Below are positions 1-64,000 of a DNA stretch of 64,000 bases, in pieces (position 1 is the first letter of the stretch; each line of letters starts with the position of its first letter). Source of the DNA: Halobaculum sp. XH14 (GTDB lineage Archaea; Halobacteriota; Halobacteria; Halobacteriales; Haloferacaceae). A model generated the notes under the pieces. It was given only the letters and a program-made list of their open reading frames with translations, ran no database searches and was not told the origin of the DNA. A program made the position numbers and the translations under genes. Location of the stretch: positions 868,001-932,000 of the forward strand of contig NZ_CP134949.1 in NCBI RefSeq assembly GCF_032116555.1. Reading direction: 5' to 3'.

Positions 1-1
1 T

Positions 2-94
2 TCGGCAGGGCGGGTCGGCGACGAGGAGGGCTCCGATTCGGGCTGTCCCGCCGGCGAGTCCGGGCCGCTCGCCGGGTCGGAGGCCGACCGATGA
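2..94 (+). CDS. trpE: C-terminal end of an upstream gene, probably anthranilate synthase component I
   Basis: An open frame enters from the left edge and stops at a TGA that shares four bases (ATGA) with the trpG start. Only about 30 residues are visible; they are rich in Gly, Ser, Asp and Glu, like the loose acidic tails of haloarchaeal enzymes, and contain no diagnostic motif. The assignment to trpE rests on the tight overlap with trpG, because the two subunits of anthranilate synthase are usually encoded next to each other. The tail alone would fit any acidic protein. Confidence 0.5.
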   Translation, partial: SAGRVGDEEGSDSGCPAGESGPLAGSEADR

Positions 95-687
95 ACGTCA
101 CCGTCCTCGACAACTACGACTCGTTCACGTACAACCTCGTCGAGTACGTCAGCGACCTCGACCTCCCCGACGGCCGGCCGTCCATCGAGGTGCTGACGAA
201 CGACGTCCCGCTGGCGGCGGTCCGGGACGCCGACCCGGACGCGCTGGTCATCAGTCCCGGCCCCGGCCACCCGAAGAACGACCGCGACGTCGGCGTAACG
301 ATGCCGGTCCTGCGGGAGCTTTCCCCCACGGTCCCGACGCTGGGCGTCTGTCTCGGCCTGGAGGCGGCGGTGTACGAGTACGGCGGGACGGTCGGGCACG
401 CGCCGGAACCGATCCACGGGAAGGCGTTCCCGGTCGAGCACGACGGCGCGGGCGTGTTCGCGGGCCTGGACCAGGGGTTCAGGGCGGGCCGGTACCACTC
501 GCTCGTCGCCACCGCGGTGCCGGACTGTTTCGACGTGACGGCGACGACAGACCACGGCGGGGAGTCGCTCGTGATGGGCGTCAGACACCGCGAGCACCCG
601 ATCGAGGCCGTGCAGTTCCACCCGGAGTCGGTGCTCACGGCGGTGGGACACGACGTCGTGGCGAACTTCCTGACCGAGTGCGTCTGA
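91..687 (+). CDS. trpG: anthranilate synthase component II (glutamine amidotransferase)
   Basis: Class I glutamine amidotransferase of 198 aa that releases ammonia from glutamine for the TrpE subunit in tryptophan synthesis. The N-terminus has the family start LDNYDSFTYNL. The nucleophile is Cys87 in GVCLGLE and the triad is completed by His177 and Glu179 in FHPES. Length is normal for stand-alone TrpG. The ATG overlaps the stop of the preceding frame, so it is translated as the downstream cistron of a trp operon. A pabA-like role in folate synthesis cannot be excluded from the sequence, but the coupled partner favours trpG. Confidence 0.9.
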   Translation: MNVTVLDNYDSFTYNLVEYVSDLDLPDGRPSIEVLTNDVPLAAVRDADPDALVISPGPGHPKNDRDVGVTMPVLRELSPTVPTLGVCLGLEAAVYEYGGTVGHAPEPIHGKAFPVEHDGAGVFAGLDQGFRAGRYHSLVATAVPDCFDVTATTDHGGESLVMGVRHREHPIEAVQFHPESVLTAVGHDVVANFLTECV

Positions 688-741
688 GGCCGTGCGGAAC
701 GGCGATTCGGTCGTCGGCCCTCGACCGTCGGCGGACCCCGC

Positions 742-954
742 TCAGATGAGGTACGTCGTGACGAGCAGGAACGCGCCGACGCCGACGGCCGCGATGAGCG
801 CGATCTTCCAGGCGATCTTCATCACGATCCGCCCGACGAGCAGGACCGCGAGGAACGCCACGGTGGCGAGGAAGACCTGTCCGAGGGTGCCGTCGAAGGG
901 GGCCGGAAGCTGCTGTAGCGCGGTGCCGACGAGCGGGGCGAGTTCCACGACCAT
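742..954 (-). CDS. small membrane protein, unknown function
   Basis: A 70-residue protein starting MVVELAPLVG. After an amphipathic N-terminal stretch it has two hydrophobic segments (about residues 27-44 and 48-67) joined by a short basic turn, predicting a two-helix inner-membrane hairpin. It is convergent with trpG and faces away from the ribonucleotide reductase gene. A longer in-frame extension to 1095 exists, but it is rich in Cys and Arg and lies in promoter-like DNA, so the ATG at 952-954 is preferred. I do not recognise a named family. Confidence 0.7.
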   Translation of the reverse strand: MVVELAPLVGTALQQLPAPFDGTLGQVFLATVAFLAVLLVGRIVMKIAWKIALIAAVGVGAFLLVTTYLI

Positions 955-1218
955 GCTCGCTCCGTAGACGGGCCTCCTACATACCGCTTGTCCCTCGATT
1001 AGGCACACCGTATCCGGCGGTACTCCGGGGATACTAACCACGTATGCACAATACTGCATCCCGTTCCCGTCGTCACGTTTCCACTCGAACCGCACGACTG
1101 AACAACTTTCGCTCCGCTCTACACACTCTTATACTTCCGGAGGACGTATCAGCACACATCCGGAAGCGATTCACCCCGGCAGGGCCGTCGCCGCGAAGCG
1201 ACGGTGCCCAACCGTGGT

Positions 1219-1283
1219 TGAATTAATGAAACTACGTTCGGACCCACAACGGTTATGAGCGTGGGTCCGGAAGCGAACTTCCG
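1219..1283 (+). promoter_or_regulatory. nrdJ leader with TATA-like box and two overlapping inverted repeats
   Basis: The AT-rich stretch GAATTAATGAA near 1219 is a plausible TATA region. Next come arms CGGACCCAC (1239-1247) and GTGGGTCCG (1261-1269), a perfect 9-bp inverted repeat that can be extended to 11 pairs, with a 13-base centre. A second perfect repeat, CGGAAG/CTTCCG (1268-1273 and 1278-1283), shares bases with the first, so the two cannot form together. A third pair, CTTCCGG/CCGGAAG, lies at 1134-1140 and 1160-1166. The rest of 955-1363 holds no convincing gene apart from the short frame at 1296. Confidence 0.5.
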
Positions 1284-1295
1284 TCCGAACCACCC

Positions 1296-1367
1296 ATGGA
1301 ACACCACCACGCAATCACCGAATTCGCTCGCAAGCGGGCCCGCTCGGGGGAGGGGCACGAGGAATGA
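1296..1367 (+). CDS. possible 23-residue leader peptide coupled to nrdJ
   Basis: The short frame MEHHHAITEFARKRARSG... ends in a TGA sharing ATGA with the nrdJ start. The overlap would allow translational coupling. It starts 13 bases after the second leader inverted repeat. Short frames ending in ATGA arise easily by chance in GC-rich DNA, so this is only a candidate. Confidence 0.25.
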   Translation: MEHHHAITEFARKRARSGEGHEE

Positions 1368-4300
1368 GCCGCGCGGACCTCGGCGCGGACGAACTCGACC
1401 TCCCGATCAAACGTACCGAGGGGAACACCCTCCGGGAGCGACTCACCGGTAACGCCTACGACAACATCCTGCCCGCGCGCTACCTCCGCAAGGACGCCGA
1501 CGGCAACCTCACCGAGACCCAGGAGGAGCTGTTCGTCCGCGTCGCGGAGAACATCGCGCTCGCCGAGGCCGTCTACGAGGCCGACAAGCGCGGCGTCGAG
1601 GTGACGGTCACGCCAGACCAGCTCAAGCCCGACCACCCGCGCCGCGACGAACTCGCTGCGGAGGTCTTCGGCAAGGGGGTCTCCCCGGAGGACGACGCCG
1701 AGACGACGCTTTCGGTCCACAACGTCAACAAGTTCGCCTACGACACGGTCGTTCCCGACCTCCCCGACGACGTCGCCGCCCACGTCGAGGACGTGGCCGA
1801 CGAGTTCCGTGAGCTGATGGAGCAGCTCTCCTTCATGCCGAACTCGCCGACGCTGATGAACGCCGGCGACGAGCTCCAGCAGCTGTCGGCCTGCTTCGTC
1901 GACTCGCCGGGCGACGACATCGACGACATCCACCAGACGGCCAAGGAGGCCGCCCAGGTGTTCCAGTCGGGCGGCGGCATGGGCTACGCGTTCTGGAAGC
2001 TCCGCCCGTACGGCGACGCGGTCGGCTCCACCGGCGGCATCGCCTCCGGACCGATCACGTTCATGCGGACGTTCGACCAGATGTGCGAGACGATCGCACA
2101 GGGCGGGGCCCGCCGCGGCGCCCAGATGGGCGTCATGCGCGTCTCCCACCCCGACGTCATCCAGTTCATCCACGCGAAGAACAAGGACGTCTCGCTGGCG
2201 AACACGCTGAAGCTGAACGACCCCGACGACTACACCCACACCTCCTTCGCGGACGCGCTGGAGGAGGCCCGCGAGCTCATCGGCGAGGACGGCAAGGTGC
2301 CAAAGCACCTCCGCAACGCCGTCGAGGGCCACCTCTCGAACTTCAACATCTCCGTCGGCGTCACCGACGACTTCATGGACGCGCTGGAGGCCGGCGAGGA
2401 GTTCACGTTCACCAACCCGCGCACGGAGGAGCCCCACGTCGCCACGCCCGAGACGAAGGAGCTGTACGACATGTTCGGGCTCGGCGAGCACGTCGAGGTC
2501 GGCGAGACCCTCTCGGTGCCCGCCGAGGCGCTCTGGGAGCACATCGTCGCCGGCGCCCACGAGAACGGCGAGCCGGGGATCGTCTACCTCGAGCGCATCA
2601 ACAAGCTCCACAGCTTCGACGTGGAGGAGCACCCCGAGCACCGCATCCTCGCGACGAACCCCTGCGGCGAGCAGCCCCTCGAGGAGTACGAGGCCTGCAA
2701 CCTCGGCCACATCAACCTCTCGACGCTCGCGGCGACCGACGCGCCCGACTGGCGCGTCTGGAGCGAGGAGCACGCCGGCGAGTTCGACTCGCAGGCGGAC
2801 GCAGTCGAGGTGTTCCTGGAGGACGCGATGGACTGGGAGGCGTTCGACCACCGGATCGCCTACGGCACCCGGTTCCTGGAGAACGTCGTCACGATGTCGG
2901 ACTTCCCGGTCGAGGAGATCGAGCGGAAGGTCCGCGAGATGCGCAAGATCGGGCTCGGCGTCATGGGGCTAGCACAGCTGTACATCCAGCTGGGCGTCCG
3001 CTACGGCAGCGACGTCGGCAACGAGATCGCCGACCAGCTCATGACCCACATCAACCACGGGTCGAAGTGGACCTCCCACGTGCTCGCCGAACAGCGCGGC
3101 TCGTTCGACGACTGGGACGACTCGAAGTACGCGAACCCGACCGAACACGCCGAGTGGTTCGAGCAGTACGTCGGCGAGGACCCCGAGCAGTGGGCCGACG
3201 GCTTCCCGATCCGCAACCACAACACGACGACCATCGCCCCGACGGGGACGACCTCGATGGTCGGCAACACGACGGGCGGCTGTGAGCCCATCTACAACGT
3301 CGCCTACTACAAGAACGTCTCCGACGACGTGCAGGGCGACGAGATGCTCGTCGAGTTCGACGACTACTTCCTCCGCACGCTGGAGGCGAACGGCATCGAC
3401 GTCGAGGCCGTCAAGCGCGAGGCCCAGGAGCAGATGGCCGCGAACGAGTTCGACGGCGTCGACGGGCTCGACACCGTCCCGGACGCCATCGGCGAGCTGT
3501 TCGTCGTCACCGGCGACCTCACCGCGAAGGACCACGCGGGCGTGCAGGTGGCCTGCCAGGCCGGCGTCGACTCGGCCATCTCGAAGACGGTGAACGCGCC
3601 CAACGACTCCACCGTCGAGGACGCCGACGAGGTGTTCCGCTACATCTACGAGCACGGCGGCAAGGGCGTCACCTACTACCGCGACGGCACCCGCTCGAAG
3701 CAGGTGCTCACGACCCGCGCGGACAACGCGGAGTTCGCCGACGAGAGCGAGGCCGCCGAGGCGCTCGTCGACCAGATCTCGGAGGTGTTCGGCGGCATCG
3801 AGGGGTTCCTCGAGAACGAGGACGTGCGCGCGGCCGTCGACGCGGAGGTCGAGGGGCTGCTCGAGGCGGCGGACGGCGAGCAACCGACCGTCGACTACAC
3901 CGAGAAGCGCCCGCGCCCCGACTCGCTGCGCGGCATCACCCAGCTCATCCAGACGGGCTACGGGAAGGTGTACGTCACCATCAACGAGGACCCGAGCACC
4001 GGCGAGCCGTTCGAGCTGTTCGCCAACATCGGCCACTCGGGCGGGTTCACCAACTCCTTCACCGAGTCGCTGGCGAAGGTCATCTCCACGGCGCTGCGCT
4101 CGGGCGTCGACCCGAGCGAGATCGTCGACGAACTGCAGGGCACACGCAGCCCGAAGGTCGCCTGGGACAAGGGCGAGCAGATCCAGTCCATCCCGGACGC
4201 CATCGGCACCGCGCTCCGGCGCTACCTCGACGACGAGGTGGACAAGGGCTACCCGGACCAGCAGACGCTCGACGAGGTCGAGGAGGACGCGGGCGGGCCG

Positions 4301-4489
4301 GAGATCCCCGAGGCGGACGGCGGCTCCGCGACGGCCGAATCACCCAACGACGACGGGCCGATGGCCGACGCGGTGGACGAACTCATCGCCAACGGCGAGT
4401 CGCCCGAGTGTCCCGACTGCGGCAGCATGACGCTGTACTACTCGGAGGGCTGCAAGACGTGCGAGTCCTGCGGCTGGTCCGAGTGCTAG
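1364..4489 (+). CDS. nrdJ: adenosylcobalamin-dependent (class II) ribonucleoside-diphosphate reductase
   Basis: A 1041-aa enzyme reducing ribonucleotides to deoxyribonucleotides with a B12-generated thiyl radical. Cys177 in LSACFVDSP is the N-terminal redox cysteine. NPCGEQPLEEYEACNLG holds the radical Cys434, the adjacent Glu and the partner Cys445. GGGMGYAFWKLRP, QGGARRGAQMGV and APTGTTSMVGNTTGGCEP are substrate-channel motifs of the class. The C-terminus carries a zinc-ribbon-like set (CPDC from Cys1016, GCKTCESCGW, final Cys) that probably relays electrons from a thioredoxin-type donor. An acidic linker with Gly/Asp/Glu runs from about 960 to 1010. No inteins are present. It is the only ribonucleotide reductase in the window. 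Confidence 0.97.
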   Translation: MSRADLGADELDLPIKRTEGNTLRERLTGNAYDNILPARYLRKDADGNLTETQEELFVRVAENIALAEAVYEADKRGVEVTVTPDQLKPDHPRRDELAAEVFGKGVSPEDDAETTLSVHNVNKFAYDTVVPDLPDDVAAHVEDVADEFRELMEQLSFMPNSPTLMNAGDELQQLSACFVDSPGDDIDDIHQTAKEAAQVFQSGGGMGYAFWKLRPYGDAVGSTGGIASGPITFMRTFDQMCETIAQGGARRGAQMGVMRVSHPDVIQFIHAKNKDVSLANTLKLNDPDDYTHTSFADALEEARELIGEDGKVPKHLRNAVEGHLSNFNISVGVTDDFMDALEAGEEFTFTNPRTEEPHVATPETKELYDMFGLGEHVEVGETLSVPAEALWEHIVAGAHENGEPGIVYLERINKLHSFDVEEHPEHRILATNPCGEQPLEEYEACNLGHINLSTLAATDAPDWRVWSEEHAGEFDSQADAVEVFLEDAMDWEAFDHRIAYGTRFLENVVTMSDFPVEEIERKVREMRKIGLGVMGLAQLYIQLGVRYGSDVGNEIADQLMTHINHGSKWTSHVLAEQRGSFDDWDDSKYANPTEHAEWFEQYVGEDPEQWADGFPIRNHNTTTIAPTGTTSMVGNTTGGCEPIYNVAYYKNVSDDVQGDEMLVEFDDYFLRTLEANGIDVEAVKREAQEQMAANEFDGVDGLDTVPDAIGELFVVTGDLTAKDHAGVQVACQAGVDSAISKTVNAPNDSTVEDADEVFRYIYEHGGKGVTYYRDGTRSKQVLTTRADNAEFADESEAAEALVDQISEVFGGIEGFLENEDVRAAVDAEVEGLLEAADGEQPTVDYTEKRPRPDSLRGITQLIQTGYGKVYVTINEDPSTGEPFELFANIGHSGGFTNSFTESLAKVISTALRSGVDPSEIVDELQGTRSPKVAWDKGEQIQSIPDAIGTALRRYLDDEVDKGYPDQQTLDEVEEDAGGPEIPEADGGSATAESPNDDGPMADAVDELIANGESPECPDCGSMTLYYSEGCKTCESCGWSEC

Positions 4490-4579
4490 CTCGTCGGTGA
4501 GTTCGGGTCGCTGATCGGTTCGTCTTCTTTTGGCGTGTCTCCTGCTGTGGGCAGCACCACAGCCACCGTGGTCACGACC

Positions 4580-4795
4580 GCGGAAGCCCCCGCGGCTCTC
4601 GGCTCGGGGGCCTCGCTGCGCTTCTCGTCGCTCGCTACACTCGCTCCTGCGGTGCTTGCGTCGTCCGCCGTTCACGAGAGCTCTGCTCTCGTGAGATCGC
4701 GGGAGTGTCCCGCGAACGATGCAAGCACCGCAGCGACCGCAGGGAACGAGGAGCGCAGGGAGGCGCGCGAGCGCAGAAGCCGGGGGCTTTCGACC
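4580..4795. repeat. palindromic hairpin-array element downstream of nrdJ
   Basis: The gap 4490-4909 holds no gene. Its two ends are imperfect inverted repeats of about 80 bases, running from GAAGCCCCCGCGG near 4582 to GGGGGCTTTCG ending near 4792, with GGTGCTTGCGTCG on the left matching CGATGCAAGCACC on the right. The centre has two perfect hairpins with three-base loops: CACGAGAGC-TCT-GCTCTCGTG (4673-4693) and CGCGGGA-GTG-TCCCGCG (4698-4714). End motifs and module words recur at 6591, 37624 and 56677, so this is one member of a dispersed family. A T-rich stretch just after nrdJ (near 4520) may terminate transcription. Confidence 0.7.
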
Positions 4796-4909
4796 CAGAC
4801 GCGATCGTACCGCATACCTCGACAAAACTGGCACGGACGGCAGGACTACCGAGGACGACGAGCGAGCGAATCGCCAGCCGTAAATCCACGACCGCCCCAA
4901 CCACGGACG

Positions 4910-5302
4910 ATGACCGAGACGCTCGACGACGACCTCTACGAGCGGACGAAGGCGCTGCTGGAACCCGGCGACATCGAGCTGGAGGGCCTCATCGTCCACA
5001 CCGACCTCGGGGGCGAGGACGACCTGGAGCTCCACGAACTCACCGTCGAGCTCAACGACGTCGTCGCGGACCACGCGGGCAAGGGCGAGACGTACATCCA
5101 CGCCGGCAACGACGACCCCGACTTCGCCTCGAACCAGTTCCAGGGCCGCACGCTGGAGGACGAGTCGTTCGTCTGGGAGTGCCAGCAACTGCTCCGCGAG
5201 GGCTCGTTCGCCATCGTCTGCTACTTCGAGGCCACGGCCGACACCGAGGCCATCGCCGCCGACGTGGAGGCGCTCGGCCACCGGACGACGGTCGTTCGCT
5301 GA
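4910..5302 (+). CDS. conserved haloarchaeal protein, DUF5778-like
   Basis: A 130-aa soluble acidic protein beginning MTETLDDDLYERTKALLEPG. The strings DIELEGLIVHTDL, ASNQFQGRTLEDESFVWECQQLL and a final beta-strand region resemble what I remember of the haloarchaeal DUF5778 family. No catalytic motif is recognisable. Longer in-frame extensions run back into the palindromic repeat and are rejected. It lies 96 bases before the siroheme decarboxylase gene on the same strand, but a promoter between them argues for separate transcription. Function unknown. Confidence 0.8.
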   Translation: MTETLDDDLYERTKALLEPGDIELEGLIVHTDLGGEDDLELHELTVELNDVVADHAGKGETYIHAGNDDPDFASNQFQGRTLEDESFVWECQQLLREGSFAIVCYFEATADTEAIAADVEALGHRTTVVR

Positions 5303-5398
5303 GGCGAGTTCCCGTACACCGGGCGGTGACTCCCGGTTCTCGACCGGAACCGATCCGGGAGCGCGAGCCTTATGCCCCGCCCGTCCCGACCCCGACAC

Positions 5399-6508
5399 AT
5401 GACCCAGGTCGAGTCCGACGCCGACCTCTCGACGCTCGACCGCGCCGTCGTCAACGCCTTCCAGGGTGGGTTCCCCGTCGTCGCAGAGCCGTGGGAGCCG
5501 GCCGCAACGGCGCTCCGCGAGCGCGGCGTGGACGTGACCGGCCCGGAGCTGCTCGCGGCCGTGCGGGACCTCGACGAGCGCGGCGTCCTCTCGCGGTTCG
5601 GCGCGCTCGTGAACGCCGAGGAGATCGGCGGCACCGCGACGCTCGTCGCCATGCACGCCCCGCCCGAGCGGTTCGAGGCGGTCGCGGAGACGGTGAACGG
5701 CTACCGCGAGGTGGCCCACAACTACGAGCGCGAGCACCCCCACCTCAACATGTGGTTCGTGCTAAGCGTCGCCAGCGAGCCGCAGGGGGCCTCGGACGGC
5801 CGCGGTGGAACCGCGAGCGAGCGCGTCGAGGAGGTGCTCGCGAGCATCGAGGCCGACACGGGCCAGGAGACGTACAACCTTCCCAAGCAGCGGGAGTTCC
5901 ACGTCGGCGCGAAGTTCCTGCTGGACGGCCCCGTGTCGGCGGGCGATCTGGACCTCTCCGGGCTCGGACCTGACGTGACTCCCACCGACGGCGGAACGAT
6001 CACCCCGGACGAGCGCGACCTCGTCGTGGAGATCCAGGGCGGCCTCCCGATCACCGAGACGCCGTACGCCGACGTGGCCGCCGAACTCGACCAGCCGACC
6101 GAGTGGGTCGTGGAGACGATCAAGCGGTTCGACCTCGAGGGGAAGGTGCGCCGCGTCGGCGTCATCCCGAACCACTACGCGCTCGGCTACACCGAGAACG
6201 GCATGACCGTCTGGGACGTCCCCGACGACGTGCTGGACGAGGTGGGCGAGACGGTCGCGGAGCTGGGCTTCGTCACCCACTGCTATCACCGCCCGCGCCA
6301 CGAGGGCGTCTGGCCGTACAACTTCTTCGCGATGACCCACGGCCGGGACGAGGCCGAGAGCGAGCGCCGGGTCGAGCAGGTGCGCGAGACGATGACCGAG
6401 TTCTGGGACGTCGCTGACGGGGACTGGGACACGCTGTTCTCGACGCGCATCCTGAAGAAGACCGGAATCAGGCTGGCCGAGCGCGCCGACGTGGAACCCG
6501 AGGAGTGA
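5399..6508 (+). CDS. ahbAB: fused siroheme decarboxylase, AhbA-AhbB type
   Basis: A 369-aa protein made of two similar Lrp/AsnC-like halves (about 10-170 and 195-365), each a winged helix followed by a RAM-like beta domain. This is the pattern of siroheme decarboxylase, which removes two acetate carboxyls from siroheme to give didecarboxysiroheme on the way to heme. The conserved aromatic/His stretches are NYEREHPHLNMWFVL in the first half and HCYHRPRHEGVWPYNF in the second. AhbA and AhbB are separate in many organisms and are one chain here. The start at 5399 is chosen because CCTTATGCC (5369-5377) is a TATA box at about -27; the upstream ATG at 5372 lies inside that box. The neighbouring genes for precorrin-2 oxidation and HemA support the role. 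A purely regulatory Lrp function is less likely. Confidence 0.85.
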   Translation: MTQVESDADLSTLDRAVVNAFQGGFPVVAEPWEPAATALRERGVDVTGPELLAAVRDLDERGVLSRFGALVNAEEIGGTATLVAMHAPPERFEAVAETVNGYREVAHNYEREHPHLNMWFVLSVASEPQGASDGRGGTASERVEEVLASIEADTGQETYNLPKQREFHVGAKFLLDGPVSAGDLDLSGLGPDVTPTDGGTITPDERDLVVEIQGGLPITETPYADVAAELDQPTEWVVETIKRFDLEGKVRRVGVIPNHYALGYTENGMTVWDVPDDVLDEVGETVAELGFVTHCYHRPRHEGVWPYNFFAMTHGRDEAESERRVEQVRETMTEFWDVADGDWDTLFSTRILKKTGIRLAERADVEPEE

Positions 6509-6590
6509 TCCGTTCGATGTGTGGAATGGGTCGTCGGTACGGGGGGTCGAGTGGTTCGAGACGGGGCGGTTGGAAACACGAAGTACGGTT

Positions 6591-6790
6591 CGAAAGCCCC
6601 CGCGGCGCTCGGCTCCCGCGAACCGCGCTGTGCTCCTCGTCGCTCGGCCTCCGGCCTCCCTCCTGCGGTGCTTACGGGTTCGGGGTTCGCCGACCGCCGC
6701 GGCCCCTTTCAGTCCCGCCCGACAGCACCCGCCCCGCACAGCCACACGCCTCCCCAGCCGATTCGCTCGCTGCGCTCACTCATCCCTCGA
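6591..6790 (-). repeat. dispersed GC-rich element in the ahbAB-sirC gap
   Basis: The 350-base gap between the two genes is occupied by a reverse-strand copy of the dispersed family. It starts with the shared end motif CGAAAGCCCCCGCGG (6591-6605), carries the reverse complement of the core GGGACTGAAAGGGGCCGC near 6697-6715, and continues with CCTCCCCAGCCGATTCGCTCG near 6750, a module found again at 56830 and, inverted, at 60720. No credible protein is encoded here. Confidence 0.65.
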
Positions 6791-6860
6791 GTGCGTCCGG
6801 CGCGGCTCCGTCCGCGCCGGCACGCGCCCCGCCGGATGATTCCTCATCGTGGTGGCATTC

Positions 6861-7502
6861 ATGATCCCGTTGCTCCACGACTTCACCGACGAGACGGTCG
6901 TCGTCTTCGGCGGCGGGCCGGTCGGCGCGCGGAAGGCCCGGCGGTTCGCCCCCGAGGCGCGCACGGTCGTCGTCAGCCCCGCGTTCTGTGACTCGTCGTT
7001 CGGCGACGCGGACCTCGTCCGCGCGGAGCCGACGCCGGCCGACGTCGGCGAGTTCGTCGCCAGCCTCGATCCGGCGCTCGTCGTCGCGGCGACCGACGAC
7101 GGGGCGGTCAACGACGCCGCGGAGTCGGCCGCCCGCGAGGCCGGCGCGCTGGTGAACCGGGCCGACGCCTCGGGAGGCCGCGACGCGGGCAGCGTCGTCG
7201 TGCCGGCGACCGTCCGCGAGGACCCGGTCGTCGTCGCGCTGGCGACCGGCGGCACCGCGCCGGCGCTCTCGCGCTACCTCCGGGAACGGGTCGAGGAGGA
7301 GGTCGAACACGCAGGCGAGATGGCGACGCTCGTCGGCGAGATCAGGGACGAGTTGCGCGAGGGAGACGCGTCCCCATCGGAGCGCCGTGACGCGGTTCGG
7401 GCGGTCGTGCGGTCGTCCGCGGTTTGGAAGGGTTTACAAGACGGGGTCGCCAACGCTCGCCAAGAGGCAGACCGGGTAATGCAGGGGGTACTCGATGACT
7501 GA
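6861..7502 (+). CDS. precorrin-2 dehydrogenase / siroheme synthase N-terminal type
   Basis: A 213-aa protein of the Met8/SirC/CysG-N group, which oxidises precorrin-2 to sirohydrochlorin with NAD and, in some members, inserts iron. The Rossmann signature VVVFGGGPVGARKARRF sits at about residues 14-30. Then come AATDDGAVNDA, the NRADASGG stretch, VVPATVRE, and ALATGGTAPALSRYLRERVEEE at the start of the helical dimer part. The ATG at 6861 aligns with family starts; an upstream GTG at 6849 would add four residues. The gene overlaps hemA by 8 bases, so the two are co-translated. Whether it is also the ferrochelatase cannot be read from the sequence. Confidence 0.88.
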   Translation: MIPLLHDFTDETVVVFGGGPVGARKARRFAPEARTVVVSPAFCDSSFGDADLVRAEPTPADVGEFVASLDPALVVAATDDGAVNDAAESAAREAGALVNRADASGGRDAGSVVVPATVREDPVVVALATGGTAPALSRYLRERVEEEVEHAGEMATLVGEIRDELREGDASPSERRDAVRAVVRSSAVWKGLQDGVANARQEADRVMQGVLDD

Positions 7503-8847
7503 GGCGGGCGTGGTACGCGGCGTCAGCGTTAGCCACGCGCGGGCCGACGTCGAGGATATCGGGTCGGTCGGCGGCGACGCGGCGGCCGACACCGTCTCGG
7601 GCCTGCTCGCCCGCGATGGCGTCACCGAGGCGTTCGCCATCCGGACCTGCAACCGGGCGGAGGCGTACGTCGTCGCCGACGACGGGGAGGCGGGCGAGGC
7701 CGCGCTCGCCGACTTCGCCGCGGCCGTCCCCGAGGAGGTCGTCGTCAGCCTGGACCACGAGTCCTCGCTCCGGCACCTGATGCGGGTCGCCGCCGGCCTG
7801 GAGTCGCTCGTGCTGGGCGAGGACCAGATCATCGGCCAGGTGAAGCGGGCGTTCGCCGAGTCCCGGCGGGCGGGCGGCATCGACGCGATGCTCGACGGCG
7901 TGCTCACGAAGGCCATCCACGTCGGCGAGCGCGCCCGCGCCGAGACGGCGATCAACGAGGGCTCGGTGTCGCTCGGCTCCGCCGCGGTCGAACTCGCGGC
8001 CGAGGAACTCGACCTCACGGGCTCGACGGCCGCCGTGCTCGGCGCCGGCGAGATGGGGACGCTCGCGGCCCGCGCGCTCGACGACGCCGGGGTCGACCGG
8101 GTCGTCGTCGCCAACCGGACGGTTCCCCACGCCGAACACGTCGCCTGCGAACTCGACGTCTCCGCCGAGGCGGTCCCGCTCGCGGACGCGCCCGCGGCGG
8201 CCCACGAGGCGGACGTGCTCATCAGCGCCACCGGTGCCGACGGCTACGTGCTCGAGGCCGACGACCTGGCCGACGCCGGCGACGTCGTCTGTATCGACCT
8301 GGCCCAGCCGCGCGACGTCGACCCCGACGCGGCGGTCGGCGACGCGGCGGCCGGCACCGCGTCGACCGGCGACGAGAGCGGCGTGACGGTTCACGACCTC
8401 GACGCGCTGAAGGCGGTGACCGCCGAGACCCAGGCGAGCCGACGGAGCGAGGCCGAGCGGGTCGAGGCGATGATCGACGAGGAGATGGACAGGCTGCTCG
8501 CGTCGTTCAAGCGCAGGCGGGCCGACGAGGCCATCTCCGCGATGTACGAGGGCGCCGAACGGACGAAAGCGCGCGAACTCGACCGGGCGCTGACGAAGCT
8601 TGAGGCGCAGGGCGAACTGCCCGACGAACAGCGCGAGACCGTCGAGTCGCTCGCCGACGCGCTCGTCGGGCAGTTGCTCGCGGCACCCACGAAGAGCCTC
8701 CGCGAGGCGGCGATGGAGGACGACTGGGACACGATCCACGCGGCGATGGAGCTGTTCGACCCCGAGTTCGAGACGCCGGCCGTGGAGTCGGACGACGGCG
8801 TTGCGGGTCCCCCGGAGCGGGTCTCCGAGCAGTTCACGGACGACTGA
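7495..8847 (+). CDS. hemA: glutamyl-tRNA reductase
   Basis: A 450-aa enzyme making glutamate-1-semialdehyde from Glu-tRNA, the first committed step of tetrapyrrole synthesis by the C5 route. Cys52 in IRTCNRAEAY is the catalytic thiol. MRVAAGLESLVLGEDQI and NEGSVSLGSAAVELA are family signatures, followed by the NADPH-binding AAVLGAGEMGTLAA. The C-terminal dimerisation helices cover about residues 310-420 and a loose acidic tail ends the protein. Together with the upstream dehydrogenase and the siroheme decarboxylase it outlines the siroheme-dependent heme pathway used by archaea. It overlaps the preceding gene by 8 bases. Confidence 0.96.
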   Translation: MTEAGVVRGVSVSHARADVEDIGSVGGDAAADTVSGLLARDGVTEAFAIRTCNRAEAYVVADDGEAGEAALADFAAAVPEEVVVSLDHESSLRHLMRVAAGLESLVLGEDQIIGQVKRAFAESRRAGGIDAMLDGVLTKAIHVGERARAETAINEGSVSLGSAAVELAAEELDLTGSTAAVLGAGEMGTLAARALDDAGVDRVVVANRTVPHAEHVACELDVSAEAVPLADAPAAAHEADVLISATGADGYVLEADDLADAGDVVCIDLAQPRDVDPDAAVGDAAAGTASTGDESGVTVHDLDALKAVTAETQASRRSEAERVEAMIDEEMDRLLASFKRRRADEAISAMYEGAERTKARELDRALTKLEAQGELPDEQRETVESLADALVGQLLAAPTKSLREAAMEDDWDTIHAAMELFDPEFETPAVESDDGVAGPPERVSEQFTDD

Positions 8848-8981
8848 ATCGCGGGACTGCCGGGCCGTGAGTGCGTTCGTCGCCGGCTCGCCGGGTCGCC
8901 TTCGACGCGCGTCGGTCAGCCGTCAGACCTGTTCCCGTCCTGTGGGAAAACGTGATGTGTGATGACACCACAGCTAGTCCC

Positions 8982-9896
8982 ATGACTCAGATGGGCGGTG
9001 GCGTCGGCAGGCTCCCCACCTCCTCGGTCGAGGAGAGCGTGGAGTCCGCCTGTTACGTCGCCGACTGTGGGCACCCCGAACTCGTCGCCGCGGTGACGGT
9101 GCTGTGTCTCACCGCCGCGTTCCTCCTGCTCTCCGGCATCGTTCTCGACAGGATCTTCGAGGCGCGGGACGCCCTGGAGGTCGAACGGACGCGGACGCGG
9201 GCCGAGCGGGACGCGTTCGATCGCTTCAGGCGGCGCGTCACGACGCTCGACCCGACCGAACTCGGGCCACCGGACCCGCAACCCGGCGGTGGGGGGGTGT
9301 TGGCCGTCGCCGGCGGCTCGGTCAGGGACGACACGGCGCTTTCTGCGGCCCGGGACGCGTACCGCGAGACGGTCATGGCGACGGCCCACTACGAGGAGGA
9401 GTACGACGAGTCGCTCGCGGAGAACGTGAGCGAGGAGTTCTCCGACACGGTCGCGTCCGCGCTGACGGGCGGGGACGCGCTCACCCCGCAACTCCACCTC
9501 GCGCTCGCCGACGGGGCCGACCGCGCGCGCCGCGAGCGCGACGAACTGCTGGCCGAACTGGACCGCGAGGAGGCGGCGCTCAGCGAGTCCGAGGACGCGC
9601 TCACGCCGGCGGCCGAGGCCGCGGAGGGGATCCTCGAGTCCGACCTCGACCGCTCGGGCTACGCGGACCTCATCGCCGACTACGAGCGCGCCGAGTGGCA
9701 CGAGCGGCAGGTCGAGTCGCTGCTCGCGGACCGGCAGGCGACGGTCCACGAGCGCGAGTCAGAGCGGCCGTACTGGTACGAGTACCTCTACGGGAGCCTC
9801 CGGTCGCCCTACCCGGTGCTGGCGGCGGGCACCGAGACGCTGGCGGCGCTGGCGGACGCGAAGGACGAACTGGCCGGCGCGGCGACGACGCGCTGA
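8982..9896 (+). CDS. membrane-anchored coiled-coil protein, DUF7260-like
   Basis: A 304-aa protein with a short N-terminal segment, one transmembrane helix (about residues 32-52, VAAVTVLCLTAAFLLLSGIVL), then a long acidic, charged helical region (ARDALEVERTRTRAERDAFDRFRRRV and RRERDELLAELDREEAALSES) typical of coiled coils. The composition and the AERDAF motif recall the haloarchaeal DUF7260 family as I remember it. Start choice is uncertain: ATG at 8955 and 8982 both fit. It follows hemA after 134 bases and may be transcribed separately. No enzymatic motif is visible. Confidence 0.72.
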   Translation: MTQMGGGVGRLPTSSVEESVESACYVADCGHPELVAAVTVLCLTAAFLLLSGIVLDRIFEARDALEVERTRTRAERDAFDRFRRRVTTLDPTELGPPDPQPGGGGVLAVAGGSVRDDTALSAARDAYRETVMATAHYEEEYDESLAENVSEEFSDTVASALTGGDALTPQLHLALADGADRARRERDELLAELDREEAALSESEDALTPAAEAAEGILESDLDRSGYADLIADYERAEWHERQVESLLADRQATVHERESERPYWYEYLYGSLRSPYPVLAAGTETLAALADAKDELAGAATTR

Positions 9897-9935
9897 CCGG
9901 GAAGCGCTTTTCCTTCTCGCGTGTGACCTCCTCGC

Positions 9936-10214
9936 ATGGCCGAACTACTGACCGACGAGGAGGTTTCGGATCGACTGCCCGACGGCTGGGAGCGCGACGG
10001 CGACGAGATCGTCCGGACCTTCGAGTTCGACTCGTATCTCGAAGGCGTCGGCTTCGCTGCCGGCGCGGGCGGGCTGGCCGAGGAGGCGTTCCACCACCCG
10101 GAACTCACGATCGGGTGGCGCGAGGTGGAGGCCCGCCTCACGACCCACGACGCGGGTGGCATCACGGGCAAGGACGTCGAGCTCGCGGGCCGGTTCAACG
10201 AACTGGCCGACTGA
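9936..10214 (+). CDS. 4a-hydroxytetrahydrobiopterin dehydratase (PCD/DCoH family)
   Basis: A 92-aa protein of the pterin-4a-carbinolamine dehydratase fold. The active-site block EEAFHHPELTIGWREVEARLTTHDAGGIT contains the paired His-His-Pro and the downstream T-H-D. The usual role is recycling the carbinolamine made by pterin-dependent hydroxylases. No aromatic amino acid hydroxylase lies nearby, and the same fold also assists molybdopterin enzymes in some organisms, so the physiological partner is open. CGCTTTTCC near 9905 is a suitable TATA box for a leaderless start. Confidence 0.92.
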   Translation: MAELLTDEEVSDRLPDGWERDGDEIVRTFEFDSYLEGVGFAAGAGGLAEEAFHHPELTIGWREVEARLTTHDAGGITGKDVELAGRFNELAD

Positions 10215-10260
10215 TGACCGGCGTCGCGGACGGGGTGCGAGCGCGGCCCGGACACGGCTG

Positions 10261-10629
10261 ATGGACGCCGCGTACGTGTTCCGGGTCCGGTTCACCCTCT
10301 CGCCGCGGGAGGTCAGGCTCGACCCCGACGAGTTCGAGACGACCGCGCGGGTGCCCGCGCCGACGCCGGGCGAGGACGGCTGGCTGCTGTTCCGGGACGC
10401 GCTCTGGCGGGGCGAGGCGAACGATTCGAGCCACGTGCGGGACCTGCTGGCCGAACGGCTGCCGGCCGGCGTGACGGTGCTGTCGGCGACGTTCAGCGAG
10501 TTCGAGACCGACGAGGCGTACCTGGCCGCGCTGGAGAAGGAGATCGCCCGGAACCTGACGGCGTTCAGGGCCGATTCGGCCGGCGAGGCGAAACACAAGT
10601 ACTTCGGCTCCTCGATCCGGGTCCGGTGA
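10261..10629 (+). CDS. LWR-salt family protein
   Basis: A 122-aa protein with an N-terminal beta strand MDAAYVFRVRFTLSP, a central LLFRDALWRGEANDSSHVRDLLAERL containing the Leu-Trp-Arg that I associate with the haloarchaeal LWR-salt family, and a helical C-terminus EKEIARNLTAFRADSAGEAKHKYFGSSIRV. Small, soluble and acidic; biochemical role unknown. It follows the dehydratase by 46 bases and could be in the same unit. Confidence 0.8.
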   Translation: MDAAYVFRVRFTLSPREVRLDPDEFETTARVPAPTPGEDGWLLFRDALWRGEANDSSHVRDLLAERLPAGVTVLSATFSEFETDEAYLAALEKEIARNLTAFRADSAGEAKHKYFGSSIRVR

Positions 10630-10689
10630 TTCGGCGGCGTCGGCCGGTCGCCGGCAACTCACCGACCGCGGGAGACGGCCCCGCTCGCC

Positions 10690-10860
10690 GCTCCGGGGCT
10701 GTGACTTCCGCGGTTCGTCTCGCTTCGCTCGCCTGCCTCGTTCTCGCTCACTCATACCCTGCTTATCCCTCGTTCGTCCCTCGCTCGTTCCTCACGCGCG
10801 TCCGCTCGCCCTTCGGGCTCGCCGTCACGCGCGCCGACCGCACGGGGACGACGCGTGCCG
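10690..10860 (-). repeat. dispersed GC-rich element between the LWR-salt gene and the MscS-like gene
   Basis: No gene in 10630-10968. Read on the minus strand, GCGCGTGACGGCGAGCCC followed by GGGCGAGC and GAGGGACGAACGAGG matches the left part of the element at 37331. The hairpin GGCGAGCCCGAAGGGCGAGC folds on itself. It lacks the core motif and the AAATCTTCGATTT hairpin, so it is a partial copy. GTTAACAAAAG near 10930 is the probable promoter box for the downstream gene. Confidence 0.55.
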
Positions 10861-10968
10861 GGGCGTGGACGACGGTCACCCCACCCGGCGGCGGACCCGA
10901 TAGTGACCGATTTCGAGCGTATGAGCACTGTTAACAAAAGGTGATGAGCGCGTGCGTTCTACCGGACA

Positions 10969-11970
10969 ATGATCATCCAGAGCACGTCGCTCCCGCTGCA
11001 AGTCGCGATCCGCGAGACGATCAATCGGACGATCGCGGAGGTGGTCGCGTACCTGCCGACGATCGTCGGCGCGCTGCTGATCCTCGTCGTCGGCTACGTC
11101 GTCGGCCGGATCCTGGGCGGGCTCGTGGCGCGGATCGTTCGACGGATCGGCATCGACCGGTACACGACCGGGACGGCCGTCGAGGACGTCGGTAGCGGCG
11201 ACGACGTCGCCCGGACGCTCGGGAAGGTCGTCGCCTACTACGTCTACTTCGTCGCCATCGTCGCCGCCGCGGACGTGTTGAACATCGACCTCCTCACGGA
11301 CCTGCTGGTCGAGCTCGGAGCGTACCTGCCGGTGATCCTCGGGGCGCTCGTCGTCCTCCTCGTCGGGTTCATCATCGGGCGGATCGTCGGCGACATCGTC
11401 GCCGGAATCGTCGGCAGCTTCGGCGTCGGCCCGTACCTCCGGGAGACGCCCCTGGAGTCGCTCGGCGACACCGAGGGCGAGTTCGGCCGGATCGTCGGGA
11501 AACTGGTCACCTACTACGTCTACCTGTTGACGCTGCTGGCGGTCGCGGACATCCTCCGGATCGACTCGCTCTCGATGGTGCTCAACGAGTTTGCCGACTA
11601 CCTCCCCGCGCTGTTCGGCGGGCTGCTCGTGTTGCTGGTCGGCATCTGGGCGGCCGAACGGATCGGCGGGCTGGTCGACGACATCGACGACGGCCGGGCG
11701 ATCCACGTCGCCAGCCTCGCCGTGAAGGTACTCGTCTACTACATCACGGTCACCGTCGCGCTGGGCGCGATCGGCTTCACCATCGCTCCGCTCACCAGCC
11801 TGTTCACGACGTTCATCGTCGCGTTCTTCGGCGCGCTGGCGCTTGCGCTTGCGCTCGGCATCGGGCTCGCGGTCGGGCTCGGCGGGCAGGACTACGTCGC
11901 CGAGAACATCGACGGCTGGGTCGAGTCGGCCAGGGAGACGGCCGGCAGCGAGGACATCACCGACAGGTGA
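10969..11970 (+). CDS. membrane protein with repeated conserved TM helices, mechanosensitive-channel related
   Basis: A 333-aa integral membrane protein with about eight to nine hydrophobic segments. Three internal repeats have the pattern YLPxIxGALLxLLVGxxxGRI followed by an amphipathic segment and a second helix (about residues 28-105, 117-190 and 206-275). This is the conserved TM-helix (Pfam TM_helix) unit found in CmpX and MscS-related proteins. The C-terminal LALALGIGLAVGLGGQDYVAENIDGW resembles the pore helix and following segment of MscS channels, but no cytoplasmic beta domain follows. It may be an osmotic-response channel or an accessory membrane protein. Confidence 0.8.
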   Translation: MIIQSTSLPLQVAIRETINRTIAEVVAYLPTIVGALLILVVGYVVGRILGGLVARIVRRIGIDRYTTGTAVEDVGSGDDVARTLGKVVAYYVYFVAIVAAADVLNIDLLTDLLVELGAYLPVILGALVVLLVGFIIGRIVGDIVAGIVGSFGVGPYLRETPLESLGDTEGEFGRIVGKLVTYYVYLLTLLAVADILRIDSLSMVLNEFADYLPALFGGLLVLLVGIWAAERIGGLVDDIDDGRAIHVASLAVKVLVYYITVTVALGAIGFTIAPLTSLFTTFIVAFFGALALALALGIGLAVGLGGQDYVAENIDGWVESARETAGSEDITDR

Positions 11971-12158
11971 CTCCGTCGCCCGGGAATCCGCGAGGCTGAT
12001 CGGTTCGGCCGGCGGTCGGGCTCCACACCGGCCTCCTCCGATCGAACGGACGCCGTCGATTCGACCCGCGCTGGCCGTGACCTGATCCCCGAAAGAATCA
12101 ACGCCGAGAGTGTCACGGCAAGACACTTAACGGAGAACGCCCTACCAATCCTCCCCAG

Positions 12159-12881
12159 ATGGTCCCCGACGCCTACGACTTCTGGCTGTTCGACCTCGAC
12201 GGCACCGTGGTCGACGCCGACTGGGCGTACACCCGCGAGGTGTTCGACCGGGTCGGCGACCGCCTCGGCCGCGAGTTCACCGACCGGCAGGCAGAGGTGC
12301 TCTGGCACGGCCTGGAGGGCTCGCGCGACCCGAAGCTCCGCGAGTGGGGCATCGACCCCGCGGAGTTCTGGCCGGCGTTCCACGCCGTCGAGGACCCGGG
12401 AACGCGCGCCGAGGCGTCCTACGTCCACGAGGACGCCGCGCGCCTGCTCTCGTCGCTCCACGAGCGCGAGGTCCCGGTCGGCGTCGTCACCCACTGTGCC
12501 GAGTTCCTCGCGGACCCGGTCGTCGAGCACCTCGACCTGACCGACTGGTTCGACGTGTTCCTCTGCTGCTCGGAGGAGACCGGCTGGAAGCCCGACCCGA
12601 CGCCCGTCACGAACGCGATGGACGCGCTCGGCGTCGACGCGGCCGTCCAGCGGGGCGTGTTGCTCGGCGACGGCGCGAGCGACGTGGGCGCGGCCTGGAA
12701 CGCCGGCCTCGACGCGGTCCACGTCGAGCGACACGGCTACGGCGAACGCGGCCGCTGCGTCCGCGCGGACTACCGCGTGCGCTCCTTCGACGACCTCCCG
12801 CGCGGGAGCGACGCGGACCCGGACCTCGGCGTCGACTCCGCCGGCACGGGCGGCGTCGAGGTCGGCGACCTCGGCTCCTGA
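12159..12881 (+). CDS. HAD-superfamily hydrolase
   Basis: A 240-aa phosphatase-like protein. Motif I is FDLDGTVVD (nucleophile Asp near residue 11), motif II is the Thr in VGVVTHCAEF, motif III the Lys in GWKPDPTP, and motif IV is LLGDGASDVGAAWNAGL. The helical cap lies between motifs I and II, as in phosphoglycolate phosphatase and pyrophosphatase PpaX types. An acidic tail of about 20 residues ends the protein. CACTTAAC near 12124 is a TATA box at about -30 for a leaderless start. The substrate cannot be predicted. Confidence 0.88.
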   Translation: MVPDAYDFWLFDLDGTVVDADWAYTREVFDRVGDRLGREFTDRQAEVLWHGLEGSRDPKLREWGIDPAEFWPAFHAVEDPGTRAEASYVHEDAARLLSSLHEREVPVGVVTHCAEFLADPVVEHLDLTDWFDVFLCCSEETGWKPDPTPVTNAMDALGVDAAVQRGVLLGDGASDVGAAWNAGLDAVHVERHGYGERGRCVRADYRVRSFDDLPRGSDADPDLGVDSAGTGGVEVGDLGS

Positions 12882-12911
12882 GCGCCGAGCGCGGGTGGCT
12901 CGGGGCGCGTC

Positions 12912-13862
12912 TCACTCGAACGTCGGGTGTGGCTCGTACGACTCGCCGACCGCGAACGAGATCGCCCGTTCCCGCGTCTCGATCGACAGTCGGTCGTGCT
13001 CGACCATCTCGCCGTCGAGCGAGAACTGCCGGGGCTCGGTCGCGTCGACGAGCACCGACGGCACCGTCAGCCTGGTGAGCCGCGAGTCGCCCCCGCGGAA
13101 GAAGCGGTCGACCGCACCGCTCGCCAGATAGTCGATGGCGGGCGCCCGCTCGACGACGAGCAGGTCGAGCTTCCCGTCCTCCATGTCGGCCTGCCGGCCC
13201 GGAAACCGCCGGGCGTTCCCGACCAGCAGGACCAGCGCCTCGCCCGACCAGACCGGGTCCGCCTCCGGGCCGGCGCGGATGTCCAGTTTCAGCCCCTCGA
13301 AGTCGCGCGTGTGCTGGAGCGTCGTCAGGACGTACGCCAGCGTGCCGACCCGCTTTTTCAGCTCCGACTCGGTCCTCGCGCTCGCCTCCGCCGTCAGCCC
13401 GCAGACGCACGAGTTGAGGAACGGGCGGCCCGTCGTCCCTTCCGGGCTCAGCACGCTGTTCCCCGGCGTGTCGGGGCCGTCGCCGAGCGACTCGACGACG
13501 CCCAGGTCGAGCCGTCGGACCTCGCCCCCGTCCAGCACCTCGAAGGCGTGTTCCACGCCCCGGATGCCGACGTTATCGGCGAAGCCGTTTCCCGTGCCCG
13601 CCGGCACGACGCCCAGCGTCACGTCGTCCAGCCGACTCGCCTCCTGGACGCCGCGAACGACGCCGTTGAGCGTGCCGTCGCCGCCGCAGGCGACGACCCG
13701 GTCGGCGCCCGATTCGGCCGCCTCGCGTGCGAGCGCGACCTCGTCGCCCGACTCCGAGGTGTTCCGGATCTCGTAGCCGCGTTCCTCGGCGAGGGCTGCC
13801 GCCTGCACGCTCGCCGCCTGATCGCCGCTTTCGGGGTTTCGAACGAGGACCGACCGCTGCAT
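12912..13862 (-). CDS. diacylglycerol kinase-like lipid kinase family protein
   Basis: A 316-aa protein with a diacylglycerol kinase catalytic domain at the N-terminus: VLVRNPESGD and the nucleotide-binding glycine motif VVACGGDGTLNGVVRG, followed by LGVVPAGTGNGFADNVG. The C-terminal beta-sandwich contains FSLDGEMVEHD, the usual closing motif of the YegS/DgkB group. Archaeal relatives probably phosphorylate isoprenoid lipids, but the substrate is not known. The ATG at 13860-13862 gives MQRSVLVRNPESG; upstream extensions run through the divergent promoter. It is divergent from the PHP gene with a 52-base gap and convergent with the HAD gene. Confidence 0.88.
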   Translation of the reverse strand: MQRSVLVRNPESGDQAASVQAAALAEERGYEIRNTSESGDEVALAREAAESGADRVVACGGDGTLNGVVRGVQEASRLDDVTLGVVPAGTGNGFADNVGIRGVEHAFEVLDGGEVRRLDLGVVESLGDGPDTPGNSVLSPEGTTGRPFLNSCVCGLTAEASARTESELKKRVGTLAYVLTTLQHTRDFEGLKLDIRAGPEADPVWSGEALVLLVGNARRFPGRQADMEDGKLDLLVVERAPAIDYLASGAVDRFFRGGDSRLTRLTVPSVLVDATEPRQFSLDGEMVEHDRLSIETRERAISFAVGESYEPHPTFE

Positions 13863-13914
13863 ACGGACGCATCGGCCCACAACTGCAAAGCCGTACCGCC
13901 GCCTCCTAGCATCC

Positions 13915-14583
13915 GTGCCCGAGTTCGCCGTCGACCTGCACAACCACAGCCGGTTCTTCCACGGCTTCGTCGGTCGGCCGACCCCGTACGACCCGGTCGG
14001 GCTCCGACTGCACGCGCTCGTCGCCCGCCGTCGGGGGCTCGACGCGCTCACGGTGACGAACCACGACTACGCGTACGTGGGCGACGCGGACCTGCCCATT
14101 CTGCCGGGCATCGAGGTGTCGACGACCCGGGGGCACGTCCTCGTCGTCGGCCCGGACCCTCCCCGGCGGACGACGCCGGGCGAGTTGACGCCCGCGGAGG
14201 CCGTCGACCGCGCCCACGAGCGCGGCTGTGCGGCCATCGTCGCGCACCCGTTCCGGAACGGCTCCGTCCGGGAGTCGGACGCCGACTTCGACGCCGTCGA
14301 ACTGAACGGAAAGAACCCGGAACACGACGCGCGGACGCTCCAGTTCGCCGACCGGCGGGGGCTCCCCGTCGTCGGCGGCAGCGACGCCCACTACCCGTTC
14401 GAGGTCGGGCGGGCCTACACGACCGTCGAGGCCGACAGCCTCGGGCCCCGCGACGTCGCCGACGCCATCCGCGCCGGCGACGTCTCCTCCGTCTCGAACC
14501 TCGGCCGGCTCCACCGGCTGCTCGACCGGGGGTACAGCGTCGTCCACGGGGGGCGGCGGTGGCTCCGGTCGCGGGCGGAATAG
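13915..14583 (+). CDS. PHP-domain metal-dependent phosphoesterase
   Basis: A 222-aa single PHP domain with a GTG start. Metal ligands are visible in order: VDLHNHSRF (His-x-His), the NHD of LTVTNHDYAY, the Glu of GIEVST, IVAHPFRNGS and GGSDAHYPFEVG. This matches the polymerase/histidinol-phosphatase fold in stand-alone phosphoesterases that hydrolyse nucleotide-type or small phosphates. Start and frame follow the divergent promoter shared with the lipid kinase-like gene. The natural substrate is unknown. Confidence 0.87.
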   Translation: MPEFAVDLHNHSRFFHGFVGRPTPYDPVGLRLHALVARRRGLDALTVTNHDYAYVGDADLPILPGIEVSTTRGHVLVVGPDPPRRTTPGELTPAEAVDRAHERGCAAIVAHPFRNGSVRESDADFDAVELNGKNPEHDARTLQFADRRGLPVVGGSDAHYPFEVGRAYTTVEADSLGPRDVADAIRAGDVSSVSNLGRLHRLLDRGYSVVHGGRRWLRSRAE

Positions 14584-14611
14584 GTTGCGTGCGCGCCGCT
14601 CGGCGGGACGG

Positions 14612-15025
14612 CTATCCCAGTCGCTCGTCGAGAATCAGCCGCGTCTTCGTCCCCTCGACCTCCGGCAGTTCGCGCGCCCGGCTGATGAGTTCGTTCACCG
14701 CCCGGGTGTCGACACAGTCCACGATGAGGACGATGTCCTCCTCGCCCGACACCTGCCAGACGAAGTCGACCTCCTCCCACTCGGCGAGCGTCGACGACAC
14801 CTCGCTCGTGTCCACGTTCATGTCGACGCTCGTCTCGACCATCGCCTTCACGTTCCCCGTCCGCGTGGTGACGGTGAAGCGCTCGATGATGCCGTCCTCG
14901 CTCATCCGATCGACCCGGTTGCGAACCGTTCCCTCGCTGGTGCCCACGCGGTCGGCGATCTCGGTGTAGGGCGTTCGCGCGTCCCGTCGGAGGACGTTCA
15001 GGATGGCCCGGTCGAGGTCGTCCAT
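14612..15025 (-). CDS. Lrp/AsnC-family transcriptional regulator
   Basis: A 137-aa regulator. The N-terminal winged helix MDDLDRAILNVLRRDARTPYTEIADRVGTSEGTVRNRVDRM covers residues 1-45, followed by the IIERFTVTT wing and a RAM ligand-binding domain ending KTRLILDERLG. It is divergent from carA with 97 bases between the start codons, where two TTCGAA boxes 20 bases apart are likely operator sites. A role in sensing an amino acid such as glutamine and adjusting carbamoyl phosphate supply is a reasonable inference. Autoregulation is likely given the shared promoter. Confidence 0.92.
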   Translation of the reverse strand: MDDLDRAILNVLRRDARTPYTEIADRVGTSEGTVRNRVDRMSEDGIIERFTVTTRTGNVKAMVETSVDMNVDTSEVSSTLAEWEEVDFVWQVSGEEDIVLIVDCVDTRAVNELISRARELPEVEGTKTRLILDERLG

Positions 15026-15055
15026 ACACGCCCGTGAGGCCGGGACGCCTTACCG

Positions 15056-15096
15056 ATTTCGAATTTCGTAACTCAGCTTCGAACGACGCACTTATT
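15056..15096. promoter_or_regulatory. divergent lrp-carA promoter with paired TTCGAA boxes
   Basis: The six-base palindrome TTCGAA occurs at 15058-15063 and 15078-15083, centre to centre 20 bases, about two helical turns, as expected for a dimer or octamer-forming Lrp protein. CACTTATTGC (15089-15098) is the carA TATA box about 28 bases before its ATG. GCCTTACC (15048-15055) may serve the regulator in the other direction. Confidence 0.5.
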
Positions 15097-15122
15097 GCGG
15101 TGGCATCCATGCGTATCTCGTA

Positions 15123-16187
15123 ATGGCGGACGCCTACGTCGCGCTGGCGGACGGCCGCGTGTTCGACGCACGCTGCCGCTCGCCCGGCCGCACACGTGGT
15201 GAACTGGTGTTCACGACCGCGTACACGGGGTACGAGGAGTCGTTGACGGACCCCTCCTACGAGGAGCAGGTCCTCACGTTCTCCTACCCCCTGATCGGCA
15301 ACTACGGCGTCCGAGACGAGCGATTCGAGTCCGACCGCGTCCACCCCAACGCCGCGGTCGCACACGAACTGACCGAGGACGTGGCCGAGTGGCTCGACGG
15401 CGAGGACGTTCCCGCGGTCGACCACCTCGACACGCGCGAACTCGTCACGTCCGTCCGGGAGGAGGGCGCGATGAAGTGTGGCATCGCCGCCGGCCCGGAC
15501 GCGACCCCCGAGGCCGCCCGCGAGGAGCTCGCGGCGTGCAAGGGGATGAGCGACCACGTCGACATCGGCGCGCAGGTCTCGACGACCGAGGCGTACACGG
15601 TGTCGGGCGGGGGCGAGTACGACGTCGCCCTCGTGGACTGTGGCGCGAAGGGCTCCATCGCCGCCTCGCTCGCCGAGCGCGGCGCGGACGTCCACGTCCT
15701 CCCGTACGACGTGGACGCGGCGACGGTGGCCGACCTGGACCCGGACGTGCTGTTCGTCTCGAACGGGCCGGGCGACCCGGCGAACTTCGAGGCAACGCAG
15801 GCGCTCGTCGGGGCGTTCGCGGGCGAACTTCCGCTGGCGGGCATCTGTCTCGGCCAGCAGATCGTCGCCCGCGCGTTCGGCGGCGAGACGGAGAAGATGG
15901 CGTTCGGCCACCGCGGCGTCAACCAGCCGGTGCGCGACCTCGAGTCGGGCAAGGTCGTGATGACGACCCAGAACCACGGCTACTCGGTCGCCGACCCCGG
16001 CTCGCTCGACGTGACGCAGGTGAACGTGAACGACGACACCGCCGAGGGGCTCGCCAGCGACCAGCACGACGTCGTCACCCGGCAGTACCACCCCGAGGCG
16101 AACCCCGGCCCGCACGACTCGCTCGGCTTCTTCGACGAGGTGCTCGAACTCGCCGGACGAACGCGCTCGCCCGTCGCCGCGGATTAG
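15123..16187 (+). CDS. carA: carbamoyl-phosphate synthase small subunit
   Basis: A 354-aa glutaminase subunit delivering ammonia to CarB for arginine and pyrimidine synthesis. The N-terminal CarA-specific domain (about 1-130) includes FTTAYTGYEESLTDPSYEEQ and LIGNYG. The C-terminal class I amidotransferase has Cys242 in AGICLGQQI and His323/Glu325 in QYHPEANPGPHDS. FVSNGPGDP is the oxyanion-loop motif. No carB follows; the next 250 bases are a dispersed repeat. I recall that carA and carB are unlinked in Haloferax volcanii too, so this is not a sign of loss. Control by the divergent Lrp protein is likely. Confidence 0.96.
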   Translation: MADAYVALADGRVFDARCRSPGRTRGELVFTTAYTGYEESLTDPSYEEQVLTFSYPLIGNYGVRDERFESDRVHPNAAVAHELTEDVAEWLDGEDVPAVDHLDTRELVTSVREEGAMKCGIAAGPDATPEAAREELAACKGMSDHVDIGAQVSTTEAYTVSGGGEYDVALVDCGAKGSIAASLAERGADVHVLPYDVDAATVADLDPDVLFVSNGPGDPANFEATQALVGAFAGELPLAGICLGQQIVARAFGGETEKMAFGHRGVNQPVRDLESGKVVMTTQNHGYSVADPGSLDVTQVNVNDDTAEGLASDQHDVVTRQYHPEANPGPHDSLGFFDEVLELAGRTRSPVAAD

Positions 16188-16197
16188 ACCGCTACCT

Positions 16198-16410
16198 CTC
16201 GCACGAACCTCTTTTGCGGGGGTCCTCCTCACGCGGGCCGGCTCTGCCGGCCCACGTTCGTCGAACCCCCGCAAAACCCGTTCATGCTGTGGGATTCCTG
16301 TGGAATCCCACTGCTGACGGGAAATCTTCGATTTCCCGTAATGCCAAAATGCCGCGAGCAGCGGTCGGCGCGGCGAAGCCGCGCCTCCCTCGCTCGCGGT
16401 ACTGATACTG
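16198..16410 (+). repeat. four-hairpin intergenic element, copy 1
   Basis: Between carA and the toxin gene lies a string of hairpins with three-base loops: GGGCCGGC-TCT-GCCGGCCC (16235-16253), GTGGGATTCC-TGT-GGAATCCCAC (16289-16311), ACGGGAAATC-TTC-GATTTCCCGT (16317-16339) and GGCGCGGC-GAA-GCCGCGCC (16367-16385). The last is enclosed by CCGCGAGC/GCTCGCGG (16352-16359 and 16391-16398). CCTCTTTTGCGGGGG near 16208 is roughly inverted as CCCCCGCAAAACCCG near 16266. A diverged second copy is at 43322-43555. It probably carries no protein. Confidence 0.8.
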
Positions 16411-16440
16411 GTGGGACCGTACCGCCGAGAGTTCCGGTCT

Positions 16441-16902
16441 CTACTCCCCCGCGTCGTGGAACTCCGCGAGCACGTCCTCGGGAACCGGATTCAGGTAATC
16501 CACGGATTCGTCAGCGCACAGCTGCTCGAAATCCCGGTCGGTCGTGAGGAGCGCGTCGGCGTCGGCCTCGCGTGCGAGCGAGAGGTAGAAGCAGTCGAAG
16601 ACGTCGTGATTCTTCTCGGCGCTGATTTCGTACGCGTCCAGCAGCGTGTCGTCGTCTGCGTCGACGAACTCCATCGGGTACCCGAGCATCGACGAGACGG
16701 CGTTTCGCGCGTCCACCGTGTCGAAGCCGAGGTCCTGGAGGATCCACTGCACCCGGAGGGGGAGGTAACCGAACACCAGCAGCGTGTCCTCACCGGCGAG
16801 CGCCGGGACGAGTTCCTCCGCGACGTACGGGTGTCCCGGATGGTCGTCCACGAGTTGAATCGCGAGCGTGTTCACGTCCGCGAGGAGCCGACGACCCGTC
16901 AT
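16441..16902 (-). CDS. PIN-domain protein, probable VapC-type toxin
   Basis: A 153-aa PIN-domain ribonuclease. The conserved acidic residues are visible in LLADVNTLAIQL near the N-terminus, EKNHDVFDCFYLSLAREA, and LLTTDRDFEQL. PIN toxins cleave tRNA or rRNA when freed from their antitoxin. The gene overlaps the upstream AbrB-like gene by four bases, so toxin translation depends on antitoxin translation. The 3' end abuts the four-hairpin element. A metabolic PIN function is possible, but the gene pair argues for a toxin-antitoxin module. Confidence 0.85.
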   Translation of the reverse strand: MTGRRLLADVNTLAIQLVDDHPGHPYVAEELVPALAGEDTLLVFGYLPLRVQWILQDLGFDTVDARNAVSSMLGYPMEFVDADDDTLLDAYEISAEKNHDVFDCFYLSLAREADADALLTTDRDFEQLCADESVDYLNPVPEDVLAEFHDAGE

Positions 16903-17159
16903 CGTCGATCGCCGAACGTCGCCTCGCCCGCGTCACGGAACGCCTCCTCGCCCCAGTCCTCCCCACGGGAGAGCGTCTCCAGTTCCGGCAACCTGCGGAC
17001 GAGTCGGATGTCCCCGCCCTCGCGGACGACCGTGAACTCGGTTCCGTCGTCGAGGTTGAGTTCGTCTCGCAGCCGCTTGGGAATCGTCAGCCTCCCCCGG
17101 TGGTTGAGTTCTGCGGTCCCGTACGTCTCCTCACCGTCACCGTCGTCGGTCGAACTCAT
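16899..17159 (-). CDS. AbrB/SpoVT-type antitoxin
   Basis: An 86-aa protein with a swapped-hairpin AbrB domain at about residues 12-55: ETYGTAELNHRGRLTIPKRLRDELNLDDGTEFTVVREGGDIRLV. The C-terminal 30 residues are acidic and unstructured, suited to wrapping a PIN toxin. It starts the two-gene unit. Unlike most haloarchaeal genes it has a strong ribosome-binding site (GAGGTGAT just upstream) and so a real 5' leader. AbrB antitoxins normally repress their own promoter, and an inverted repeat over the TATA region fits this. Confidence 0.88.
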   Translation of the reverse strand: MSSTDDGDGEETYGTAELNHRGRLTIPKRLRDELNLDDGTEFTVVREGGDIRLVRRLPELETLSRGEDWGEEAFRDAGEATFGDRR

Positions 17160-17162
17160 AAA

Positions 17163-17213
17163 ATCACCTCAATCTCCTCGTACTTTCTCCATCACCCTAA
17201 AATATGGGGGTGG
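17163..17213 (-). promoter_or_regulatory. ribosome-binding site, TATA box and operator of the toxin-antitoxin unit
   Basis: On the minus strand GAGGTGAT (17163-17170) is complementary to the 16S rRNA 3' end and lies directly before the antitoxin ATG. Upstream, CATATTTTAGG (about 17196-17206) is the TATA region, bracketed by the inverted arms CACCC/GGGTG at 17193-17197 and 17208-17212. A repressor bound there would cover the TATA box. The stretch is much richer in A+T than its surroundings. Confidence 0.55.
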
Positions 17214-17295
17214 TTTTCATCTGACTTCCATTCAACAATGATACAAAAACGCCCTTCCGGGAACGTTCATGGGTCGTGGTGGCATAGGACAGTCC

Positions 17296-19095
17296 ATGGC
17301 AGACGCCTTCCACGAAGCGGTCCCGCTGGCGGAGCTACAGGAGGACGGCCACGCGCTGATGCAGGCTGAGGGCACGCCCATCGCGCTGTTCCACCACGAG
17401 GGCGAGGTTCGCGCGGTCAACAACCGCTGTCCCCACATGGGCTTCCCGCTCACCGAGGGGAGCGTCGACGAGGGCGTGCTGACGTGCCACTGGCACCACG
17501 CGCGCTTCGAACTCTCCTGCGGGGACACGTTCGACCCCTGGGCCGACGACGTCGACACGTACCCGACCGAGGTGCGCGACGGCGTGGTGTACGTCAACCC
17601 GGAGCCGAGGCGGTCGGAGCCGCCGGGCGTCCACTGGCGCGACCGACTCGACGACGGCCTCGAGCAGAACCTGAGCCTCGTGCTCGCCAAGTCCGCCGTC
17701 GCGCTCCAGGACGCGGGCGTCGACCCGACAGAGACCGTCGAGACCGGCGTGCTGTTCGGGACGCGCTACCGCGAGGGCGGGTGGTCCTCGGGGCTCACCA
17801 TCCTCGTCGCGCTCGCCAACCGGCTGGACGACCTCGAAGACGAGGACCGCAAGCGGGCGCTGTTCCAGGGGCTGACCGAGGTCGCGAGCGACTGTGCCGA
17901 CCAGCCGCCGAAGTTCGACCAGGACGAGTTCGAGGCGAGCGACGTCCCCTTCGAGCGCCTGAAGTCCTGGTTCCGCGAGAACGTCGAGGTCCGGGACGCC
18001 GACGGCGCCGAGCACGTCCTCCGCACGGCGGTCGCGTCGGGCCGTGGGGAGGACCGGCTCACCGAACTGCTCGTCTCGGCCGCGACCGACCACCGCTACC
18101 TGAACACCGGCCACACGTTCGACTTCCTCAACAAGGCGACCGAGGCGCTCGACCTGATCGGCTGGGACCACGAGCACGCCGCCGACCTGCTCGCCTCGCT
18201 GGTCCGTGGGCTCGCGACCGCCGACCGGGCCGAGGAGCGCTCCTCGTGGCGACAGCCGGCCGACCTCGCGGCGATGTGCGCGGACAGCTTCGACCGGCTC
18301 GACGACATGGTCGCCGCGGGCGAGGGCGAGACGTGGGCAAAGCCCGACGACCTCACCGACCGCCTCCACTCCGAGGACCCCGAGGTCGTCTTCGACGCGC
18401 TCGACGACGCCGTCCGTGGAGGGGCCGCCGTCGAGGAGCTCGCGGCGGCCGTCACCCACGCCGCCGGCAAGCGCGTCGCGCAGTTCTCGACGGGCAACGA
18501 GTTCTCGGACTGGAACACGGTCCATCACACGTTCACGTACGCGAACGCGGTCCACCGAGCGGCCGGGCGCACGGACGCGACGGAGCTGTACCGCGGGGTG
18601 TACGACGCGGCGGTCAACGTGTTCCTCGACCGCTTCCTCAACATGCCGCCCGCGCCCCAGCCGTCCGTCGAGGCCGACGCCGAGCCCGCGGAGGCGCTCG
18701 ACCAGCTGCTCCTCTGTTTCGAGCAGCAGGGCGAGGTGAACGCCGCGGGCGCCCACGCCGCCCACTTCCTCGACGGCGGCGGCGACCCGGCCGAGTTGAA
18801 GGCCGAACTCGGGCACGCGCTCCTCCGGGAGGACGCCGGGTTCCACACGTTCCAGGCGTACGAGGCGGCGTGTCGGCAGTTCGACGTCCGGTACGGAGGT
18901 GACGACGATGAAGCGCTCTCGCCCGGGGCCCGGGACATGCTCGTCGCCGCCGCGCGCTACATGGCCGCCCACTTCCCGACCCGGCGCGAGCGCGAGCAGA
19001 CGTTCAGCATCGCCGCCCGCCTGCTGCGCGGCGAGAGACTCCACGGCGAGGAGTCCGACGCCGACCCGGACGTGGAGGTCACCGCCGACGACTAG
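17296..19095 (+). CDS. Rieske [2Fe-2S] protein fused to a large helical domain with His-Thr-Phe repeats
   Basis: A 599-aa soluble protein. Residues 1-105 form a Rieske domain; the cluster ligands are Cys45 and His47 (CPHMGF) and Cys64 and His67 (CHWHHARF). Residues 115-585 are helical and contain the motif HTF three times: GHTFDFLNKA (His273), HHTFTYANAVHRAAG (His411) and FHTFQAYEAACRQF (His517), each starting a similar helix. The arrangement recalls questin-oxidase-like (DUF4243) proteins, which have comparable His-rich helical repeats, but I cannot confirm this. If the histidines bind metal or substrate, the Rieske centre could feed electrons to them. The ATG at 17296 is chosen over GTG-rich upstream sequence. 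No redox partner is adjacent. Confidence 0.75.
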   Translation: MADAFHEAVPLAELQEDGHALMQAEGTPIALFHHEGEVRAVNNRCPHMGFPLTEGSVDEGVLTCHWHHARFELSCGDTFDPWADDVDTYPTEVRDGVVYVNPEPRRSEPPGVHWRDRLDDGLEQNLSLVLAKSAVALQDAGVDPTETVETGVLFGTRYREGGWSSGLTILVALANRLDDLEDEDRKRALFQGLTEVASDCADQPPKFDQDEFEASDVPFERLKSWFRENVEVRDADGAEHVLRTAVASGRGEDRLTELLVSAATDHRYLNTGHTFDFLNKATEALDLIGWDHEHAADLLASLVRGLATADRAEERSSWRQPADLAAMCADSFDRLDDMVAAGEGETWAKPDDLTDRLHSEDPEVVFDALDDAVRGGAAVEELAAAVTHAAGKRVAQFSTGNEFSDWNTVHHTFTYANAVHRAAGRTDATELYRGVYDAAVNVFLDRFLNMPPAPQPSVEADAEPAEALDQLLLCFEQQGEVNAAGAHAAHFLDGGGDPAELKAELGHALLREDAGFHTFQAYEAACRQFDVRYGGDDDEALSPGARDMLVAAARYMAAHFPTRREREQTFSIAARLLRGERLHGEESDADPDVEVTADD

Positions 19096-19363
19096 GGCTG
19101 CGGCTTCGATCCGGTCCGATTCTCCGTGTCGACGCTTTCTGATGTGAGTCGTTTCGGCTAGACGGCCCGGAACCCCCGGCTTCTCGGCTCGGTGCGGCAG
19201 GACAACCGAACGGACACTGAAAACGAGCGCAGCGGGGGCGTTCGTGGCGGTCGAAGCGACGACCAAACCAGCCCTGAAACCGCGTTCCAGGAACGTTCGA
19301 CGACGCTACCTCACCCGAAACATCGTCGAGGACGACCGACAGCAAACAGCTCCGAACGGGAAA

Positions 19364-20965
19364 TCACAGGAACGAGGGAAGCGCGACCGACCAGAGCACG
19401 AGCGACTGGCAGTAGCCGAACAGGAACGAGAGCCGCCAGGCCGAGTCGGCCCTCAACAGCCGGGAAAGCACCGCCGTCCCGACGAGCGCCAGCGCGCTCA
19501 CACCCAGCGGCGGCGGAGCCGTCCCGCCGGGCAACACGCCCTGTTTCCCGAGGCGGAGGTACACCGCGAGGTTGGCGAGGACGAACAGCCCGAAGCCGAC
19601 CCAGGGCGGCGCGTCCCGGAGCCGGGTGCGGACCGTGCCGGCGCTCGCCTCGCCGCCGAAGCGCCCCAGGAGGACACTGGCGAGGCGTGCGACCGCCGAG
19701 AGCGCCGTCCGCGTGGTGAGCAGGAACCCCACGACGAGCGGACCGGCGACCCAGGGCAACAGCGGCACCGTCACCGTCGCGGCCAGCCCCGCCGCGAGCG
19801 CGACGAAGCCGAACCGCGTCGCCCCGGCGGTCAGGCGCTCGACCGGGCCGGTCGGTCCCGTGCCGGTGTAAGCCGACGCAAGCAGGCGGTTCGTGCCGCC
19901 GCGTTCGACCCACGCGACGGCGGGGTCGGGCGCGAACAGCGGCGCACCCTGGAGCGCGTTCGACGGGAGTCGGGAGACGCTGCCCGAGCCGGTGGCCCCC
20001 CCGCCCCGAATCACGTACGCCAGGTCGTTGGCGCTGGAGCGGTCGCGGACGACCTGCGTCGCCAGCCAGCGGTCCTCGCCGGCCGCGACGCGGGGCGTCC
20101 GACCCGAGCCGAGGCGCGTCGGTTCGGTCCCGACCGGGCCGGCGTGGACGACGCCCAGATCCGACCAGACGCCGACCACCCGGTCGCCGAACCCGACGTC
20201 GATCGCGGCCGGCGGGCCGCCGCCAATGCCGCCGGAGCCGCCGCGCGCGTCGCCCAGCCGTTCGGGGTCGAACGACCCGGTCGGGGGGCCGACCGCGACG
20301 GTGGCGTTCCCGTCGTCGTTCACCCAGGCGAGCGCGACCCGCTCGCCGGCGGGACCGGCCGCGATCGCCGGGGAGTTCCGCCCGGTGGCGACCGCGTCGA
20401 GCGTCCGGCGTTCGACGCCGTCGGGACCGACGAGGCCGAGCCGAACGCGGTAGCTCCCGTCCTCGTACGCCCGCCACGCGAGCACCGTCCGGTTCGGGAG
20501 CGTCGCCACGTCGACCGACGCGACCCGGGCCGTGTCGGGGGCCGAAACCGTCCGCGTTCCGGCCCCGTCGGTCCAGAGCCGGACGGCGTCGGCCTCGCGG
20601 TCGATCCACGTGACCGCGACCCGCTCGCCGGTTCGAGCGACGTCGACCTCGGGCGCTTCGGCCAGGGTGGCGACCGTCGCGGCGTCCTCGACCGCGAGTT
20701 GGCCGTTCTCGGCCGCGAGACGGGCGACTCTGAGGCGGTCGCCGTCGGTCGTCCGCTCGACCCACGCGACCGCGCCGCCGGGGGGAGCGACGCTCCCGCC
20801 GGCCGCGACGCTCCCGAAGGTGGTTCCGTCATCGAGCGTCGCGAGTTCGGTCGGCTCGCCCCAGTCGCCGCCGATCTCGCGGCCGACGTCCGTGAAGGCG
20901 AGCTGTGCGCCGACGGCTAACGCTACCAGTACCAGGACCGAGAGGGCGAGAGCGCGGGGACGCAC
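19364..20965 (-). CDS. membrane protein with beta-propeller-like ectodomain, last gene of the peptide ABC operon
   Basis: A 533-aa protein. A single N-terminal transmembrane helix (about residues 5-22) is followed by some 350 residues of repeated strands, each with a Trp core: AVAWVERTTDGDRLRVARL, RVAVTWIDREADAVRLW, TVLAWRAYEDGSYRVRL, RVALAWVNDDGNATVAV, RVVGVWSDLGVVHAG, then one more AVAWVERG. This suggests a six- or seven-bladed propeller outside the cell. Four or five C-terminal helices follow (VALAAGLAATVTVPLLPWVAG onward). The GTG at 20963-20965 is used because it places the signal helix at the N-terminus and lies five bases after the oppF stop. No family is recognised; placement suggests a part in peptide handling. 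Confidence 0.7.
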   Translation of the reverse strand: MRPRALALSVLVLVALAVGAQLAFTDVGREIGGDWGEPTELATLDDGTTFGSVAAGGSVAPPGGAVAWVERTTDGDRLRVARLAAENGQLAVEDAATVATLAEAPEVDVARTGERVAVTWIDREADAVRLWTDGAGTRTVSAPDTARVASVDVATLPNRTVLAWRAYEDGSYRVRLGLVGPDGVERRTLDAVATGRNSPAIAAGPAGERVALAWVNDDGNATVAVGPPTGSFDPERLGDARGGSGGIGGGPPAAIDVGFGDRVVGVWSDLGVVHAGPVGTEPTRLGSGRTPRVAAGEDRWLATQVVRDRSSANDLAYVIRGGGATGSGSVSRLPSNALQGAPLFAPDPAVAWVERGGTNRLLASAYTGTGPTGPVERLTAGATRFGFVALAAGLAATVTVPLLPWVAGPLVVGFLLTTRTALSAVARLASVLLGRFGGEASAGTVRTRLRDAPPWVGFGLFVLANLAVYLRLGKQGVLPGGTAPPPLGVSALALVGTAVLSRLLRADSAWRLSFLFGYCQSLVLWSVALPSFL

Positions 20966-20970
20966 GTCGA

Positions 20971-22007
<1,037 letters not shown>

Positions 22008-22011
<4 letters not shown>

Positions 22012-23291
22012 GGGGACTCACCCCCGTCGGCCGAGGCGGTCGCCTCGTCCCGCACGACCACCTCGAAGTCGAGCCCCTCGGTCAGTTCGCCGACGTACTC
22101 CAGGCACGCCGCGCCGTGGACCGACGGGTCGGACTCGTCCGCGATGGTGCCGTCCGCGGTGTCGTACAGTTCGGGGTCACGTTTCGTGCAGACCTCCTCG
22201 GCGTACGGACAGCGCGGGTGGAAGTTACAGCCCGGGGGAAGCTGGACGAGGTCCGGCATCGTCCCCGGGATCGTGTCGAGCTTCTCGCGCTGGTCGCCCA
22301 CGCGCGGGATCGACCCCATCAGCCCGACCGTGTACGGGTGTTTGGGCTCGTAGTACAGCTCCTCGACGGTCGCCTTCTCGACGGCGCGCCCGGCGTACAT
22401 GACCATGACGCGCTCACAGAGTTCGGCGACGACGCCCAGGTCGTGGGTGATGAGCTGGATGGCGACGCCGAACTCCTCGGAGAGCTCCTCGAGCAGTTCG
22501 AGGATCTGCGCTTCGATGGTGACGTCGAGCGCGGTCGTCGGCTCGTCGGCGATGATGAGCTCCGGGTCACACGACAGCGCGATGGCGATGACCGCGCGCT
22601 GTTGCATCCCGCCCGAGAACTGGTGGGGGTAGTCGGAGTAGCGCTCGGCCGGGTCGGGGATGCCGACCTGTTCGAGCATCTCGATCGCCCGCTCGCGGAC
22701 CGCCTCGTCGTCGAGGTCCATGTGCTCCCGGATCGCCTCGGCGATCTGCTCGCCGACGGTGTACACCGGGTTCAACGCGGTGTGGGGGTCCTGGAAGATC
22801 ATCGCAATCTCCCCGCCCCGCAGTTCCCGCATCGCCTCGGACGGCGCGGCCAGCACGTCGACGTGGCCGGCCTCGACGTGGAGCGTCCCGTCGTGGAACT
22901 CGGTCGCCACGTCGCCGGGGCGCTCCCTGACGGCCGCGCCGGGGTCGGTGCCGACGCTGCCGGCGTCGTCGCGGACCTCCTCGACGTGGATGTAGCCGTC
23001 CCGGCTCTCGGTGGCGACGCCCTCGGGGAACTCCCGGGCGAGCTTCGCGGTCGCCACCTCCGAGTTGAACCGGATGCTGCCGCCCTCGATGCGGCCCGGG
23101 CTGTCGATGAGCCGCATGAGCGAGAGGCTGGTCACGGACTTGCCGGCCCCGGACTCGCCGACGACGCCGAACCGCTCGCCGCGGCCGATGGTGTAGGTGA
23201 CCTCGTCGACCGCCTTCACCTGACCCTCCTCGGTGTAGAAACTCGTCTGGAGCCCGTCGACCTCGAGCAGCGGGGTGCCGGAGGCCGCCAT
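22008..23291 (-). CDS. peptide ABC transporter ATP-binding protein, OppD/DppD type, with an internal insertion
   Basis: A 427-aa nucleotide-binding subunit. Walker [10 protein letters not shown] is at residues 45-53, the Q-loop is [10 protein letters not shown], the signature [15 protein letters not shown], Walker [13 protein letters not shown] and the switch His in LITHDLGVV. The C-terminal Cys set is [14 protein letters not shown]. Unusual is an insertion of about 63 residues (79-141) between the first beta-subdomain strand and the Q-loop, made of two similar units, [19 protein letters not shown] and [19 protein letters not shown]. The ATG at 23289-23291 overlaps the dppC stop by one base. 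Confidence 0.95.
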
Positions 23292-24322
23292 CAGCGGACC
23301 CCCTGTTCCGCACTGCCACCGGTGTCCTGTGGGTCGAGCGCGTCCCGGACGCCGTCGCCGACGAGGTTGATCGAGAGCACGAAGAGGAAGATCGCGAGCC
23401 CCGGCGCGACGGTGATCCACCACTGCCCCTGGATGAGGCTCTGGCGGCCCGAGGAGAGCATGCTCCCCCACTCCGAGGTGCCCGGCGGCAGTCCCAGCCC
23501 GAGGAAGCCGAGCGCGGCCGCCGAGAGCACGATGGTCCCGACGCCGAGCGTCGCCTGCACGATGACCGGCGCGAGCGCGTTCGGCACGACGTGCCGGAAG
23601 ATGATCGAGCGGTCGCGCGCGCCGAGCGCCCTGGCGGCGGTGACGTACTCGTTCTCCTTGATCGAGAGGATCTCACCGCGGATCAGCCTGGCGTAGCCGA
23701 TCCAGACGACCAGCACCAGCGCGAGGATCAGCTTCCAGAACCCCTGGCCCAGCACCGCGATGAGCGCGATTGCGAGCACGAGGAACGGGAACGCGTACAG
23801 GACGTCGACGACGCGCATGATGATCTCGTCGATCCAGCCGCCGTAGTAGCCCGCGATCGAGCCGAGCGGGACGCCGACCGACAGCGCGATGCCGATGGTG
23901 ATGAAGCCGATCGAGAGGCTGAACCGGCCGCCGTACAGCACCCGCGAGAAGATGTCCTTCCCGGACCAGTCGGTCCCGAACGGGTGGGTCGCCGACGGTG
24001 CCTGGTCCAGCGCGTTGAAGTTCGACGCGCTCGGGTCGAACGGCGCCAGCGAGAACGGCTGGACGGTGATGCCCTCGATGACGATCGGTCGGGCGAAGAT
24101 CGTCGAGAGCGCCATCAGCGCGATGACCCCCAGCCCGAACAGCGCGGTCCGATTCCGCTTGAAGCGCTTCCACGCGCGGGCGCGTCGTGAGCGGGCGGTC
24201 GTGCTCTCTTCCGGTTCCCAGTCGAACAGCTCGCCGCGGTCGGCGAGTTCGGTCGCGTCGAACCCGGTCACCCGGATCCGGCCGCGGTCGGTCGTCGGTG
24301 ATCTGGATGGTTCGTGAGACAT
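23291..24322 (-). CDS. peptide ABC transporter permease, DppC type
   Basis: A 343-aa permease. A cytoplasmic N-terminus of about 60 residues is followed by one helix (LFGLGVIALMALSTIFA), an extracytoplasmic loop, and five more helices. The coupling loop is EYVTAARALGARDRSIIFRHVVPNALAP, the EAA motif for the ATPases. HPFGTDWSGKDIFSRVLYGGRFSL is the typical OppC/DppC entry motif. The stop overlaps the next ATPase start; dppB ends one base before its ATG, so all five transport genes read as one unit. Confidence 0.95.
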   Translation of the reverse strand: MSHEPSRSPTTDRGRIRVTGFDATELADRGELFDWEPEESTTARSRRARAWKRFKRNRTALFGLGVIALMALSTIFARPIVIEGITVQPFSLAPFDPSASNFNALDQAPSATHPFGTDWSGKDIFSRVLYGGRFSLSIGFITIGIALSVGVPLGSIAGYYGGWIDEIIMRVVDVLYAFPFLVLAIALIAVLGQGFWKLILALVLVVWIGYARLIRGEILSIKENEYVTAARALGARDRSIIFRHVVPNALAPVIVQATLGVGTIVLSAAALGFLGLGLPPGTSEWGSMLSSGRQSLIQGQWWITVAPGLAIFLFVLSINLVGDGVRDALDPQDTGGSAEQGVR

Positions 24323-24323
24323 G

Positions 24324-25271
24324 TCAGTAGCGAATCCGTGGGTCGAGCCACGAGTAGGCGATGTCCGCGAGCAGGTTCGCGAACACGATCGTCGTTGCGA
24401 TGAGCAGTACGGTGGCCTGGAGGATGGGGAAGTCCCGCTGGTTGATCGCGCCGATGAGCAGCCGCCCGAGGCCGGGCCAGGAGAACACCGTCTCGACGAC
24501 GACCGCGCCGTCGACGAGGAAGGCGATCTGCAGGGCCGCGACGGTCACGACCGAGATGAGCGAGTTCCGCAACACGTGTTTCAGGACCACCGTTCGCTCG
24601 GACAGCCCTTTCGCGCGGGCGGTGCGGACGTAGTCCTTGTTCAGCTCCTCCACCATCGACGAGCGCATCAGCCGCATGATGAGCGCCGCGGAGGCGGTGC
24701 CCAGCGTGATCGCCGGCAGGATCATGAACTTGAACATCGCGAGCGAGAGCACCGGCTTGTCGGGCGGGATCACCCGGAAGAGGCCGAGCTGTACGCTGAA
24801 CACCAGAAGCAGCATCAGGCCGAGCCAGAAGTTCGGCGTTGCGATCCCGAGCAGCGCGCCGACCCGGCTCACCTCGTCGGCCGTCTCGCCCTTCTTGACG
24901 GCCGAGACGATGCCGGCGGGGATGCCGATCCCGATGGCGATCGTGAACCCTGCCAGACCGAGCACGAACGTGTCGGGCAGCCGCGCGATGATCGCCCCGC
25001 TCACGCTCCGGTCGGAGATGACCGACTCCCCGAAGTCCAGGAGGACGGCGTCCTTGAGCCAGAGCCAGTACTGGACGTAGATCGGTTCGTCGAGGTTGTA
25101 CTGTGCCTCGAGCTGTGCGCGCAGCTCCGGGGTCGCCTCCTGAAACTGCAGGATGTAGTCGACCGGCGTCCCCGGCAGCAGCTTCGTGAGCGAGAACGTC
25201 AGTACCGACACCCCGAACAGGACGGGGATGGTGACCAGCAACCGCTTGACGAGATAGCGTTGAAGTGACAT
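24324..25271 (-). CDS. peptide ABC transporter permease, DppB type
   Basis: A 315-aa permease with six helices. The N-terminus MSLQRYLVKRLLVTIPVLFGVSVLTFSL is the family helix. The EAA loop is YVRTARAKGLSERTVVLKHVLRNSLISVVTV. The protein ends in the conserved RDFPILQATVLLIATTIVFANLLADIAYSWLDPRIRY. It pairs with DppC to form the membrane channel. It follows the binding-protein gene by 25 bases. Confidence 0.95.
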   Translation of the reverse strand: MSLQRYLVKRLLVTIPVLFGVSVLTFSLTKLLPGTPVDYILQFQEATPELRAQLEAQYNLDEPIYVQYWLWLKDAVLLDFGESVISDRSVSGAIIARLPDTFVLGLAGFTIAIGIGIPAGIVSAVKKGETADEVSRVGALLGIATPNFWLGLMLLLVFSVQLGLFRVIPPDKPVLSLAMFKFMILPAITLGTASAALIMRLMRSSMVEELNKDYVRTARAKGLSERTVVLKHVLRNSLISVVTVAALQIAFLVDGAVVVETVFSWPGLGRLLIGAINQRDFPILQATVLLIATTIVFANLLADIAYSWLDPRIRY

Positions 25272-25296
25272 TGGAGAGACGGACGGGAGGCGGGCG

Positions 25297-27009
25297 TTAC
25301 TTGTCGACGTAGGTGAACGCTCCCGTCGGCGAGTAGACGCCGTTGAACTCCCCGCTGTCGATCGGATACGTCTGCCAGCCCTTCACCACGTCGGACCGGA
25401 ACGCGTCCATCGACTTCCCGTACCGGATGTACGTCATCGGCGCTTCCTCACACACCAGCTCCATCAGGTCCTGGTAGATGGTGGCGCGCTCGTCGAGGTC
25501 GTACGTCTGGAGCCCCTGCTCGATGAGCGAGTTCGCCTCCTCCGACTCGTAGTGGGCGAGGTTACAGCAGGCCGGCGTGAACTGGTCGGTGTGGAACAGG
25601 TTGTGGACGTACGCGTCCGCGTCCCAGCCCGCGGACCAGCCGAGCGCCATCAGGTGGTTCTGGTCGGCCGAGTCCTCCGCGAGCACGATGCCGGTGAACG
25701 TGTTCCACTCGTACTGCTCGAGCGACACCTCGAAGAAGTCCGTGCTGTTCAGGCTCTCCTGGATCAGCTGACACCAGCGAACCCGCTGGGGGTTCTGGTT
25801 GGTGATCATCGTCGTCTGGAACGGCGTCTCGACGCCGGCCTCGTTGAGCCCCTCCTCGAGGAGCGTGGCAGCCTGTTCGGTGTCGTAGCCCAGGTACTCC
25901 TCGCCCATCCGCTGGTTGAACTCGGTCGAGGTGAACTGGGCGGCCAGCGGCGAGATCGGCGAGTACGCCGGGCTCCCGATGCCGTTGTACACGGATTCGA
26001 CGATCGCCTCGCGCGGCACCAGTCGGGAGACGCCCCGGCGGACCTTCGCGTTGTCCCACGGGGAGACGTTCGTCGGGAACGCCAGAAAGTCGAACCCGCC
26101 CTGGGTCCGCTCGGTGACGGTGAAGTCCTCGTTGTCCTGCAGGTCCGAGTAGCTCTCGGCGGGCACGTTGTTGATCAGGTCCACGTCGCCGGCCTGCAGC
26201 GCGGCCAGCTGTGCCGACTGCTCGGTGATGACGCGGAACGTGACCGTCTCGATCGGCGGCTGCTCGGGCATCGAGTCGCTCCCGGTGAACCAGTAGTCGT
26301 CGTTCCGCGAGATGCGGAACAGCTCGTCGGGCTGGTGCTCCTCGAACACGTACGGGCCCGTCCCGATCGGGTCCTCGGTCAGGTCGAGATCGCCGTTCGC
26401 GACCGCCTCCGGCGTGATCGGCACGCCCGCCATCGCGAACTTGAGGGGGGCGTACTGGGCGGACAGCTCGACGTCCAGCGTGTAGTCGTCCTGGATCGTG
26501 GAACTGCTGTACCAGTTGTACACGTCGGCCTCGCGGGAGGTGCCCTCGTAGCGCTCGAACGTCGCCTTCACGTCGGCGGCGGTGAGCTCGGAGCCGTCGT
26601 GGAACGTGATGCCCTCACGGAGCGTGATCTGCCACATGAGATCGCCCTCGAGCTGCTCGACGGATTCGGCGAGCACCGGCTGTGGTGCCCCGCTGAAGTC
26701 CACCGCGACGAGCGGCTCGTAGACGAGCCCGAACGCCTTGCTCGAGGTGGTGTCGTTGGCGGCCGTCGGGTCGAAGTTCTTGACGTCGGCCCCGAACGTC
26801 GCGATGAGCTCCCCGCCCATCTGCACCGCGTCGGGGTCGGCCGGCGTGGGCGTCTCGTCCTCGGGAGTCGGCGTGGACTCGCCCGGCGTGTCCGTGCCGT
26901 CCCCGCCGCCGGCACAGCCGGCGAGCCCCGCTACGCCGCCCACGCCCAGCGACTGGACGAGCCGACGCCTGTTGATGTCGAAACGCTCTCGGGTGTCATC
27001 CTGAGGCAT
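25297..27009 (-). CDS. peptide ABC transporter substrate-binding lipoprotein (SBP family 5)
   Basis: A 570-aa extracellular binding protein of the DppA/OppA family. The signal has a twin-arginine start (INRRRLVQSLGVGG) and a lipobox LAGCAGG, so it is exported folded by Tat and anchored by lipid, as is usual in haloarchaea. A Thr/Pro/acidic linker follows (TPGESTPTPEDETPTPA). WQITLREGITFHDGSELTAADVKATFERY is the family-5 signature. The ATG at 27007-27009 is preferred over 27024 because the TATA box CTTTTACG lies at about -27. Direct repeats farther upstream may be the control site of this operon. Confidence 0.94.
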   Translation of the reverse strand: MPQDDTRERFDINRRRLVQSLGVGGVAGLAGCAGGGDGTDTPGESTPTPEDETPTPADPDAVQMGGELIATFGADVKNFDPTAANDTTSSKAFGLVYEPLVAVDFSGAPQPVLAESVEQLEGDLMWQITLREGITFHDGSELTAADVKATFERYEGTSREADVYNWYSSSTIQDDYTLDVELSAQYAPLKFAMAGVPITPEAVANGDLDLTEDPIGTGPYVFEEHQPDELFRISRNDDYWFTGSDSMPEQPPIETVTFRVITEQSAQLAALQAGDVDLINNVPAESYSDLQDNEDFTVTERTQGGFDFLAFPTNVSPWDNAKVRRGVSRLVPREAIVESVYNGIGSPAYSPISPLAAQFTSTEFNQRMGEEYLGYDTEQAATLLEEGLNEAGVETPFQTTMITNQNPQRVRWCQLIQESLNSTDFFEVSLEQYEWNTFTGIVLAEDSADQNHLMALGWSAGWDADAYVHNLFHTDQFTPACCNLAHYESEEANSLIEQGLQTYDLDERATIYQDLMELVCEEAPMTYIRYGKSMDAFRSDVVKGWQTYPIDSGEFNGVYSPTGAFTYVDK

Positions 27010-27032
27010 ACCAACAAGCCACACCTCATATC

Positions 27033-27102
27033 GTAAAAGCCTTTTGAATCCATCAATCCGTCGAAATTCGGAGGATAAGAGCCCATAGGGGCCGAAATTC
27101 GG
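27033..27102 (-). promoter_or_regulatory. dppA promoter with two CGAAATTCGG direct repeats
   Basis: The TATA-like CTTTTACG (27033-27040, minus strand) lies 24-31 bases before the ATG. The ten-base word CGAAATTCGG occurs twice, at 27062-27071 and 27093-27102, with a 31-base period, about three helical turns. The words contain near-palindromic CGAAATTCG. The placement just upstream of the TATA region fits an activator or repressor binding as two dimers. It lies in an A+T-rich gap with no gene. Confidence 0.5.
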
Positions 27103-27137
27103 GGATTATCTATTTGGTGAAATGGCCGTTTTAGTTA

Positions 27138-27743
27138 TTAAGCGTTGCCGCCATCGAGCAGCGCTCGCGTCCGTTCGTTGAGTTCGGTGAGGGCAGTTTT
27201 CGCCGGGTCCGGGAGGTCCGACTGCGGCTCGGCGAGGCCGGGCTGGCCGTCGGGGTCGGGCGACCCGACGACGACGCTGCCGACCTGGCCGGTCGCCTCG
27301 CTGAGCCCGAAGTAGTCGTAGACGCCCGCCAGTTCGAACGTGTACTCGAACGTCCCGCTCCGCTGCATGGCGTCGCTCGACCACGACTCGGCCGCCTCCG
27401 GGATGCGAAGCGGCGCGTCGTTGTCCGGGTGGTACGCCAGCGTCTGCTGGCGACACTGCGAGGTGACGCCGAAGGAGACGGTCGTGCCGGGCTCGACCCG
27501 GATCAGCGCGGGGACGAACTGGTACTCCCCGGAGGCGTCACAGCCCATCCCGACGGAGTCCGTCCGCGGCACGGCGGGTTCGGTGGTCGCCGGCGGGGCG
27601 TCGGTACCGTCCCCGGCTGGCGAGGTCGTCCCGTCGGCGTCGACCGACGACGTTCCCGCACAGCCCGCGATCGCCGTCGCTCCCGCGAGGCCGGCGGCTC
27701 CGATCGCCCGGAGGGCTCCGCGTCGCGTCCGTTGGCCGGTCAT
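27138..27743 (-). CDS. cupredoxin-like lipoprotein lacking the usual copper ligands
   Basis: A 201-aa exported protein. The signal is RTRRGALRAIGAAGLAG with lipobox IAGCAG (Tat lipoprotein), then a Ser/Thr/Pro linker and a plastocyanin-like domain: EYQFVPALIRVEPGTTVSFGV, FEYTFELAGVYDYFGLSEATGQVGSVVVG. In halocyanins the last block reads roughly Y-x-C-x-P-H-E-x-x-x-M, giving Cys, His and Met ligands. Here these positions are Gly/Leu, Glu and Gln, so a type 1 copper site looks absent. The last 45 residues are a helical tail (KTALTELNERTRALLDGG). It follows ggt on the same strand after 62 bases. A redox role is doubtful; binding or structural function is possible. Confidence 0.75.
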   Translation of the reverse strand: MTGQRTRRGALRAIGAAGLAGATAIAGCAGTSSVDADGTTSPAGDGTDAPPATTEPAVPRTDSVGMGCDASGEYQFVPALIRVEPGTTVSFGVTSQCRQQTLAYHPDNDAPLRIPEAAESWSSDAMQRSGTFEYTFELAGVYDYFGLSEATGQVGSVVVGSPDPDGQPGLAEPQSDLPDPAKTALTELNERTRALLDGGNA

Positions 27744-27805
27744 ACCCGGCGTTGGGAGGGGACGCCCATAAACGCAAGCACCGCGGCGTCCCGCCGCCGG
27801 CCGAC

Positions 27806-29443
27806 TCAGTAGCCCTGCGCGTTCCCGTCCTTCCGGGGCTCGGTCGCCGCCGAGAGCGTCCCGTCCTCGTTGCGAACGATCTGTGCGCCGCCGAACAGCC
27901 CCGCCGGCAGCGTCGCCACGTCGTGGCCCTTCCGGGCGAGTTTCGCGGCGACGTGGGAGTCGAAGTGCGGCTCCAGCGCGAGCGTGTCGTCCTCGCGGTA
28001 GCGCCAGCGCGGCCGGTCGAGCGCCGCCTGGAGCGGCAGGTCGTAGTCGACGAGGTTGGAGACGACCTGGAGGTGGCCCTGGGGCTGCATGTAGCCGCCC
28101 ATGACGCCGAACGCGGCCCAGTCGTCCGTCGCGTCGTCGTCGGGCGCGAAGTCCGCCAGCGCCGGGATCAGTGTGTGGAACGGACGCTTTCCGGGTTCCA
28201 GCGAGTTCGGGTGGTCGGGGTCGAGCGAGAAGGAGGCGCCGCGGTTCTGGAGCGCGATGCCCGTGTCGCCCGCGACCAGCCCGGAGCCGAAGCCGGCGAA
28301 GCGGGAGTTGATGTAGGAGACGACGTTCCCTTCGTCGTCGGCGACACACAGCAGCACGGTGTCGGCGTCCTCCGCGTTCGCGTCGGGGACGCCGAAGCTC
28401 ACGTCCCGGTTGGCACGTTCGCCGACCTCGCTCGCGCGCCTTTTCGCCCACTCCTTCGAGGCGAGGGGCGGGTGGTCCTCGAACTCGGGGTCGGTGATGT
28501 AGCGGTGGCCGTCGCGGAACGCGAGCTTCAGCGCCTCCGAGAAGTAGTGGACCCGCTCGGGCGAGTCGACGTCGTGCTCGCCCGCGCCGAGTGCCTCGGC
28601 GACGTTGAGCGCCTCCAGCGCGATGAGCCCCTGGTTGTTCGGCGGGAGTTCGAACACCTCGACGCCGTTGTACGTCGTCGACACGGGGTCGAGAAACTCC
28701 GGCTCGAAGTCTGCGAGGTCCTCGGTCGTCATGAACCCGCCGCCGGCCTGCACTTCCTCGGCGATCGCCTCGGCGACGTCGCCCTCGTACACGACGTCCG
28801 CGCCCTCGGCCGCGATCCGCTCCATCGTCGCCCCGAGCTTCGGGAGCGTGACGGTCCGGCCGGTCGCGGGGGCCTCGCCGTCGAACAGGAACGCTTCGCG
28901 TGCGTGGGACGATTCGAATAGCTCCTCGCCGTGCTGCCACTGGGCGGCGACGACCTCCGAGACCGGGTAGCCCTCCGTGGCGTACCGGATCGCCGGCCGA
29001 AGCAGTTCCGCCAGCGACTTCTCGCCGAACGTCTCGACGGTCGTCTCCCAGCCGCGGGCGGTTCCGGGCACCGTCACCGCGTGCGCGCCCGTCGCGGGCA
29101 TCTCGGCGTCCGCGGGGTCGACGTCCTCCCCCTCGGCGACCGCCTCGCGGACGTTCTCGATGGTGGCGTCGGCCGGCGCCGGGCCGCACGAGCGCATCGC
29201 GCCCACCTCGCCGTCGGCCGTGCGGTAGAGGGCGAACACGTCGCCCCCGAGGCCGGTCGAGGTGGGTTCGACGACGTTCAGCGCGGCCGCGGTTGCGACG
29301 GCGGCGTCGAAAGCGTTGCCGCCGTCTTCGAGCACGGAGATGCCCGCCTGCGACGCGAGCGGCTGGCTGGTGGCGACGACGCCCCGCTGGCCGTAGACCG
29401 TCGAGCGGCGCGAGGCGAAGCGGTCGAGGTCGGGTTCGCTCAT
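27806..29443 (-). CDS. ggt: gamma-glutamyltransferase family protein
   Basis: A 545-aa N-terminal-nucleophile hydrolase that would cleave gamma-glutamyl bonds. The N-terminal part has GGNAFDAAVATAAALNVVEPTSTGLGGDVFALYR, the family signature. The autocleavage Thr is Thr362 in DADTVLLCVADDEGNVVSY; then FGSGLVAGDTGIALQNRGASF and GKRPFHTLIPAL form the small-subunit core. There is no signal peptide, so it acts inside the cell or stays unexported. In organisms using gamma-glutamylcysteine as main thiol, as haloarchaea do, it could take part in thiol turnover. It is divergent from the transducer gene. Confidence 0.92.
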   Translation of the reverse strand: MSEPDLDRFASRRSTVYGQRGVVATSQPLASQAGISVLEDGGNAFDAAVATAAALNVVEPTSTGLGGDVFALYRTADGEVGAMRSCGPAPADATIENVREAVAEGEDVDPADAEMPATGAHAVTVPGTARGWETTVETFGEKSLAELLRPAIRYATEGYPVSEVVAAQWQHGEELFESSHAREAFLFDGEAPATGRTVTLPKLGATMERIAAEGADVVYEGDVAEAIAEEVQAGGGFMTTEDLADFEPEFLDPVSTTYNGVEVFELPPNNQGLIALEALNVAEALGAGEHDVDSPERVHYFSEALKLAFRDGHRYITDPEFEDHPPLASKEWAKRRASEVGERANRDVSFGVPDANAEDADTVLLCVADDEGNVVSYINSRFAGFGSGLVAGDTGIALQNRGASFSLDPDHPNSLEPGKRPFHTLIPALADFAPDDDATDDWAAFGVMGGYMQPQGHLQVVSNLVDYDLPLQAALDRPRWRYREDDTLALEPHFDSHVAAKLARKGHDVATLPAGLFGGAQIVRNEDGTLSAATEPRKDGNAQGY

Positions 29444-29681
29444 GGTCGGAGATGGGGCGCGCGGTAAAAGTCACCACCGGCTCCGGCCGAATGGCCCCGT
29501 TCCCGGCGCGTGTCGACCGAGTCGTGCCGGAGTCTCAACATCGAGAATTTGTCCGGAAACATGAAACGGCCAACCGGGCCACCGTTCGGTAGTCGCAGTT
29601 CCGCCGGTCGAAACGCGGGCCGGCGGGCGCGCGGACTCACATGACGAGCAACACACGACCCGCACGACCGAGGAAGAGCCG

Positions 29682-32063
29682 ATGAACGTCGACCCGCGCC
29701 GGAGCTACACCGCGAAGGTAGTCGTCGGCGTCGCGGCCGTGCTCCTGGTCGGTGGGCTGGTCGGCGCGGCCGTCTACGTGGACGTGACCGGGCAGGTTCG
29801 CACCGAACAGCGCGACGGGCTCGACGGGCAGGCGAGCATGCAGGGGAGCGTCCTCGACACGGTCCTGCACGACGCGAAGCGGTCGGCCGAGGCGACCGCC
29901 AGCGAGGTCGGCCGCGTCTCGACCGCGACGACCGACCAGGAGGCCCGCCAGTGGGAGCTTCAGGCGGTGCTCCGCGACCGTTCGCTCGGCTCCGATCGCG
30001 TCATCGCCGTCCACTACGCCAAGTACGGCGGCGAGATCGAGGCGAGTTCCGACAGCGACCTCGCCGGGGCGACGCTCGACGAGATCGGGCTGGCACCGCC
30101 CCCGAACGCGACCGAGATCGTCGACTACGTCGAGCGCGACGGCCACCGCTCGTGGGTGCTGTACACCCGCGTGAACACCGGCGGAACCGTGGTGACCGAG
30201 CTGAACGTTACGGCCATCTCGACCCAGTTAGAGACGATGGTGCCCGGCTCCCGCACGCGACTCGTCACCGGCAACGGCACCGTCACCCTGGACACTGAAT
30301 CGCCCGACGCGGTCGGGACCCAGCACGTCGCGGGGAGCGGCGTCCAGTCGCCGGCCGTCGTCGCGGCGCTGAACGACACGAACGGAACGCGGACCGTCGC
30401 GGGCGGGGAGTCGGGCTCGGGCGACGACGCCGTCGTCGCCTACCGGGCGATGGGCGAATCCGACTGGGCGGTCGTCTCCAGCGCGCCGCCCTCCACGCTG
30501 TTCGGGCTCGCCGACGCGGTCGGCGTCCGCATCATCGGGCTGCTCGTCGTCGTCGGGCTGCTGCTGTTCGGGTTCGGGTTCGTCGTCGAGCGTCCGACCG
30601 TCCTCGCGCTCCGGGACCTGACCGACACCGCGCGCGATCTGGAGGCGGGCGAACTCGACCGGGAGATAGAGAGCGACCGCGAGGACGAGCTCGGGGAGCT
30701 CTACGCCGGCTTCGACGCGATGCGCGTCGGGCTCCGGGAGCGCATCGACGAGGCGGAGGCGGCGGAGGCCGAGGCGCTCGGCGCCAAGCAGGAGGCCGAA
30801 CACCTCAGCTCACACCTGGAGGAGAAGACCGCCCACTACGGCTCGGTCATCGAGCGCGTCGGCGACGGAGACCTCACCGCGCGCGTGGACCCCGAGAGCG
30901 ACGCGGCGGCGATCAGGCGGCTCGGCAGGGAGCTGAACGACGTGCTCGACGAGCTCGCCGGGACCGTCGCGGAGGTGCAGTCGTTCGCCGACGCCGTCCG
31001 GGACGCCAGCGGCGACCTCGCGCAAAGCGCCACGGAGGTCGGGCAGGTGAGCGGACAGGTCGCCACGTCGATGACTGACGTCAGCGCGGAGACGGAGGAG
31101 CAGCGCGAGCGGCTGAGCGAGGCGGCCGACGAGATGAACACCGTCTCGGCGACCGTCGAGGAGGTCGCCTCCACCGCCGGCGGGGTCGCCTCCACCGCCG
31201 AGGAGACCGCCGAGGAGGCCCGCGAGGGGAGAGTCGCCGCCGAGGAGGCCGTCGACGCCGTCGCGGACGTGGAAGACCGGACCGAGTCCGCGGTCGGCGA
31301 GGTGGAGACGCTCGTCGAGCGGATGGAGGAGATCAGCGAGGTCATCGAGCGCGTCTCGACCATCGCGGACAGGACGAACCTGATCGCGCTCAACGCGAAC
31401 ATCGAGGCGGCCCGCGCCGAGGCCGGCAGCGAGGGCTTCGCGGTCGTCGCCGATGAGGTGAAGTCGCTCGCCACGGAAGCCCAGACGCACGCCGAGGAGG
31501 TCGAGACGCAGCTCACCGCGATCCGCGAACAGACCGAGACGACCGCCCGCGACATGCGGGACGCCCGGGCACGACTCGGGGACGGCTCGGAGACGGTCGA
31601 CACCGCCACGGACTCGCTCCGCTCGGTCGCCGACCTGGTTGAGGAGGCGAACGACGGGATGCAGGAGATCAACGGCGCGACCGACGACCAGGCCGCGAGC
31701 GCCGAGGAGGTCGCGGCGATGATGGACGACGTGCGCGAGACCGCCCGCGAGACGGCGAGCGAGGCCGACGGCGTGGCCGCCGCGGCCGAAGAGCAGACCA
31801 CCTCCATCGAGGAGGTCGTCGGCGTCGCGGACGACCTGGCCGAGCGCGCGCTCGAACTCGACGAGGCACTCTCGCAGTTCGAGACCGACCGCGAGGACGC
31901 GACGGTCGCGTCAGGGGCGACGTTCGATGCTGGTTCGGACGGCGCCCGCCCGACTCCCGACGACGGCGAAGGGATGGAGTGGGTCGGCGACGGCCCGGCC
32001 GACGACGCGGACGGGACCCCGATCCGCGGCGACGCGGCCGCCACCGACGGCGGGAGCGAGTAG
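29682..32063 (+). CDS. methyl-accepting transducer (Htr), sensory chemoreceptor
   Basis: A 793-aa receptor. TM1 is at about residues 10-32, an extracellular Cache-like sensor at 35-278, TM2 at 280-302, then HAMP (about 306-355, LRDLTDTARDLEAGELDREI) and a second HAMP-like segment (390-440). The signalling coiled coil covers about 450-740 with the highly conserved tip VIERVSTIADRTNLIALNANIEAARAEAGSEGFAVVADEV, where CheA and CheW bind. A loose acidic tail of about 50 residues closes the protein. The ligand is unknown. No che genes are adjacent. A 14-residue frame (29641-29685) overlaps the start by ATGA. Confidence 0.95.
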   Translation: MNVDPRRSYTAKVVVGVAAVLLVGGLVGAAVYVDVTGQVRTEQRDGLDGQASMQGSVLDTVLHDAKRSAEATASEVGRVSTATTDQEARQWELQAVLRDRSLGSDRVIAVHYAKYGGEIEASSDSDLAGATLDEIGLAPPPNATEIVDYVERDGHRSWVLYTRVNTGGTVVTELNVTAISTQLETMVPGSRTRLVTGNGTVTLDTESPDAVGTQHVAGSGVQSPAVVAALNDTNGTRTVAGGESGSGDDAVVAYRAMGESDWAVVSSAPPSTLFGLADAVGVRIIGLLVVVGLLLFGFGFVVERPTVLALRDLTDTARDLEAGELDREIESDREDELGELYAGFDAMRVGLRERIDEAEAAEAEALGAKQEAEHLSSHLEEKTAHYGSVIERVGDGDLTARVDPESDAAAIRRLGRELNDVLDELAGTVAEVQSFADAVRDASGDLAQSATEVGQVSGQVATSMTDVSAETEEQRERLSEAADEMNTVSATVEEVASTAGGVASTAEETAEEAREGRVAAEEAVDAVADVEDRTESAVGEVETLVERMEEISEVIERVSTIADRTNLIALNANIEAARAEAGSEGFAVVADEVKSLATEAQTHAEEVETQLTAIREQTETTARDMRDARARLGDGSETVDTATDSLRSVADLVEEANDGMQEINGATDDQAASAEEVAAMMDDVRETARETASEADGVAAAAEEQTTSIEEVVGVADDLAERALELDEALSQFETDREDATVASGATFDAGSDGARPTPDDGEGMEWVGDGPADDADGTPIRGDAAATDGGSE

Positions 32064-32172
32064 GGAGCCGGCCGGCCCCGACGCGGCCTGATACCCTCGA
32101 ACGAGTCCGTATCCGTCACTGATCGCACGGAGACGAACCGCCGGCGGCGACGCAGGCCCGGAACGGCCACGG

Positions 32173-32200
32173 GTGGGACTGAAAGGGGCCGCGGCTGTCG
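32173..32200 (+). repeat. single copy of the GGGACTGAAAGGGG core motif
   Basis: In the 231-base gap between the transducer and the peptidase gene, a 28-base match to the repeat core, GGGACTGAAAGGGGCCGC followed by GGCTGTCG, is found without the flanking hairpin modules. The same string occurs at 37454-37481. It shows that the core can exist on its own. Confidence 0.6.
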
Positions 32201-32294
32201 TGGTCGTGCTGTTGCTGTCGGCGGTGGCCCGGAGGAGTTACCATACCAGCAGATCGCCGGCCGCGACTCGAGCGGCTCGAGCGGCGCAACCGAC

Positions 32295-33638
32295 CTAGTC
32301 CAGGTCGTCGTACGGCCAGCGCCCGCCCATCTTCAGTTCCTGCACGTAGCCGTCGTCGATGGCCTCGGCCATCTCCGAGCGGGTCCGGTGTGGCGTCTCC
32401 GCGTCGTCGCTGGCGAGGCGGGCGACCGCCTCGGCGACGAGGACGGCCACGTCCGGGAGGTCACGCGGGTCGAGTTTGTCGAGCGTGTCGGCGTGGGTGT
32501 GGCCCCAGCCGCGGCCCGACGACTCCGAGACGGTCGAGGTCATCACCGCCGGGACGCCCTCCTGGACGAACGCCCACTGGTCGCCGTGCGGGGAGACCGT
32601 GTCGTCGGTCACCAGCGGCGCGTTCAGGTCGTCGGTCACGTCGGCGAACACCGACTCCACCGAGTCGAAGCCGTTCGAGCCGACCCTGAGCGACCGGCTG
32701 GAGCCCGCGCCGTCGAGGTTCACGACGCACTTCACCGAGTCGAGGTCGAGCGTCTCCGCGGCGTGGTAGGCGCCCCAGAGGCCGATCTCCTCCGAGCCGA
32801 ACGTGATGCAGCGGACCCGCGTGTCGAGGTCGACGTCGGCCAGCAGGCGGCCGACCTCGGCGACGAGCGCCGAGCCCGCGCCGTTGTCGTTCGCGCCGTC
32901 GCTGATGTCGTGGGCGTCGACGTGGGCCGTGAGGAGGACCGCCTCCTCGGTGTCGGGACCAACGTCGGCGACGACGTTCCGCGAGGACGTCGGTTCGTTC
33001 CGGCAGTCGACGGACACCGTGACCTCACAGCCCTCCTCGGCGTAGCGGGCGAGTCGTGCCCCGACTTCGCGGGAGACGCCCAGCGCGGGGATCGGGCCGG
33101 GTCGCTGGTGGTAGCCGACCTCCCCCGTCGGCGGCACCGACCCCTCGACGTGGTTGCGGAACAGGAACGCGACCGCGCCGTGGTCGGCCGCGTTGACGTA
33201 CTTCTCCATGCGGTGGATCCAGCGGTCGGCCTCCTCGGGCGTGTTCGAGGAGGCCAGCGCGACCGCGCCGTCGAGGTCGTCCGCGCGCGCCTCGAACTCC
33301 TCGTAGGTGCCGTCGCCCACGTCGACCACCGTGCCGGTCGCCTCGCCGGCCGGACAGCCCGGGAGCGCGAGCACGTCCTGCTGGCCCGCGTGGACGCGCT
33401 CGCTCGGCTCGTGAATCTCGAGCACGGAGTCGCCGCGCCACCACCCGGGGATCTCGAACTCCTCGACGTGTGGGTCGCACAGCCCCGCGTCCGCGAACGC
33501 GTCGCGGACGACCATCGCGCCGTTTCGTTCGCCCTCCTGTCCGGCCATCCGGTTGCCGACGTCCACGAGGTCGGTGAGCGTGTCCCACGCGAACCCGCTC
33601 GTCCGTGCGTCGCCGACGACGGCGTCGGGAAGGTGCAT
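32295..33638 (-). CDS. M28-family zinc metallopeptidase with PA domain
   Basis: A 447-aa aminopeptidase-like protein. Zinc ligands of the M28 family are all visible: His in LTAHVDAHD, bridging Asp in DGANDNGAG, general-base Glu pair in FGSEEIGLWG, Asp in VVNLDGAGSS and the last His in GHTHADTLD. A protease-associated (PA) domain fills about residues 95-205. There is no signal peptide, so it is probably cytoplasmic. The ATG at 33636-33638 starts MHLPDAVVGDARTSGFAW; upstream sequence is promoter-like. Likely releases N-terminal residues from peptides. Confidence 0.92.
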   Translation of the reverse strand: MHLPDAVVGDARTSGFAWDTLTDLVDVGNRMAGQEGERNGAMVVRDAFADAGLCDPHVEEFEIPGWWRGDSVLEIHEPSERVHAGQQDVLALPGCPAGEATGTVVDVGDGTYEEFEARADDLDGAVALASSNTPEEADRWIHRMEKYVNAADHGAVAFLFRNHVEGSVPPTGEVGYHQRPGPIPALGVSREVGARLARYAEEGCEVTVSVDCRNEPTSSRNVVADVGPDTEEAVLLTAHVDAHDISDGANDNGAGSALVAEVGRLLADVDLDTRVRCITFGSEEIGLWGAYHAAETLDLDSVKCVVNLDGAGSSRSLRVGSNGFDSVESVFADVTDDLNAPLVTDDTVSPHGDQWAFVQEGVPAVMTSTVSESSGRGWGHTHADTLDKLDPRDLPDVAVLVAEAVARLASDDAETPHRTRSEMAEAIDDGYVQELKMGGRWPYDDLD

Positions 33639-33831
33639 GTCGGAACGTTCCCGCACAGTCACAAGAGCGTCCGGGTCGCGGTTGTTCCCACGAGCCGGAC
33701 GGGACCGCCGGATCACCGCGCCCTCGATGGGTCACGCCGGCGTACGGTCACCCTGCGAGCGGCGTGGACCGTGCGACACCGGCCCACACAGTCGTCAGCT
33801 TCATGGTCCATGCTACCGATTCACGCAATAG

Positions 33832-34101
33832 ATGCCGGAGCCCAGTACGCTTACCGACACGGACAGGCGCGTCCTCGCCTACCTCCGGGAGTCGGGCGCG
33901 GACTACCCGGCGCTCGTCGCCGGCAACACGGGTGCACACATTCCCCTCGTCGAGCGCCGCATCGCGGTGCTGGAGGACCTGGGCCTGCTGGAGGCCGTCA
34001 CGGACGAGTCGGTCTACCGCATCACGCCCGCGGGCGAGGCCGCCCTCGACGGCCCGGACGCCGAACGGCGCAACGGCCACTCGACCGCCGACGTGGAGTG
34101 A
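33832..34101 (+). CDS. small winged-helix DNA-binding protein (PhiH1 repressor-like)
   Basis: An 89-aa single winged helix-turn-helix: DTDRRVLAYLRESGADYPALVAGNTGAHIPLVERRIAVLEDLGLLEAVTDESVYRITPAGEAAL. The pattern matches small haloarchaeal regulators related to the phage PhiH1 repressor/DUF2250 group. The C-terminus is a short charged tail. It stands alone between a divergent peptidase gene and a convergent CBS gene. Its target is unknown. Confidence 0.82.
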   Translation: MPEPSTLTDTDRRVLAYLRESGADYPALVAGNTGAHIPLVERRIAVLEDLGLLEAVTDESVYRITPAGEAALDGPDAERRNGHSTADVE

Positions 34102-34117
34102 GCGGCGTCCCGGCCGG

Positions 34118-34546
34118 TCACTCCCCGGGCTCCCAGTCACCGCGGCCGGACTCGATCTCGTGGGCTTCACGGAGGAGCGCGGGCTGGTTGTGCGCGAGGT
34201 CGGTGGTCGTGACGACCCCGACCGCGTCGAGGCCCTCGGTCACGACGAGCTTCTTCACGCCGTCGTCCCGCATCAGTTCGACCGCCCGCCGCGTCGTCGC
34301 GGTCGGGGGGACCGTCACCAGCCCCTCGGTCGCGGCCGCCGCGGCCGGAACCGCGGCGAGCGAGCGCTCGGCCCGATACGCGCCGCGGAGCGCGTCCGTC
34401 TCGGTGAGGATTCCCGCCGGATCGCCGTCCCGCGTGAGCAGGACGCTGCCGACGCGCTCGCGGAGCATCCGTTCGACCGCCTCGCGGAGCGTCGCGTCCG
34501 CGGCGACGGTCACCGGCTCGGGGGACATCACCTCGCGCACGAGCAT
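34118..34546 (-). CDS. protein with two CBS domains
   Basis: A 142-aa tandem CBS protein. The first motif is MLVREVMSPEPVTVAADATLREAVERMLRERVGSVLLT and the second TVPPTATTRRAVELMRDDGVKKLVVTEGLDAVGVVTTTDLA. Such pairs form a Bateman module that binds adenosine nucleotides and acts as an energy-sensing regulator, but the protein it controls cannot be read from the context. It ends 16 bases from the winged-helix gene. Confidence 0.9.
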   Translation of the reverse strand: MLVREVMSPEPVTVAADATLREAVERMLRERVGSVLLTRDGDPAGILTETDALRGAYRAERSLAAVPAAAAATEGLVTVPPTATTRRAVELMRDDGVKKLVVTEGLDAVGVVTTTDLAHNQPALLREAHEIESGRGDWEPGE

Positions 34547-34679
34547 AGTTACGAGTCGGCGGCGTCGGCACTTGTAGCGTGGGGGTCACTCGACCCGGGT
34601 CGATCGGCGACGGGACCCGTGACCGCGCTCCACGCGGCAGGGGTTGCGGGTCGGCGGCGCCCGCCGGCAGCCGCCGCCC

Positions 34680-35852
34680 TCAGCCGTGGGGGCTCTCGGG
34701 CCCGGCTTCCCGCCGTTCGATCCGCTGCGGGCCGCTCGGGGGTGGGCGGAGGTCGCGCCCGACCACGAGAACCCCCACCACCTCGTCGGTCCGGTCGAGC
34801 AGCCGCCGCTCGCGGAACTCGTATGGCACGGTCGTCCCGTCGTCGGCGACGAGTTCGGTTTCGACGGTCGACTCGCCCGTCCGGATGGCGGTCCGGATGC
34901 TCTCCTCGAGCGCCTCCCAGTCGGCTTCCGAGACCACCTGATAGATGCGCATCCTCCGGAGTTCCGTTCGGTCGTGGCCGGACGCCGTCTCGGCGGCCTC
35001 GTTCACGCGGTTGACGCTACCGTCGGGGTCGAGAACGAACATCGCGTCCCCGAAGGCGTCGAGCGCCCGTTCCAGCATCGCCGCGTCCGAGCGGGCGAGC
35101 CCGGCGTGTTCGAACTCCTCCGTGAGGTCGTCGATGCGGCAGATGAACGCGCCACCCTCACAGATCGAGAGCGAGTGATCGACGACGATGCGCTTCCCGT
35201 CCTTCCTGACGCACTCGATCTCCCCCGACCAGTCGCCGGTCGTCGAGACCGCCGGGATGACCTTCTCGCGGACGACGGCGACGCCGTCAGGCGGGTACAG
35301 CAGCTCCCAGTGCTCGTCGATCAGCTCCTCGCTCGAGTAGCCGACCGTCCGCGCGTACGCCTCGTTGACGTACGTGAAGTGGCCGTCCTCGTCGAGGATG
35401 CCGATCCCCTCGCGGGCGGACTCCAGCGCCTCGAACCCCTGCACGACCTGCCGTTCGGCCCGGTATCGCGCGACCGCGTTGCCGATGCGGTTCGCCAGCA
35501 CCGCGTACTGTTCCGCGCCCCCGCCCTTCTGGAGGTAGTCGGTGACGCCGGCCGAGATCGCCCTGCTGGCGATCTCCTCGCTCCCCTTGCCCGTGAAGAG
35601 GACGAACGGGAGGTTCGAGTGCTCCGCCCGGACCGCCTCCAGGAACGCCAGGCCGTCCGTCCCCGACATGTCGAAGTCGCTCACGACGCACTCGAAGCGA
35701 TCGGCCTCGAGCAGGTCGAGCCCATCCGCCGCGCCCGTCGAGGTGACGACGTCCAGCCGGTCGTCCTCCCGTTCGAGGTACGTCGCGACGAGATCGCCGA
35801 ACTGTACGTTGTCGTCGACGTGCAGCACCCGGATGTCGGCTCTGGTACTCAT
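34680..35852 (-). CDS. response regulator with two PAS domains and no output domain
   Basis: A 390-aa signalling protein. The receiver domain (about 7-125) has the acidic pair in LHVDDN, the phospho-acceptor Asp59 in VVSDFDMSGTDG, the Thr of VLFTGKG and the Lys of YLQKGG. Two PAS domains follow at about 142-255 (ILDEDGHFTYVNEAYARTVGYSSEEL) and 265-372 (VLDPDGSVNRVNEAAETASGHDRTEL). No histidine kinase or HTH follows; the protein ends in a basic/Pro tail. Receiver-PAS proteins without output are common in haloarchaea and may act by protein contact. No partner kinase is adjacent. Confidence 0.9.
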   Translation of the reverse strand: MSTRADIRVLHVDDNVQFGDLVATYLEREDDRLDVVTSTGAADGLDLLEADRFECVVSDFDMSGTDGLAFLEAVRAEHSNLPFVLFTGKGSEEIASRAISAGVTDYLQKGGGAEQYAVLANRIGNAVARYRAERQVVQGFEALESAREGIGILDEDGHFTYVNEAYARTVGYSSEELIDEHWELLYPPDGVAVVREKVIPAVSTTGDWSGEIECVRKDGKRIVVDHSLSICEGGAFICRIDDLTEEFEHAGLARSDAAMLERALDAFGDAMFVLDPDGSVNRVNEAAETASGHDRTELRRMRIYQVVSEADWEALEESIRTAIRTGESTVETELVADDGTTVPYEFRERRLLDRTDEVVGVLVVGRDLRPPPSGPQRIERREAGPESPHG

Positions 35853-36029
35853 TGGTGGGGGGAAACTGCTGCTGTTACATGTTCACACACCCACAAAAAG
35901 CCTCGTGCGTTCGGCCGAAACCGCCCGACTGCGGAGGAAATCCCGGTCGATCGGCCACCTCGGGACCGTGCGCGGATCGCCGGTGAAAACGCGGGGCGCC
36001 GCTCGTGAGTGCGGACTACCCGTCCGTGC

Positions 36030-37229
36030 TCACCACTCGTACGCCTCGCGCGGGTCGACGCTGTCGGCCTCCCGGTCGAACACGTGTCTTCCCTCGACGA
36101 CGACGTGCTGGCTGCTCGTCTCGAACCGGTGGAAGGGCCCGTCCCAGACGACGAGGTCCGCGTCGGTGCCCTCCGCGAGCGACCCGACGCGCTCCTCGAT
36201 GCCGAGGATCTCGGCGGGGTTCGTCGTCACCACGTCGAGCGCGACGTCCTCGGGCAGGCCCGCGCGGACCGCGAGGCCGACGCAGACGTCGAGGTGCTGC
36301 TGGGGCAACACGGGCGCGTCGGTCTGGATGGCGACGGTGACGCCCGCCTCGTGGAGGATGGCGGGCGTCTCGAACGTGATGTTCCGGAGTTCGTACTTCG
36401 AGGCCGAGGAGAGCGACGGGCCGACGATGGCGGGAACGTCGCGCGCCACGAACTCCTCGGCGATGACGTGGCCCTCGGTCGCGTGCTCGATGGAGAGGTC
36501 CTCGATGCCGAACTCCTCGGCGATGCGGAACACGGTCATGATGTCGTCCGCGCGGTGGGCGTGGACGCGGAGCGGCAGGTCGCCCGTCAGCACGCGGGAG
36601 AGGTTCTCCATGCCGAGGTCGCGCTCGAACGGCTCGCCCTCCTCGGACGCCCCTTCCTTCCGGTCGAGGTAGTCCTCGGCGTTCATGAACGATTCCCGGA
36701 GCGTCGCCGCGACGCCCGGCCGGGTCGAGGGCTGGCGGCCCTCGCGCTCGCCGTGGAAGCGCTTGGGGTTCTCGCCCATCGCGGCCTTCATGCCGTCCTC
36801 GCGCACGAACATTCCGTCGGCGGTGCGGCCGTGGGTCTTCATCGAGCAGATGATGCCCCCGATGACGTTGCCGGAGCCCATCCGCGAGGAGACGGTCGTG
36901 ACGCCGTTCTGGAACGCGTGTTTGAGTTCCTCGTCGCGCGGGTGGAAGCCGTCGAGCGCGTTGACGTGCGGGGTCGTCGCGCTCGTCCCCTCGTTGAAGT
37001 CGCCGTCCTCGGGTTCGCCCCACTCGGCCATCCCGGCGTGGCTGTGCGCGTCGACGAGCCCCGGCGTCACCTCCATCCCCTCGGCGTCGATGACCTCGGC
37101 GTCGTCGGGCGCCTCGACGTCGCCGACGGCGACGACCTCGCCGTCCTCGACGAGCACGTTCCCCTCGATCGTCCCCCGTTCGGTCTGCGTGTGGACGGTG
37201 CCGCCCCGCACCACGAGCACGTCACTCAT
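36030..37229 (-). CDS. amidohydrolase (imidazolonepropionase/dihydroorotase-like superfamily)
   Basis: A 399-aa TIM-barrel metal hydrolase. The His-x-His ligands are in VTPGLVDAHSHAGM, further ligands in LRVHAHRADD and SIEHATEGH, and the catalytic Asp in AIQTDAPVLP. The C-terminal sandwich closes with GSLAEGTDADLVVWDGPF, a superfamily hallmark. Related proteins act on cyclic amides or N-acyl compounds, but the substrate is not clear. The ATG at 37227-37229 starts MSDVLVVRGGTVHTQ. Confidence 0.9.
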   Translation of the reverse strand: MSDVLVVRGGTVHTQTERGTIEGNVLVEDGEVVAVGDVEAPDDAEVIDAEGMEVTPGLVDAHSHAGMAEWGEPEDGDFNEGTSATTPHVNALDGFHPRDEELKHAFQNGVTTVSSRMGSGNVIGGIICSMKTHGRTADGMFVREDGMKAAMGENPKRFHGEREGRQPSTRPGVAATLRESFMNAEDYLDRKEGASEEGEPFERDLGMENLSRVLTGDLPLRVHAHRADDIMTVFRIAEEFGIEDLSIEHATEGHVIAEEFVARDVPAIVGPSLSSASKYELRNITFETPAILHEAGVTVAIQTDAPVLPQQHLDVCVGLAVRAGLPEDVALDVVTTNPAEILGIEERVGSLAEGTDADLVVWDGPFHRFETSSQHVVVEGRHVFDREADSVDPREAYEW

Positions 37230-37330
37230 GCGCGAGCGTTCGGGTGACGGTTCCAAACCCTTTCGGTTCGAAACGGTGGGTTCGTGGAGGGGACGGCTTC
37301 CCGATGAATCGCACCGTGAATCAGCCGGCC

Positions 37331-37624
37331 GGCGCGTGACGGCGAGCCCCAGGGGCGAGCAGACGCGCGCGAGGGACGAGCACCGGAGCGTTCGCGACCG
37401 GAGGGAGCGCACGCGAGGAGCACAGGAGGTTGGGAAGGGTGAGGTGTGGTTGGGTGGGACTGAAAGGGGCCGCGGCTGTCGGCGACGGCGGACCCGTCAA
37501 GCACCGTGGTTCGAGAGAGCGGAGCTCTCTCGTCATCACGAAAATCTTCGATTTTCGAACGACAGCGAGCTTGCGAGCGAGGAGCGCAGCGGCCGCACCG
37601 AGCCGAGAGGAGCGGGGGCTTTCG
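37331..37624 (+). repeat. full-length dispersed element between the amidohydrolase and DUF5830-like genes
   Basis: About 300 bases with all modules in order: GCGCGTGACGGCGAGCCCC (near 37333), GAGGGACGAGCACCGGAGCG, GAGGAGCACAGGAGG, the core GGGACTGAAAGGGGCCGC (37456-37473), a 69-base block (37495-37563) identical to one at 57067-57135, and the closing GGGGGCTTTCG (37614-37624). The block holds two triloop hairpins: CGAGAGAGC-GGA-GCTCTCTCG (37512-37532) and CGAAAATC-TTC-GATTTTCG (37539-37557). Nothing in 37230-37728 looks like a protein gene. Confidence 0.75.
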
Positions 37625-37728
37625 CGGTCGTCGTGCTGATCGCTTCGGAAGCGGCAGCAGGTGATTCACATCGCACCGATGGGCGCGGCGTTTAAGCGGC
37701 CGCTCGAACCAACAGTACGACACAAGCC

Positions 37729-38103
37729 GTGCCGTCGAACCGAACCCGGGAGGAAACGATCGAACTCGGCGTCGAGCTACTCGAACACCTCGAGGACGAG
37801 GAACTGCCGCTCGCCGAGGCGATGGACCGCATCGAGGCGGTGACGACGAACCCCGCGCTCACCCGGGACATCCTCGACACGGCCGAGGACCGCGGGGTCA
37901 TCGACCGCGAGGGCGCGTCGGTCCGTACCCGGCGCGGCGGCTCGTTCGTCCGGTTCGAGTCGGAGGTCGTGACCCGCGAGGGCGACTTTTCGTGTCGACG
38001 GTGTGGAACCGCCATCACCACCGGACACTTCGTGCGGTTCGAGGCCGGCGAACTCGGGCCGTTCGGCTCCTCGTGTGTGCGGAAGGTGCTCGGTCGGGAG
38101 TAG
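37729..38103 (+). CDS. conserved haloarchaeal protein with Cys pair, DUF5830-like
   Basis: A 124-aa protein with a GTG start. The N-terminal helix-rich part (REETIELGVELLEHLEDEELPLAEAMDRIEAVTTNPALTRDILDTAEDRGVIDRE) resembles a winged helix; the C-terminal part DFSCRRCGTAITTGHFVRFEAGELGPFGSSCVRKV has a CxxC and a third Cys that could hold zinc. I associate this layout with the haloarchaeal DUF5830 family from memory. The TATA-like GTTTAAGC near 37690 is in a fitting place. Possibly a nucleic-acid-binding protein. Confidence 0.78.
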   Translation: MPSNRTREETIELGVELLEHLEDEELPLAEAMDRIEAVTTNPALTRDILDTAEDRGVIDREGASVRTRRGGSFVRFESEVVTREGDFSCRRCGTAITTGHFVRFEAGELGPFGSSCVRKVLGRE

Positions 38104-38150
38104 GTCGGACGCCGTCGAGAGAAAACGGGGGAGCCGGCGTCGGGTCGAAC

Positions 38151-39212
38151 TCAGCGGCCGCGACGGAGTTCCTGGATCAACTGCTCGATGAGCTCCGCCT
38201 GGTGGTCGAGCCGTTCGCCCTGCGACTCGACTTCCGCCCGGAGCGCCGCGAGCTCCTCGGCGGCGTCGTCCGTCGGCTCCGCAACCTCGAAGCCGCTCCC
38301 CTCGAACGCGTCCTCCTCGGGGGGTTCGGTCGCCGCGGCCGCCGCGCCGCCCGCGTTCGCACCCGCGGTCGTCCCGGTGCTCGCACCGCCGTTTCCGCTC
38401 AGTTCCTCGACCGTGCTGCCGGTGCCGGCGTCGTCGCCGGCGGGCGACTCCTCGAGGGGGTCATCCCGGGTCGCGTTCTGCGGGTCGTCGACCTCCGCGG
38501 GTTCGGCCGAGAGGGGGTCCGGCCCGTCGCCGAAGTCCACCTCCGCTTGCCCCTCCTCGTCCTCGCCCTCCGCGTCCGCCGAGAGCGCCCGGAACGCCTC
38601 CAGCCCGTCGACGTCGTAGTAGGCCGTGAGCGTGTCCGTGAGCAGCGCTCGGACCGCGCGTGCCTCCTCTGCCGGGGCCTTGAAGCGTTCCTGTCGGCCG
38701 TTCACCGAGAGGACGACCGAGGTGGCGACGCTCCCCTCCTCGAAGGTCAGGTCGGTCACGTCGTCGTACGGGAACTCCTCGAACTCGTCGTCCCAGACGG
38801 CCCCGCCGATGTGTTTGACGACGCGGGCGCTCGTGACGACGAGCGTCAGGTCCGAAAAGCGGAACGTCCGTTCGACCGTCTCGCCGGCGTCCGTGATGCC
38901 GGCCGCCGAGAGCACGCCGGCGATGACCGGGTGCAACACGCCGTCGAGTTTCTTGCGCGGGATGGCGAACGTCTGCTCGCCGTCGAGCCCGTAATCGAGC
39001 GTCAGCTTCGCCTTGCGCCGCGACTCGGACACCTCGATGCGCTCGGCGTCGTGGGGGTACTCCTCGACCGACTCGTCGGAGAGCAGCCCCTCGCCGCGGT
39101 AGATGAGCGTTCGCGTCGGGGTGATGAACAGTTCGTCGTCCCCCCCGAGGTGGACCTGGGCGACGGGGTCCTCCTCGCCCATCTCCCGCTGGACCAGTTC
39201 CGGAAGACTCAT
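38151..39212 (-). CDS. conserved haloarchaeal protein, DUF7115-like, with C-terminal coiled coil
   Basis: A 353-aa protein. Residues 1-190 contain two similar beta-rich units with FITPTRTLIYRGEGLLSDESVEEYPHDAERIEV and LVVTSARVVKHIGGAVWDDEFEEFPYDDVTDL, a duplicated PH-like layout. A long acidic Gly/Ala/Asp linker (about 200-310) leads to a short coiled coil, AAEELAALRAEVESQGERLDHQAELIEQLIQEL. The start at 39210-39212 is supported by TTTTAAGC at about -27. I remember the N-terminal part as DUF7115. Role unknown; the coiled coil suggests oligomer formation. Confidence 0.8.
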   Translation of the reverse strand: MSLPELVQREMGEEDPVAQVHLGGDDELFITPTRTLIYRGEGLLSDESVEEYPHDAERIEVSESRRKAKLTLDYGLDGEQTFAIPRKKLDGVLHPVIAGVLSAAGITDAGETVERTFRFSDLTLVVTSARVVKHIGGAVWDDEFEEFPYDDVTDLTFEEGSVATSVVLSVNGRQERFKAPAEEARAVRALLTDTLTAYYDVDGLEAFRALSADAEGEDEEGQAEVDFGDGPDPLSAEPAEVDDPQNATRDDPLEESPAGDDAGTGSTVEELSGNGGASTGTTAGANAGGAAAAATEPPEEDAFEGSGFEVAEPTDDAAEELAALRAEVESQGERLDHQAELIEQLIQELRRGR

Positions 39213-39338
39213 GGCTCGGATTGACAAGTGCCACGGCTTAAAACCGGCGGGTCGGCGGGCGCGGGGCGGACACGCCGCCGTCCCGCGGTCGGGGGAGATG
39301 GGAAGGTTCAAGAGTCTCACGGCGCGACGTTCTCGTGA

Positions 39339-39487
39339 GCCGGGGTGGCTTAGTTGGACATAGCGCCGCACTCATAGGGTTTCGAGATTCGGTGCGGATC
39401 GCCTTGGAAGCCTCCGCCCCCACGAGGCCCGCCGAGCCTCGTACCTGGGACATGCGGAGATCGCGGGTTCGGAGCCCGCCCCCGGCA
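39339..39487 (+). tRNA. elongator tRNA-Met (CAT) with a 75-base intron
   Basis: Acceptor arms GCCGGGG (39339-39345) and CCCCGGC (39480-39486) pair fully, with discriminator A at 39487. The anticodon stem CCGCA/TGCGG encloses the loop CTCATAA after splicing; the anticodon CAT is 39373-39375. The T arm is GCGGG-TTCGGAG-CCCGC (39463-39479). The intron sits between positions 37 and 38, as expected for archaeal bulge-helix-bulge splicing; haloarchaeal elongator tRNA-Met is known to carry an intron of this size. CCA is not encoded. Confidence 0.95.
39377..39451 (+). other. intron of tRNA-Met
   Basis: Seventy-five bases inserted after the base following the anticodon (position 37). Removing it restores a 7-base anticodon loop. 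It is removed by the archaeal splicing endonuclease at a bulge-helix-bulge site. It contains complementary stretches (ACGAGGC near 39422 and GCCTCGT near 39436) that can form an internal hairpin. Confidence 0.88.
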
Positions 39488-39488
39488 C

Positions 39489-39493
39489 TTTTT
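39489..39493 (+). terminator. T-run behind tRNA-Met
   Basis: Five consecutive T residues begin two bases after the mature 3' end, a typical archaeal termination signal for a short stable RNA. Confidence 0.6.
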
Positions 39494-39624
39494 CGACGCG
39501 GAGCCCGAACGCGAGCAGCGATGCGAACTGGACCCGTGGACGGTCGGCCCCCGGCAACCCCCGACCGGGCAGTTTTCCCGGGCCGTTCGACTTATGGACC
39601 GACGCCGGGACGGCCACCCACGAG

Positions 39625-40020
39625 ATGACCGCGGAACTCGACACGCTGGTGGGCTACTGCCGGCAACGGGCGGAGGGGAACCTGCGGACCGTCGCGGCCT
39701 ACGACCCACGAGCGTCGGAGTTCGACGTCGCCTACCTCCGGGACGATCTCAGGGCGGCGTACACCCAGTCCCAGTACGAGCGCCTCATCGAACGGGTGTA
39801 CAGCACGCACGAGGACGTCGCCGCCGTCGGCGAGACCGGCGCCATCGGGAACGGCCACGCGAGCGTCCACTACTTCGAGGAGGCGTTCGTCCTCCAGCTC
39901 ATCGTCGAGGCCGAGTACGGCGTCCTCGTCACGTTCGACAGCGTCGTCGGCGCCGGACTCGCTTCGTTCGTCGACGAGTGTCTGCGAGCGCTCGGCGAGG
40001 AAGCAGAGTTCGTGGACTGA
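39625..40020 (+). CDS. small conserved-type haloarchaeal protein, unknown function
   Basis: A 131-aa acidic protein: an N-terminal helix (LDTLVGYCRQRAEGNLRTVAAYD), the segment FDVAYLRDDLRAAYTQSQYERLIERVYSTHED, then beta strands GHASVHYFEEAFVLQLIVEAEYGVLVTFDSVVGAG and a closing helix. The shape resembles small haloarchaeal proteins I have seen labelled DUF7522, but I am not sure. It follows tRNA-Met on the same strand with its own start; no partner gene is near. Confidence 0.72.
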   Translation: MTAELDTLVGYCRQRAEGNLRTVAAYDPRASEFDVAYLRDDLRAAYTQSQYERLIERVYSTHEDVAAVGETGAIGNGHASVHYFEEAFVLQLIVEAEYGVLVTFDSVVGAGLASFVDECLRALGEEAEFVD

Positions 40021-40065
40021 CGTCGCCGTGCCGTCCTGCCGCGCTCGGCCGCCCCATCTCCTGTC

Positions 40066-40245
40066 CTACCGGTCCTCGTCGGCGTCGATCCGCTCCCCGT
40101 CGTCGGTCCGCCCGTCGGCCGCGTTCTCCTCGCGTTGCTCGCTGAGCTCCTCCCAGATCTCCGTACAGCCGGCACCGGCGGGCACCGATCCGAGGTGTGC
40201 GCCCGCCTCCTCGTCGTCCACGTCCTCCTCAGTCTCGCCGCTCAT
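40066..40245 (-). CDS. 59-residue acidic protein
   Basis: A short frame starting MSGETEEDVDDEEAG, with the striking central string HLGSVPAGAGCTEIWEELSEQREE and a charged tail. The GAGCTEIWEEL segment looks like a real conserved core rather than chance coding: composition, codon bias and the lone Cys differ from the tails around it. Its start lies inside the frame of another short gene (40229-40327), with which it overlaps by 17 bases. Function unknown. It is divergent from the siroheme reductase cluster. Confidence 0.5.
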   Translation of the reverse strand: MSGETEEDVDDEEAGAHLGSVPAGAGCTEIWEELSEQREENAADGRTDDGERIDADEDR

Positions 40246-40327
40246 TCGTCCCCCCCTTCGGCCCCCGCCCGAACAGTTCGGGCGCGGCGTCGGCCGACGC
40301 GTGTTCCCGCGGTTCCTCTTCGATCAT
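40229..40327 (-). CDS. possible 32-residue protein upstream of the acidic small gene
   Basis: The frame MIEEEPREHASADAAPELFG... continues to RGPKGGTNERRD. A TATA-like CGCTTATGG (minus strand, about 40352-40360) lies near -28 from its ATG, which is the best support that transcription of the two small genes begins here. The product is too short to classify. Confidence 0.35.
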   Translation of the reverse strand: MIEEEPREHASADAAPELFGRGPKGGTNERRD

Positions 40328-40426
40328 CGATGCCCCCTACTCGCCAGGGGGCCATAAGCGGGCCTCCACGGTCAATCGCTTCCGACGCTCCCCGGTACCG
40401 GAACGGGTTGCCACTATCGCGGTCGC

Positions 40427-40894
40427 GTGGATTCGCCGAATCGCCGCCCTGTACTGTGGTTCGCCCTGATCTACGCGTCACCGGCGGCGACGAGGGTTGC
40501 GTCCGCCGACGGGGCTTCACGCTCGCGCCGCGTTCGTCCCGACGTGACCGTCTCGTTGCGGACGCTGGACGACGGCGCGTGGGTCTCGGTGGCCGACGAG
40601 CGCCGCGTCGGCGCGAGCGAACTGTGGTACGTGGCCGGGATCTGTGCGTGTCCGGTCGCCGACTTCGTCGTCGAGGGCATCACCGACGTGGCCGTCGACG
40701 GCCGGACCGTCGCCGCCGAGACGTACGGCACCTGCATCCGGTGTGGCGAGGGCGTCTCGACCGACCCGGTTCCGGTCGGCCGCCTCGTGGCGGGGGCGTT
40801 CGAACCGCTGGCGGCCGGCGCGGTGCGGGTGCCGGGTGGCGCGGACGGGGGGCGGCAAGTATCTCCGGCTTCCGGAACCAGCGGGGAGGATTGA
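40427..40894 (+). CDS. small Cys-containing protein next to the siroheme reductase
   Basis: Up to 155 aa from a GTG at 40427; the N-terminal 35 residues look non-native and a GTG at 40544 (116 aa) is an alternative. The convincing part is LRTLDDGAWVSVADERRVG, GICACPVADFVVEGITDVAVDGRTVAAETYGTCIRCGEGV, with two Cys pairs that could bind zinc or a cluster. It ends 47 bases before the reductase start. Unrecognised; its position suggests a link with nitrite or sulfite reduction, but this is inference. Confidence 0.55.
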   Translation: MDSPNRRPVLWFALIYASPAATRVASADGASRSRRVRPDVTVSLRTLDDGAWVSVADERRVGASELWYVAGICACPVADFVVEGITDVAVDGRTVAAETYGTCIRCGEGVSTDPVPVGRLVAGAFEPLAAGAVRVPGGADGGRQVSPASGTSGED

Positions 40895-40941
40895 CGGCGA
40901 GGCTCGCTTTAGGGAGGTGGCGAGCGGAGCGGGGAACAAGA

Positions 40942-42708
40942 ATGCCCACGGACGTCGAACGCTGGAAGTCGGAGACGTACGGCAACGAGATCAGGGAGCA
41001 CCTGTTCGAGTTCGCACGGGAGGGGTGGGAGTCGATCCCCGAGGACGAACACGACGCCTGGTTCGAGCGCTTCAAGTGGTGGGGACTGTACCACCAGCGG
41101 AACGGCCAGGAGAGCTACTTCATGATGCGGATCGGCACGCCCAACGGCGTGCTGGAGCCGGGACAACTGCGCGTGGTCGGCGAGATCGCGGACGAGTACG
41201 CCCGCGGCCCCGGCGAGAACCCCGAGTTCGGCGCGGCCTACTGCGACTGGACGACCCGCCAGTCGATCCAGCTCCACTGGATCCGGCTCGAGGACGTTCC
41301 CGCCATCTTCGAGAAACTGGAGGCGAACGGCCTGTCGACCCAGCAGGCGTGTGGCGACTCCTGGCGGAACATCGTGGGCTGTCCGGTCGCCGGCAAGGAC
41401 CGCCACGAGTTCGTCGACGCGCTGCCGGTCGCGCTGAACCTCCACGACACGTTCAAGGGTGACGACGAGCACTCGAACCTCCCGCGCAAGTGGAAGGTGT
41501 CGGTGACCGGCTGCCGCGAGGGCTGCGGCCAGGGCGACATCAACGACCTCGCGCTGGAGCCGGCCGAGAAGGACGGCCGGAAGGGGTTCAACGTCCGCGT
41601 CGGCGGCGGCCTCGCGCGGAACGAGCCGCGGCTCGCCCGCGACATCGACGTGTTCGTCGAGCCCGACGACGCCAACGAGGTGGCGGGCGCAATCTCCGCG
41701 CTGTTCCGCGAGCACGGCAACCGCGAGGACCGCTACTCCGCGCGCATCAAGTTCCTCGTCGACGAGTGGGGCACCGAGAAGCTCCGTGAGGTCCTCCAGG
41801 AGGAGTTCGTCGACTTCGAACTCGAATCGGCCGGCGAGGACCTCCGCGAGGAGTACACGTACAACTCGGGACGCGCGACCGGCGGTCACCACGACCACGT
41901 CGGCGTCCACGAGCAGAACGACGGCAACTACTACGTCGGCCTGAACGTGCTCGTCGGCCGGATGGGCGTCGCGGACACGCTCGAACTCGCGGACCTGGCC
42001 GACGAGTACGGCTCCGGCGAGGTTCGGCTCACCCAGCGACAGAACGTCCTCCTCACCGACGTGCCCGAGGGGAGCCTCGACGACCTCCTCGCCGAGCCGC
42101 TGCTGGAGGACTACTCGCCGGACCCGCACCCGTTCATGCGCGGCTCCATCGCCTGCACCGGCACCGAGTTCTGCTCGCTTTCAATCGTGGAGACGAAGAA
42201 CCGCCAGGTGCGCTACGCCCGCTGGCTGAAGGAGAACGTCGACCTCCCCGACGGCGTCGAGGACTTCCACATCCATCTCTCGGGCTGTACGGCCTCGTGC
42301 GCCCAGCCCCAGATCGCGGACGTCAGCCTCCGGGGGATGAAGACCCGCAAGGACGGCGAGCCGGTCGAGGCGCTCGACATCGGCCTCGGCGGCGGCCTCG
42401 GCGAGGACCCGCGCTTTGCCGACTGGGTCGGCCAGCGCGTCCCCGCCGACGAGGTGCCGGGCGCCATCGGGAACCTGCTCGGGAGCTTCGAGGAGCGCCG
42501 CGAGGGCGCGGAGTCGTTCCGCGACTTCGTCGAGCGCAGCGACGAGGAGACGCTGGAGGAGCTGATCGACCCCGAGGAGACCTCCTACGAGGATCCGTAC
42601 ATGCACAACACGAAGCTGACGTGGTACCCGTACGCCGACGCGGACGACATGGACGACAGTCCGGCACCGGCCCGCGCGGACGGAACGCCCATCACCGCGG
42701 ACGACTAG
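40942..42708 (+). CDS. siroheme/[4Fe-4S] nitrite or sulfite reductase
   Basis: A 588-aa ferredoxin-type reductase that adds six electrons to nitrite (to ammonia) or sulfite (to sulfide). It has two ferrite-like half repeats: DWTTRQSIQLHWIRLEDVPAIF and VTGCREGCGQGDINDLAL in the first, RLTQRQNVLLTDVPEGSLDDLL in the second. The cluster and siroheme Cys set is ACTGTEFCSL and HLSGCTASCAQPQIADV (C-x5-C and C-x3-C). Haloarchaeal assimilatory NirA/NasD enzymes have this length, but no nitrate reductase or transporter is here, so substrate is uncertain. GCTTTAGG near 40907 is a TATA box. Siroheme would come from the 6861-7502 enzyme. Confidence 0.9.
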   Translation: MPTDVERWKSETYGNEIREHLFEFAREGWESIPEDEHDAWFERFKWWGLYHQRNGQESYFMMRIGTPNGVLEPGQLRVVGEIADEYARGPGENPEFGAAYCDWTTRQSIQLHWIRLEDVPAIFEKLEANGLSTQQACGDSWRNIVGCPVAGKDRHEFVDALPVALNLHDTFKGDDEHSNLPRKWKVSVTGCREGCGQGDINDLALEPAEKDGRKGFNVRVGGGLARNEPRLARDIDVFVEPDDANEVAGAISALFREHGNREDRYSARIKFLVDEWGTEKLREVLQEEFVDFELESAGEDLREEYTYNSGRATGGHHDHVGVHEQNDGNYYVGLNVLVGRMGVADTLELADLADEYGSGEVRLTQRQNVLLTDVPEGSLDDLLAEPLLEDYSPDPHPFMRGSIACTGTEFCSLSIVETKNRQVRYARWLKENVDLPDGVEDFHIHLSGCTASCAQPQIADVSLRGMKTRKDGEPVEALDIGLGGGLGEDPRFADWVGQRVPADEVPGAIGNLLGSFEERREGAESFRDFVERSDEETLEELIDPEETSYEDPYMHNTKLTWYPYADADDMDDSPAPARADGTPITADD

Positions 42709-42717
42709 GCTCCGTCC

Positions 42718-42999
42718 ATGCCCGACCGACTCATCCGGGTGAACGCCTACACCACGTTCGACATGCTCGACGGGGCGGCGCGGGGACACGGGTTCGACGA
42801 GTCCGCTCTCGCGGTGCTCAACGTCACGGCCCCCCGCGAGGACCCCGACCACGTCACGCTCGAACTCGAACTCGACAACGGCGACCTGGAGGAGCTTCCG
42901 GCCCACGCGGACAGCGTGACGCTCTCTGCCACCCAGGCCCGCGAACTCGCGGCCGAACTCGAATCGTACGCCGACCGCGTCGACGAGTCAGCCGACTGA
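42718..42999 (+). CDS. small conserved protein, DUF6360-like, following the reductase
   Basis: A 93-aa acidic protein: LIRVNAYTTFDMLDGAARGHGFDESALAVLNVTAPREDPDHVTLELELDN, then PAHADSVTLSATQARELAAELESYADRV. It begins nine bases after the reductase stop and is surely co-transcribed. I recall this as the DUF6360 family that accompanies nitrite/sulfite reductases in haloarchaea. The conserved linkage suggests a helper role, such as electron donor docking or maturation. Confidence 0.82.
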   Translation: MPDRLIRVNAYTTFDMLDGAARGHGFDESALAVLNVTAPREDPDHVTLELELDNGDLEELPAHADSVTLSATQARELAAELESYADRVDESAD

Positions 43000-43065
43000 C
43001 TTGCGGGTTCTCGGGGCTGAGAACCCGGGGCGAACCCTTTTGTTCACGTCCGAAAAGTTCGGGAC

Positions 43066-43311
43066 ATGTGGGTCAGGGAGCGGGACGTCGTGGACTACGG
43101 GCTCATCAGCGCCGTCACGCTGCTCGTCTACCTCCGGGTGCCGTTCCGTCCGGCGATCCGCGAGACGCTGCGGTGGTGGGTCGACTGGACCGCGGCGTTC
43201 CTCGCGGAGTCGCCCGAGGCCGCCGTCGCCGGGTTCATCGTGTTCGTCGCGCTGTTCGGCGGCGCGTTCGCGATGGGGGTCGTGCGGCACGCGTCCCGCG
43301 ACGGAGCCTGA
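43066..43311 (+). CDS. small membrane protein, unknown function
   Basis: An 81-aa protein with two hydrophobic segments: YGLISAVTLLVYLRV (about 11-25) and AAVAGFIVFVALFGGAFAMGVV (about 52-73), separated by a Trp-rich amphipathic stretch (ETLRWWVDWTAAFLA). CCTTTTGTTC about 27 bases before the ATG is a usable TATA box. It could belong to a short unit of its own. Confidence 0.7.
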   Translation: MWVRERDVVDYGLISAVTLLVYLRVPFRPAIRETLRWWVDWTAAFLAESPEAAVAGFIVFVALFGGAFAMGVVRHASRDGA

Positions 43312-43321
43312 GCCGTTCGGC

Positions 43322-43555
43322 ACGAGCCTCTTTTGACGGGGTCCTGACCTGAACCTCTTTTGTGGGGCATGTCCTCGCGCGTCGGCTTCGCCGACGCGCC
43401 GCGGCCAGACCCCCCGCAAAACCCGTTCGTGCTGTGAAATTCCTTTGGAACCCCACTGCTGACGGGAGATCCTCGATTTCCCGTACTGCCAAAACGCCGC
43501 GGGCAGTAGTCGACGCGGCTTCGCCGCGCCTCCCTCGCTCGCGGTACTGCTGGTG
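43322..43555 (+). repeat. four-hairpin intergenic element, copy 2
   Basis: Diverged copy of the element at 16198-16410. The CCTCTTTTG block is duplicated at its left end (near 43327 and 43355). Hairpin 1 reads GCGTCGGC-TTC-GCCGACGC (43379-43397), sequence-different from copy 1 but still fully paired. Hairpin 3 is ACGGGAGATC-CTC-GATTTCCCGT (43462-43484) with one G-T pair. Hairpin 4 is CGCGGC-TTC-GCCGCG. Hairpin 2 has lost part of its pairing. Both copies end in CCTCCCTCGCTCGCGGTACTG. Confidence 0.8.
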
Positions 43556-43685
43556 GTTCCGACTGCAGTTCGAACCGGTATCGGCCGGCGGAAAGCCGGT
43601 TCCGACCGGAGAGGGTGGCCGACCGAACCGGACCGTGAGGCCGGAACCGTCCCCAGTTTTACGCGCTCGCCGCCACGGACGGAGT

Positions 43686-44432
43686 ATGACCGAGTCCATC
43701 AGGGCCGCGCTCCGCGAGGGTCGCCCGGCGGGAAGCTGGCTTTCCATCCCCTCGCCACAGGTCGCAGAGCAGGTGGCCGAGTCGGGCGTCGACTTCGTCG
43801 TCATCGACACCGAGCACGCGCCCGCCTCGCTGGAGACCGTCGAGGCGATGGTCCGCGCGGTCGACGCCGCCGACGCGGAGGCGGCGGCGCTGGTCCGCGT
43901 CGCCTGGAACGATCACGTCCGCGTGAAGCGCGTGCTCGACACCGGCGCGGCGGGCGTGCTCGCCCCGCAAATCTCGACTCCCGGGGAGGCCGAGGCGCTC
44001 GTCGAGGCGACGCGCTACCCGCCGGAGGGTCGCCGCGGCGTGGCCGGGGCGCGCGCGTCCAACTACGGGCGCTCGCTGTCGGCGTACGTCGACTCGGCGA
44101 ACGACGAGGTGGCGACGGTCGGACAGGTCGAGTCGGCTGCGGCGGTCGAGAACGCGGCGGCCATCGCGTCCGTCGACGGAATCGACTCGCTGCTCGTGGG
44201 CCCCGCGGACCTCTCGGCGTCGCTGGGCGTCTTCGGCGAGTACGAGTCCGAGGCGTTCCTCGACGCCGTCGACACGGTGCTCGCCGGGAGTTCGGTGTCG
44301 GTCGGGACCCTCGCGACCGCGCCCGACCAGGTCGACTACTGGGCGGAGTTGGGGTTCGACTACCAGATCGTCGGCACCGACGCCGGCTATCTCGCCCGCG
44401 GCGCGGCGGCGTCGCTGGAGCGCTACCGCTAG
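43686..44432 (+). CDS. HpcH/HpaI-family class II aldolase
   Basis: A 248-aa TIM-barrel aldolase/citrate-lyase-type protein. VDFVVIDTEHAPASLETVEAMVRA holds the metal-binding and catalytic Glu-His of the family, and GPADLSASLGVFGEY the second conserved block; RRGVAGARASNYG is the third. Related enzymes split 4-hydroxy-2-oxo acids to pyruvate or an aldehyde. The substrate is not predictable. GTTTTACGC near 43652 is a TATA box at about -30. Confidence 0.9.
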   Translation: MTESIRAALREGRPAGSWLSIPSPQVAEQVAESGVDFVVIDTEHAPASLETVEAMVRAVDAADAEAAALVRVAWNDHVRVKRVLDTGAAGVLAPQISTPGEAEALVEATRYPPEGRRGVAGARASNYGRSLSAYVDSANDEVATVGQVESAAAVENAAAIASVDGIDSLLVGPADLSASLGVFGEYESEAFLDAVDTVLAGSSVSVGTLATAPDQVDYWAELGFDYQIVGTDAGYLARGAAASLERYR

Positions 44433-44517
44433 CGGGCGTCGGGGTTCCGAGAGACGGGTAGAGTATGGACCGTGGGTCGGCCCGGTTCGACGGGGTGGCT
44501 GCCGGCTGCGGCCGGGG

Positions 44518-44694
44518 TCAGACCGGGCGGCCGCCTTCGCTGGTGCCGACGAGGTACGTGCCGTAGGTGAGGAGCGCGGCGGCGGGAACGAGCGCGACGT
44601 TCGGGACGGGAGCCGTGCCCGGCGTCGCGGCCGGAAGCAACAGGAGCGTGCCGACGACCATCAGGGCAGTGCCGATCGGGATCCGCTGGTTCAT
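44518..44694 (-). CDS. 58-residue membrane protein
   Basis: Short frame MNQRIPIGTALMVVGTLLLL, then PAATPGTAPVPNVALVPAAALLTYGTYLVGTSEGGRPV. Two hydrophobic helices with a Pro/Thr turn, a normal membrane hairpin. A TATA-like TCATTAGCC lies about 28 bases upstream. It is convergent with the aldolase gene. Not attributable to a family. Confidence 0.6.
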   Translation of the reverse strand: MNQRIPIGTALMVVGTLLLLPAATPGTAPVPNVALVPAAALLTYGTYLVGTSEGGRPV

Positions 44695-44853
44695 ACCCCC
44701 AATCGGAGGTCCTGGCTAATGAGGATTTCCTTCCACCCCAATGCTGTCGTGCGATTTTGTACCATGGTATCACCCAGCACGCACGCAACCGTCCCTGTGC
44801 GGACCCGCCCCTCAGGGGCGACGGATTCGCCCCTCACCGGCGACGAGTTCGCC

Positions 44854-45405
44854 TCAGCGACTCCGTTCGCCGGCGCGGACCGCGCCCTCCAGCCAGTTCT
44901 CGGTCGGCGGGAGGGGGCAGGCGAAGGCGTCCGAGAACGCACAGAAGGGCGTGTACGCCAGGTTGAAATCCAGCACGACGTCGTCGGCGTCCGAGAGCGT
45001 TCCCTCCGGATGGAGGTCCATGTATCGCCCGCCGTCGTACGTCTCCTGGCCGGTCGTCTTGTCGCGGAACGGCACGAAGAGCGTCTCCTCGCCGTCCCGT
45101 CCGTAGCCGACCAGGGTCGCCTCGGCGGTCCCGCCGTCGTCGCGCGGGAGCGCGAACGAGAACGTCACCGCCCGCTCGAACCGTGCCGCCTCGCCGTTCC
45201 GCACCGTCAGTTCGACGGGGTCCGGGTCGTCGTGAACGGTGACGGTCGCCGACAGGCGGTAGGCCGGGTCCGGGTCGAAGTAGTCCAGGCCGTCGAACGA
45301 CTCGCGCTCCTCGGCCGGGAGCGGCGACTGCCGGTGCTCGGCGAAGAACTCGTCCTTCTCGGCGCGGTTGGCACGCACCTGCGCGGCCCAGTCGTCGTCG
45401 GTCAC
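44854..45405 (-). CDS. DUF1684 family protein
   Basis: A 183-aa protein with a GTG start, beginning MTDDDWAAQVRANRAEKDEFFAEHRQSPL. The signature blocks are FDGLDYFDPDPAYRL, GRDGEETLFVPFRDKTTGQETYDGGRYMDL and VLDFNLAYTPFCAFSDAFACPLPPTENWL, which match Pfam DUF1684 as I know it. It is probably a beta-rich cytoplasmic protein. No activity is established. It lies 88 bases downstream of the surface-protein gene. Confidence 0.9.
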   Translation of the reverse strand: MTDDDWAAQVRANRAEKDEFFAEHRQSPLPAEERESFDGLDYFDPDPAYRLSATVTVHDDPDPVELTVRNGEAARFERAVTFSFALPRDDGGTAEATLVGYGRDGEETLFVPFRDKTTGQETYDGGRYMDLHPEGTLSDADDVVLDFNLAYTPFCAFSDAFACPLPPTENWLEGAVRAGERSR

Positions 45406-45493
45406 GCTTCGCGTTTGGCGGTGCCGGGGTTTCAGTGCCGCGACTCGCCCCGACCACCGGATGGAAAAGGATCGGAGAACTGTGCGGGGTCGG

Positions 45494-46132
45494 TTACCGG
45501 CGGGCCAGGAGCCCGGCACCGACGACGGCGACGAGCGCCAGGACGGCCGTGAAGCCGGGCGTCGTCGTCTCGGTTCCGTCATCGCCGGCGCTTCCGTTGC
45601 CGTTCGCCTCGTCCGCGGTGGCCGCGGACCCGGTCGACGTGTTCGGCGCGCTCGAACCGGTCGACTCGGGCGTGGCGGTCGGCTCCTCGGTCGCGTTGCG
45701 CGAGAAGTCGCCCGACGAGAGGTACGCGCTGTCGCTGACGGTGGCGTTCGTCTCCGTCAGGTAGGCCGTCTCGTTGCCGACGGCGTACGACTCGTCACCG
45801 TCGTCCATGTACGCCTGGGCCACCGAGACCTGTCCGCGGGTGAACTCGGCTTCGAGTTCGACCGTGACGTTCTCATGGGTGCCGGCGCTCAGGTACTCGC
45901 TGCTTCCCACGTAGTTGCCCGACTGGTTGTACACGGCCACGAAGCCGCCGTCGGGGAGGGTCGTCTCGGCGATGGTGACGGTGGCGTCGATCGACTGGTC
46001 GTCGTATTCGACGCTCGCCGTCCGGTTTGCCGTCTCGGTCGTCTCCTGGGCGGCCACGGGGCCCGCCAGGGCGGCGACGCCGACGACGGCGGAGAGCAAT
46101 ACGAGGGCGGAGATGAGGGTTCGTCTCTTCAT
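45494..46132 (-). CDS. secreted DUF7282-like protein with PGF-CTERM anchor
   Basis: A 212-aa surface protein. Sec signal MKRRTLISALVLLSAVVGVAALAGPVAAQ at 1-29. The ectodomain (about 35-145) is a beta-rich DUF7282-like unit: ASVEYDDQSIDATVTIAETTLPDGGFVAVYNQSGNYVGSSEY, with several N-glycosylation sequons (NQS, NVT, NAT). A Thr/Ser/Gly/Asp linker (about 150-190) follows. The protein ends TTPGFTAVLALVAVVGAGLLARR, a PGF-CTERM sorting tail processed by archaeosortase A, giving a lipid-anchored glycoprotein. Confidence 0.88.
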   Translation of the reverse strand: MKRRTLISALVLLSAVVGVAALAGPVAAQETTETANRTASVEYDDQSIDATVTIAETTLPDGGFVAVYNQSGNYVGSSEYLSAGTHENVTVELEAEFTRGQVSVAQAYMDDGDESYAVGNETAYLTETNATVSDSAYLSSGDFSRNATEEPTATPESTGSSAPNTSTGSAATADEANGNGSAGDDGTETTTPGFTAVLALVAVVGAGLLARR

Positions 46133-46794
46133 GATAGGTATTTCACGACGCCGACAGGCGCCGTGATGCATCGGGCATTCAAGATTGATGCAAAAGAGTC
46201 CATCGACCCCGAATGTGGGAAGTCCGCATACAACGTGGGGATGGTTGGTGTGGGACCTGAAGCCAACCGACACCCATTCGGTTTCAACGACTGTCGTTCA
46301 TCGGGACGGACCGAAGAAGTATTCGTTCGTTGAACTTTCCGTGAGTCGGTCGGGCGAGCGGTGAACGGACGTCCGGTGCCGGGAGCGTGAGGGCGGTAGT
46401 GTCGGACCGGCGCGCCGGAACTGCTGGTCGGTCAGTGGTCAGTCAGGGCCGCCAGAAGCGGTCGCCGGGCGGTGGGCGAGGTGAGCTTCGACCGGTCACT
46501 CAGCCCGGCGGACGGTGAGGCAGGTCACCGGACTCGAACGGCCCGCTTGCACGACGAGGGGGGCTCTTCCCGTTGATTTCGGCGGTGGCGACCGTCGGGT
46601 TTGCCGCGTCCCCCTGACGGACGAAAGGCGGCAGATTTACGGCACTTGTCGAGAAAAGGGGAACCGTTCACGAGTGGGTGCCCCACGCGTGAACTACCTC
46701 TGACAGCCCTCCCCCAACGCGGACACTCCCCCCCTCGTCCGCTTTCGTGTCACCGCACCGAACCTGTTTTACCGACGAGCCGCGAGGCTCCACT
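46133..46794. other. 662-base gap with a strong hairpin
   Basis: No convincing protein gene is present. The main structure is GTTCACG-A-GTGGG-TGC-CCCAC-G-CGTGAAC at 46666-46694: twelve pairs with one internal mismatch and a three-base loop. It lies about 100 bases before the Bat-like gene. TTTTACC near 46767 is that gene's TATA box. A+T-rich DNA near 46170-46200 probably holds the promoter of the surface-protein gene reading left. Confidence 0.5.
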
Positions 46795-47445
46795 GTGAGC
46801 CTCGTCGCGGAGTTCCGCCTCACGCATCCGGACTTCCCGCTCTCGCGAACGCTCGAGGACGTTCCGGGCTTCGCCCTGCGCGCCGAGCAGCTGCTGGCGG
46901 ACGACCCCACCGCCCCGACGGTGTTCTTCTGGGCCGAGGGCGAGGCGTTCGACAGCTTCGAAGCGGCGATGGACGGCGACCCGACGGTCGCCCGCTGGGA
47001 GCGCGTCGAGACGCTGTGTGACCGGCGGTTCTATCGGCTCGACGTCGACCCGGACGCCTCGGTGGTGCTGTACCCGACCGACATCGAGTACGGCGTCTCG
47101 CGGATCGACTTCTCGGCGTCGACGGACGGGCTGGACGTCCGGACGCGTTTCCCGGACCGGGAGACGATGCGGTGTTACTTCGACTCGTGTCGCGGGAAGG
47201 GGATGGACGTCTCGCTACACAAACTGTACGAGGGAATCGACGTCGGCGAGGGGCCGAACGACGTCTCTGACAAGCAGTGTGAAGCGCTCCAGCGCGCGGC
47301 GGAACTGGGCTTTTTCACCGTGCCCCGAGAGACGGACCTGGGCGACGTGGCGGACTCGCTCGGCGTCTCCAGGCAGGCGGCTTCCGAGCGGATCCGACGC
47401 GGGACGCAGGCGCTGGTGACGGAGTCGTTCGATATGGAGGGGTGA
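46795..47445 (+). CDS. HTH-10 (bacterio-opsin activator-like) transcriptional regulator
   Basis: A 216-aa regulator with a GTG start. An N-terminal sensor-like region (about 1-150) leads to the C-terminal HTH-10 domain: LSDKQCEALQRAAELGFFTVPRETDLGDVADSLGVSRQAASERIRRGTQALV is the Bat/HTH-10 signature. The seven-base inverted repeat GAGGCTC/GAGCCTC (46784-46790 and 46797-46803) spans the start codon and may be an autoregulatory site. Directly downstream lie the mhqOD-like genes on the same strand, possible targets. Confidence 0.9.
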   Translation: MSLVAEFRLTHPDFPLSRTLEDVPGFALRAEQLLADDPTAPTVFFWAEGEAFDSFEAAMDGDPTVARWERVETLCDRRFYRLDVDPDASVVLYPTDIEYGVSRIDFSASTDGLDVRTRFPDRETMRCYFDSCRGKGMDVSLHKLYEGIDVGEGPNDVSDKQCEALQRAAELGFFTVPRETDLGDVADSLGVSRQAASERIRRGTQALVTESFDMEG

Positions 47446-47752
47446 CGACCCCTCGTGTGGGTGTGTCACCGTCGACGGCACCGCGGTCCCCCTCGTGCAG
47501 GCCGTCTCGGAAGCCGCGGCGACGCTCGAATCGTGAATTTGTCCGGTCGTCGCAGTGCTGCCCTCGAAAGCCGCCGGGGGTCGCCGAGCGCCACGGGGAC
47601 CTTCCAGGCCGTCTCGGTACCATGGATCCGATCCGTTCCAGCGCGCCCCCAGCGCCGGACTCCGTGTGAAGGGACTCCCCGGTGACATCGACGTAACCGG
47701 GTGACCCGGTCGTTCGGGAGGCCTTATGCCGCCGGCTCGCCAATCCTACACC
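47446..47752 (+). other. gap between the HTH-10 gene and the dioxygenase gene
   Basis: About 300 bases with no convincing gene. GGCCTTATGCC (47721-47731) is the dioxygenase TATA box at about -27 from the ATG at 47753. Remaining sequence is GC-rich with scattered short frames of no recognisable content. Confidence 0.5.
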
Positions 47753-48841
47753 ATGACCCGAGCCGACCTCGACCCCATCGCCGGCCTGCACCACGTGACG
47801 GTGATGTCGGGCGACCCGGACGGGAACGTCCGGTTCTTCCGGAACGTCCTCGGCCTGCGACTCCTCAAGCGGACCGTCAACTTCGACGACGTGACCACCT
47901 ACCACCTCTACTACGGCGACGAGACGGGCACGCCCGGCACCGTCTACACGGTGTTCCCGTTCGGCGACGGCCGGCGCGGACGGAACGGGACCGGCGAGGT
48001 GTCGGCCACGGCGTTCGCGGTCCCCGAGGGGAGCCTCGACTACTGGCGCGAGCGCCTGGAGTCCCGCGGCGTCGCGGTCCGGGAGCCCGAGGAGCGCTTC
48101 GGCGCGCGGGTGCTCCCGTTCACCGACCCGGACGGACAGGAACTCGAACTGATCGAGCGCGGGGCGCAAAGCGCCCCGGACGGACGCGGGAGGAGCCCGC
48201 GGGAGCCGTTCGACGACGTCGAGCCGTGGGCCGACTCGCCGGTGCCGGCGGACCACCAGATTCGCGGCTTCCACGGCGTCACCCTCAGGCTCTCGGAGGT
48301 CAATGCGACGGCCGACCTGCTCACGTTCGTGGGATACGAGGAGGGAGCGGCCGCGGGCGACCGAACCAGGTTCCGCGCCGCCGGCGACCGCGGCGCGGTC
48401 GTCGACCTCGTGGAGCGACCGGGGATGGCCCCCGCCGGTGGCGGCATCGGCTCGGTCCACCACGTCGCGTTTCGCGTGCCCGACGACGATGCGCAGGCCG
48501 CCTGGCAGGAGACGCTCCGCGACCGCGGCCAGCAGGTGACGCCGGTGAAGGACCGCCAGTACTTCCGCTCGATCTACTTCCGCGAGCCCGGCGGCGTGCT
48601 GTTCGAGTTCGCCACGGAGGGGCCCGGCTTCGCGGTCGACGAGCCGGTCGGAGCGCTCGGCGAGGAACTGAAACTCCCGGAGTGGCTGGAGACGCACCGC
48701 GAGCGCATCGAGTCGGCGCTGCCGGCGCTTTCGGCCGCCGACGAACCGGCAACCGGGGGCGACGCCGGGCACGACACAGACGGTGGCACCGAGCACGAGG
48801 CCGACGCGGACCCGACGGAGGAGGTGGCGACCCATGAGTGA
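47753..48841 (+). CDS. ring-cleaving dioxygenase (VOC family, MhqO-like)
   Basis: A 362-aa extradiol-type dioxygenase of two vicinal-oxygen-chelate domains: GLHHVTVMSGDPDGNVRFFRNVLGLRLLKRTVNFDD in the first and FHGVTLRLSEVNATADLLTFVGYEE and SVHHVAFRVPDDDAQAAW in the second; FREPGGVLFEFATEGPGF gives the final metal-ligand Glu. The layout matches MhqO, which opens quinone-derived rings in hydroquinone/quinone resistance. The acidic tail is a halophile feature. It overlaps the esterase gene by eight bases. Confidence 0.9.
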   Translation: MTRADLDPIAGLHHVTVMSGDPDGNVRFFRNVLGLRLLKRTVNFDDVTTYHLYYGDETGTPGTVYTVFPFGDGRRGRNGTGEVSATAFAVPEGSLDYWRERLESRGVAVREPEERFGARVLPFTDPDGQELELIERGAQSAPDGRGRSPREPFDDVEPWADSPVPADHQIRGFHGVTLRLSEVNATADLLTFVGYEEGAAAGDRTRFRAAGDRGAVVDLVERPGMAPAGGGIGSVHHVAFRVPDDDAQAAWQETLRDRGQQVTPVKDRQYFRSIYFREPGGVLFEFATEGPGFAVDEPVGALGEELKLPEWLETHRERIESALPALSAADEPATGGDAGHDTDGGTEHEADADPTEEVATHE

Positions 48842-49475
48842 GGGACCACACGCTGACCAGCCCGTCGTCACCGCGGGCGCCGACCTGGACGAGGCCCGCG
48901 CGGCGGTCGTGATGGTCCACGGCCGCGGCGCGACCGCACGGAGCATCCTCGGGATGGCCGGCGAGTTCGGGACCGACCGCGTCGCCTACCTCGCGCCCCA
49001 GGCGGCGAACCACACCTGGTACCCCCACTCGTTCATGGAGGAGACCGGGAAGAACCAGCCACACCTCGACTCCGCGCTGGCGTTCCTCGGGGAGACGGTC
49101 GAGCGTGCCGTCGAGGCCGTCGGCGCCGACCGTGTCGCGCTGCTCGGCTTCTCGCAGGGCGCGTGTCTCTCCTCGGAGTGGGTCGCCCGGAACGCCCGGC
49201 GATACGGCGGCATCATCGCGTTCTCGGGCGGGCTCATCGGGCCGGAGGGGACGCCCCGCGAGTACGACGGCGACCTGGACGGGACGCCCGCGTTCCTGGG
49301 CTGCTCGGACGTCGACCCCCACATCCCGCTCGAACGGGTGCGGGAGACGACCGAGGTGTTCGAGGACCTGGGCGCGGCCGTCGACGAGCGCATCTACGAG
49401 GGGATGGGCCACGGCGTCAACGAGGACGAACTCTCGGCCGCGAAGGGAATCGTGACGAGCCTGGAGCGGGAGTAG
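48834..49475 (+). CDS. alpha/beta-hydrolase, carboxylesterase/phospholipase (MhqD-like)
   Basis: A 213-aa esterase. The nucleophile is Ser in LLGFSQGACLS, the oxyanion region VMVHGRGATARSI, the acid Asp in CSDVDPHIPLERV and the His in EGMGHGVNEDE. A strong ribosome-binding site GGAGGTGG (48820-48827) sits inside the end of the dioxygenase gene, and the start overlaps that gene by eight bases. In Bacillus the mhqO and mhqD genes also work together against quinones, so these two probably form a quinone-detoxifying pair. Confidence 0.9.
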   Translation: MSEGPHADQPVVTAGADLDEARAAVVMVHGRGATARSILGMAGEFGTDRVAYLAPQAANHTWYPHSFMEETGKNQPHLDSALAFLGETVERAVEAVGADRVALLGFSQGACLSSEWVARNARRYGGIIAFSGGLIGPEGTPREYDGDLDGTPAFLGCSDVDPHIPLERVRETTEVFEDLGAAVDERIYEGMGHGVNEDELSAAKGIVTSLERE

Positions 49476-49505
49476 GGCTGCCCGTCACCGACCGGGAACG
49501 CGGAA

Positions 49506-49853
49506 CTACTCCTGAACTTCCTCGAGAACCGACTCGCCTGCCCCCGCTTTCGACTCCCACTCCCACTCGTCCTCGACGCGGACGCGTCCGTCCGCCAGCA
49601 GGCTGACCGTCCCGACCGAGTGGCCGGTCGCGGTCTCGTCGTCCTCGTTCACCTGCACGTATCTGACGTCCCACTCGCGGTTCTCGACCGTGCCGACCAG
49701 GTAGCCGTGCACGATCGGACCGCCGGAGTAGGTCGCGCTGATCCGGTTTCCGTCCTGTTCGAACCGGAACCGCGTGTCGCCGCTCACTTCGCCCGCATCG
49801 TCGTTCGCCACGCCGACGAGCGTTCGCCCGTCGAGCGATAGTTCCTCGGTCAT
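49506..49853 (-). CDS. small beta-barrel-like protein, unknown function
   Basis: A 115-aa protein: LDGRTLVGVANDDAGEVSGDTRFRFEQDGNRISATYSGGPIVHGYLVGTVENREWDVRYVQVNEDDETATGHSVGTVSLLADGRVRVEDEWEWES. Alternating strands suggest a lipocalin-like barrel; relatives are often annotated, without evidence, as N-acetylglutamate synthase. It is convergent with the esterase gene. Function unknown. Confidence 0.75.
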   Translation of the reverse strand: MTEELSLDGRTLVGVANDDAGEVSGDTRFRFEQDGNRISATYSGGPIVHGYLVGTVENREWDVRYVQVNEDDETATGHSVGTVSLLADGRVRVEDEWEWESKAGAGESVLEEVQE

Positions 49854-49933
49854 CGTCGGAGGGAGAACCGCCGGAACCGTAACTGTTCGTCCACGTCTCG
49901 TCCCGATTCACACGTCGGCCTCACCCGTCGGTA

Positions 49934-50560
49934 CTATCCCGTCCGCGACACGCCGACCCGGCCGTCCGTCCCTTCCAGTTCGAACCCGGCGTCGACGAGC
50001 CAGTCACGGGCCGCGCCGTCGCCGTGTGTCAGCACCTCGCCCAGATCCCCTGGCTCGTCAACGTCGGTCGCCAGCCGCCGGGAGTCCACCTCGCGGACGC
50101 TCGCGCCGACGTCCCGCGCGGCCCGGAGGTGGTCGAGGTACGAGGCCCCGTGGTAGTCGACCCGAAACGCCGGGTGGCGGACGACGAGCGCGTTCGTCCC
50201 GCCCCCACGGCCCGGTGCGATCACGACGTCGCCGGGGGCCCGCAGGCGGGCGAGCGAGTCGGGCGTCGCCAGCGCGAGGTCGGCCATCACGACCGCGAGC
50301 GGCTCGTCGGCCGTTGTCTGCTCGTGCTCGGCCAGCGCGTCGTTCACGGCGTCGGTCAGCGGCCGGTCGTCGACGGTCGTCGGCACGTCCTGGCCGGCCG
50401 TCTCGGTCGCGAGCAGGTGCGGCGAGAAGTCGGCAGCGCGGAGCGCCGCGAGCACGTCCGTCAACATCGCGTCGGCGAACGCTCGCCGTTCCGCGCCGGT
50501 GAGAACGTCGGCGAGGCGCGTCTTCGGCCGTTCGGCCGCGAACGGCACGAGCGCGCGCAT
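49934..50560 (-). CDS. cofC: 2-phospho-L-lactate guanylyltransferase (coenzyme F420 synthesis)
   Basis: A 208-aa nucleotidyltransferase joining GTP to 2-phospho-L-lactate (or phosphoenolpyruvate) in F420 synthesis. MRALVPFAAERPKTRLADVLTGAERRAFADAML is the N-terminal GTP-binding block, AVVMADLALATPDSLARL holds the metal-binding Asp, and APGRGGGTNALVVR is the typical glycine-rich motif. The ATG at 50558-50560 gives the family start. It comes just after the cetZ-linked membrane protein gene, an arrangement I recall from Haloferax volcanii. Confidence 0.93.
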   Translation of the reverse strand: MRALVPFAAERPKTRLADVLTGAERRAFADAMLTDVLAALRAADFSPHLLATETAGQDVPTTVDDRPLTDAVNDALAEHEQTTADEPLAVVMADLALATPDSLARLRAPGDVVIAPGRGGGTNALVVRHPAFRVDYHGASYLDHLRAARDVGASVREVDSRRLATDVDEPGDLGEVLTHGDGAARDWLVDAGFELEGTDGRVGVSRTG

Positions 50561-50561
50561 C

Positions 50562-51353
50562 TCAGCCGAGTCGGTCGTAGCTGTCCCGCTGGGAGCGCCA
50601 GTAGAGGACGCCACCGACGACGATCGCCAGCACGAGCAGGCCGGCGACGCCGTACAGGACGTACCGGTTCCGCTGCTGGGTGCTGGAGGCCCGGTTCGCC
50701 TCGCGCTCGGCGCGCTCGGCGAGCGTGACGGCGTTGTCGAAGTTCTCGCCCTCGTAGGCGTTCACGGCGCTGTCGAACGTCTCCCGTGCGTTCGCCGGGG
50801 TGCCGGCCGACTCGATCGCCGCGGCGGCCGAGTCGAGCGCCTCGCGCGCCTCGCGGCTCTCCTCGGTGTAGTGGGTCGCGTTCCGCGCGGTGATCTCATC
50901 GGAGGTGCCGCCCTCGCGGACCTGGCGGAGTTCGAGGAGCCGGAACTCCTGCTGGTCCCCGTAGGTGAACGCCTCGATCGGCGGCACGGTGCCGGTGACG
51001 CGGACGTCGACCTGATCCGTGCCGTCATCGATCGAGACCGAGGAGCCGTTGAACGTCCCCCCGTCGTAGGACTGCTGGTTCACCTGGTTGCCCGCCTGGT
51101 CGTAGTAGGTGACCGTCCACGTGACGTTCTCCAGCCCGGTCGAGCCGGCGAGCTGCCAGCTGTCGTAGTCGCTGTACAGCTCGGTGAGCGTCAGGGTCGC
51201 CGTCACCTCGCTCCCGACCTCGCCAGTCTCGGGCACGTCCTCGTCGCCGACTGACACGGCGGCGGCTGGTGCGACGGCCGCGACCAGCAACGCGAGGACG
51301 ACGAGGACCTGAACGAGCTCAGAACAGCGATTCGAGCTCGTCTTCGTCATCAC
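50562..51353 (-). CDS. secreted/membrane protein between cetZ and cofC
   Basis: A 263-aa protein: signal peptide (VLVVLALLVAAVAPAAAVS), an ectodomain of about 110 residues (VGSEVTATLTLTELYSDYDSWQLAG, TWTVTYYDQAGNQV), a helical region with regular Ala/Glu spacing (about 150-220) and one C-terminal transmembrane helix (YVLYGVAGLLVLAIVVGGVLYW) with a short cytoplasmic tail. Type I topology. Its first 35 bases lie inside the 3' end of cetZ in another frame, so the two are translationally linked. A link to cell shape is possible, but only by position. Confidence 0.85.
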   Translation of the reverse strand: MMTKTSSNRCSELVQVLVVLALLVAAVAPAAAVSVGDEDVPETGEVGSEVTATLTLTELYSDYDSWQLAGSTGLENVTWTVTYYDQAGNQVNQQSYDGGTFNGSSVSIDDGTDQVDVRVTGTVPPIEAFTYGDQQEFRLLELRQVREGGTSDEITARNATHYTEESREAREALDSAAAAIESAGTPANARETFDSAVNAYEGENFDNAVTLAERAEREANRASSTQQRNRYVLYGVAGLLVLAIVVGGVLYWRSQRDSYDRLG

Positions 51354-52500
51354 TGACCAGGTTGTCCAGGTTGTCGTCGCTCTCCTGGCGGATCTCGTCG
51401 ATGTTGTCCTGGGCCTCGATGGCGACCTGCTGGAGCTCCTTGATGCGCGGGACGTTCGTCACGCCCGACAGCAGGATGACCGACGCGACGAAGCCGGAGC
51501 CCGTGACGGGGTAGTCGCCGCCGCGGACCTCCATCGAGCCGGTCTGCTCCTCGAGCCACTTCCGGCCGCGCTCGATCCCCTTCCGGTTGAGGTGCTGGGG
51601 CGGCCCCGCCATGACGAGCAGGGCGCGCTCGGCGCCCTCGATCTCGCAGGGCAGGGTGAGCCGCCCGAGCGCCGCCTTCCGGACGAGCGACGTGATTCGG
51701 TTCGTCGTGTGGGCGGTGTCGAGACCGTCCGTGCCGCCGTCGTCGCCGGTGAGCCGCGAGAGCAGGCCGCCCGAGGACTGCTCTTCGACCTCCTCGCTGG
51801 CGTACCCCACCGTCGAGACGCCGCCGCCCGACAGCGTGTTGATGATCTCGCTGGAGTCGACGACGGATTCGGCGACCTCCTGGCCGGCCTCGACCTCGCC
51901 GGCACCGAAGAGGATGCCGAACCGCTTGACGATCTCCTCGTTGATCTCGTCGTAGCCGCCCGAGACCGACTCGCCGGTCTTGCGCCACGCGTCGTTGTCG
52001 AACACCATGAGGTTGTCCACCTCACGGACGAACGTCTGGAACGAGCGCGCCGCGTTGAGGGTGTAGATGCCACCCTCGTCCGAGCCCGGCAGGATGCCCA
52101 GCCCGTACACCGGTTCGGTGTAGATGCGCTTGAGGTGCTTTGCGAGCACGGGCGAACCGCCCGACCCGGTGCCGCCGCCCAGCCCGGCGACCACGAGGAA
52201 CGCGTCGACCTCGTGGACCGGGATGGAGTCGATGGCCCCCTGCACCTCGTCGATGTCCTCCTCGGCGATTTCCGCGCCGAGTTCGTTGTCGGCGCCGACC
52301 CCGTGCCCCTTGACGCGCGACTGACCGATGAGCACGCGCTGGTCCTCCGGGATGTTCTCCAGTCCCATGAGGTCGGCTTTCGCCGTGTTGACTGCGACCG
52401 CGGCGCGAACGATGTCGCTCCCCGTCCGGCGGTCGTAGTCGACGAACGTATCGACGATCTTTCCCCCCGCCTGACCGAACCCGATGAGTGCGAGTTTCAT
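51319..52500 (-). CDS. CetZ tubulin-like cytoskeletal GTPase
   Basis: A 393-aa tubulin/FtsZ-superfamily GTPase. MKLALIGFGQAGGKIVD is the N-terminal strand, AGLGGGTGSGGSPVLA the tubulin signature and SFQTFVREVDNLMVFDNDAWR a later conserved block. The C-terminus is acidic (DEDELESLF). CetZ proteins control haloarchaeal cell shape and motility, distinct from FtsZ in division. Synteny with the downstream membrane protein and cofC suggests it is the CetZ1 ortholog. A Shine-Dalgarno AGGAGGGG (52507-52514) shows it has a true 5' leader. Confidence 0.93.
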   Translation of the reverse strand: MKLALIGFGQAGGKIVDTFVDYDRRTGSDIVRAAVAVNTAKADLMGLENIPEDQRVLIGQSRVKGHGVGADNELGAEIAEEDIDEVQGAIDSIPVHEVDAFLVVAGLGGGTGSGGSPVLAKHLKRIYTEPVYGLGILPGSDEGGIYTLNAARSFQTFVREVDNLMVFDNDAWRKTGESVSGGYDEINEEIVKRFGILFGAGEVEAGQEVAESVVDSSEIINTLSGGGVSTVGYASEEVEEQSSGGLLSRLTGDDGGTDGLDTAHTTNRITSLVRKAALGRLTLPCEIEGAERALLVMAGPPQHLNRKGIERGRKWLEEQTGSMEVRGGDYPVTGSGFVASVILLSGVTNVPRIKELQQVAIEAQDNIDEIRQESDDNLDNLVSDDEDELESLF

Positions 52501-52506
52501 GCGTCT

Positions 52507-52549
52507 CCCCTCCTCATTAGGCGAGAGACAGTTGTACCGCGGGTAAAAG
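52507..52549 (-). promoter_or_regulatory. cetZ TATA box and Shine-Dalgarno
   Basis: On the minus strand AGGAGGGG (52507-52514) lies six bases before the ATG, and CCTTTTA (52543-52549) lies 43-49 bases before it. That predicts a leader of about 20 bases, unlike the usual haloarchaeal leaderless start. The remaining gap, 52550-52850, holds no gene. Confidence 0.6.
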
Positions 52550-52850
52550 GTTTGTGATGCGGGTATCGTTCTTGAGAGCCCTGACCCGCCCGACGGGGGC
52601 CTGAAACCGCACGACTGCGGCCGTGTGAGCTTACGACTCCGCCGCGGTCCGAGCGTCCGACGCCTGTCTGACGCGCCATGAGTACGATCCTTTAGGAGGC
52701 CCTTTCCGCATTAGTTACTTCCGTCATAACGGGTATCCTGTCGGGAACTATCGGTCACAAACTGGCTTCCGCTCGCGTTCGTCGGCGAGTTCGTCGCGGG
52801 GACCACGCCCATCGAGGCCGGTGGAGGCGACTCGAGCGGCGGTGAACTGC

Positions 52851-53789
52851 TTACGCGGGCGTCCCCGCCGGACTGGTCGCGTCGCGCCGGCCCGACAGGC
52901 CGAGGTAGTCGGCGAACGTGGTGAGATCCGCCTCCGTCCGGCCGAACGCGTCGAGGTCGTTGTCGGGCGTCGTGTGGTTCATCCGCAGCGAGCGGTACTG
53001 GTCGGGACCCAGTTTGAACCCGAGCGTCCCGAGGACCGTGAGCCCGACGCGGGCCAGCCCCATCGGGAGCCCGACGACCCTGACGGATTTGCCCTCGGAC
53101 TCGTACACCATGTCAGCGATCTCCCGGAGCGTGAGCACGTCCGGCCCGCCGACGTGGTACAGCTCGCCCAGGTGCCGTTCCTCCTCGAGCGCGTCGGCGA
53201 GGATCGGCACCAGGTCCCCGACCCAGATTGGCTGGAACGGCGTCCGGCCGCCGCCCGGGAGCGGGTAGACCGGCAGGGCGGGAGCGAACAGCCGCTTCAT
53301 CTCCTTCGTGAACGAGACGAACTCGCCGCCGTCGCCGAAGACGACCGAGGGGCGGAAGATGACGTGGGGCACGTCGCCGTCCCGGACCGCCTCCTCCGCG
53401 CGGCCCTTCGCCCGCAGGAAGTCCGTACTCCCCCCCGAGTCGGCACCGAGCCCGGACATCTGCAGGAAGCAGTCGACGTCGGCCCCCTCGGCCTCCCCGA
53501 GGAGGTTCTCCGTTCCCCGCCGGTGGACCCTGTCGTGCATCTCGTTGCCGCCCGCCGGCCTGAACAGCGGGGAGAGCGAAACGAGGTTCACCACCGCGTC
53601 CATGCCGTCGGCGGCGCCGTCGATGGAGTCGGCGTCGCTCACGTCGCCCGCGAGCGTCTCCACGCCGTCGGGCAGATCAGCCCCGCCGGGCGAGCGCGAC
53701 ATCGCCGTGACGTCGTGGCCGCGCTCGGACAGCTCCCGACAGAGGTACGTGCCGATGAAGCCCGTGCCACCCGCGATGAGGACCTTCAT
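52851..53789 (-). CDS. NAD(P)-binding Rossmann protein, NDUFA9-like short-chain dehydrogenase
   Basis: A 312-aa extended-SDR-type protein. The coenzyme motif MKVLIAGGTGFIGTYLCREL begins the protein, followed by VETLAGDVSDADSIDGAADGMDAVVNLVSL and HVIFRPSVVFGDGGEF. The absence of a clear catalytic YxxxK in a normal position and the GRTPFQPIWVGDLVPILADAL block suit the atypical SDR5 group near the NDUFA9 subunit of complex I and related quinone/steroid epimerase-like enzymes. The substrate is unknown. It is divergent from pyrG with a 149-base gap. Confidence 0.87.
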   Translation of the reverse strand: MKVLIAGGTGFIGTYLCRELSERGHDVTAMSRSPGGADLPDGVETLAGDVSDADSIDGAADGMDAVVNLVSLSPLFRPAGGNEMHDRVHRRGTENLLGEAEGADVDCFLQMSGLGADSGGSTDFLRAKGRAEEAVRDGDVPHVIFRPSVVFGDGGEFVSFTKEMKRLFAPALPVYPLPGGGRTPFQPIWVGDLVPILADALEEERHLGELYHVGGPDVLTLREIADMVYESEGKSVRVVGLPMGLARVGLTVLGTLGFKLGPDQYRSLRMNHTTPDNDLDAFGRTEADLTTFADYLGLSGRRDATSPAGTPA

Positions 53790-53815
53790 GCGTCCCGACG
53801 TTGACGCGGACGTGA

Positions 53816-55611
<1,796 letters not shown>

Positions 55612-55612
<1 letters not shown>

Positions 55613-56529
55613 TGGTCGACGCCGAGTCGTTCATCGAGGAGGCGACCGCCGAGATCGCCGAGGCGGTCGGCGAGTCGAACGCGGTCATCGCGCTCTCGGG
55701 CGGGGTGGACTCGTCGGTCGCGGCCGCGCTCGCCTACCGTGCCATCGGCGACCGGCTCACTCCGGTGTACGTCGACACCGGGCTGATGCGGAAGGGCGAG
55801 ACCGAGTCCATCCGCGAGACGTTCGCGTTCATGGACTCGCTCCGGGTCGTCGAGGCGGGGGACCGCTTCCTCGACGCGCTGGCGGGCGTCACCGACCCCG
55901 AGGAGAAGCGCCACGTCATCGGCGAGGGGTTCATCCGCGAGTTCGAGCGCGAGGCGACGGAGGCCGACGCCGACTACCTCGTGCAGGGAACGATCTACCC
56001 CGACCGCATCGAGAGCGAGGGGAACATCAAGTCCCACCACAACGTCGGGGGGCTGCCGGACGTGGTCGACTTCGAGGGCATCGTCGAACCGGTCCGCGAC
56101 CTGTACAAGGACGAGGTCCGGGAGGTCGCCCGCGCGCTCGACCTGGAGGAAGTCGTCTCCGAGCGCATGCCGTTCCCCGGCCCCGGCCTGGCGGTCCGCA
56201 TCGTCGGCGAGGTGACCCGCGAGAAGGCCGCGGTGGCCCGCGAGGCGTGCCACGTCGTCGAGGAGGAGACGGAAGAACACGACCCCTGGCAGGCGTTCGC
56301 GGCCGTGCTCGGCAAGGCGACCGGCGTGAAGGGCGACAACCGCGTCCACGGCTGGGTGGTGGCGGTCCGGTCGGTCGAATCACGGGATGGGATGACCGCC
56401 CGGGCGCAGGAACTCCCGTGGGAGACGCTCCAGCGCATCCAGTCGCGGATCACGGGCGAGAACGAGAACGTCGCTCGGGTGGTGTACGACGTGACCCACA
56501 AGCCGCCCGCGACGATCGAGTACGAGTAG
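55612..56529 (+). CDS. guaA: GMP synthase, ATP-pyrophosphatase subunit
   Basis: A 305-aa archaeal GMP synthase subunit B: the ATP pyrophosphatase loop is [20 protein letters not shown]; the dimerisation part has [19 protein letters not shown] and closes [17 protein letters not shown]. It lacks the glutaminase domain, which archaea encode as a separate gene that is not in this window. Coupling to pyrG by TGATG and a perfect ribosome-binding site suggests joint control of CTP and GMP supply. A T-run (56549-56555) after the stop is a likely terminator. Confidence 0.96.
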
Positions 56530-56676
56530 TTCTCTTCGTAGGGGACGGGTTTTTCCGTCGGTGCTTCGAACTTTTGGGGGGTTCTCGGCCTGTGGCGACT
56601 GGTTCGGAAGCCTCTGTGATTCTCCGTTCTCCAGGTGTCGCATTCGGTCCTGTCCCGGGTGTCGTGACGGCTACCT

Positions 56677-56885
56677 CGAAAGCCCCCGCCTGGCTACGCT
56701 CCCGCGGCACGCTCCGTGCTCCTCGCGCTCGCTTCGCTCGCGCTGTGGTGCTTGAGGCGCCGGGGTTCGCGTACCCAGCCGGCCCCTTTCAGTCCCACCC
56801 ACCCCGACCGCCCCGCACCACAGCCTCCCCAGCCGATTCGCTCGTCGCTCCGCTCCTCGCTCATCCCTCGCGCGCGCCGACCGCA
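56677..56885 (-). repeat. dispersed element, inverted copy
   Basis: Opens with the shared end CGAAAGCCCCCGCC (56677-56690), holds the inverted core GGCCCCTTTCAGTCCC near 56781-56796, and the CTCCCCAGCCGATTCGCTCG module near 56830. It is the first of two elements back to back in the 800-base gap 56530-57331; no gene lies in that gap. Confidence 0.65.
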
Positions 56886-56900
56886 CCGGTTGGACAGAGT

Positions 56901-57196
56901 CACGTGGCGCGCGGCGGTCGAGCGCTAGCGAGACCGCTCGTGCGAGGGACGAGCATCGCAGCGACCGAAGGGAGCGAGAAGCGCAGGAGGCTGGGGAGGA
57001 TGAGGTGCTGTGCGGTTGCGGTGGGTGGGACTGAAAGGGGCCGCGGCGCTCGACGACGGCGCGGACCGTCAAGCACCGTGGTTCGAGAGAGCGGAGCTCT
57101 CTCGTCATCACGAAAATCTTCGATTTTCGAACGACTCCGCTCGCGTGAGCCTCGCACGAGCGGTCTCGCTAACGCTCGACCGCCGCGCGCCACGTG
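56901..57196 (+). repeat. MITE-like element with 46-bp terminal inverted repeats
   Basis: Left end 56901-56946 (begins CACGTGGCGCGCGG) and right end 57151-57196 (ends CCGCGCGCCACGTG) are inverted copies with one mismatch in 46 bases. Inside are the core GGGACTGAAAGGGGCCGC (57027-57044), the 69-base block identical to 37495-37563, and its hairpins CGAGAGAGC-GGA-GCTCTCTCG (57084-57104) and CGAAAATC-TTC-GATTTTCG (57111-57129). No flanking target duplication is evident. The element codes for no recognisable transposase. Confidence 0.75.
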
Positions 57197-57331
57197 GCTC
57201 GTCCAGTCGAGTGCGGTCGGCGCGTGCAGGCGGGTCGCCGTGCTCGCGAGCGAACGTGGAACCGGGGACGAACTCACGCCGACCACGGAACGAGAGGGCA
57301 TTTTACAACCACACGCCGGCAACCCCAGGGT

Positions 57332-58588
57332 ATGACAGCCGATCGCACGAGCGCCGGGTTCAAGCGGCGAACCCGTCTCGCCGAGGCGCGAACGACCCTT
57401 CTCGAGGCCGTCCAGCGCCACGGGCGAACCGAGCAGGTTCCCCTCACGGAGGCCGACGGCCGCGCGGTCGCCGGGACCGTGAGCGCGCCGCGGGCCGTCC
57501 CGGCCTACGACCGGGCCGCGATGGACGGCTGGGCGGTGCGAGCAGAGGACACCTTCGGCGCGTCGGGGCGCTCGCCGGCGGTGCTCCGGGCGAGCGACGG
57601 CGCGGCCGTCCCGAACGGGGCCGTGCGCGTCCAGACCGGCGAGGAACTGCCCGACGGCGCGGACGCCGTCGTCGCGGTCGAGGGGACCGAGGAACTCGGC
57701 ACCGAAGTCGAGGTGTTCGACGCCGTCGCGGCCGGCGAGAACGTCGGCGAGACGGGCGAGGACGTCACGGCGGGCCAGCCTCTCCACGAGCCGCCCCGTC
57801 GCCTCCGGCCCTCGGACCTCGGCCTGCTGAAATCCGTCGGCCTCGACACGGTCGAGGTGTTCGAGCGGCCGCGCGTGTCCGTCGTCCCGACCGGAGAGGA
57901 GCTCGTGCAGGCCGATCCTCGGCCCGGCGAGACGATCGAGACGAACGGGCTGACCGTCTCCCGGCTGGCCGAGCGCTGGGGGGCCGACGCCACGTACCGG
58001 GAGGTCGTCACCGACGACGAGGACGCGCTGGCGGCGGCGGTCGAGCGCGACCTCGCTCACGACGTGGTCGTCACCACCGGCGGCTCCTCGGTGGGCGAGC
58101 GCGACCTCGTCCCGGACGTCGTCGCGGACCTCGGCGAGGTGCTGGTCCACGGGGTCGCGGTCAAGCCCGGGCATCCGGTCGCGCTCGGCGTCGTCGAGGA
58201 CACGCCGGTCGTGATGCTCCCCGGCTACCCGGTGTCCTGTCTCGTCACCGCCGTCCAGTTGCTCCGCCCGGTGTTGAAGCGCGTCGGCGGTCTCCCCGCC
58301 GGCCCGTCCCCGACACGTCGGGCGACCCTGACCGGGAAGGTCGCCTCGGAGCCCGGGATCCGGACGTTCGCACGGGTGACTCTCTCGGACCGCTCGGACC
58401 GCTCGGACCGCTCCGACCCACCGGGCGGTGACGGTCCCGCGCTCGCGGCCGACCCGGTCAGGGCCTCGGGGGCCGGCGTCCTCTCGTCGGTCGCGCTGGC
58501 CGACGGTTGGGTCGTCGTGCCCGAGTCGCGGGAGGGTGTCGACGCCGGCGACGCGGTCGACGTCGAACTGTGGGAGGTGGACGAATGA
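57332..58588 (+). CDS. moeA: molybdopterin molybdenumtransferase, MoeA (first copy)
   Basis: A 418-aa enzyme that inserts molybdate into adenylated molybdopterin. PAYDRAAMDGWAVRAEDTFG is the domain-I signature; GEELPDGADAVVAVEGTEEL, SVVPTGEELV, VVTTGGSSVGERD and VKPGHPVALGVV mark domains II and III, and LPGYPVSCLV is the conserved turn. Ser-Asp-Arg is repeated near residue 355 (RVTLSDRSDRSDRSDPPGG), encoded by 9-base repeats near 58385-58411. ATTTTACAACC is a TATA box at about -27. It is coupled to the second moeA by ATGA. Confidence 0.95.
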   Translation: MTADRTSAGFKRRTRLAEARTTLLEAVQRHGRTEQVPLTEADGRAVAGTVSAPRAVPAYDRAAMDGWAVRAEDTFGASGRSPAVLRASDGAAVPNGAVRVQTGEELPDGADAVVAVEGTEELGTEVEVFDAVAAGENVGETGEDVTAGQPLHEPPRRLRPSDLGLLKSVGLDTVEVFERPRVSVVPTGEELVQADPRPGETIETNGLTVSRLAERWGADATYREVVTDDEDALAAAVERDLAHDVVVTTGGSSVGERDLVPDVVADLGEVLVHGVAVKPGHPVALGVVEDTPVVMLPGYPVSCLVTAVQLLRPVLKRVGGLPAGPSPTRRATLTGKVASEPGIRTFARVTLSDRSDRSDRSDPPGGDGPALAADPVRASGAGVLSSVALADGWVVVPESREGVDAGDAVDVELWEVDE

Positions 58589-60636
58589 GCGACGAGCGCG
58601 ACGACGGCGGGAACGACCGCCACGACGGCGACGGTCACGATCACGGCGCGGTCGACGCCGGCGACCACGGCGACCACGGCGACCACGGCGACCACGGCGA
58701 CCACGGCGACCACGGCCCGGACCGGAAGGAGTTCCGCGACCTGGCCACGCCGGAAGCGGCCCACGAGGCGATCGCCTCGCTGGACCTCGCGTCGGACCCT
58801 GAATCCGTCCCGCTCGCCGAGGCACGGGGGCGGGTGCTCGCCGAGCGCGTCGACGCCGACCTCGACGTCCCGGGGTTCGACCGGGCGTCGATGGACGGCT
58901 ACGCGGTCCGAGCGCGGGACACGTTCGGGGCCGACGAGGCCGACCCCGCGCGACTCGAACTCGCGGGCGTGGTCCACGCCGGCGCGGAACCCGAGGTGAC
59001 AGTCGAGTCCGGGACGTGTGCGGAGATCTCCACGGGCGCGGTGATGCCCGACGGGGCGGACGCGGTGGTGATGGTCGAGCGGACGAGCCAGTCCGGGGAC
59101 ACGATCGAGATCCGGACCGCGGTCACGCCGGGCGAGCACGTCATGTTCGCGGGCGCGGACGTCGCCGCCGGCGCGCGGGCGCTCGGCCCCGGCACGGAGT
59201 TGACGCCACGCGAGGTCGGCCTGCTCTCGGCGCTCGGACGCGACGAGGTCACGGTTCGCGGAAAACCGACGGTCGGGGTCGTCTCCACCGGCGACGAACT
59301 GGTCCGGCCGGGCGGGGAGCTCCACAGCGAGCGCGGGCAGATCTACGACGTGAACAGCTACACCGTCGCCGCGGGGATCGAGGAGGCCGGCGGCGAACCG
59401 CGCCTCTACCCCCACGCCGGCGACGACTACGAGGAGATGGAGCGCCTGCTCGTCGAGGCCAGCGAGGAATGTGATCTCGTGCTCTCCTCCGGGTCGACGT
59501 CGGCCTCGGCGGTCGACGTCGTCTACCGCGTCATCGAGGCGCGCGGCGACCTGCTGCTCCACGGCGTCGCGGTCAAGCCGGGCAAGCCGATGCTCGTCGG
59601 GCGCGTCGGGGAGTCGGCGTACGTCGGCCTCCCGGGCTACCCCGTCTCGGCGCTCACCATCTTCCGGACGTTCGTCGCGCCGGCCATCCGCGAGGCGGCA
59701 GGGAAGCCGGAGCCCCGGACCGCGACCGTCGCGGGGACGATGGCCGTTCGGGAGCGCTACGCGGAGGGCAGGATGCGGCTCATGCCCGTGGGACTGGTCG
59801 AGCGCGGGCCGGCAGGCCCGGACGGCGGCGGCGACGCCGCCGGAGCCGGGAACGTTCTCGTCTACCCAGTCGACAAGGGCTCGGGCGCGACGACGAGCCT
59901 CGTCGAGGCCGACGGCGTCGTGGTCGTCGACCCGGACACGGAGTATCTCGCCGAGGGCGAGGCGGTCGAGGTGCAACTGTTCTCGCCGGACGTGCGCCCG
60001 CCGACCGCCTTCGGCGTCGGCGAGGACGACCCGGCGCTCTCGCGCCTGCTCGACCGGCTGGACCGGCCGCGCTACCTCCCGGCCGGGAGCCGCGGCGGGC
60101 TCCGCAGACTCCGGGACGGCGTCCCGGACTTCGCCGTCGCGGCCGGGCCGATCGAGCGGGACCCCGACGCGGTCGACCTCGGCGGCTGGACCCGCGAGTG
60201 GGGACTGGTCGTCCCCGCGGGCAACCCGGACGACGTGACGGGGATCGGCGACCTCGCGGACCGCGAACTCCGGTTCGTCAACCGCGACGCGAACTCCGGG
60301 CTCCGGACGAGCCTCGGGAACGCGGTCGCCGACCTGGCGGCCGAGCGCGGCGTGGACCGACACGAACTCGTCGAGGCCATCGACGGCTTCGACCGCTCGG
60401 TCCGGGCCCACGAGTCGCCCGCCCGGCGCGTGTTCGGGGGCGATGCGGACGCGGGCCCGGGCCTGCGCGCGACCGCGGAGAAACTCGGTGCCGGATTCGT
60501 CTCGCTCGGCGAGCAGGACGTCCGCGTGCTCGCCAACCCGGGCCGCGTGGAGAAGCCCGGCGTCATCGAGCTCCGCGAGGTCCTCCGTGACTTCGACGAC
60601 GTGCTGGAGGGACTGGCCGGCTATGGGGGCGAGTAA
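58585..60636 (+). CDS. MoeA fused to a periplasmic-binding-like domain, with His-rich N-terminus
   Basis: A 683-aa protein. The N-terminus has a His/Gly/Asp run, with Gly-Asp-His repeated six times at residues 26-43. The MoeA part (about 50-450) includes PGFDRASMDGYAVRARDTFG, GAVMPDGADAVVMVERTSQ, GVVSTGDELVRPGG, LSSGSTSASAVDVVY and VAVKPGKPMLVG. The C-terminal 200 residues (DFAVAAGPIERDPDAVDL, LVVPAGNPDDVTGIGDLADRELRFVNRDANSGLRTSL) are a periplasmic-binding-protein-like (PBP_like) domain thought to bind molybdate or tungstate. A ribosome-binding site GGAGGTGG (58573-58580) precedes the overlapping start. Confidence 0.93.
   Translation: MSDERDDGGNDRHDGDGHDHGAVDAGDHGDHGDHGDHGDHGDHGPDRKEFRDLATPEAAHEAIASLDLASDPESVPLAEARGRVLAERVDADLDVPGFDRASMDGYAVRARDTFGADEADPARLELAGVVHAGAEPEVTVESGTCAEISTGAVMPDGADAVVMVERTSQSGDTIEIRTAVTPGEHVMFAGADVAAGARALGPGTELTPREVGLLSALGRDEVTVRGKPTVGVVSTGDELVRPGGELHSERGQIYDVNSYTVAAGIEEAGGEPRLYPHAGDDYEEMERLLVEASEECDLVLSSGSTSASAVDVVYRVIEARGDLLLHGVAVKPGKPMLVGRVGESAYVGLPGYPVSALTIFRTFVAPAIREAAGKPEPRTATVAGTMAVRERYAEGRMRLMPVGLVERGPAGPDGGGDAAGAGNVLVYPVDKGSGATTSLVEADGVVVVDPDTEYLAEGEAVEVQLFSPDVRPPTAFGVGEDDPALSRLLDRLDRPRYLPAGSRGGLRRLRDGVPDFAVAAGPIERDPDAVDLGGWTREWGLVVPAGNPDDVTGIGDLADRELRFVNRDANSGLRTSLGNAVADLAAERGVDRHELVEAIDGFDRSVRAHESPARRVFGGDADAGPGLRATAEKLGAGFVSLGEQDVRVLANPGRVEKPGVIELREVLRDFDDVLEGLAGYGGE
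58660..58713 (+). repeat. six 9-base tandem repeats encoding Gly-Asp-His
   Basis: The unit GGCGACCAC is repeated six times without change, in frame, to give (GDH)6. Perfect identity at third codon positions points to replication slippage, and the length probably varies between strains. His-Asp runs can bind nickel, zinc or other metals. Confidence 0.85.
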
Positions 60637-60689
60637 TCCGCCGTGCGGTGGCGCGGCGGCCGCGCCCCGTGCGCGGCCGAACCGCGCGA

Positions 60690-60770
60690 GGGATGAGCAC
60701 CGCACGCGAGCGAAGCGAGCGAGGAGCGCAATCGGCTGGGGAGGCCGTGGTGTGGTGCGGTTTCAGGTGA
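60690..60770 (+). repeat. partial dispersed element after the second moeA
   Basis: GCGAGGGATGAGCACCGCACG, GAGCGAAGCGAGCGAGGAGCG, then AATCGGCTGGGGAGGCCGTGG match modules found inverted at 6750 and 56830. The core and hairpin block are missing. It occupies most of the 231-base gap between the convergent moeA and phoU genes. Confidence 0.55.
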
Positions 60771-60867
60771 GCTAGCAGCAGCTAGGTTCGTCCGCTTCAC
60801 AGCCCACCGAACGACGGGAAACACGGGCCGAGAACACGGCACCCGACGAAGAACGAGAACCCGCAGT

Positions 60868-61884
60868 CTACGGCGTCGGAGCGGCCTTCTGGAGCGCCGT
60901 CTCGGCGATGTTTCCGCCGTAGTCGGCCGAGCGGGACACCGAGTCGACGATGAGTCCGAGCAGCTGTGCCCGTGCCGGCTCCTGGTCGCGGAGCAGCGCG
61001 TCGATGCTCCGGGCGCGCTCGTCGATGTCGAGCACCGAGGCGCGCGCCTCGTTGGCGAGGTCGGTCGCCTCGCGGTTCTCGTCGGCAAACAGCGCGTCCA
61101 TCGCCAGATCGACGACCTGGCGGGCGTCCGCCTCGATCTCCTCGATGGCCTCGATGACCTCCGCCGGGACCTCCGCGTCGCCGTCCTCCTCCAGTAGCTG
61201 GAGCGTCAGGTGGGCGATCTTCGTCGCGTGGTCGCCGACGCGCTCAAGCTGGCGGGCGCTCGCGTGGTAGTCGAAGCAGGTCTCCCGACCGACCCCGAGC
61301 TCCTCGGCCGCCTTCGGGGTGCGGAGCGTCGCGCGGAAGATGCGCGAGACGACCTTGTGGAGCCGGTCCACGTCGTCGTCGCGCTGGACGACGTCCTTGG
61401 CCATGTCCGCGTCGCCCTCCGCGAGCGCGGCGACCGCGTCCTCCAGCATCGAGAGCGCGATGAGCCGCATCCGGGTGACGGCGTTGTGGATCGAGAGCTC
61501 CGAGGAGTCGAGCAGGTCGCGGATGACGACGCGCTCGCGGGTCTCCTCCAGCACCTCGAGGCCGACCAGGCTCTGGGTGCAGTCGCGGATCGTCCGTCGC
61601 TGGTCGTTGCTGATGCGCGAGGTCTCCAGCGAGATGATGTCGAACCCGGAGACGTACATCGTCATGACCGCGCGCGTCAGTTCGTCGTCCTCCAGGTCGC
61701 CGATGTCGAGCGAGCCCTCGGCCCGCTCCTCCTCGCTTCTGGGCGTCAGAAACAGCGAGTCGTCCTCGGGGTAGAACTCGACGGTGCTGCCCGCGCTCAC
61801 GCCGTTCTCGGTCGCCCAGTCCTTGGGAATCGACACGGTGTACGTGGACCCGCCCGTCACCTGCACCTTCCTGGTCTCGACCAT
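60868..61884 (-). CDS. phosphate signalling regulator, AbrB domain fused to PhoU domains
   Basis: A 338-aa regulator. The N-terminal MVETRKVQVTGGSTYTVSIPKDWATENGVSAGSTVEFY is a SpoVT/AbrB-type DNA-binding fold; two PhoU repeats follow (about 110-210, with SMLEDAVAALAEGDADMAKDVVQRDDDVDRLHKVVSR, and 215-320). PhoU domains bind Pst transporters and metals and keep phosphate uptake in check; the fused AbrB domain allows direct promoter binding. The ATG at 61882-61884 is chosen because the TATA box lies 25-31 bases upstream; an upstream ATG at 61911 overlaps that box. It is divergent from pstS. Confidence 0.93.
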   Translation of the reverse strand: MVETRKVQVTGGSTYTVSIPKDWATENGVSAGSTVEFYPEDDSLFLTPRSEEERAEGSLDIGDLEDDELTRAVMTMYVSGFDIISLETSRISNDQRRTIRDCTQSLVGLEVLEETRERVVIRDLLDSSELSIHNAVTRMRLIALSMLEDAVAALAEGDADMAKDVVQRDDDVDRLHKVVSRIFRATLRTPKAAEELGVGRETCFDYHASARQLERVGDHATKIAHLTLQLLEEDGDAEVPAEVIEAIEEIEADARQVVDLAMDALFADENREATDLANEARASVLDIDERARSIDALLRDQEPARAQLLGLIVDSVSRSADYGGNIAETALQKAAPTP

Positions 61885-61908
61885 ATCCTCGATAGTCGGC
61901 GGGTACAG

Positions 61909-61936
61909 CATAAACGTATCGGAGTTCTATATATTG
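61909..61936 (-). promoter_or_regulatory. phoU promoter with CAATATATAG box
   Basis: On the minus strand, CAATATATAG (61927-61936) precedes GTTTATG (61909-61915), the TATA box. The same decamer stands before pstS, also oriented toward its gene, at nearly the same distance (-43 to -52 here). It is a candidate binding site for a phosphate regulator. Confidence 0.6.
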
Positions 61937-62120
61937 TCCACTCCGACTATGGGTAACCGTCAGGTCGGCGTCCGAACGCGGCGCCTCGCCGACTCGTCGT
62001 CGAACGGCTTCAGGTCGGTCCTCTCGTGCTTCGGCCGTGGATGGACGATGTGGGCCTCAGCGTGGACACTCCCCGATTCGATCGGCCGAGGCGTCTCCGT
62101 GTCACTTGTCCTCTCCCCTG

Positions 62121-62152
62121 CAATATATAGATGTCATAGTAGGGTATTTATG
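62121..62152 (+). promoter_or_regulatory. pstS promoter with CAATATATAG box
   Basis: CAATATATAG (62121-62130) lies 46-55 bases before the pstS ATG, followed by the TATA box TATTTATG (62145-62152) at -24 to -31. The box is the exact reverse complement of the one before phoU. The gap between boxes (61937-62120) shows nothing else. Confidence 0.6.
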
Positions 62153-62175
62153 TAAAACTCGGCTTCGTTCGGACG

Positions 62176-63189
62176 ATGCCCGATACAGACGGTCGTGGCG
62201 GCCTCTCCCGGCGACACGTGCTCGCGGCGGCGGGGGCTGCCGGGGCGGTCGGGATCGCTGGGTGTACCGCCGAAGCGAACCCGGACGACTCGTTCGGGCC
62301 GGGCGCGTCCGCCGGGGCCGGCGACGGCGGCCTCGTCGGGAACGTCTCGATCGCCGGCTCCTCGACGGTGTTCCCGATCGCCGCCGCGGTGGCCGAGGAG
62401 TTCCAGCGCGAACACCCGGGCGTGGACATCACCGTCCAGTCGACCGGCTCGGGCGGCGGCTTCGCGAACTTCTTCTGTCCGGGGAAGACCGACTTCAACA
62501 ACGCCTCCCGGCCGATGGCCGAGGAGGAGAAACGGCAGTGTACCGAAAACGGCGTCGACTGGCACGAGGTCCGCGTCGCCACCGACGCCTTGACCGTCGT
62601 CGTCAACAACGAGGCCGACTTCGTCGACCACCTCACCGTCGAGGAGCTCCGGCGGATCTGGAAGCCGGACCCGGTCGAGTCGTGGGCGGAGGTCCGCGAC
62701 GGTTTCCCGGACGAGACCATCGAGCGCTTCGGCGCCGCCGAGACGTCCGGCACGTTCGATTACTTCACCGAGACCATCGTCGGCGAGGCGGGCTCGCACA
62801 CGCAGGACTACCAGGCGACCGAGGACGACAACCAGATCGTCACCGGCGTCGCGGGCAGCCAGTACGCGATCGGCTACTTCGGGTTCGCGTTCTACCAGGG
62901 CAACTCGGACACGGTGAAGGCGCTCGGCATCGACGACGGCGACGGGCCAGTCGAGCCGTCGCTCGAAACCGCACAGAGCGGCGAGTACGCCCCGCTCTCG
63001 CGGCCGCTGTTCACCTACCCCGCGCGCGACTCCATGACCGAGGAGCACGTCGCCGAGTTCGCGCGCTACTACGTCGAACAGAGCGCGAACCGCGAACTCA
63101 TCGCCGAGAGCATCGGCTACGTCCCGAACACGGACGAACAGATGCGGGAACAGCTCGACCAGCTCGACCAGTTCATCCAGCAGGCCTGA
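62176..63189 (+). CDS. pstS: phosphate ABC transporter substrate-binding lipoprotein
   Basis: A 337-aa extracellular phosphate-binding protein. The N-terminus has twin arginines (LSRRHVLAAAGAAGAVG) and lipobox IAGCTAE, so it is a Tat lipoprotein. The phosphate pocket is shown by IAGSSTVFPIAAAVAEEF and VDITVQSTGSGGGFANF, and later FGAAETSGTFDYFTE. It starts the pst operon; pstC follows after 100 bases. The start at 62176 fits the TATA distance. Confidence 0.95.
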   Translation: MPDTDGRGGLSRRHVLAAAGAAGAVGIAGCTAEANPDDSFGPGASAGAGDGGLVGNVSIAGSSTVFPIAAAVAEEFQREHPGVDITVQSTGSGGGFANFFCPGKTDFNNASRPMAEEEKRQCTENGVDWHEVRVATDALTVVVNNEADFVDHLTVEELRRIWKPDPVESWAEVRDGFPDETIERFGAAETSGTFDYFTETIVGEAGSHTQDYQATEDDNQIVTGVAGSQYAIGYFGFAFYQGNSDTVKALGIDDGDGPVEPSLETAQSGEYAPLSRPLFTYPARDSMTEEHVAEFARYYVEQSANRELIAESIGYVPNTDEQMREQLDQLDQFIQQA

Positions 63190-63191
63190 CC

Positions 63192-63293
63192 ATGTACGAC
63201 CGACCGTCCAGGAGTAGGCGTCGACGTCGTAGCGCCCGCAAGACAACACCGCGCGTGCCGGCCGACCGGGCCGGCCCGACCCCCAGTCCATGA
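63192..63293 (+). CDS. possible 33-residue Arg-rich peptide coupled to pstC
   Basis: The frame MYDRPSRSRRRRRSARK... ends in a TGA sharing ATGA with the pstC start, between pstS and pstC. Its strong Arg content is unlike the acidic proteins around it. It may be a coupling peptide, or a chance frame in a stretch that is simply rich in CG. Confidence 0.3.
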   Translation: MYDRPSRSRRRRRSARKTTPRVPADRAGPTPSP

Positions 63294-64000
63294 GCACCGA
63301 ACCGACGGACATCACGGGCGCCGCCGGAACGCGCTCGCTGCGCGAACTCGCCGTCCATCTCGCGTTCCTCTGCTGTGCCGTCGTCTCCGTGCTCACCACG
63401 GTCGGGATCGTCGGCGCGCTGCTGATCGACGCCGTCGGCTTCTTCTCGAACTACCCGCTCGGCAGCTTCCTCACGGGGACGAACTGGAGTCCCGGGATCA
63501 CCCCCATCTCGTTCGGGGTGCTCCCGCTCGTGTTCGGCACGCTCGTCGTGACGATCACGTCGGCCGCGGTCGCGCTGCCGATCGGCGTCCTCACCGCGAT
63601 CTACCTCAGCGAGTACGCGAGCGAGCGGGTCCGGAGCTACCTCAAACCCGCCCTCGAGATCCTCGCCGGCGTGCCGACGATCGTGTACGGGATCCTCGCA
63701 CTCGTCTACCTGACGCCGTTCCTCCGATCGACGCTGTTCCCGAACATCTCGACGTTCAACGTGCTCTCGGCGTCGCTGATGGTCGGCATCATGATCGTCC
63801 CGATGGTCGCCTCGATCAGCGAGGACGCGATGAACGCGGTGCCGGACTCGCTCCGGCAGGCCGGCTACGGGCTCGGCGCGACGAAGTTCGAGGTCTCGAC
63901 CGGCATCGTCGTCCCCGCCGCCGTCTCGGGCATCGTCTCCTCGTTCATCCTCGCGCTCTCGCGCGCGATCGGCGAGACGATGATCGTCGTGGTCGCCAGC
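63290..64000 (+). CDS. pstC: phosphate ABC transporter permease, first 237 residues
   Basis: Partial; the frame runs off the right edge. A first helix (about 22-48, FLCCAVVSVLTTVGIVGALLIDA) is followed by NWSPGITPISFGVLPLVFGTLVVTITSAAVALPIGVLTAIYLSEYAS, typical of PstC. The EAA-type loop VPDSLRQAGYGLGATKFEVSTGIVVPAAVSGIVSSFILALSRAIGETM leads to the edge. It forms the membrane channel with PstA, which should lie to the right. Confidence 0.92.
   Translation, partial: MSTEPTDITGAAGTRSLRELAVHLAFLCCAVVSVLTTVGIVGALLIDAVGFFSNYPLGSFLTGTNWSPGITPISFGVLPLVFGTLVVTITSAAVALPIGVLTAIYLSEYASERVRSYLKPALEILAGVPTIVYGILALVYLTPFLRSTLFPNISTFNVLSASLMVGIMIVPMVASISEDAMNAVPDSLRQAGYGLGATKFEVSTGIVVPAAVSGIVSSFILALSRAIGETMIVVVAS

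Follow-up and report, generated by a model that had tools for sequence, protein, structure and literature searches.

The segment between guaA and a moeA-like gene

Between the guaA and moeA-like genes of Halobaculum sp. XH14 lies a segment (56901-57196) that begins and ends with nearly the same sequence in opposite orientations, which raises the question of whether it is a mobile element with defined ends or the product of some other event. Positions without a prefix refer to the window, the whole 64-kb stretch of DNA that was analyzed (C1:868001-932000 of a 3.68 Mb genome with 70% G+C). A preliminary description had read the segment as a complete MITE-like element bounded by 46-bp terminal inverted repeats. 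Our own reading, to which we assign a probability of about 0.7, is that the segment is no transposon but a composite scar, left when dispersed hairpin repeats recombined.

The left neighbour in the ORF list is guaA (GMP synthase), which ends at 56529 on the plus strand and whose 3' part (55666-56529), used as a query, picked up 80 guaA loci in other haloarchaea; its closest named matches are from Haloplanus and Halobellus, the best at 92%. The right neighbour in the same list (57332-58588, plus strand) is a putative moeA-like gene, with its start codon placed by eye and its function read from the sequence. A coding reading of the region was rejected since the ORFs, which lie on both strands, cross the repeats and were taken as spurious; the segment is read as non-coding, as first described.

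The inverted repeat itself, with its coordinates, was described correctly. Positions 56901-56947 match inverted 57150-57196 at 46 of 47 columns with one mismatch, and when the 64-kb window was scanned for arms of 24 nt or more (at most one mismatch, span up to 700), two pairs came up: this one with 47-nt arms and another with 26-nt arms (56780-56805/57018-57043). The longest arms in five first-order Markov resamples of the window were 16-18 nt, and the inverted repeat is far beyond chance. Its similarity is also wider than had been stated, as 56870-56947 pairs with 57150-57227 over 78 nt at 86%. Thus, 56901 and 57196 are not element ends. No direct target duplication is visible at the segment ends, in agreement with the preliminary description, and the flanks simply continue as inverted repeat.

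A search of the genome with a 361-bp segment, in which 40 of 270 candidates were scored, found the whole segment only at its own position. Among the same scored candidates its pieces had at least 96 genome matches (E≤0.001), of which a few lie within the locus itself; this bears out the earlier view that the inside holds modules seen elsewhere. The 17-bp end motif CACGTGGCGCGCGGCGG occurs 14 times in the genome at up to one mismatch (reversed control, 0), and at this locus alone does it form an inverted pair within 4 kb.

A dispersed hairpin repeat with conserved structure

The modules belong to a family of repeats. An alignment of 34 units from 29 loci, picked by similarity to the window, gives a unit order of head hairpin, G-rich leader, core (GGGACTGAAAGGGG to GGGGGCTTTCGAGG) and tail; three copies found by the core model (L224, L240 and L243) have a different front. 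The core is 125 nt long and folds as one long hairpin, with palindrome arms at both core ends. With 150 of 7730 candidates scored, the core model finds it at no fewer than 82 places in the genome, a few of these matches being partial, and across the order it is found in 118 of 145 genomes (our own included) and in 42 of 50 genera. Up to 24 candidates were scored per genome in this order-wide search, so the copy numbers per genome are floors. The listed genomes of one genus, g35 (G036, G047, G055, G063, G070 and G077), gave no core, and most other genera were positive.

The hairpin shows strong covariation. Specifically, a MAFFT alignment of 29 cores (A2) has two-sided compensated changes in 25 of 35 predicted pairs. 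Two further alignments, fitted to the model and including a few weak, partial or opposite-strand rows, gave 91.5% paired against 72.5% when shuffled for 87 distinct rows of this genome (A3; 444 against 133 two-sided cells, 0/500) and 91.3% against 65.1% for 46 rows from other genomes (A4; 373 against 103, 0/500). Helix 4 is paired at only 60.7% outside this genome (A4). Within the covarying helices a GGG/GGG internal loop is kept, with GGG on the left in 67/87 rows of this genome and 40/46 of the others and on the right in 74/87 and 45/46, and so is an A.A mismatch (71/87 and 29/46). Simple correction between the two arms would not preserve these unpaired features. An Rfam scan of positions 56000-58000 returned nothing above chance, the one match, MIR918, scoring 28.8 bits where the cut-off is 268, and no description of this core was found in the open-licence PMC literature; the family seems not to have been named previously.

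Core matches within 600 bp of each other in this genome form 10 divergent, 2 tandem and 0 convergent pairs; a different genus has one convergent pair (L249). Divergent pairs about 30-80 bp apart, with a centre like CGGCTGACCAACCGGC, were also seen in other genera (L247, L268, L270, L271 and L275). At two places (L022 1522 and L028 1709) the inner stem is gone and GGGGCCGCGGGGGC is left, apparently because sequence between short direct repeats was deleted. Besides the copy at our locus, the window contains core copies at 6588-6716 (minus), 37456-37627 (plus) and 4578-4700 (minus), the copy at 37456 bearing the 56-bp insert described below.

Downstream of the core its right end recurs, often at a spacing of 57 bp (12 of 36 spacings in this genome, 8 of 10 in genome G110). 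Compared with the first right end, the second is worse in 29 copies of this genome, better in 3 and equal in 4 (6, 1 and 3 in G110), and the third compared with the second is worse in 7, better in 1 and equal in 4 (3, 0 and 1 in G110), a polarity seen in copies that were picked in a way that favours the first right end. Several G110 loci (L318, L321, L322, L324, L325, L327, L328 and L332) have 57-bp units in tandem after the right end of the core; these units contain TTTATAA-like boxes and degenerate with distance from the core. A promoter role for these boxes was considered and dropped, as inspection by eye showed none in the tails of our genome.

A second, separate sequence is a twin-hairpin insert with the consensus GTSGTTCG-hairpin-CGTSATSACG-hairpin-CGAACSAC, its outer letters being fixed by the search pattern. 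It was collected in 27 distinct copies (29 rows) from this and other genomes, is 54-60 bp long (one row was mis-parsed as 74) and is itself nearly palindromic. When the insert (56-58 bp) is cut out of five core copies, the restored cores are 116-128 nt long; aligned with copies that lack the insert, they match through the CG^CAG junction at 81-89% (rows shown). This indicates clean insertion at CG^CAG without target duplication.

Read with these modules, the locus resolves as follows. Unit 1 has a complete core on the minus strand at 56674-56796, which the covariance model R1 matches over its positions 1-125 at 106 bits. It is followed at 56797-56900 (minus; limits approximate and set by eye) by the G-rich leader of unit 1, a shortened head and the centre that separates unit 1 from the divergent unit 2; here 56780-56834 resembles inverted 56989-57043, an arrangement that recurs in other divergent pairs. 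The left 'terminal repeat' (56901-56947, plus) is the head hairpin of unit 2, and heads like it are found 5' of many other units. Next come the G-rich leader of unit 2 (GAGGCTGGGGAGG...GGTGGG; 56948-57026, plus), placed by the 34-unit alignment, and the left arm of its core (GGGACTGAAAGGGGCC...CAAGCACCG; 57027-57078, plus), which is legible in the alignments; R1 reports no core here, and the right half is missing. The 56-bp insert (TGGTTCG-hp-CGTCATCACG-hp-CGAACGA; 57079-57134, plus) is followed by a remnant of the head of a third unit that hosts it (57135-57149, minus) and by the right 'terminal repeat' (57150-57196, minus), which is the head hairpin of this truncated unit 3. The inverted repeat then extends to 57227, and this last stretch (57197-57227, minus) is the centre of another divergent pair, a partial one, towards moeA. 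The supposed element termini are therefore the heads of two oppositely oriented repeat units. Furthermore, the insert has a core site as its left flank, as in L004, L008 and L009, and a head site as its right flank, as in L014, L194 and L197. This indicates that the segment is a chimera of two units.

Turnover and origin of the repeat

Comparison with two congeners (G001 and G002) revealed, among the orthologous sites viewed, that copies have been gained or lost. Specifically, the repeat is absent from G001 at two of these sites (L003 and L010), from both congeners at a third (L005), and from G001 at a fourth (L015). At L015 G002 does have a copy, placed and oriented identically, in which the outer helix is retained and the inner stems have changed. 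The most similar pair among 70 units of our genome is 91.5% identical over 425 nt, and an attempt to read the element ends from very similar copies failed for this reason. With presence and absence among congeners and no pair above about 92%, the family turns over without a recent burst. The core is also found in 13 haloarchaeal plasmid records, and in 11 of these no feature is listed at the matched positions. A virus origin was rejected, as the core had no match in the phage records searched and the exact patterns GTGGGACTGAAAGGGGC and TCATCACGAAAATCNNNGATTTTCGAACGAC had none in IMG/VR.

The closest published relatives found are the PATE and SMR elements of Haloquadratum, as given in excerpts of PMC3119063. 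In that excerpted account the PATEs (palindrome-associated transposable elements) of Haloquadratum walsbyi have near-terminal palindromes shared with IS605-type transposons and no terminal inverted repeat (PMC3119063); an excerpt of PMC10544981 mentions a PATE in Halorubrum lacusprofundi as well. Like these PATEs, the core is non-coding, haloarchaeal, numerous and palindromic and has no target duplication; unlike them, it is one long covarying hairpin with an order-wide range, in a genome in which no Y1 transposase was found. The 56-bp insert in turn resembles SMR-A by description, the likeness being drawn apart from the HqIRS42/43/55 sequences, in its inverted ends (GTGGTTCG / CGAACGAC), its lack of target duplication and its position inside the palindromes of other repeats, whereas at 54-60 bp it is half as long as the about 110 bp given there (PMC3119063). 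As tested against the definitions in these excerpts, the core does not clearly fit either the PATEs or the SMRs.

Bacterial REP and BIME sequences are interspersed palindromic repeats that are intergenic and structured and occur as many diverged copies and inverted pairs. The core shares these features, and differs in its much longer unit and its archaeal host; no associated TnpA-REP gene was found in the genome.

How the family first spread is a question on which we hold only a tentative preference, for a hairpin-mediated, PATE-like spread as DNA. It is possible, if somewhat doubtful, that the core is more specifically a PATE-like non-autonomous single-stranded-DNA element recognised at its hairpin by an IS200/IS605-type transposase. 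Its palindromes, lack of target duplication and lack of coding capacity would fit such an element, as would its variable presence between congeners and its copies on plasmids. Against this, a whole-genome search for Y1_Tnp (PF01797), in which the positive control Haloferax volcanii was detected, found none, and the TnpB-type family (PF07282) had a single match (C1:488790-488990) outside the window; the similarity ceiling among the 70 units likewise argues against a recent burst. An IS200/IS605 origin proper was set aside on the same absence of Y1 and single TnpB. The statement in the preliminary description that the window has no transposase holds for these two families, which are the ones searched.

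That the core is instead a structured RNA made by transcription, or an RNA element with a regulatory role that was copied around the genome, is unlikely. Covariation in every test and the GGG/GGG loop and A.A mismatch conserved within covarying helices speak for an RNA. In the main helix G-U pairs also exceed A-C pairs on the G-rich strand (35 vs 18 and 18 vs 6), a weak hint at that strand which is possibly biased by the strand of the model and comes from paralogues that are not independent. Orientation to flanking genes is random, however: among 30 matches at 27 distinct loci, the left neighbour is on the same strand in 15 and the opposite strand in 14, and the right neighbour in 15 and 13. 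With the crude gene finder used for these counts, 5 of the 30 matches overlap a predicted ORF; a gene-coupled regulatory element was rejected on the random orientation. The gain or loss of copies between congeners and the lack of an Rfam match above chance also argue against an RNA.

A more far-reaching proposal, which we regard as speculative and unlikely, is that the core, as a covarying 125-nt hairpin whose G-rich internal loop is invariant, is the founder of a Halobacteriales-wide class of self-spreading structured nucleic acids. Its right end would be copied serially as 57-bp units, the newest beside the core; the copies would serve as a substrate for rearrangement; and a dedicated enzyme would recognise the folded strand.

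The locus lies at an inversion breakpoint

When 28-kb stretches were compared by blastn, C1:922196-924538 was collinear with G001 and C1:925290-946014 was inverted relative to G001 1781130-1759802, an inversion of 20.7 kb in which one 220-nt piece aligns in the other sense. The interval between the two blocks, C1:924538-925290, is window 56538-57290 (collinear up to the first position and inverted from the second) and is the repeat locus. A core copy is present at all four breakpoints, two per genome. In our genome these are 924674-924796 and 946039-946216, both on the minus strand, and in G001 they are mutually inverted, at 1759720-1759834 (plus, beside guaA, at 46.9 bits only) and 1781188-1781317 (minus).

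The arrangement in our genome is the changed one. The gene that follows guaA in G001 and G002 is found here reversed at the far breakpoint (C1:945573-945876). In 68 of the 80 loci from other haloarchaea this same small gene lies no more than 1.5 kb after guaA when a gap above 0 is required, and in 73 when five more loci at a gap of 0 or -1 are counted; it abuts guaA directly in Haloplanus ruber, and in our genus the repeat separates the two. This indicates that our gene order at guaA is derived and that, in this genus, the junction at guaA had acquired a repeat. Named by eye, the small gene in most of these haloarchaea (L060-L139) resembles a TrkA-N-type protein. The segment is also not fixed at this place across distant species: guaA and moeA are not neighbours in either congener, and the 80 haloarchaeal guaA loci gave no moeA match. 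In G002 the core model, at E≤0.01, reported no core next to guaA or moeA; reading by eye does show half a core after guaA, and moeA is elsewhere.

A second locus, C1:828037-828961 (L345), is a synteny break relative to both congeners with cores beside it. In our genome these are 828639-828765, 833434-833560 and 834025-834131 (the latter two in the region 833384-834131 of L345), and in G001 cores at 1651719-1651847 and 1674135-1674255 lie beside the breaks; G002 has a weak core (E 1e-4) beside one break and none near the other. Among 12 loci with two usable flanks, the flanks are adjacent (within 3.5 kb) at 8 in G001, not adjacent at 2 (L001 and L002) and unresolved at 2, and in G002 they are adjacent at 8 and not adjacent at 4 (L001, L002, L003 and L007).

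The genome thus carries an old, dispersed non-coding repeat, whose units often stand in divergent pairs, and a separate 56-bp insert that lodges at CG^CAG sites within the repeat hairpins. At our locus the front half of unit 2 (56901-57078, plus) meets the inverted head of unit 3 at one copy of the insert (57079-57134). We propose that inverted repeat copies beside guaA and moeA recombined and flipped the 20.7 kb between them, by host homologous recombination or by template switching at hairpins. Since both joined pieces start with the same head, the product looks like a 46-bp terminal inverted repeat. A similar situation is described in Drosophila for Galileo, where, in the excerpted account, inversions occurred between dispersed transposon copies (PMC2775673). 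The likeness lies in the inverted repeat copies at both breakpoints and the chimeric junction copies (PMC2775673), and the difference is that our repeats are short non-coding archaeal hairpins.

Several observations stand against a simple form of the scar. Both complete breakpoint cores of our genome are on the minus strand, so that the inverted partner needed is the broken unit 2. At the far breakpoint both flanks of the insert (L008) are of the core-site type, whereas a single exchange within the insert would predict a reciprocal chimera. No insert of the 56-bp type was noticed in the two G001 breakpoint copies, and together with L008 this suggests that an exchange within the insert may have happened independently. 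The low score of the G001 core beside guaA, the 220-nt piece aligned in the other sense and the G002 result also count against the simple form. Because of the same-orientation cores, the non-reciprocal far insert and the G002 loci at which the model reports no core, we claim the breakpoint and the chimera and not the exact crossover.

Local formation of the inverted repeat, by replication template switching at a hairpin and independent of the inversion, would suit hairpin-rich DNA with a near-palindromic insert; it is improbable because the left and right flanking modules differ, each having separate homologues elsewhere, and because the inversion breakpoint falls in this very interval. The near-perfect inverted repeat, fitting size and non-coding content would suit a true MITE, about 296 bp long, bounded by its 46-bp repeats and moved by a transposase acting in trans; this is very improbable, given that no second full copy was found among the 40 of 270 candidates scored, that the end motif is unpaired elsewhere within 4 kb, that similarity passes the proposed ends, that a target duplication is absent and that the site is a synteny breakpoint.

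Recombination between dispersed hairpin repeats thus remains our preferred account of the segment. A strongly covarying hairpin repeat is abundant in haloarchaeal chromosomes and, at positions 56000-58000 of the window, has no Rfam match; at least one clean inversion and one other rearrangement have such repeats at their breakpoints. If this is general, the hairpin repeat would account for part of the gene-order shuffling seen in haloarchaea, and it would be a warning that intergenic covarying hairpins need not be RNA genes.
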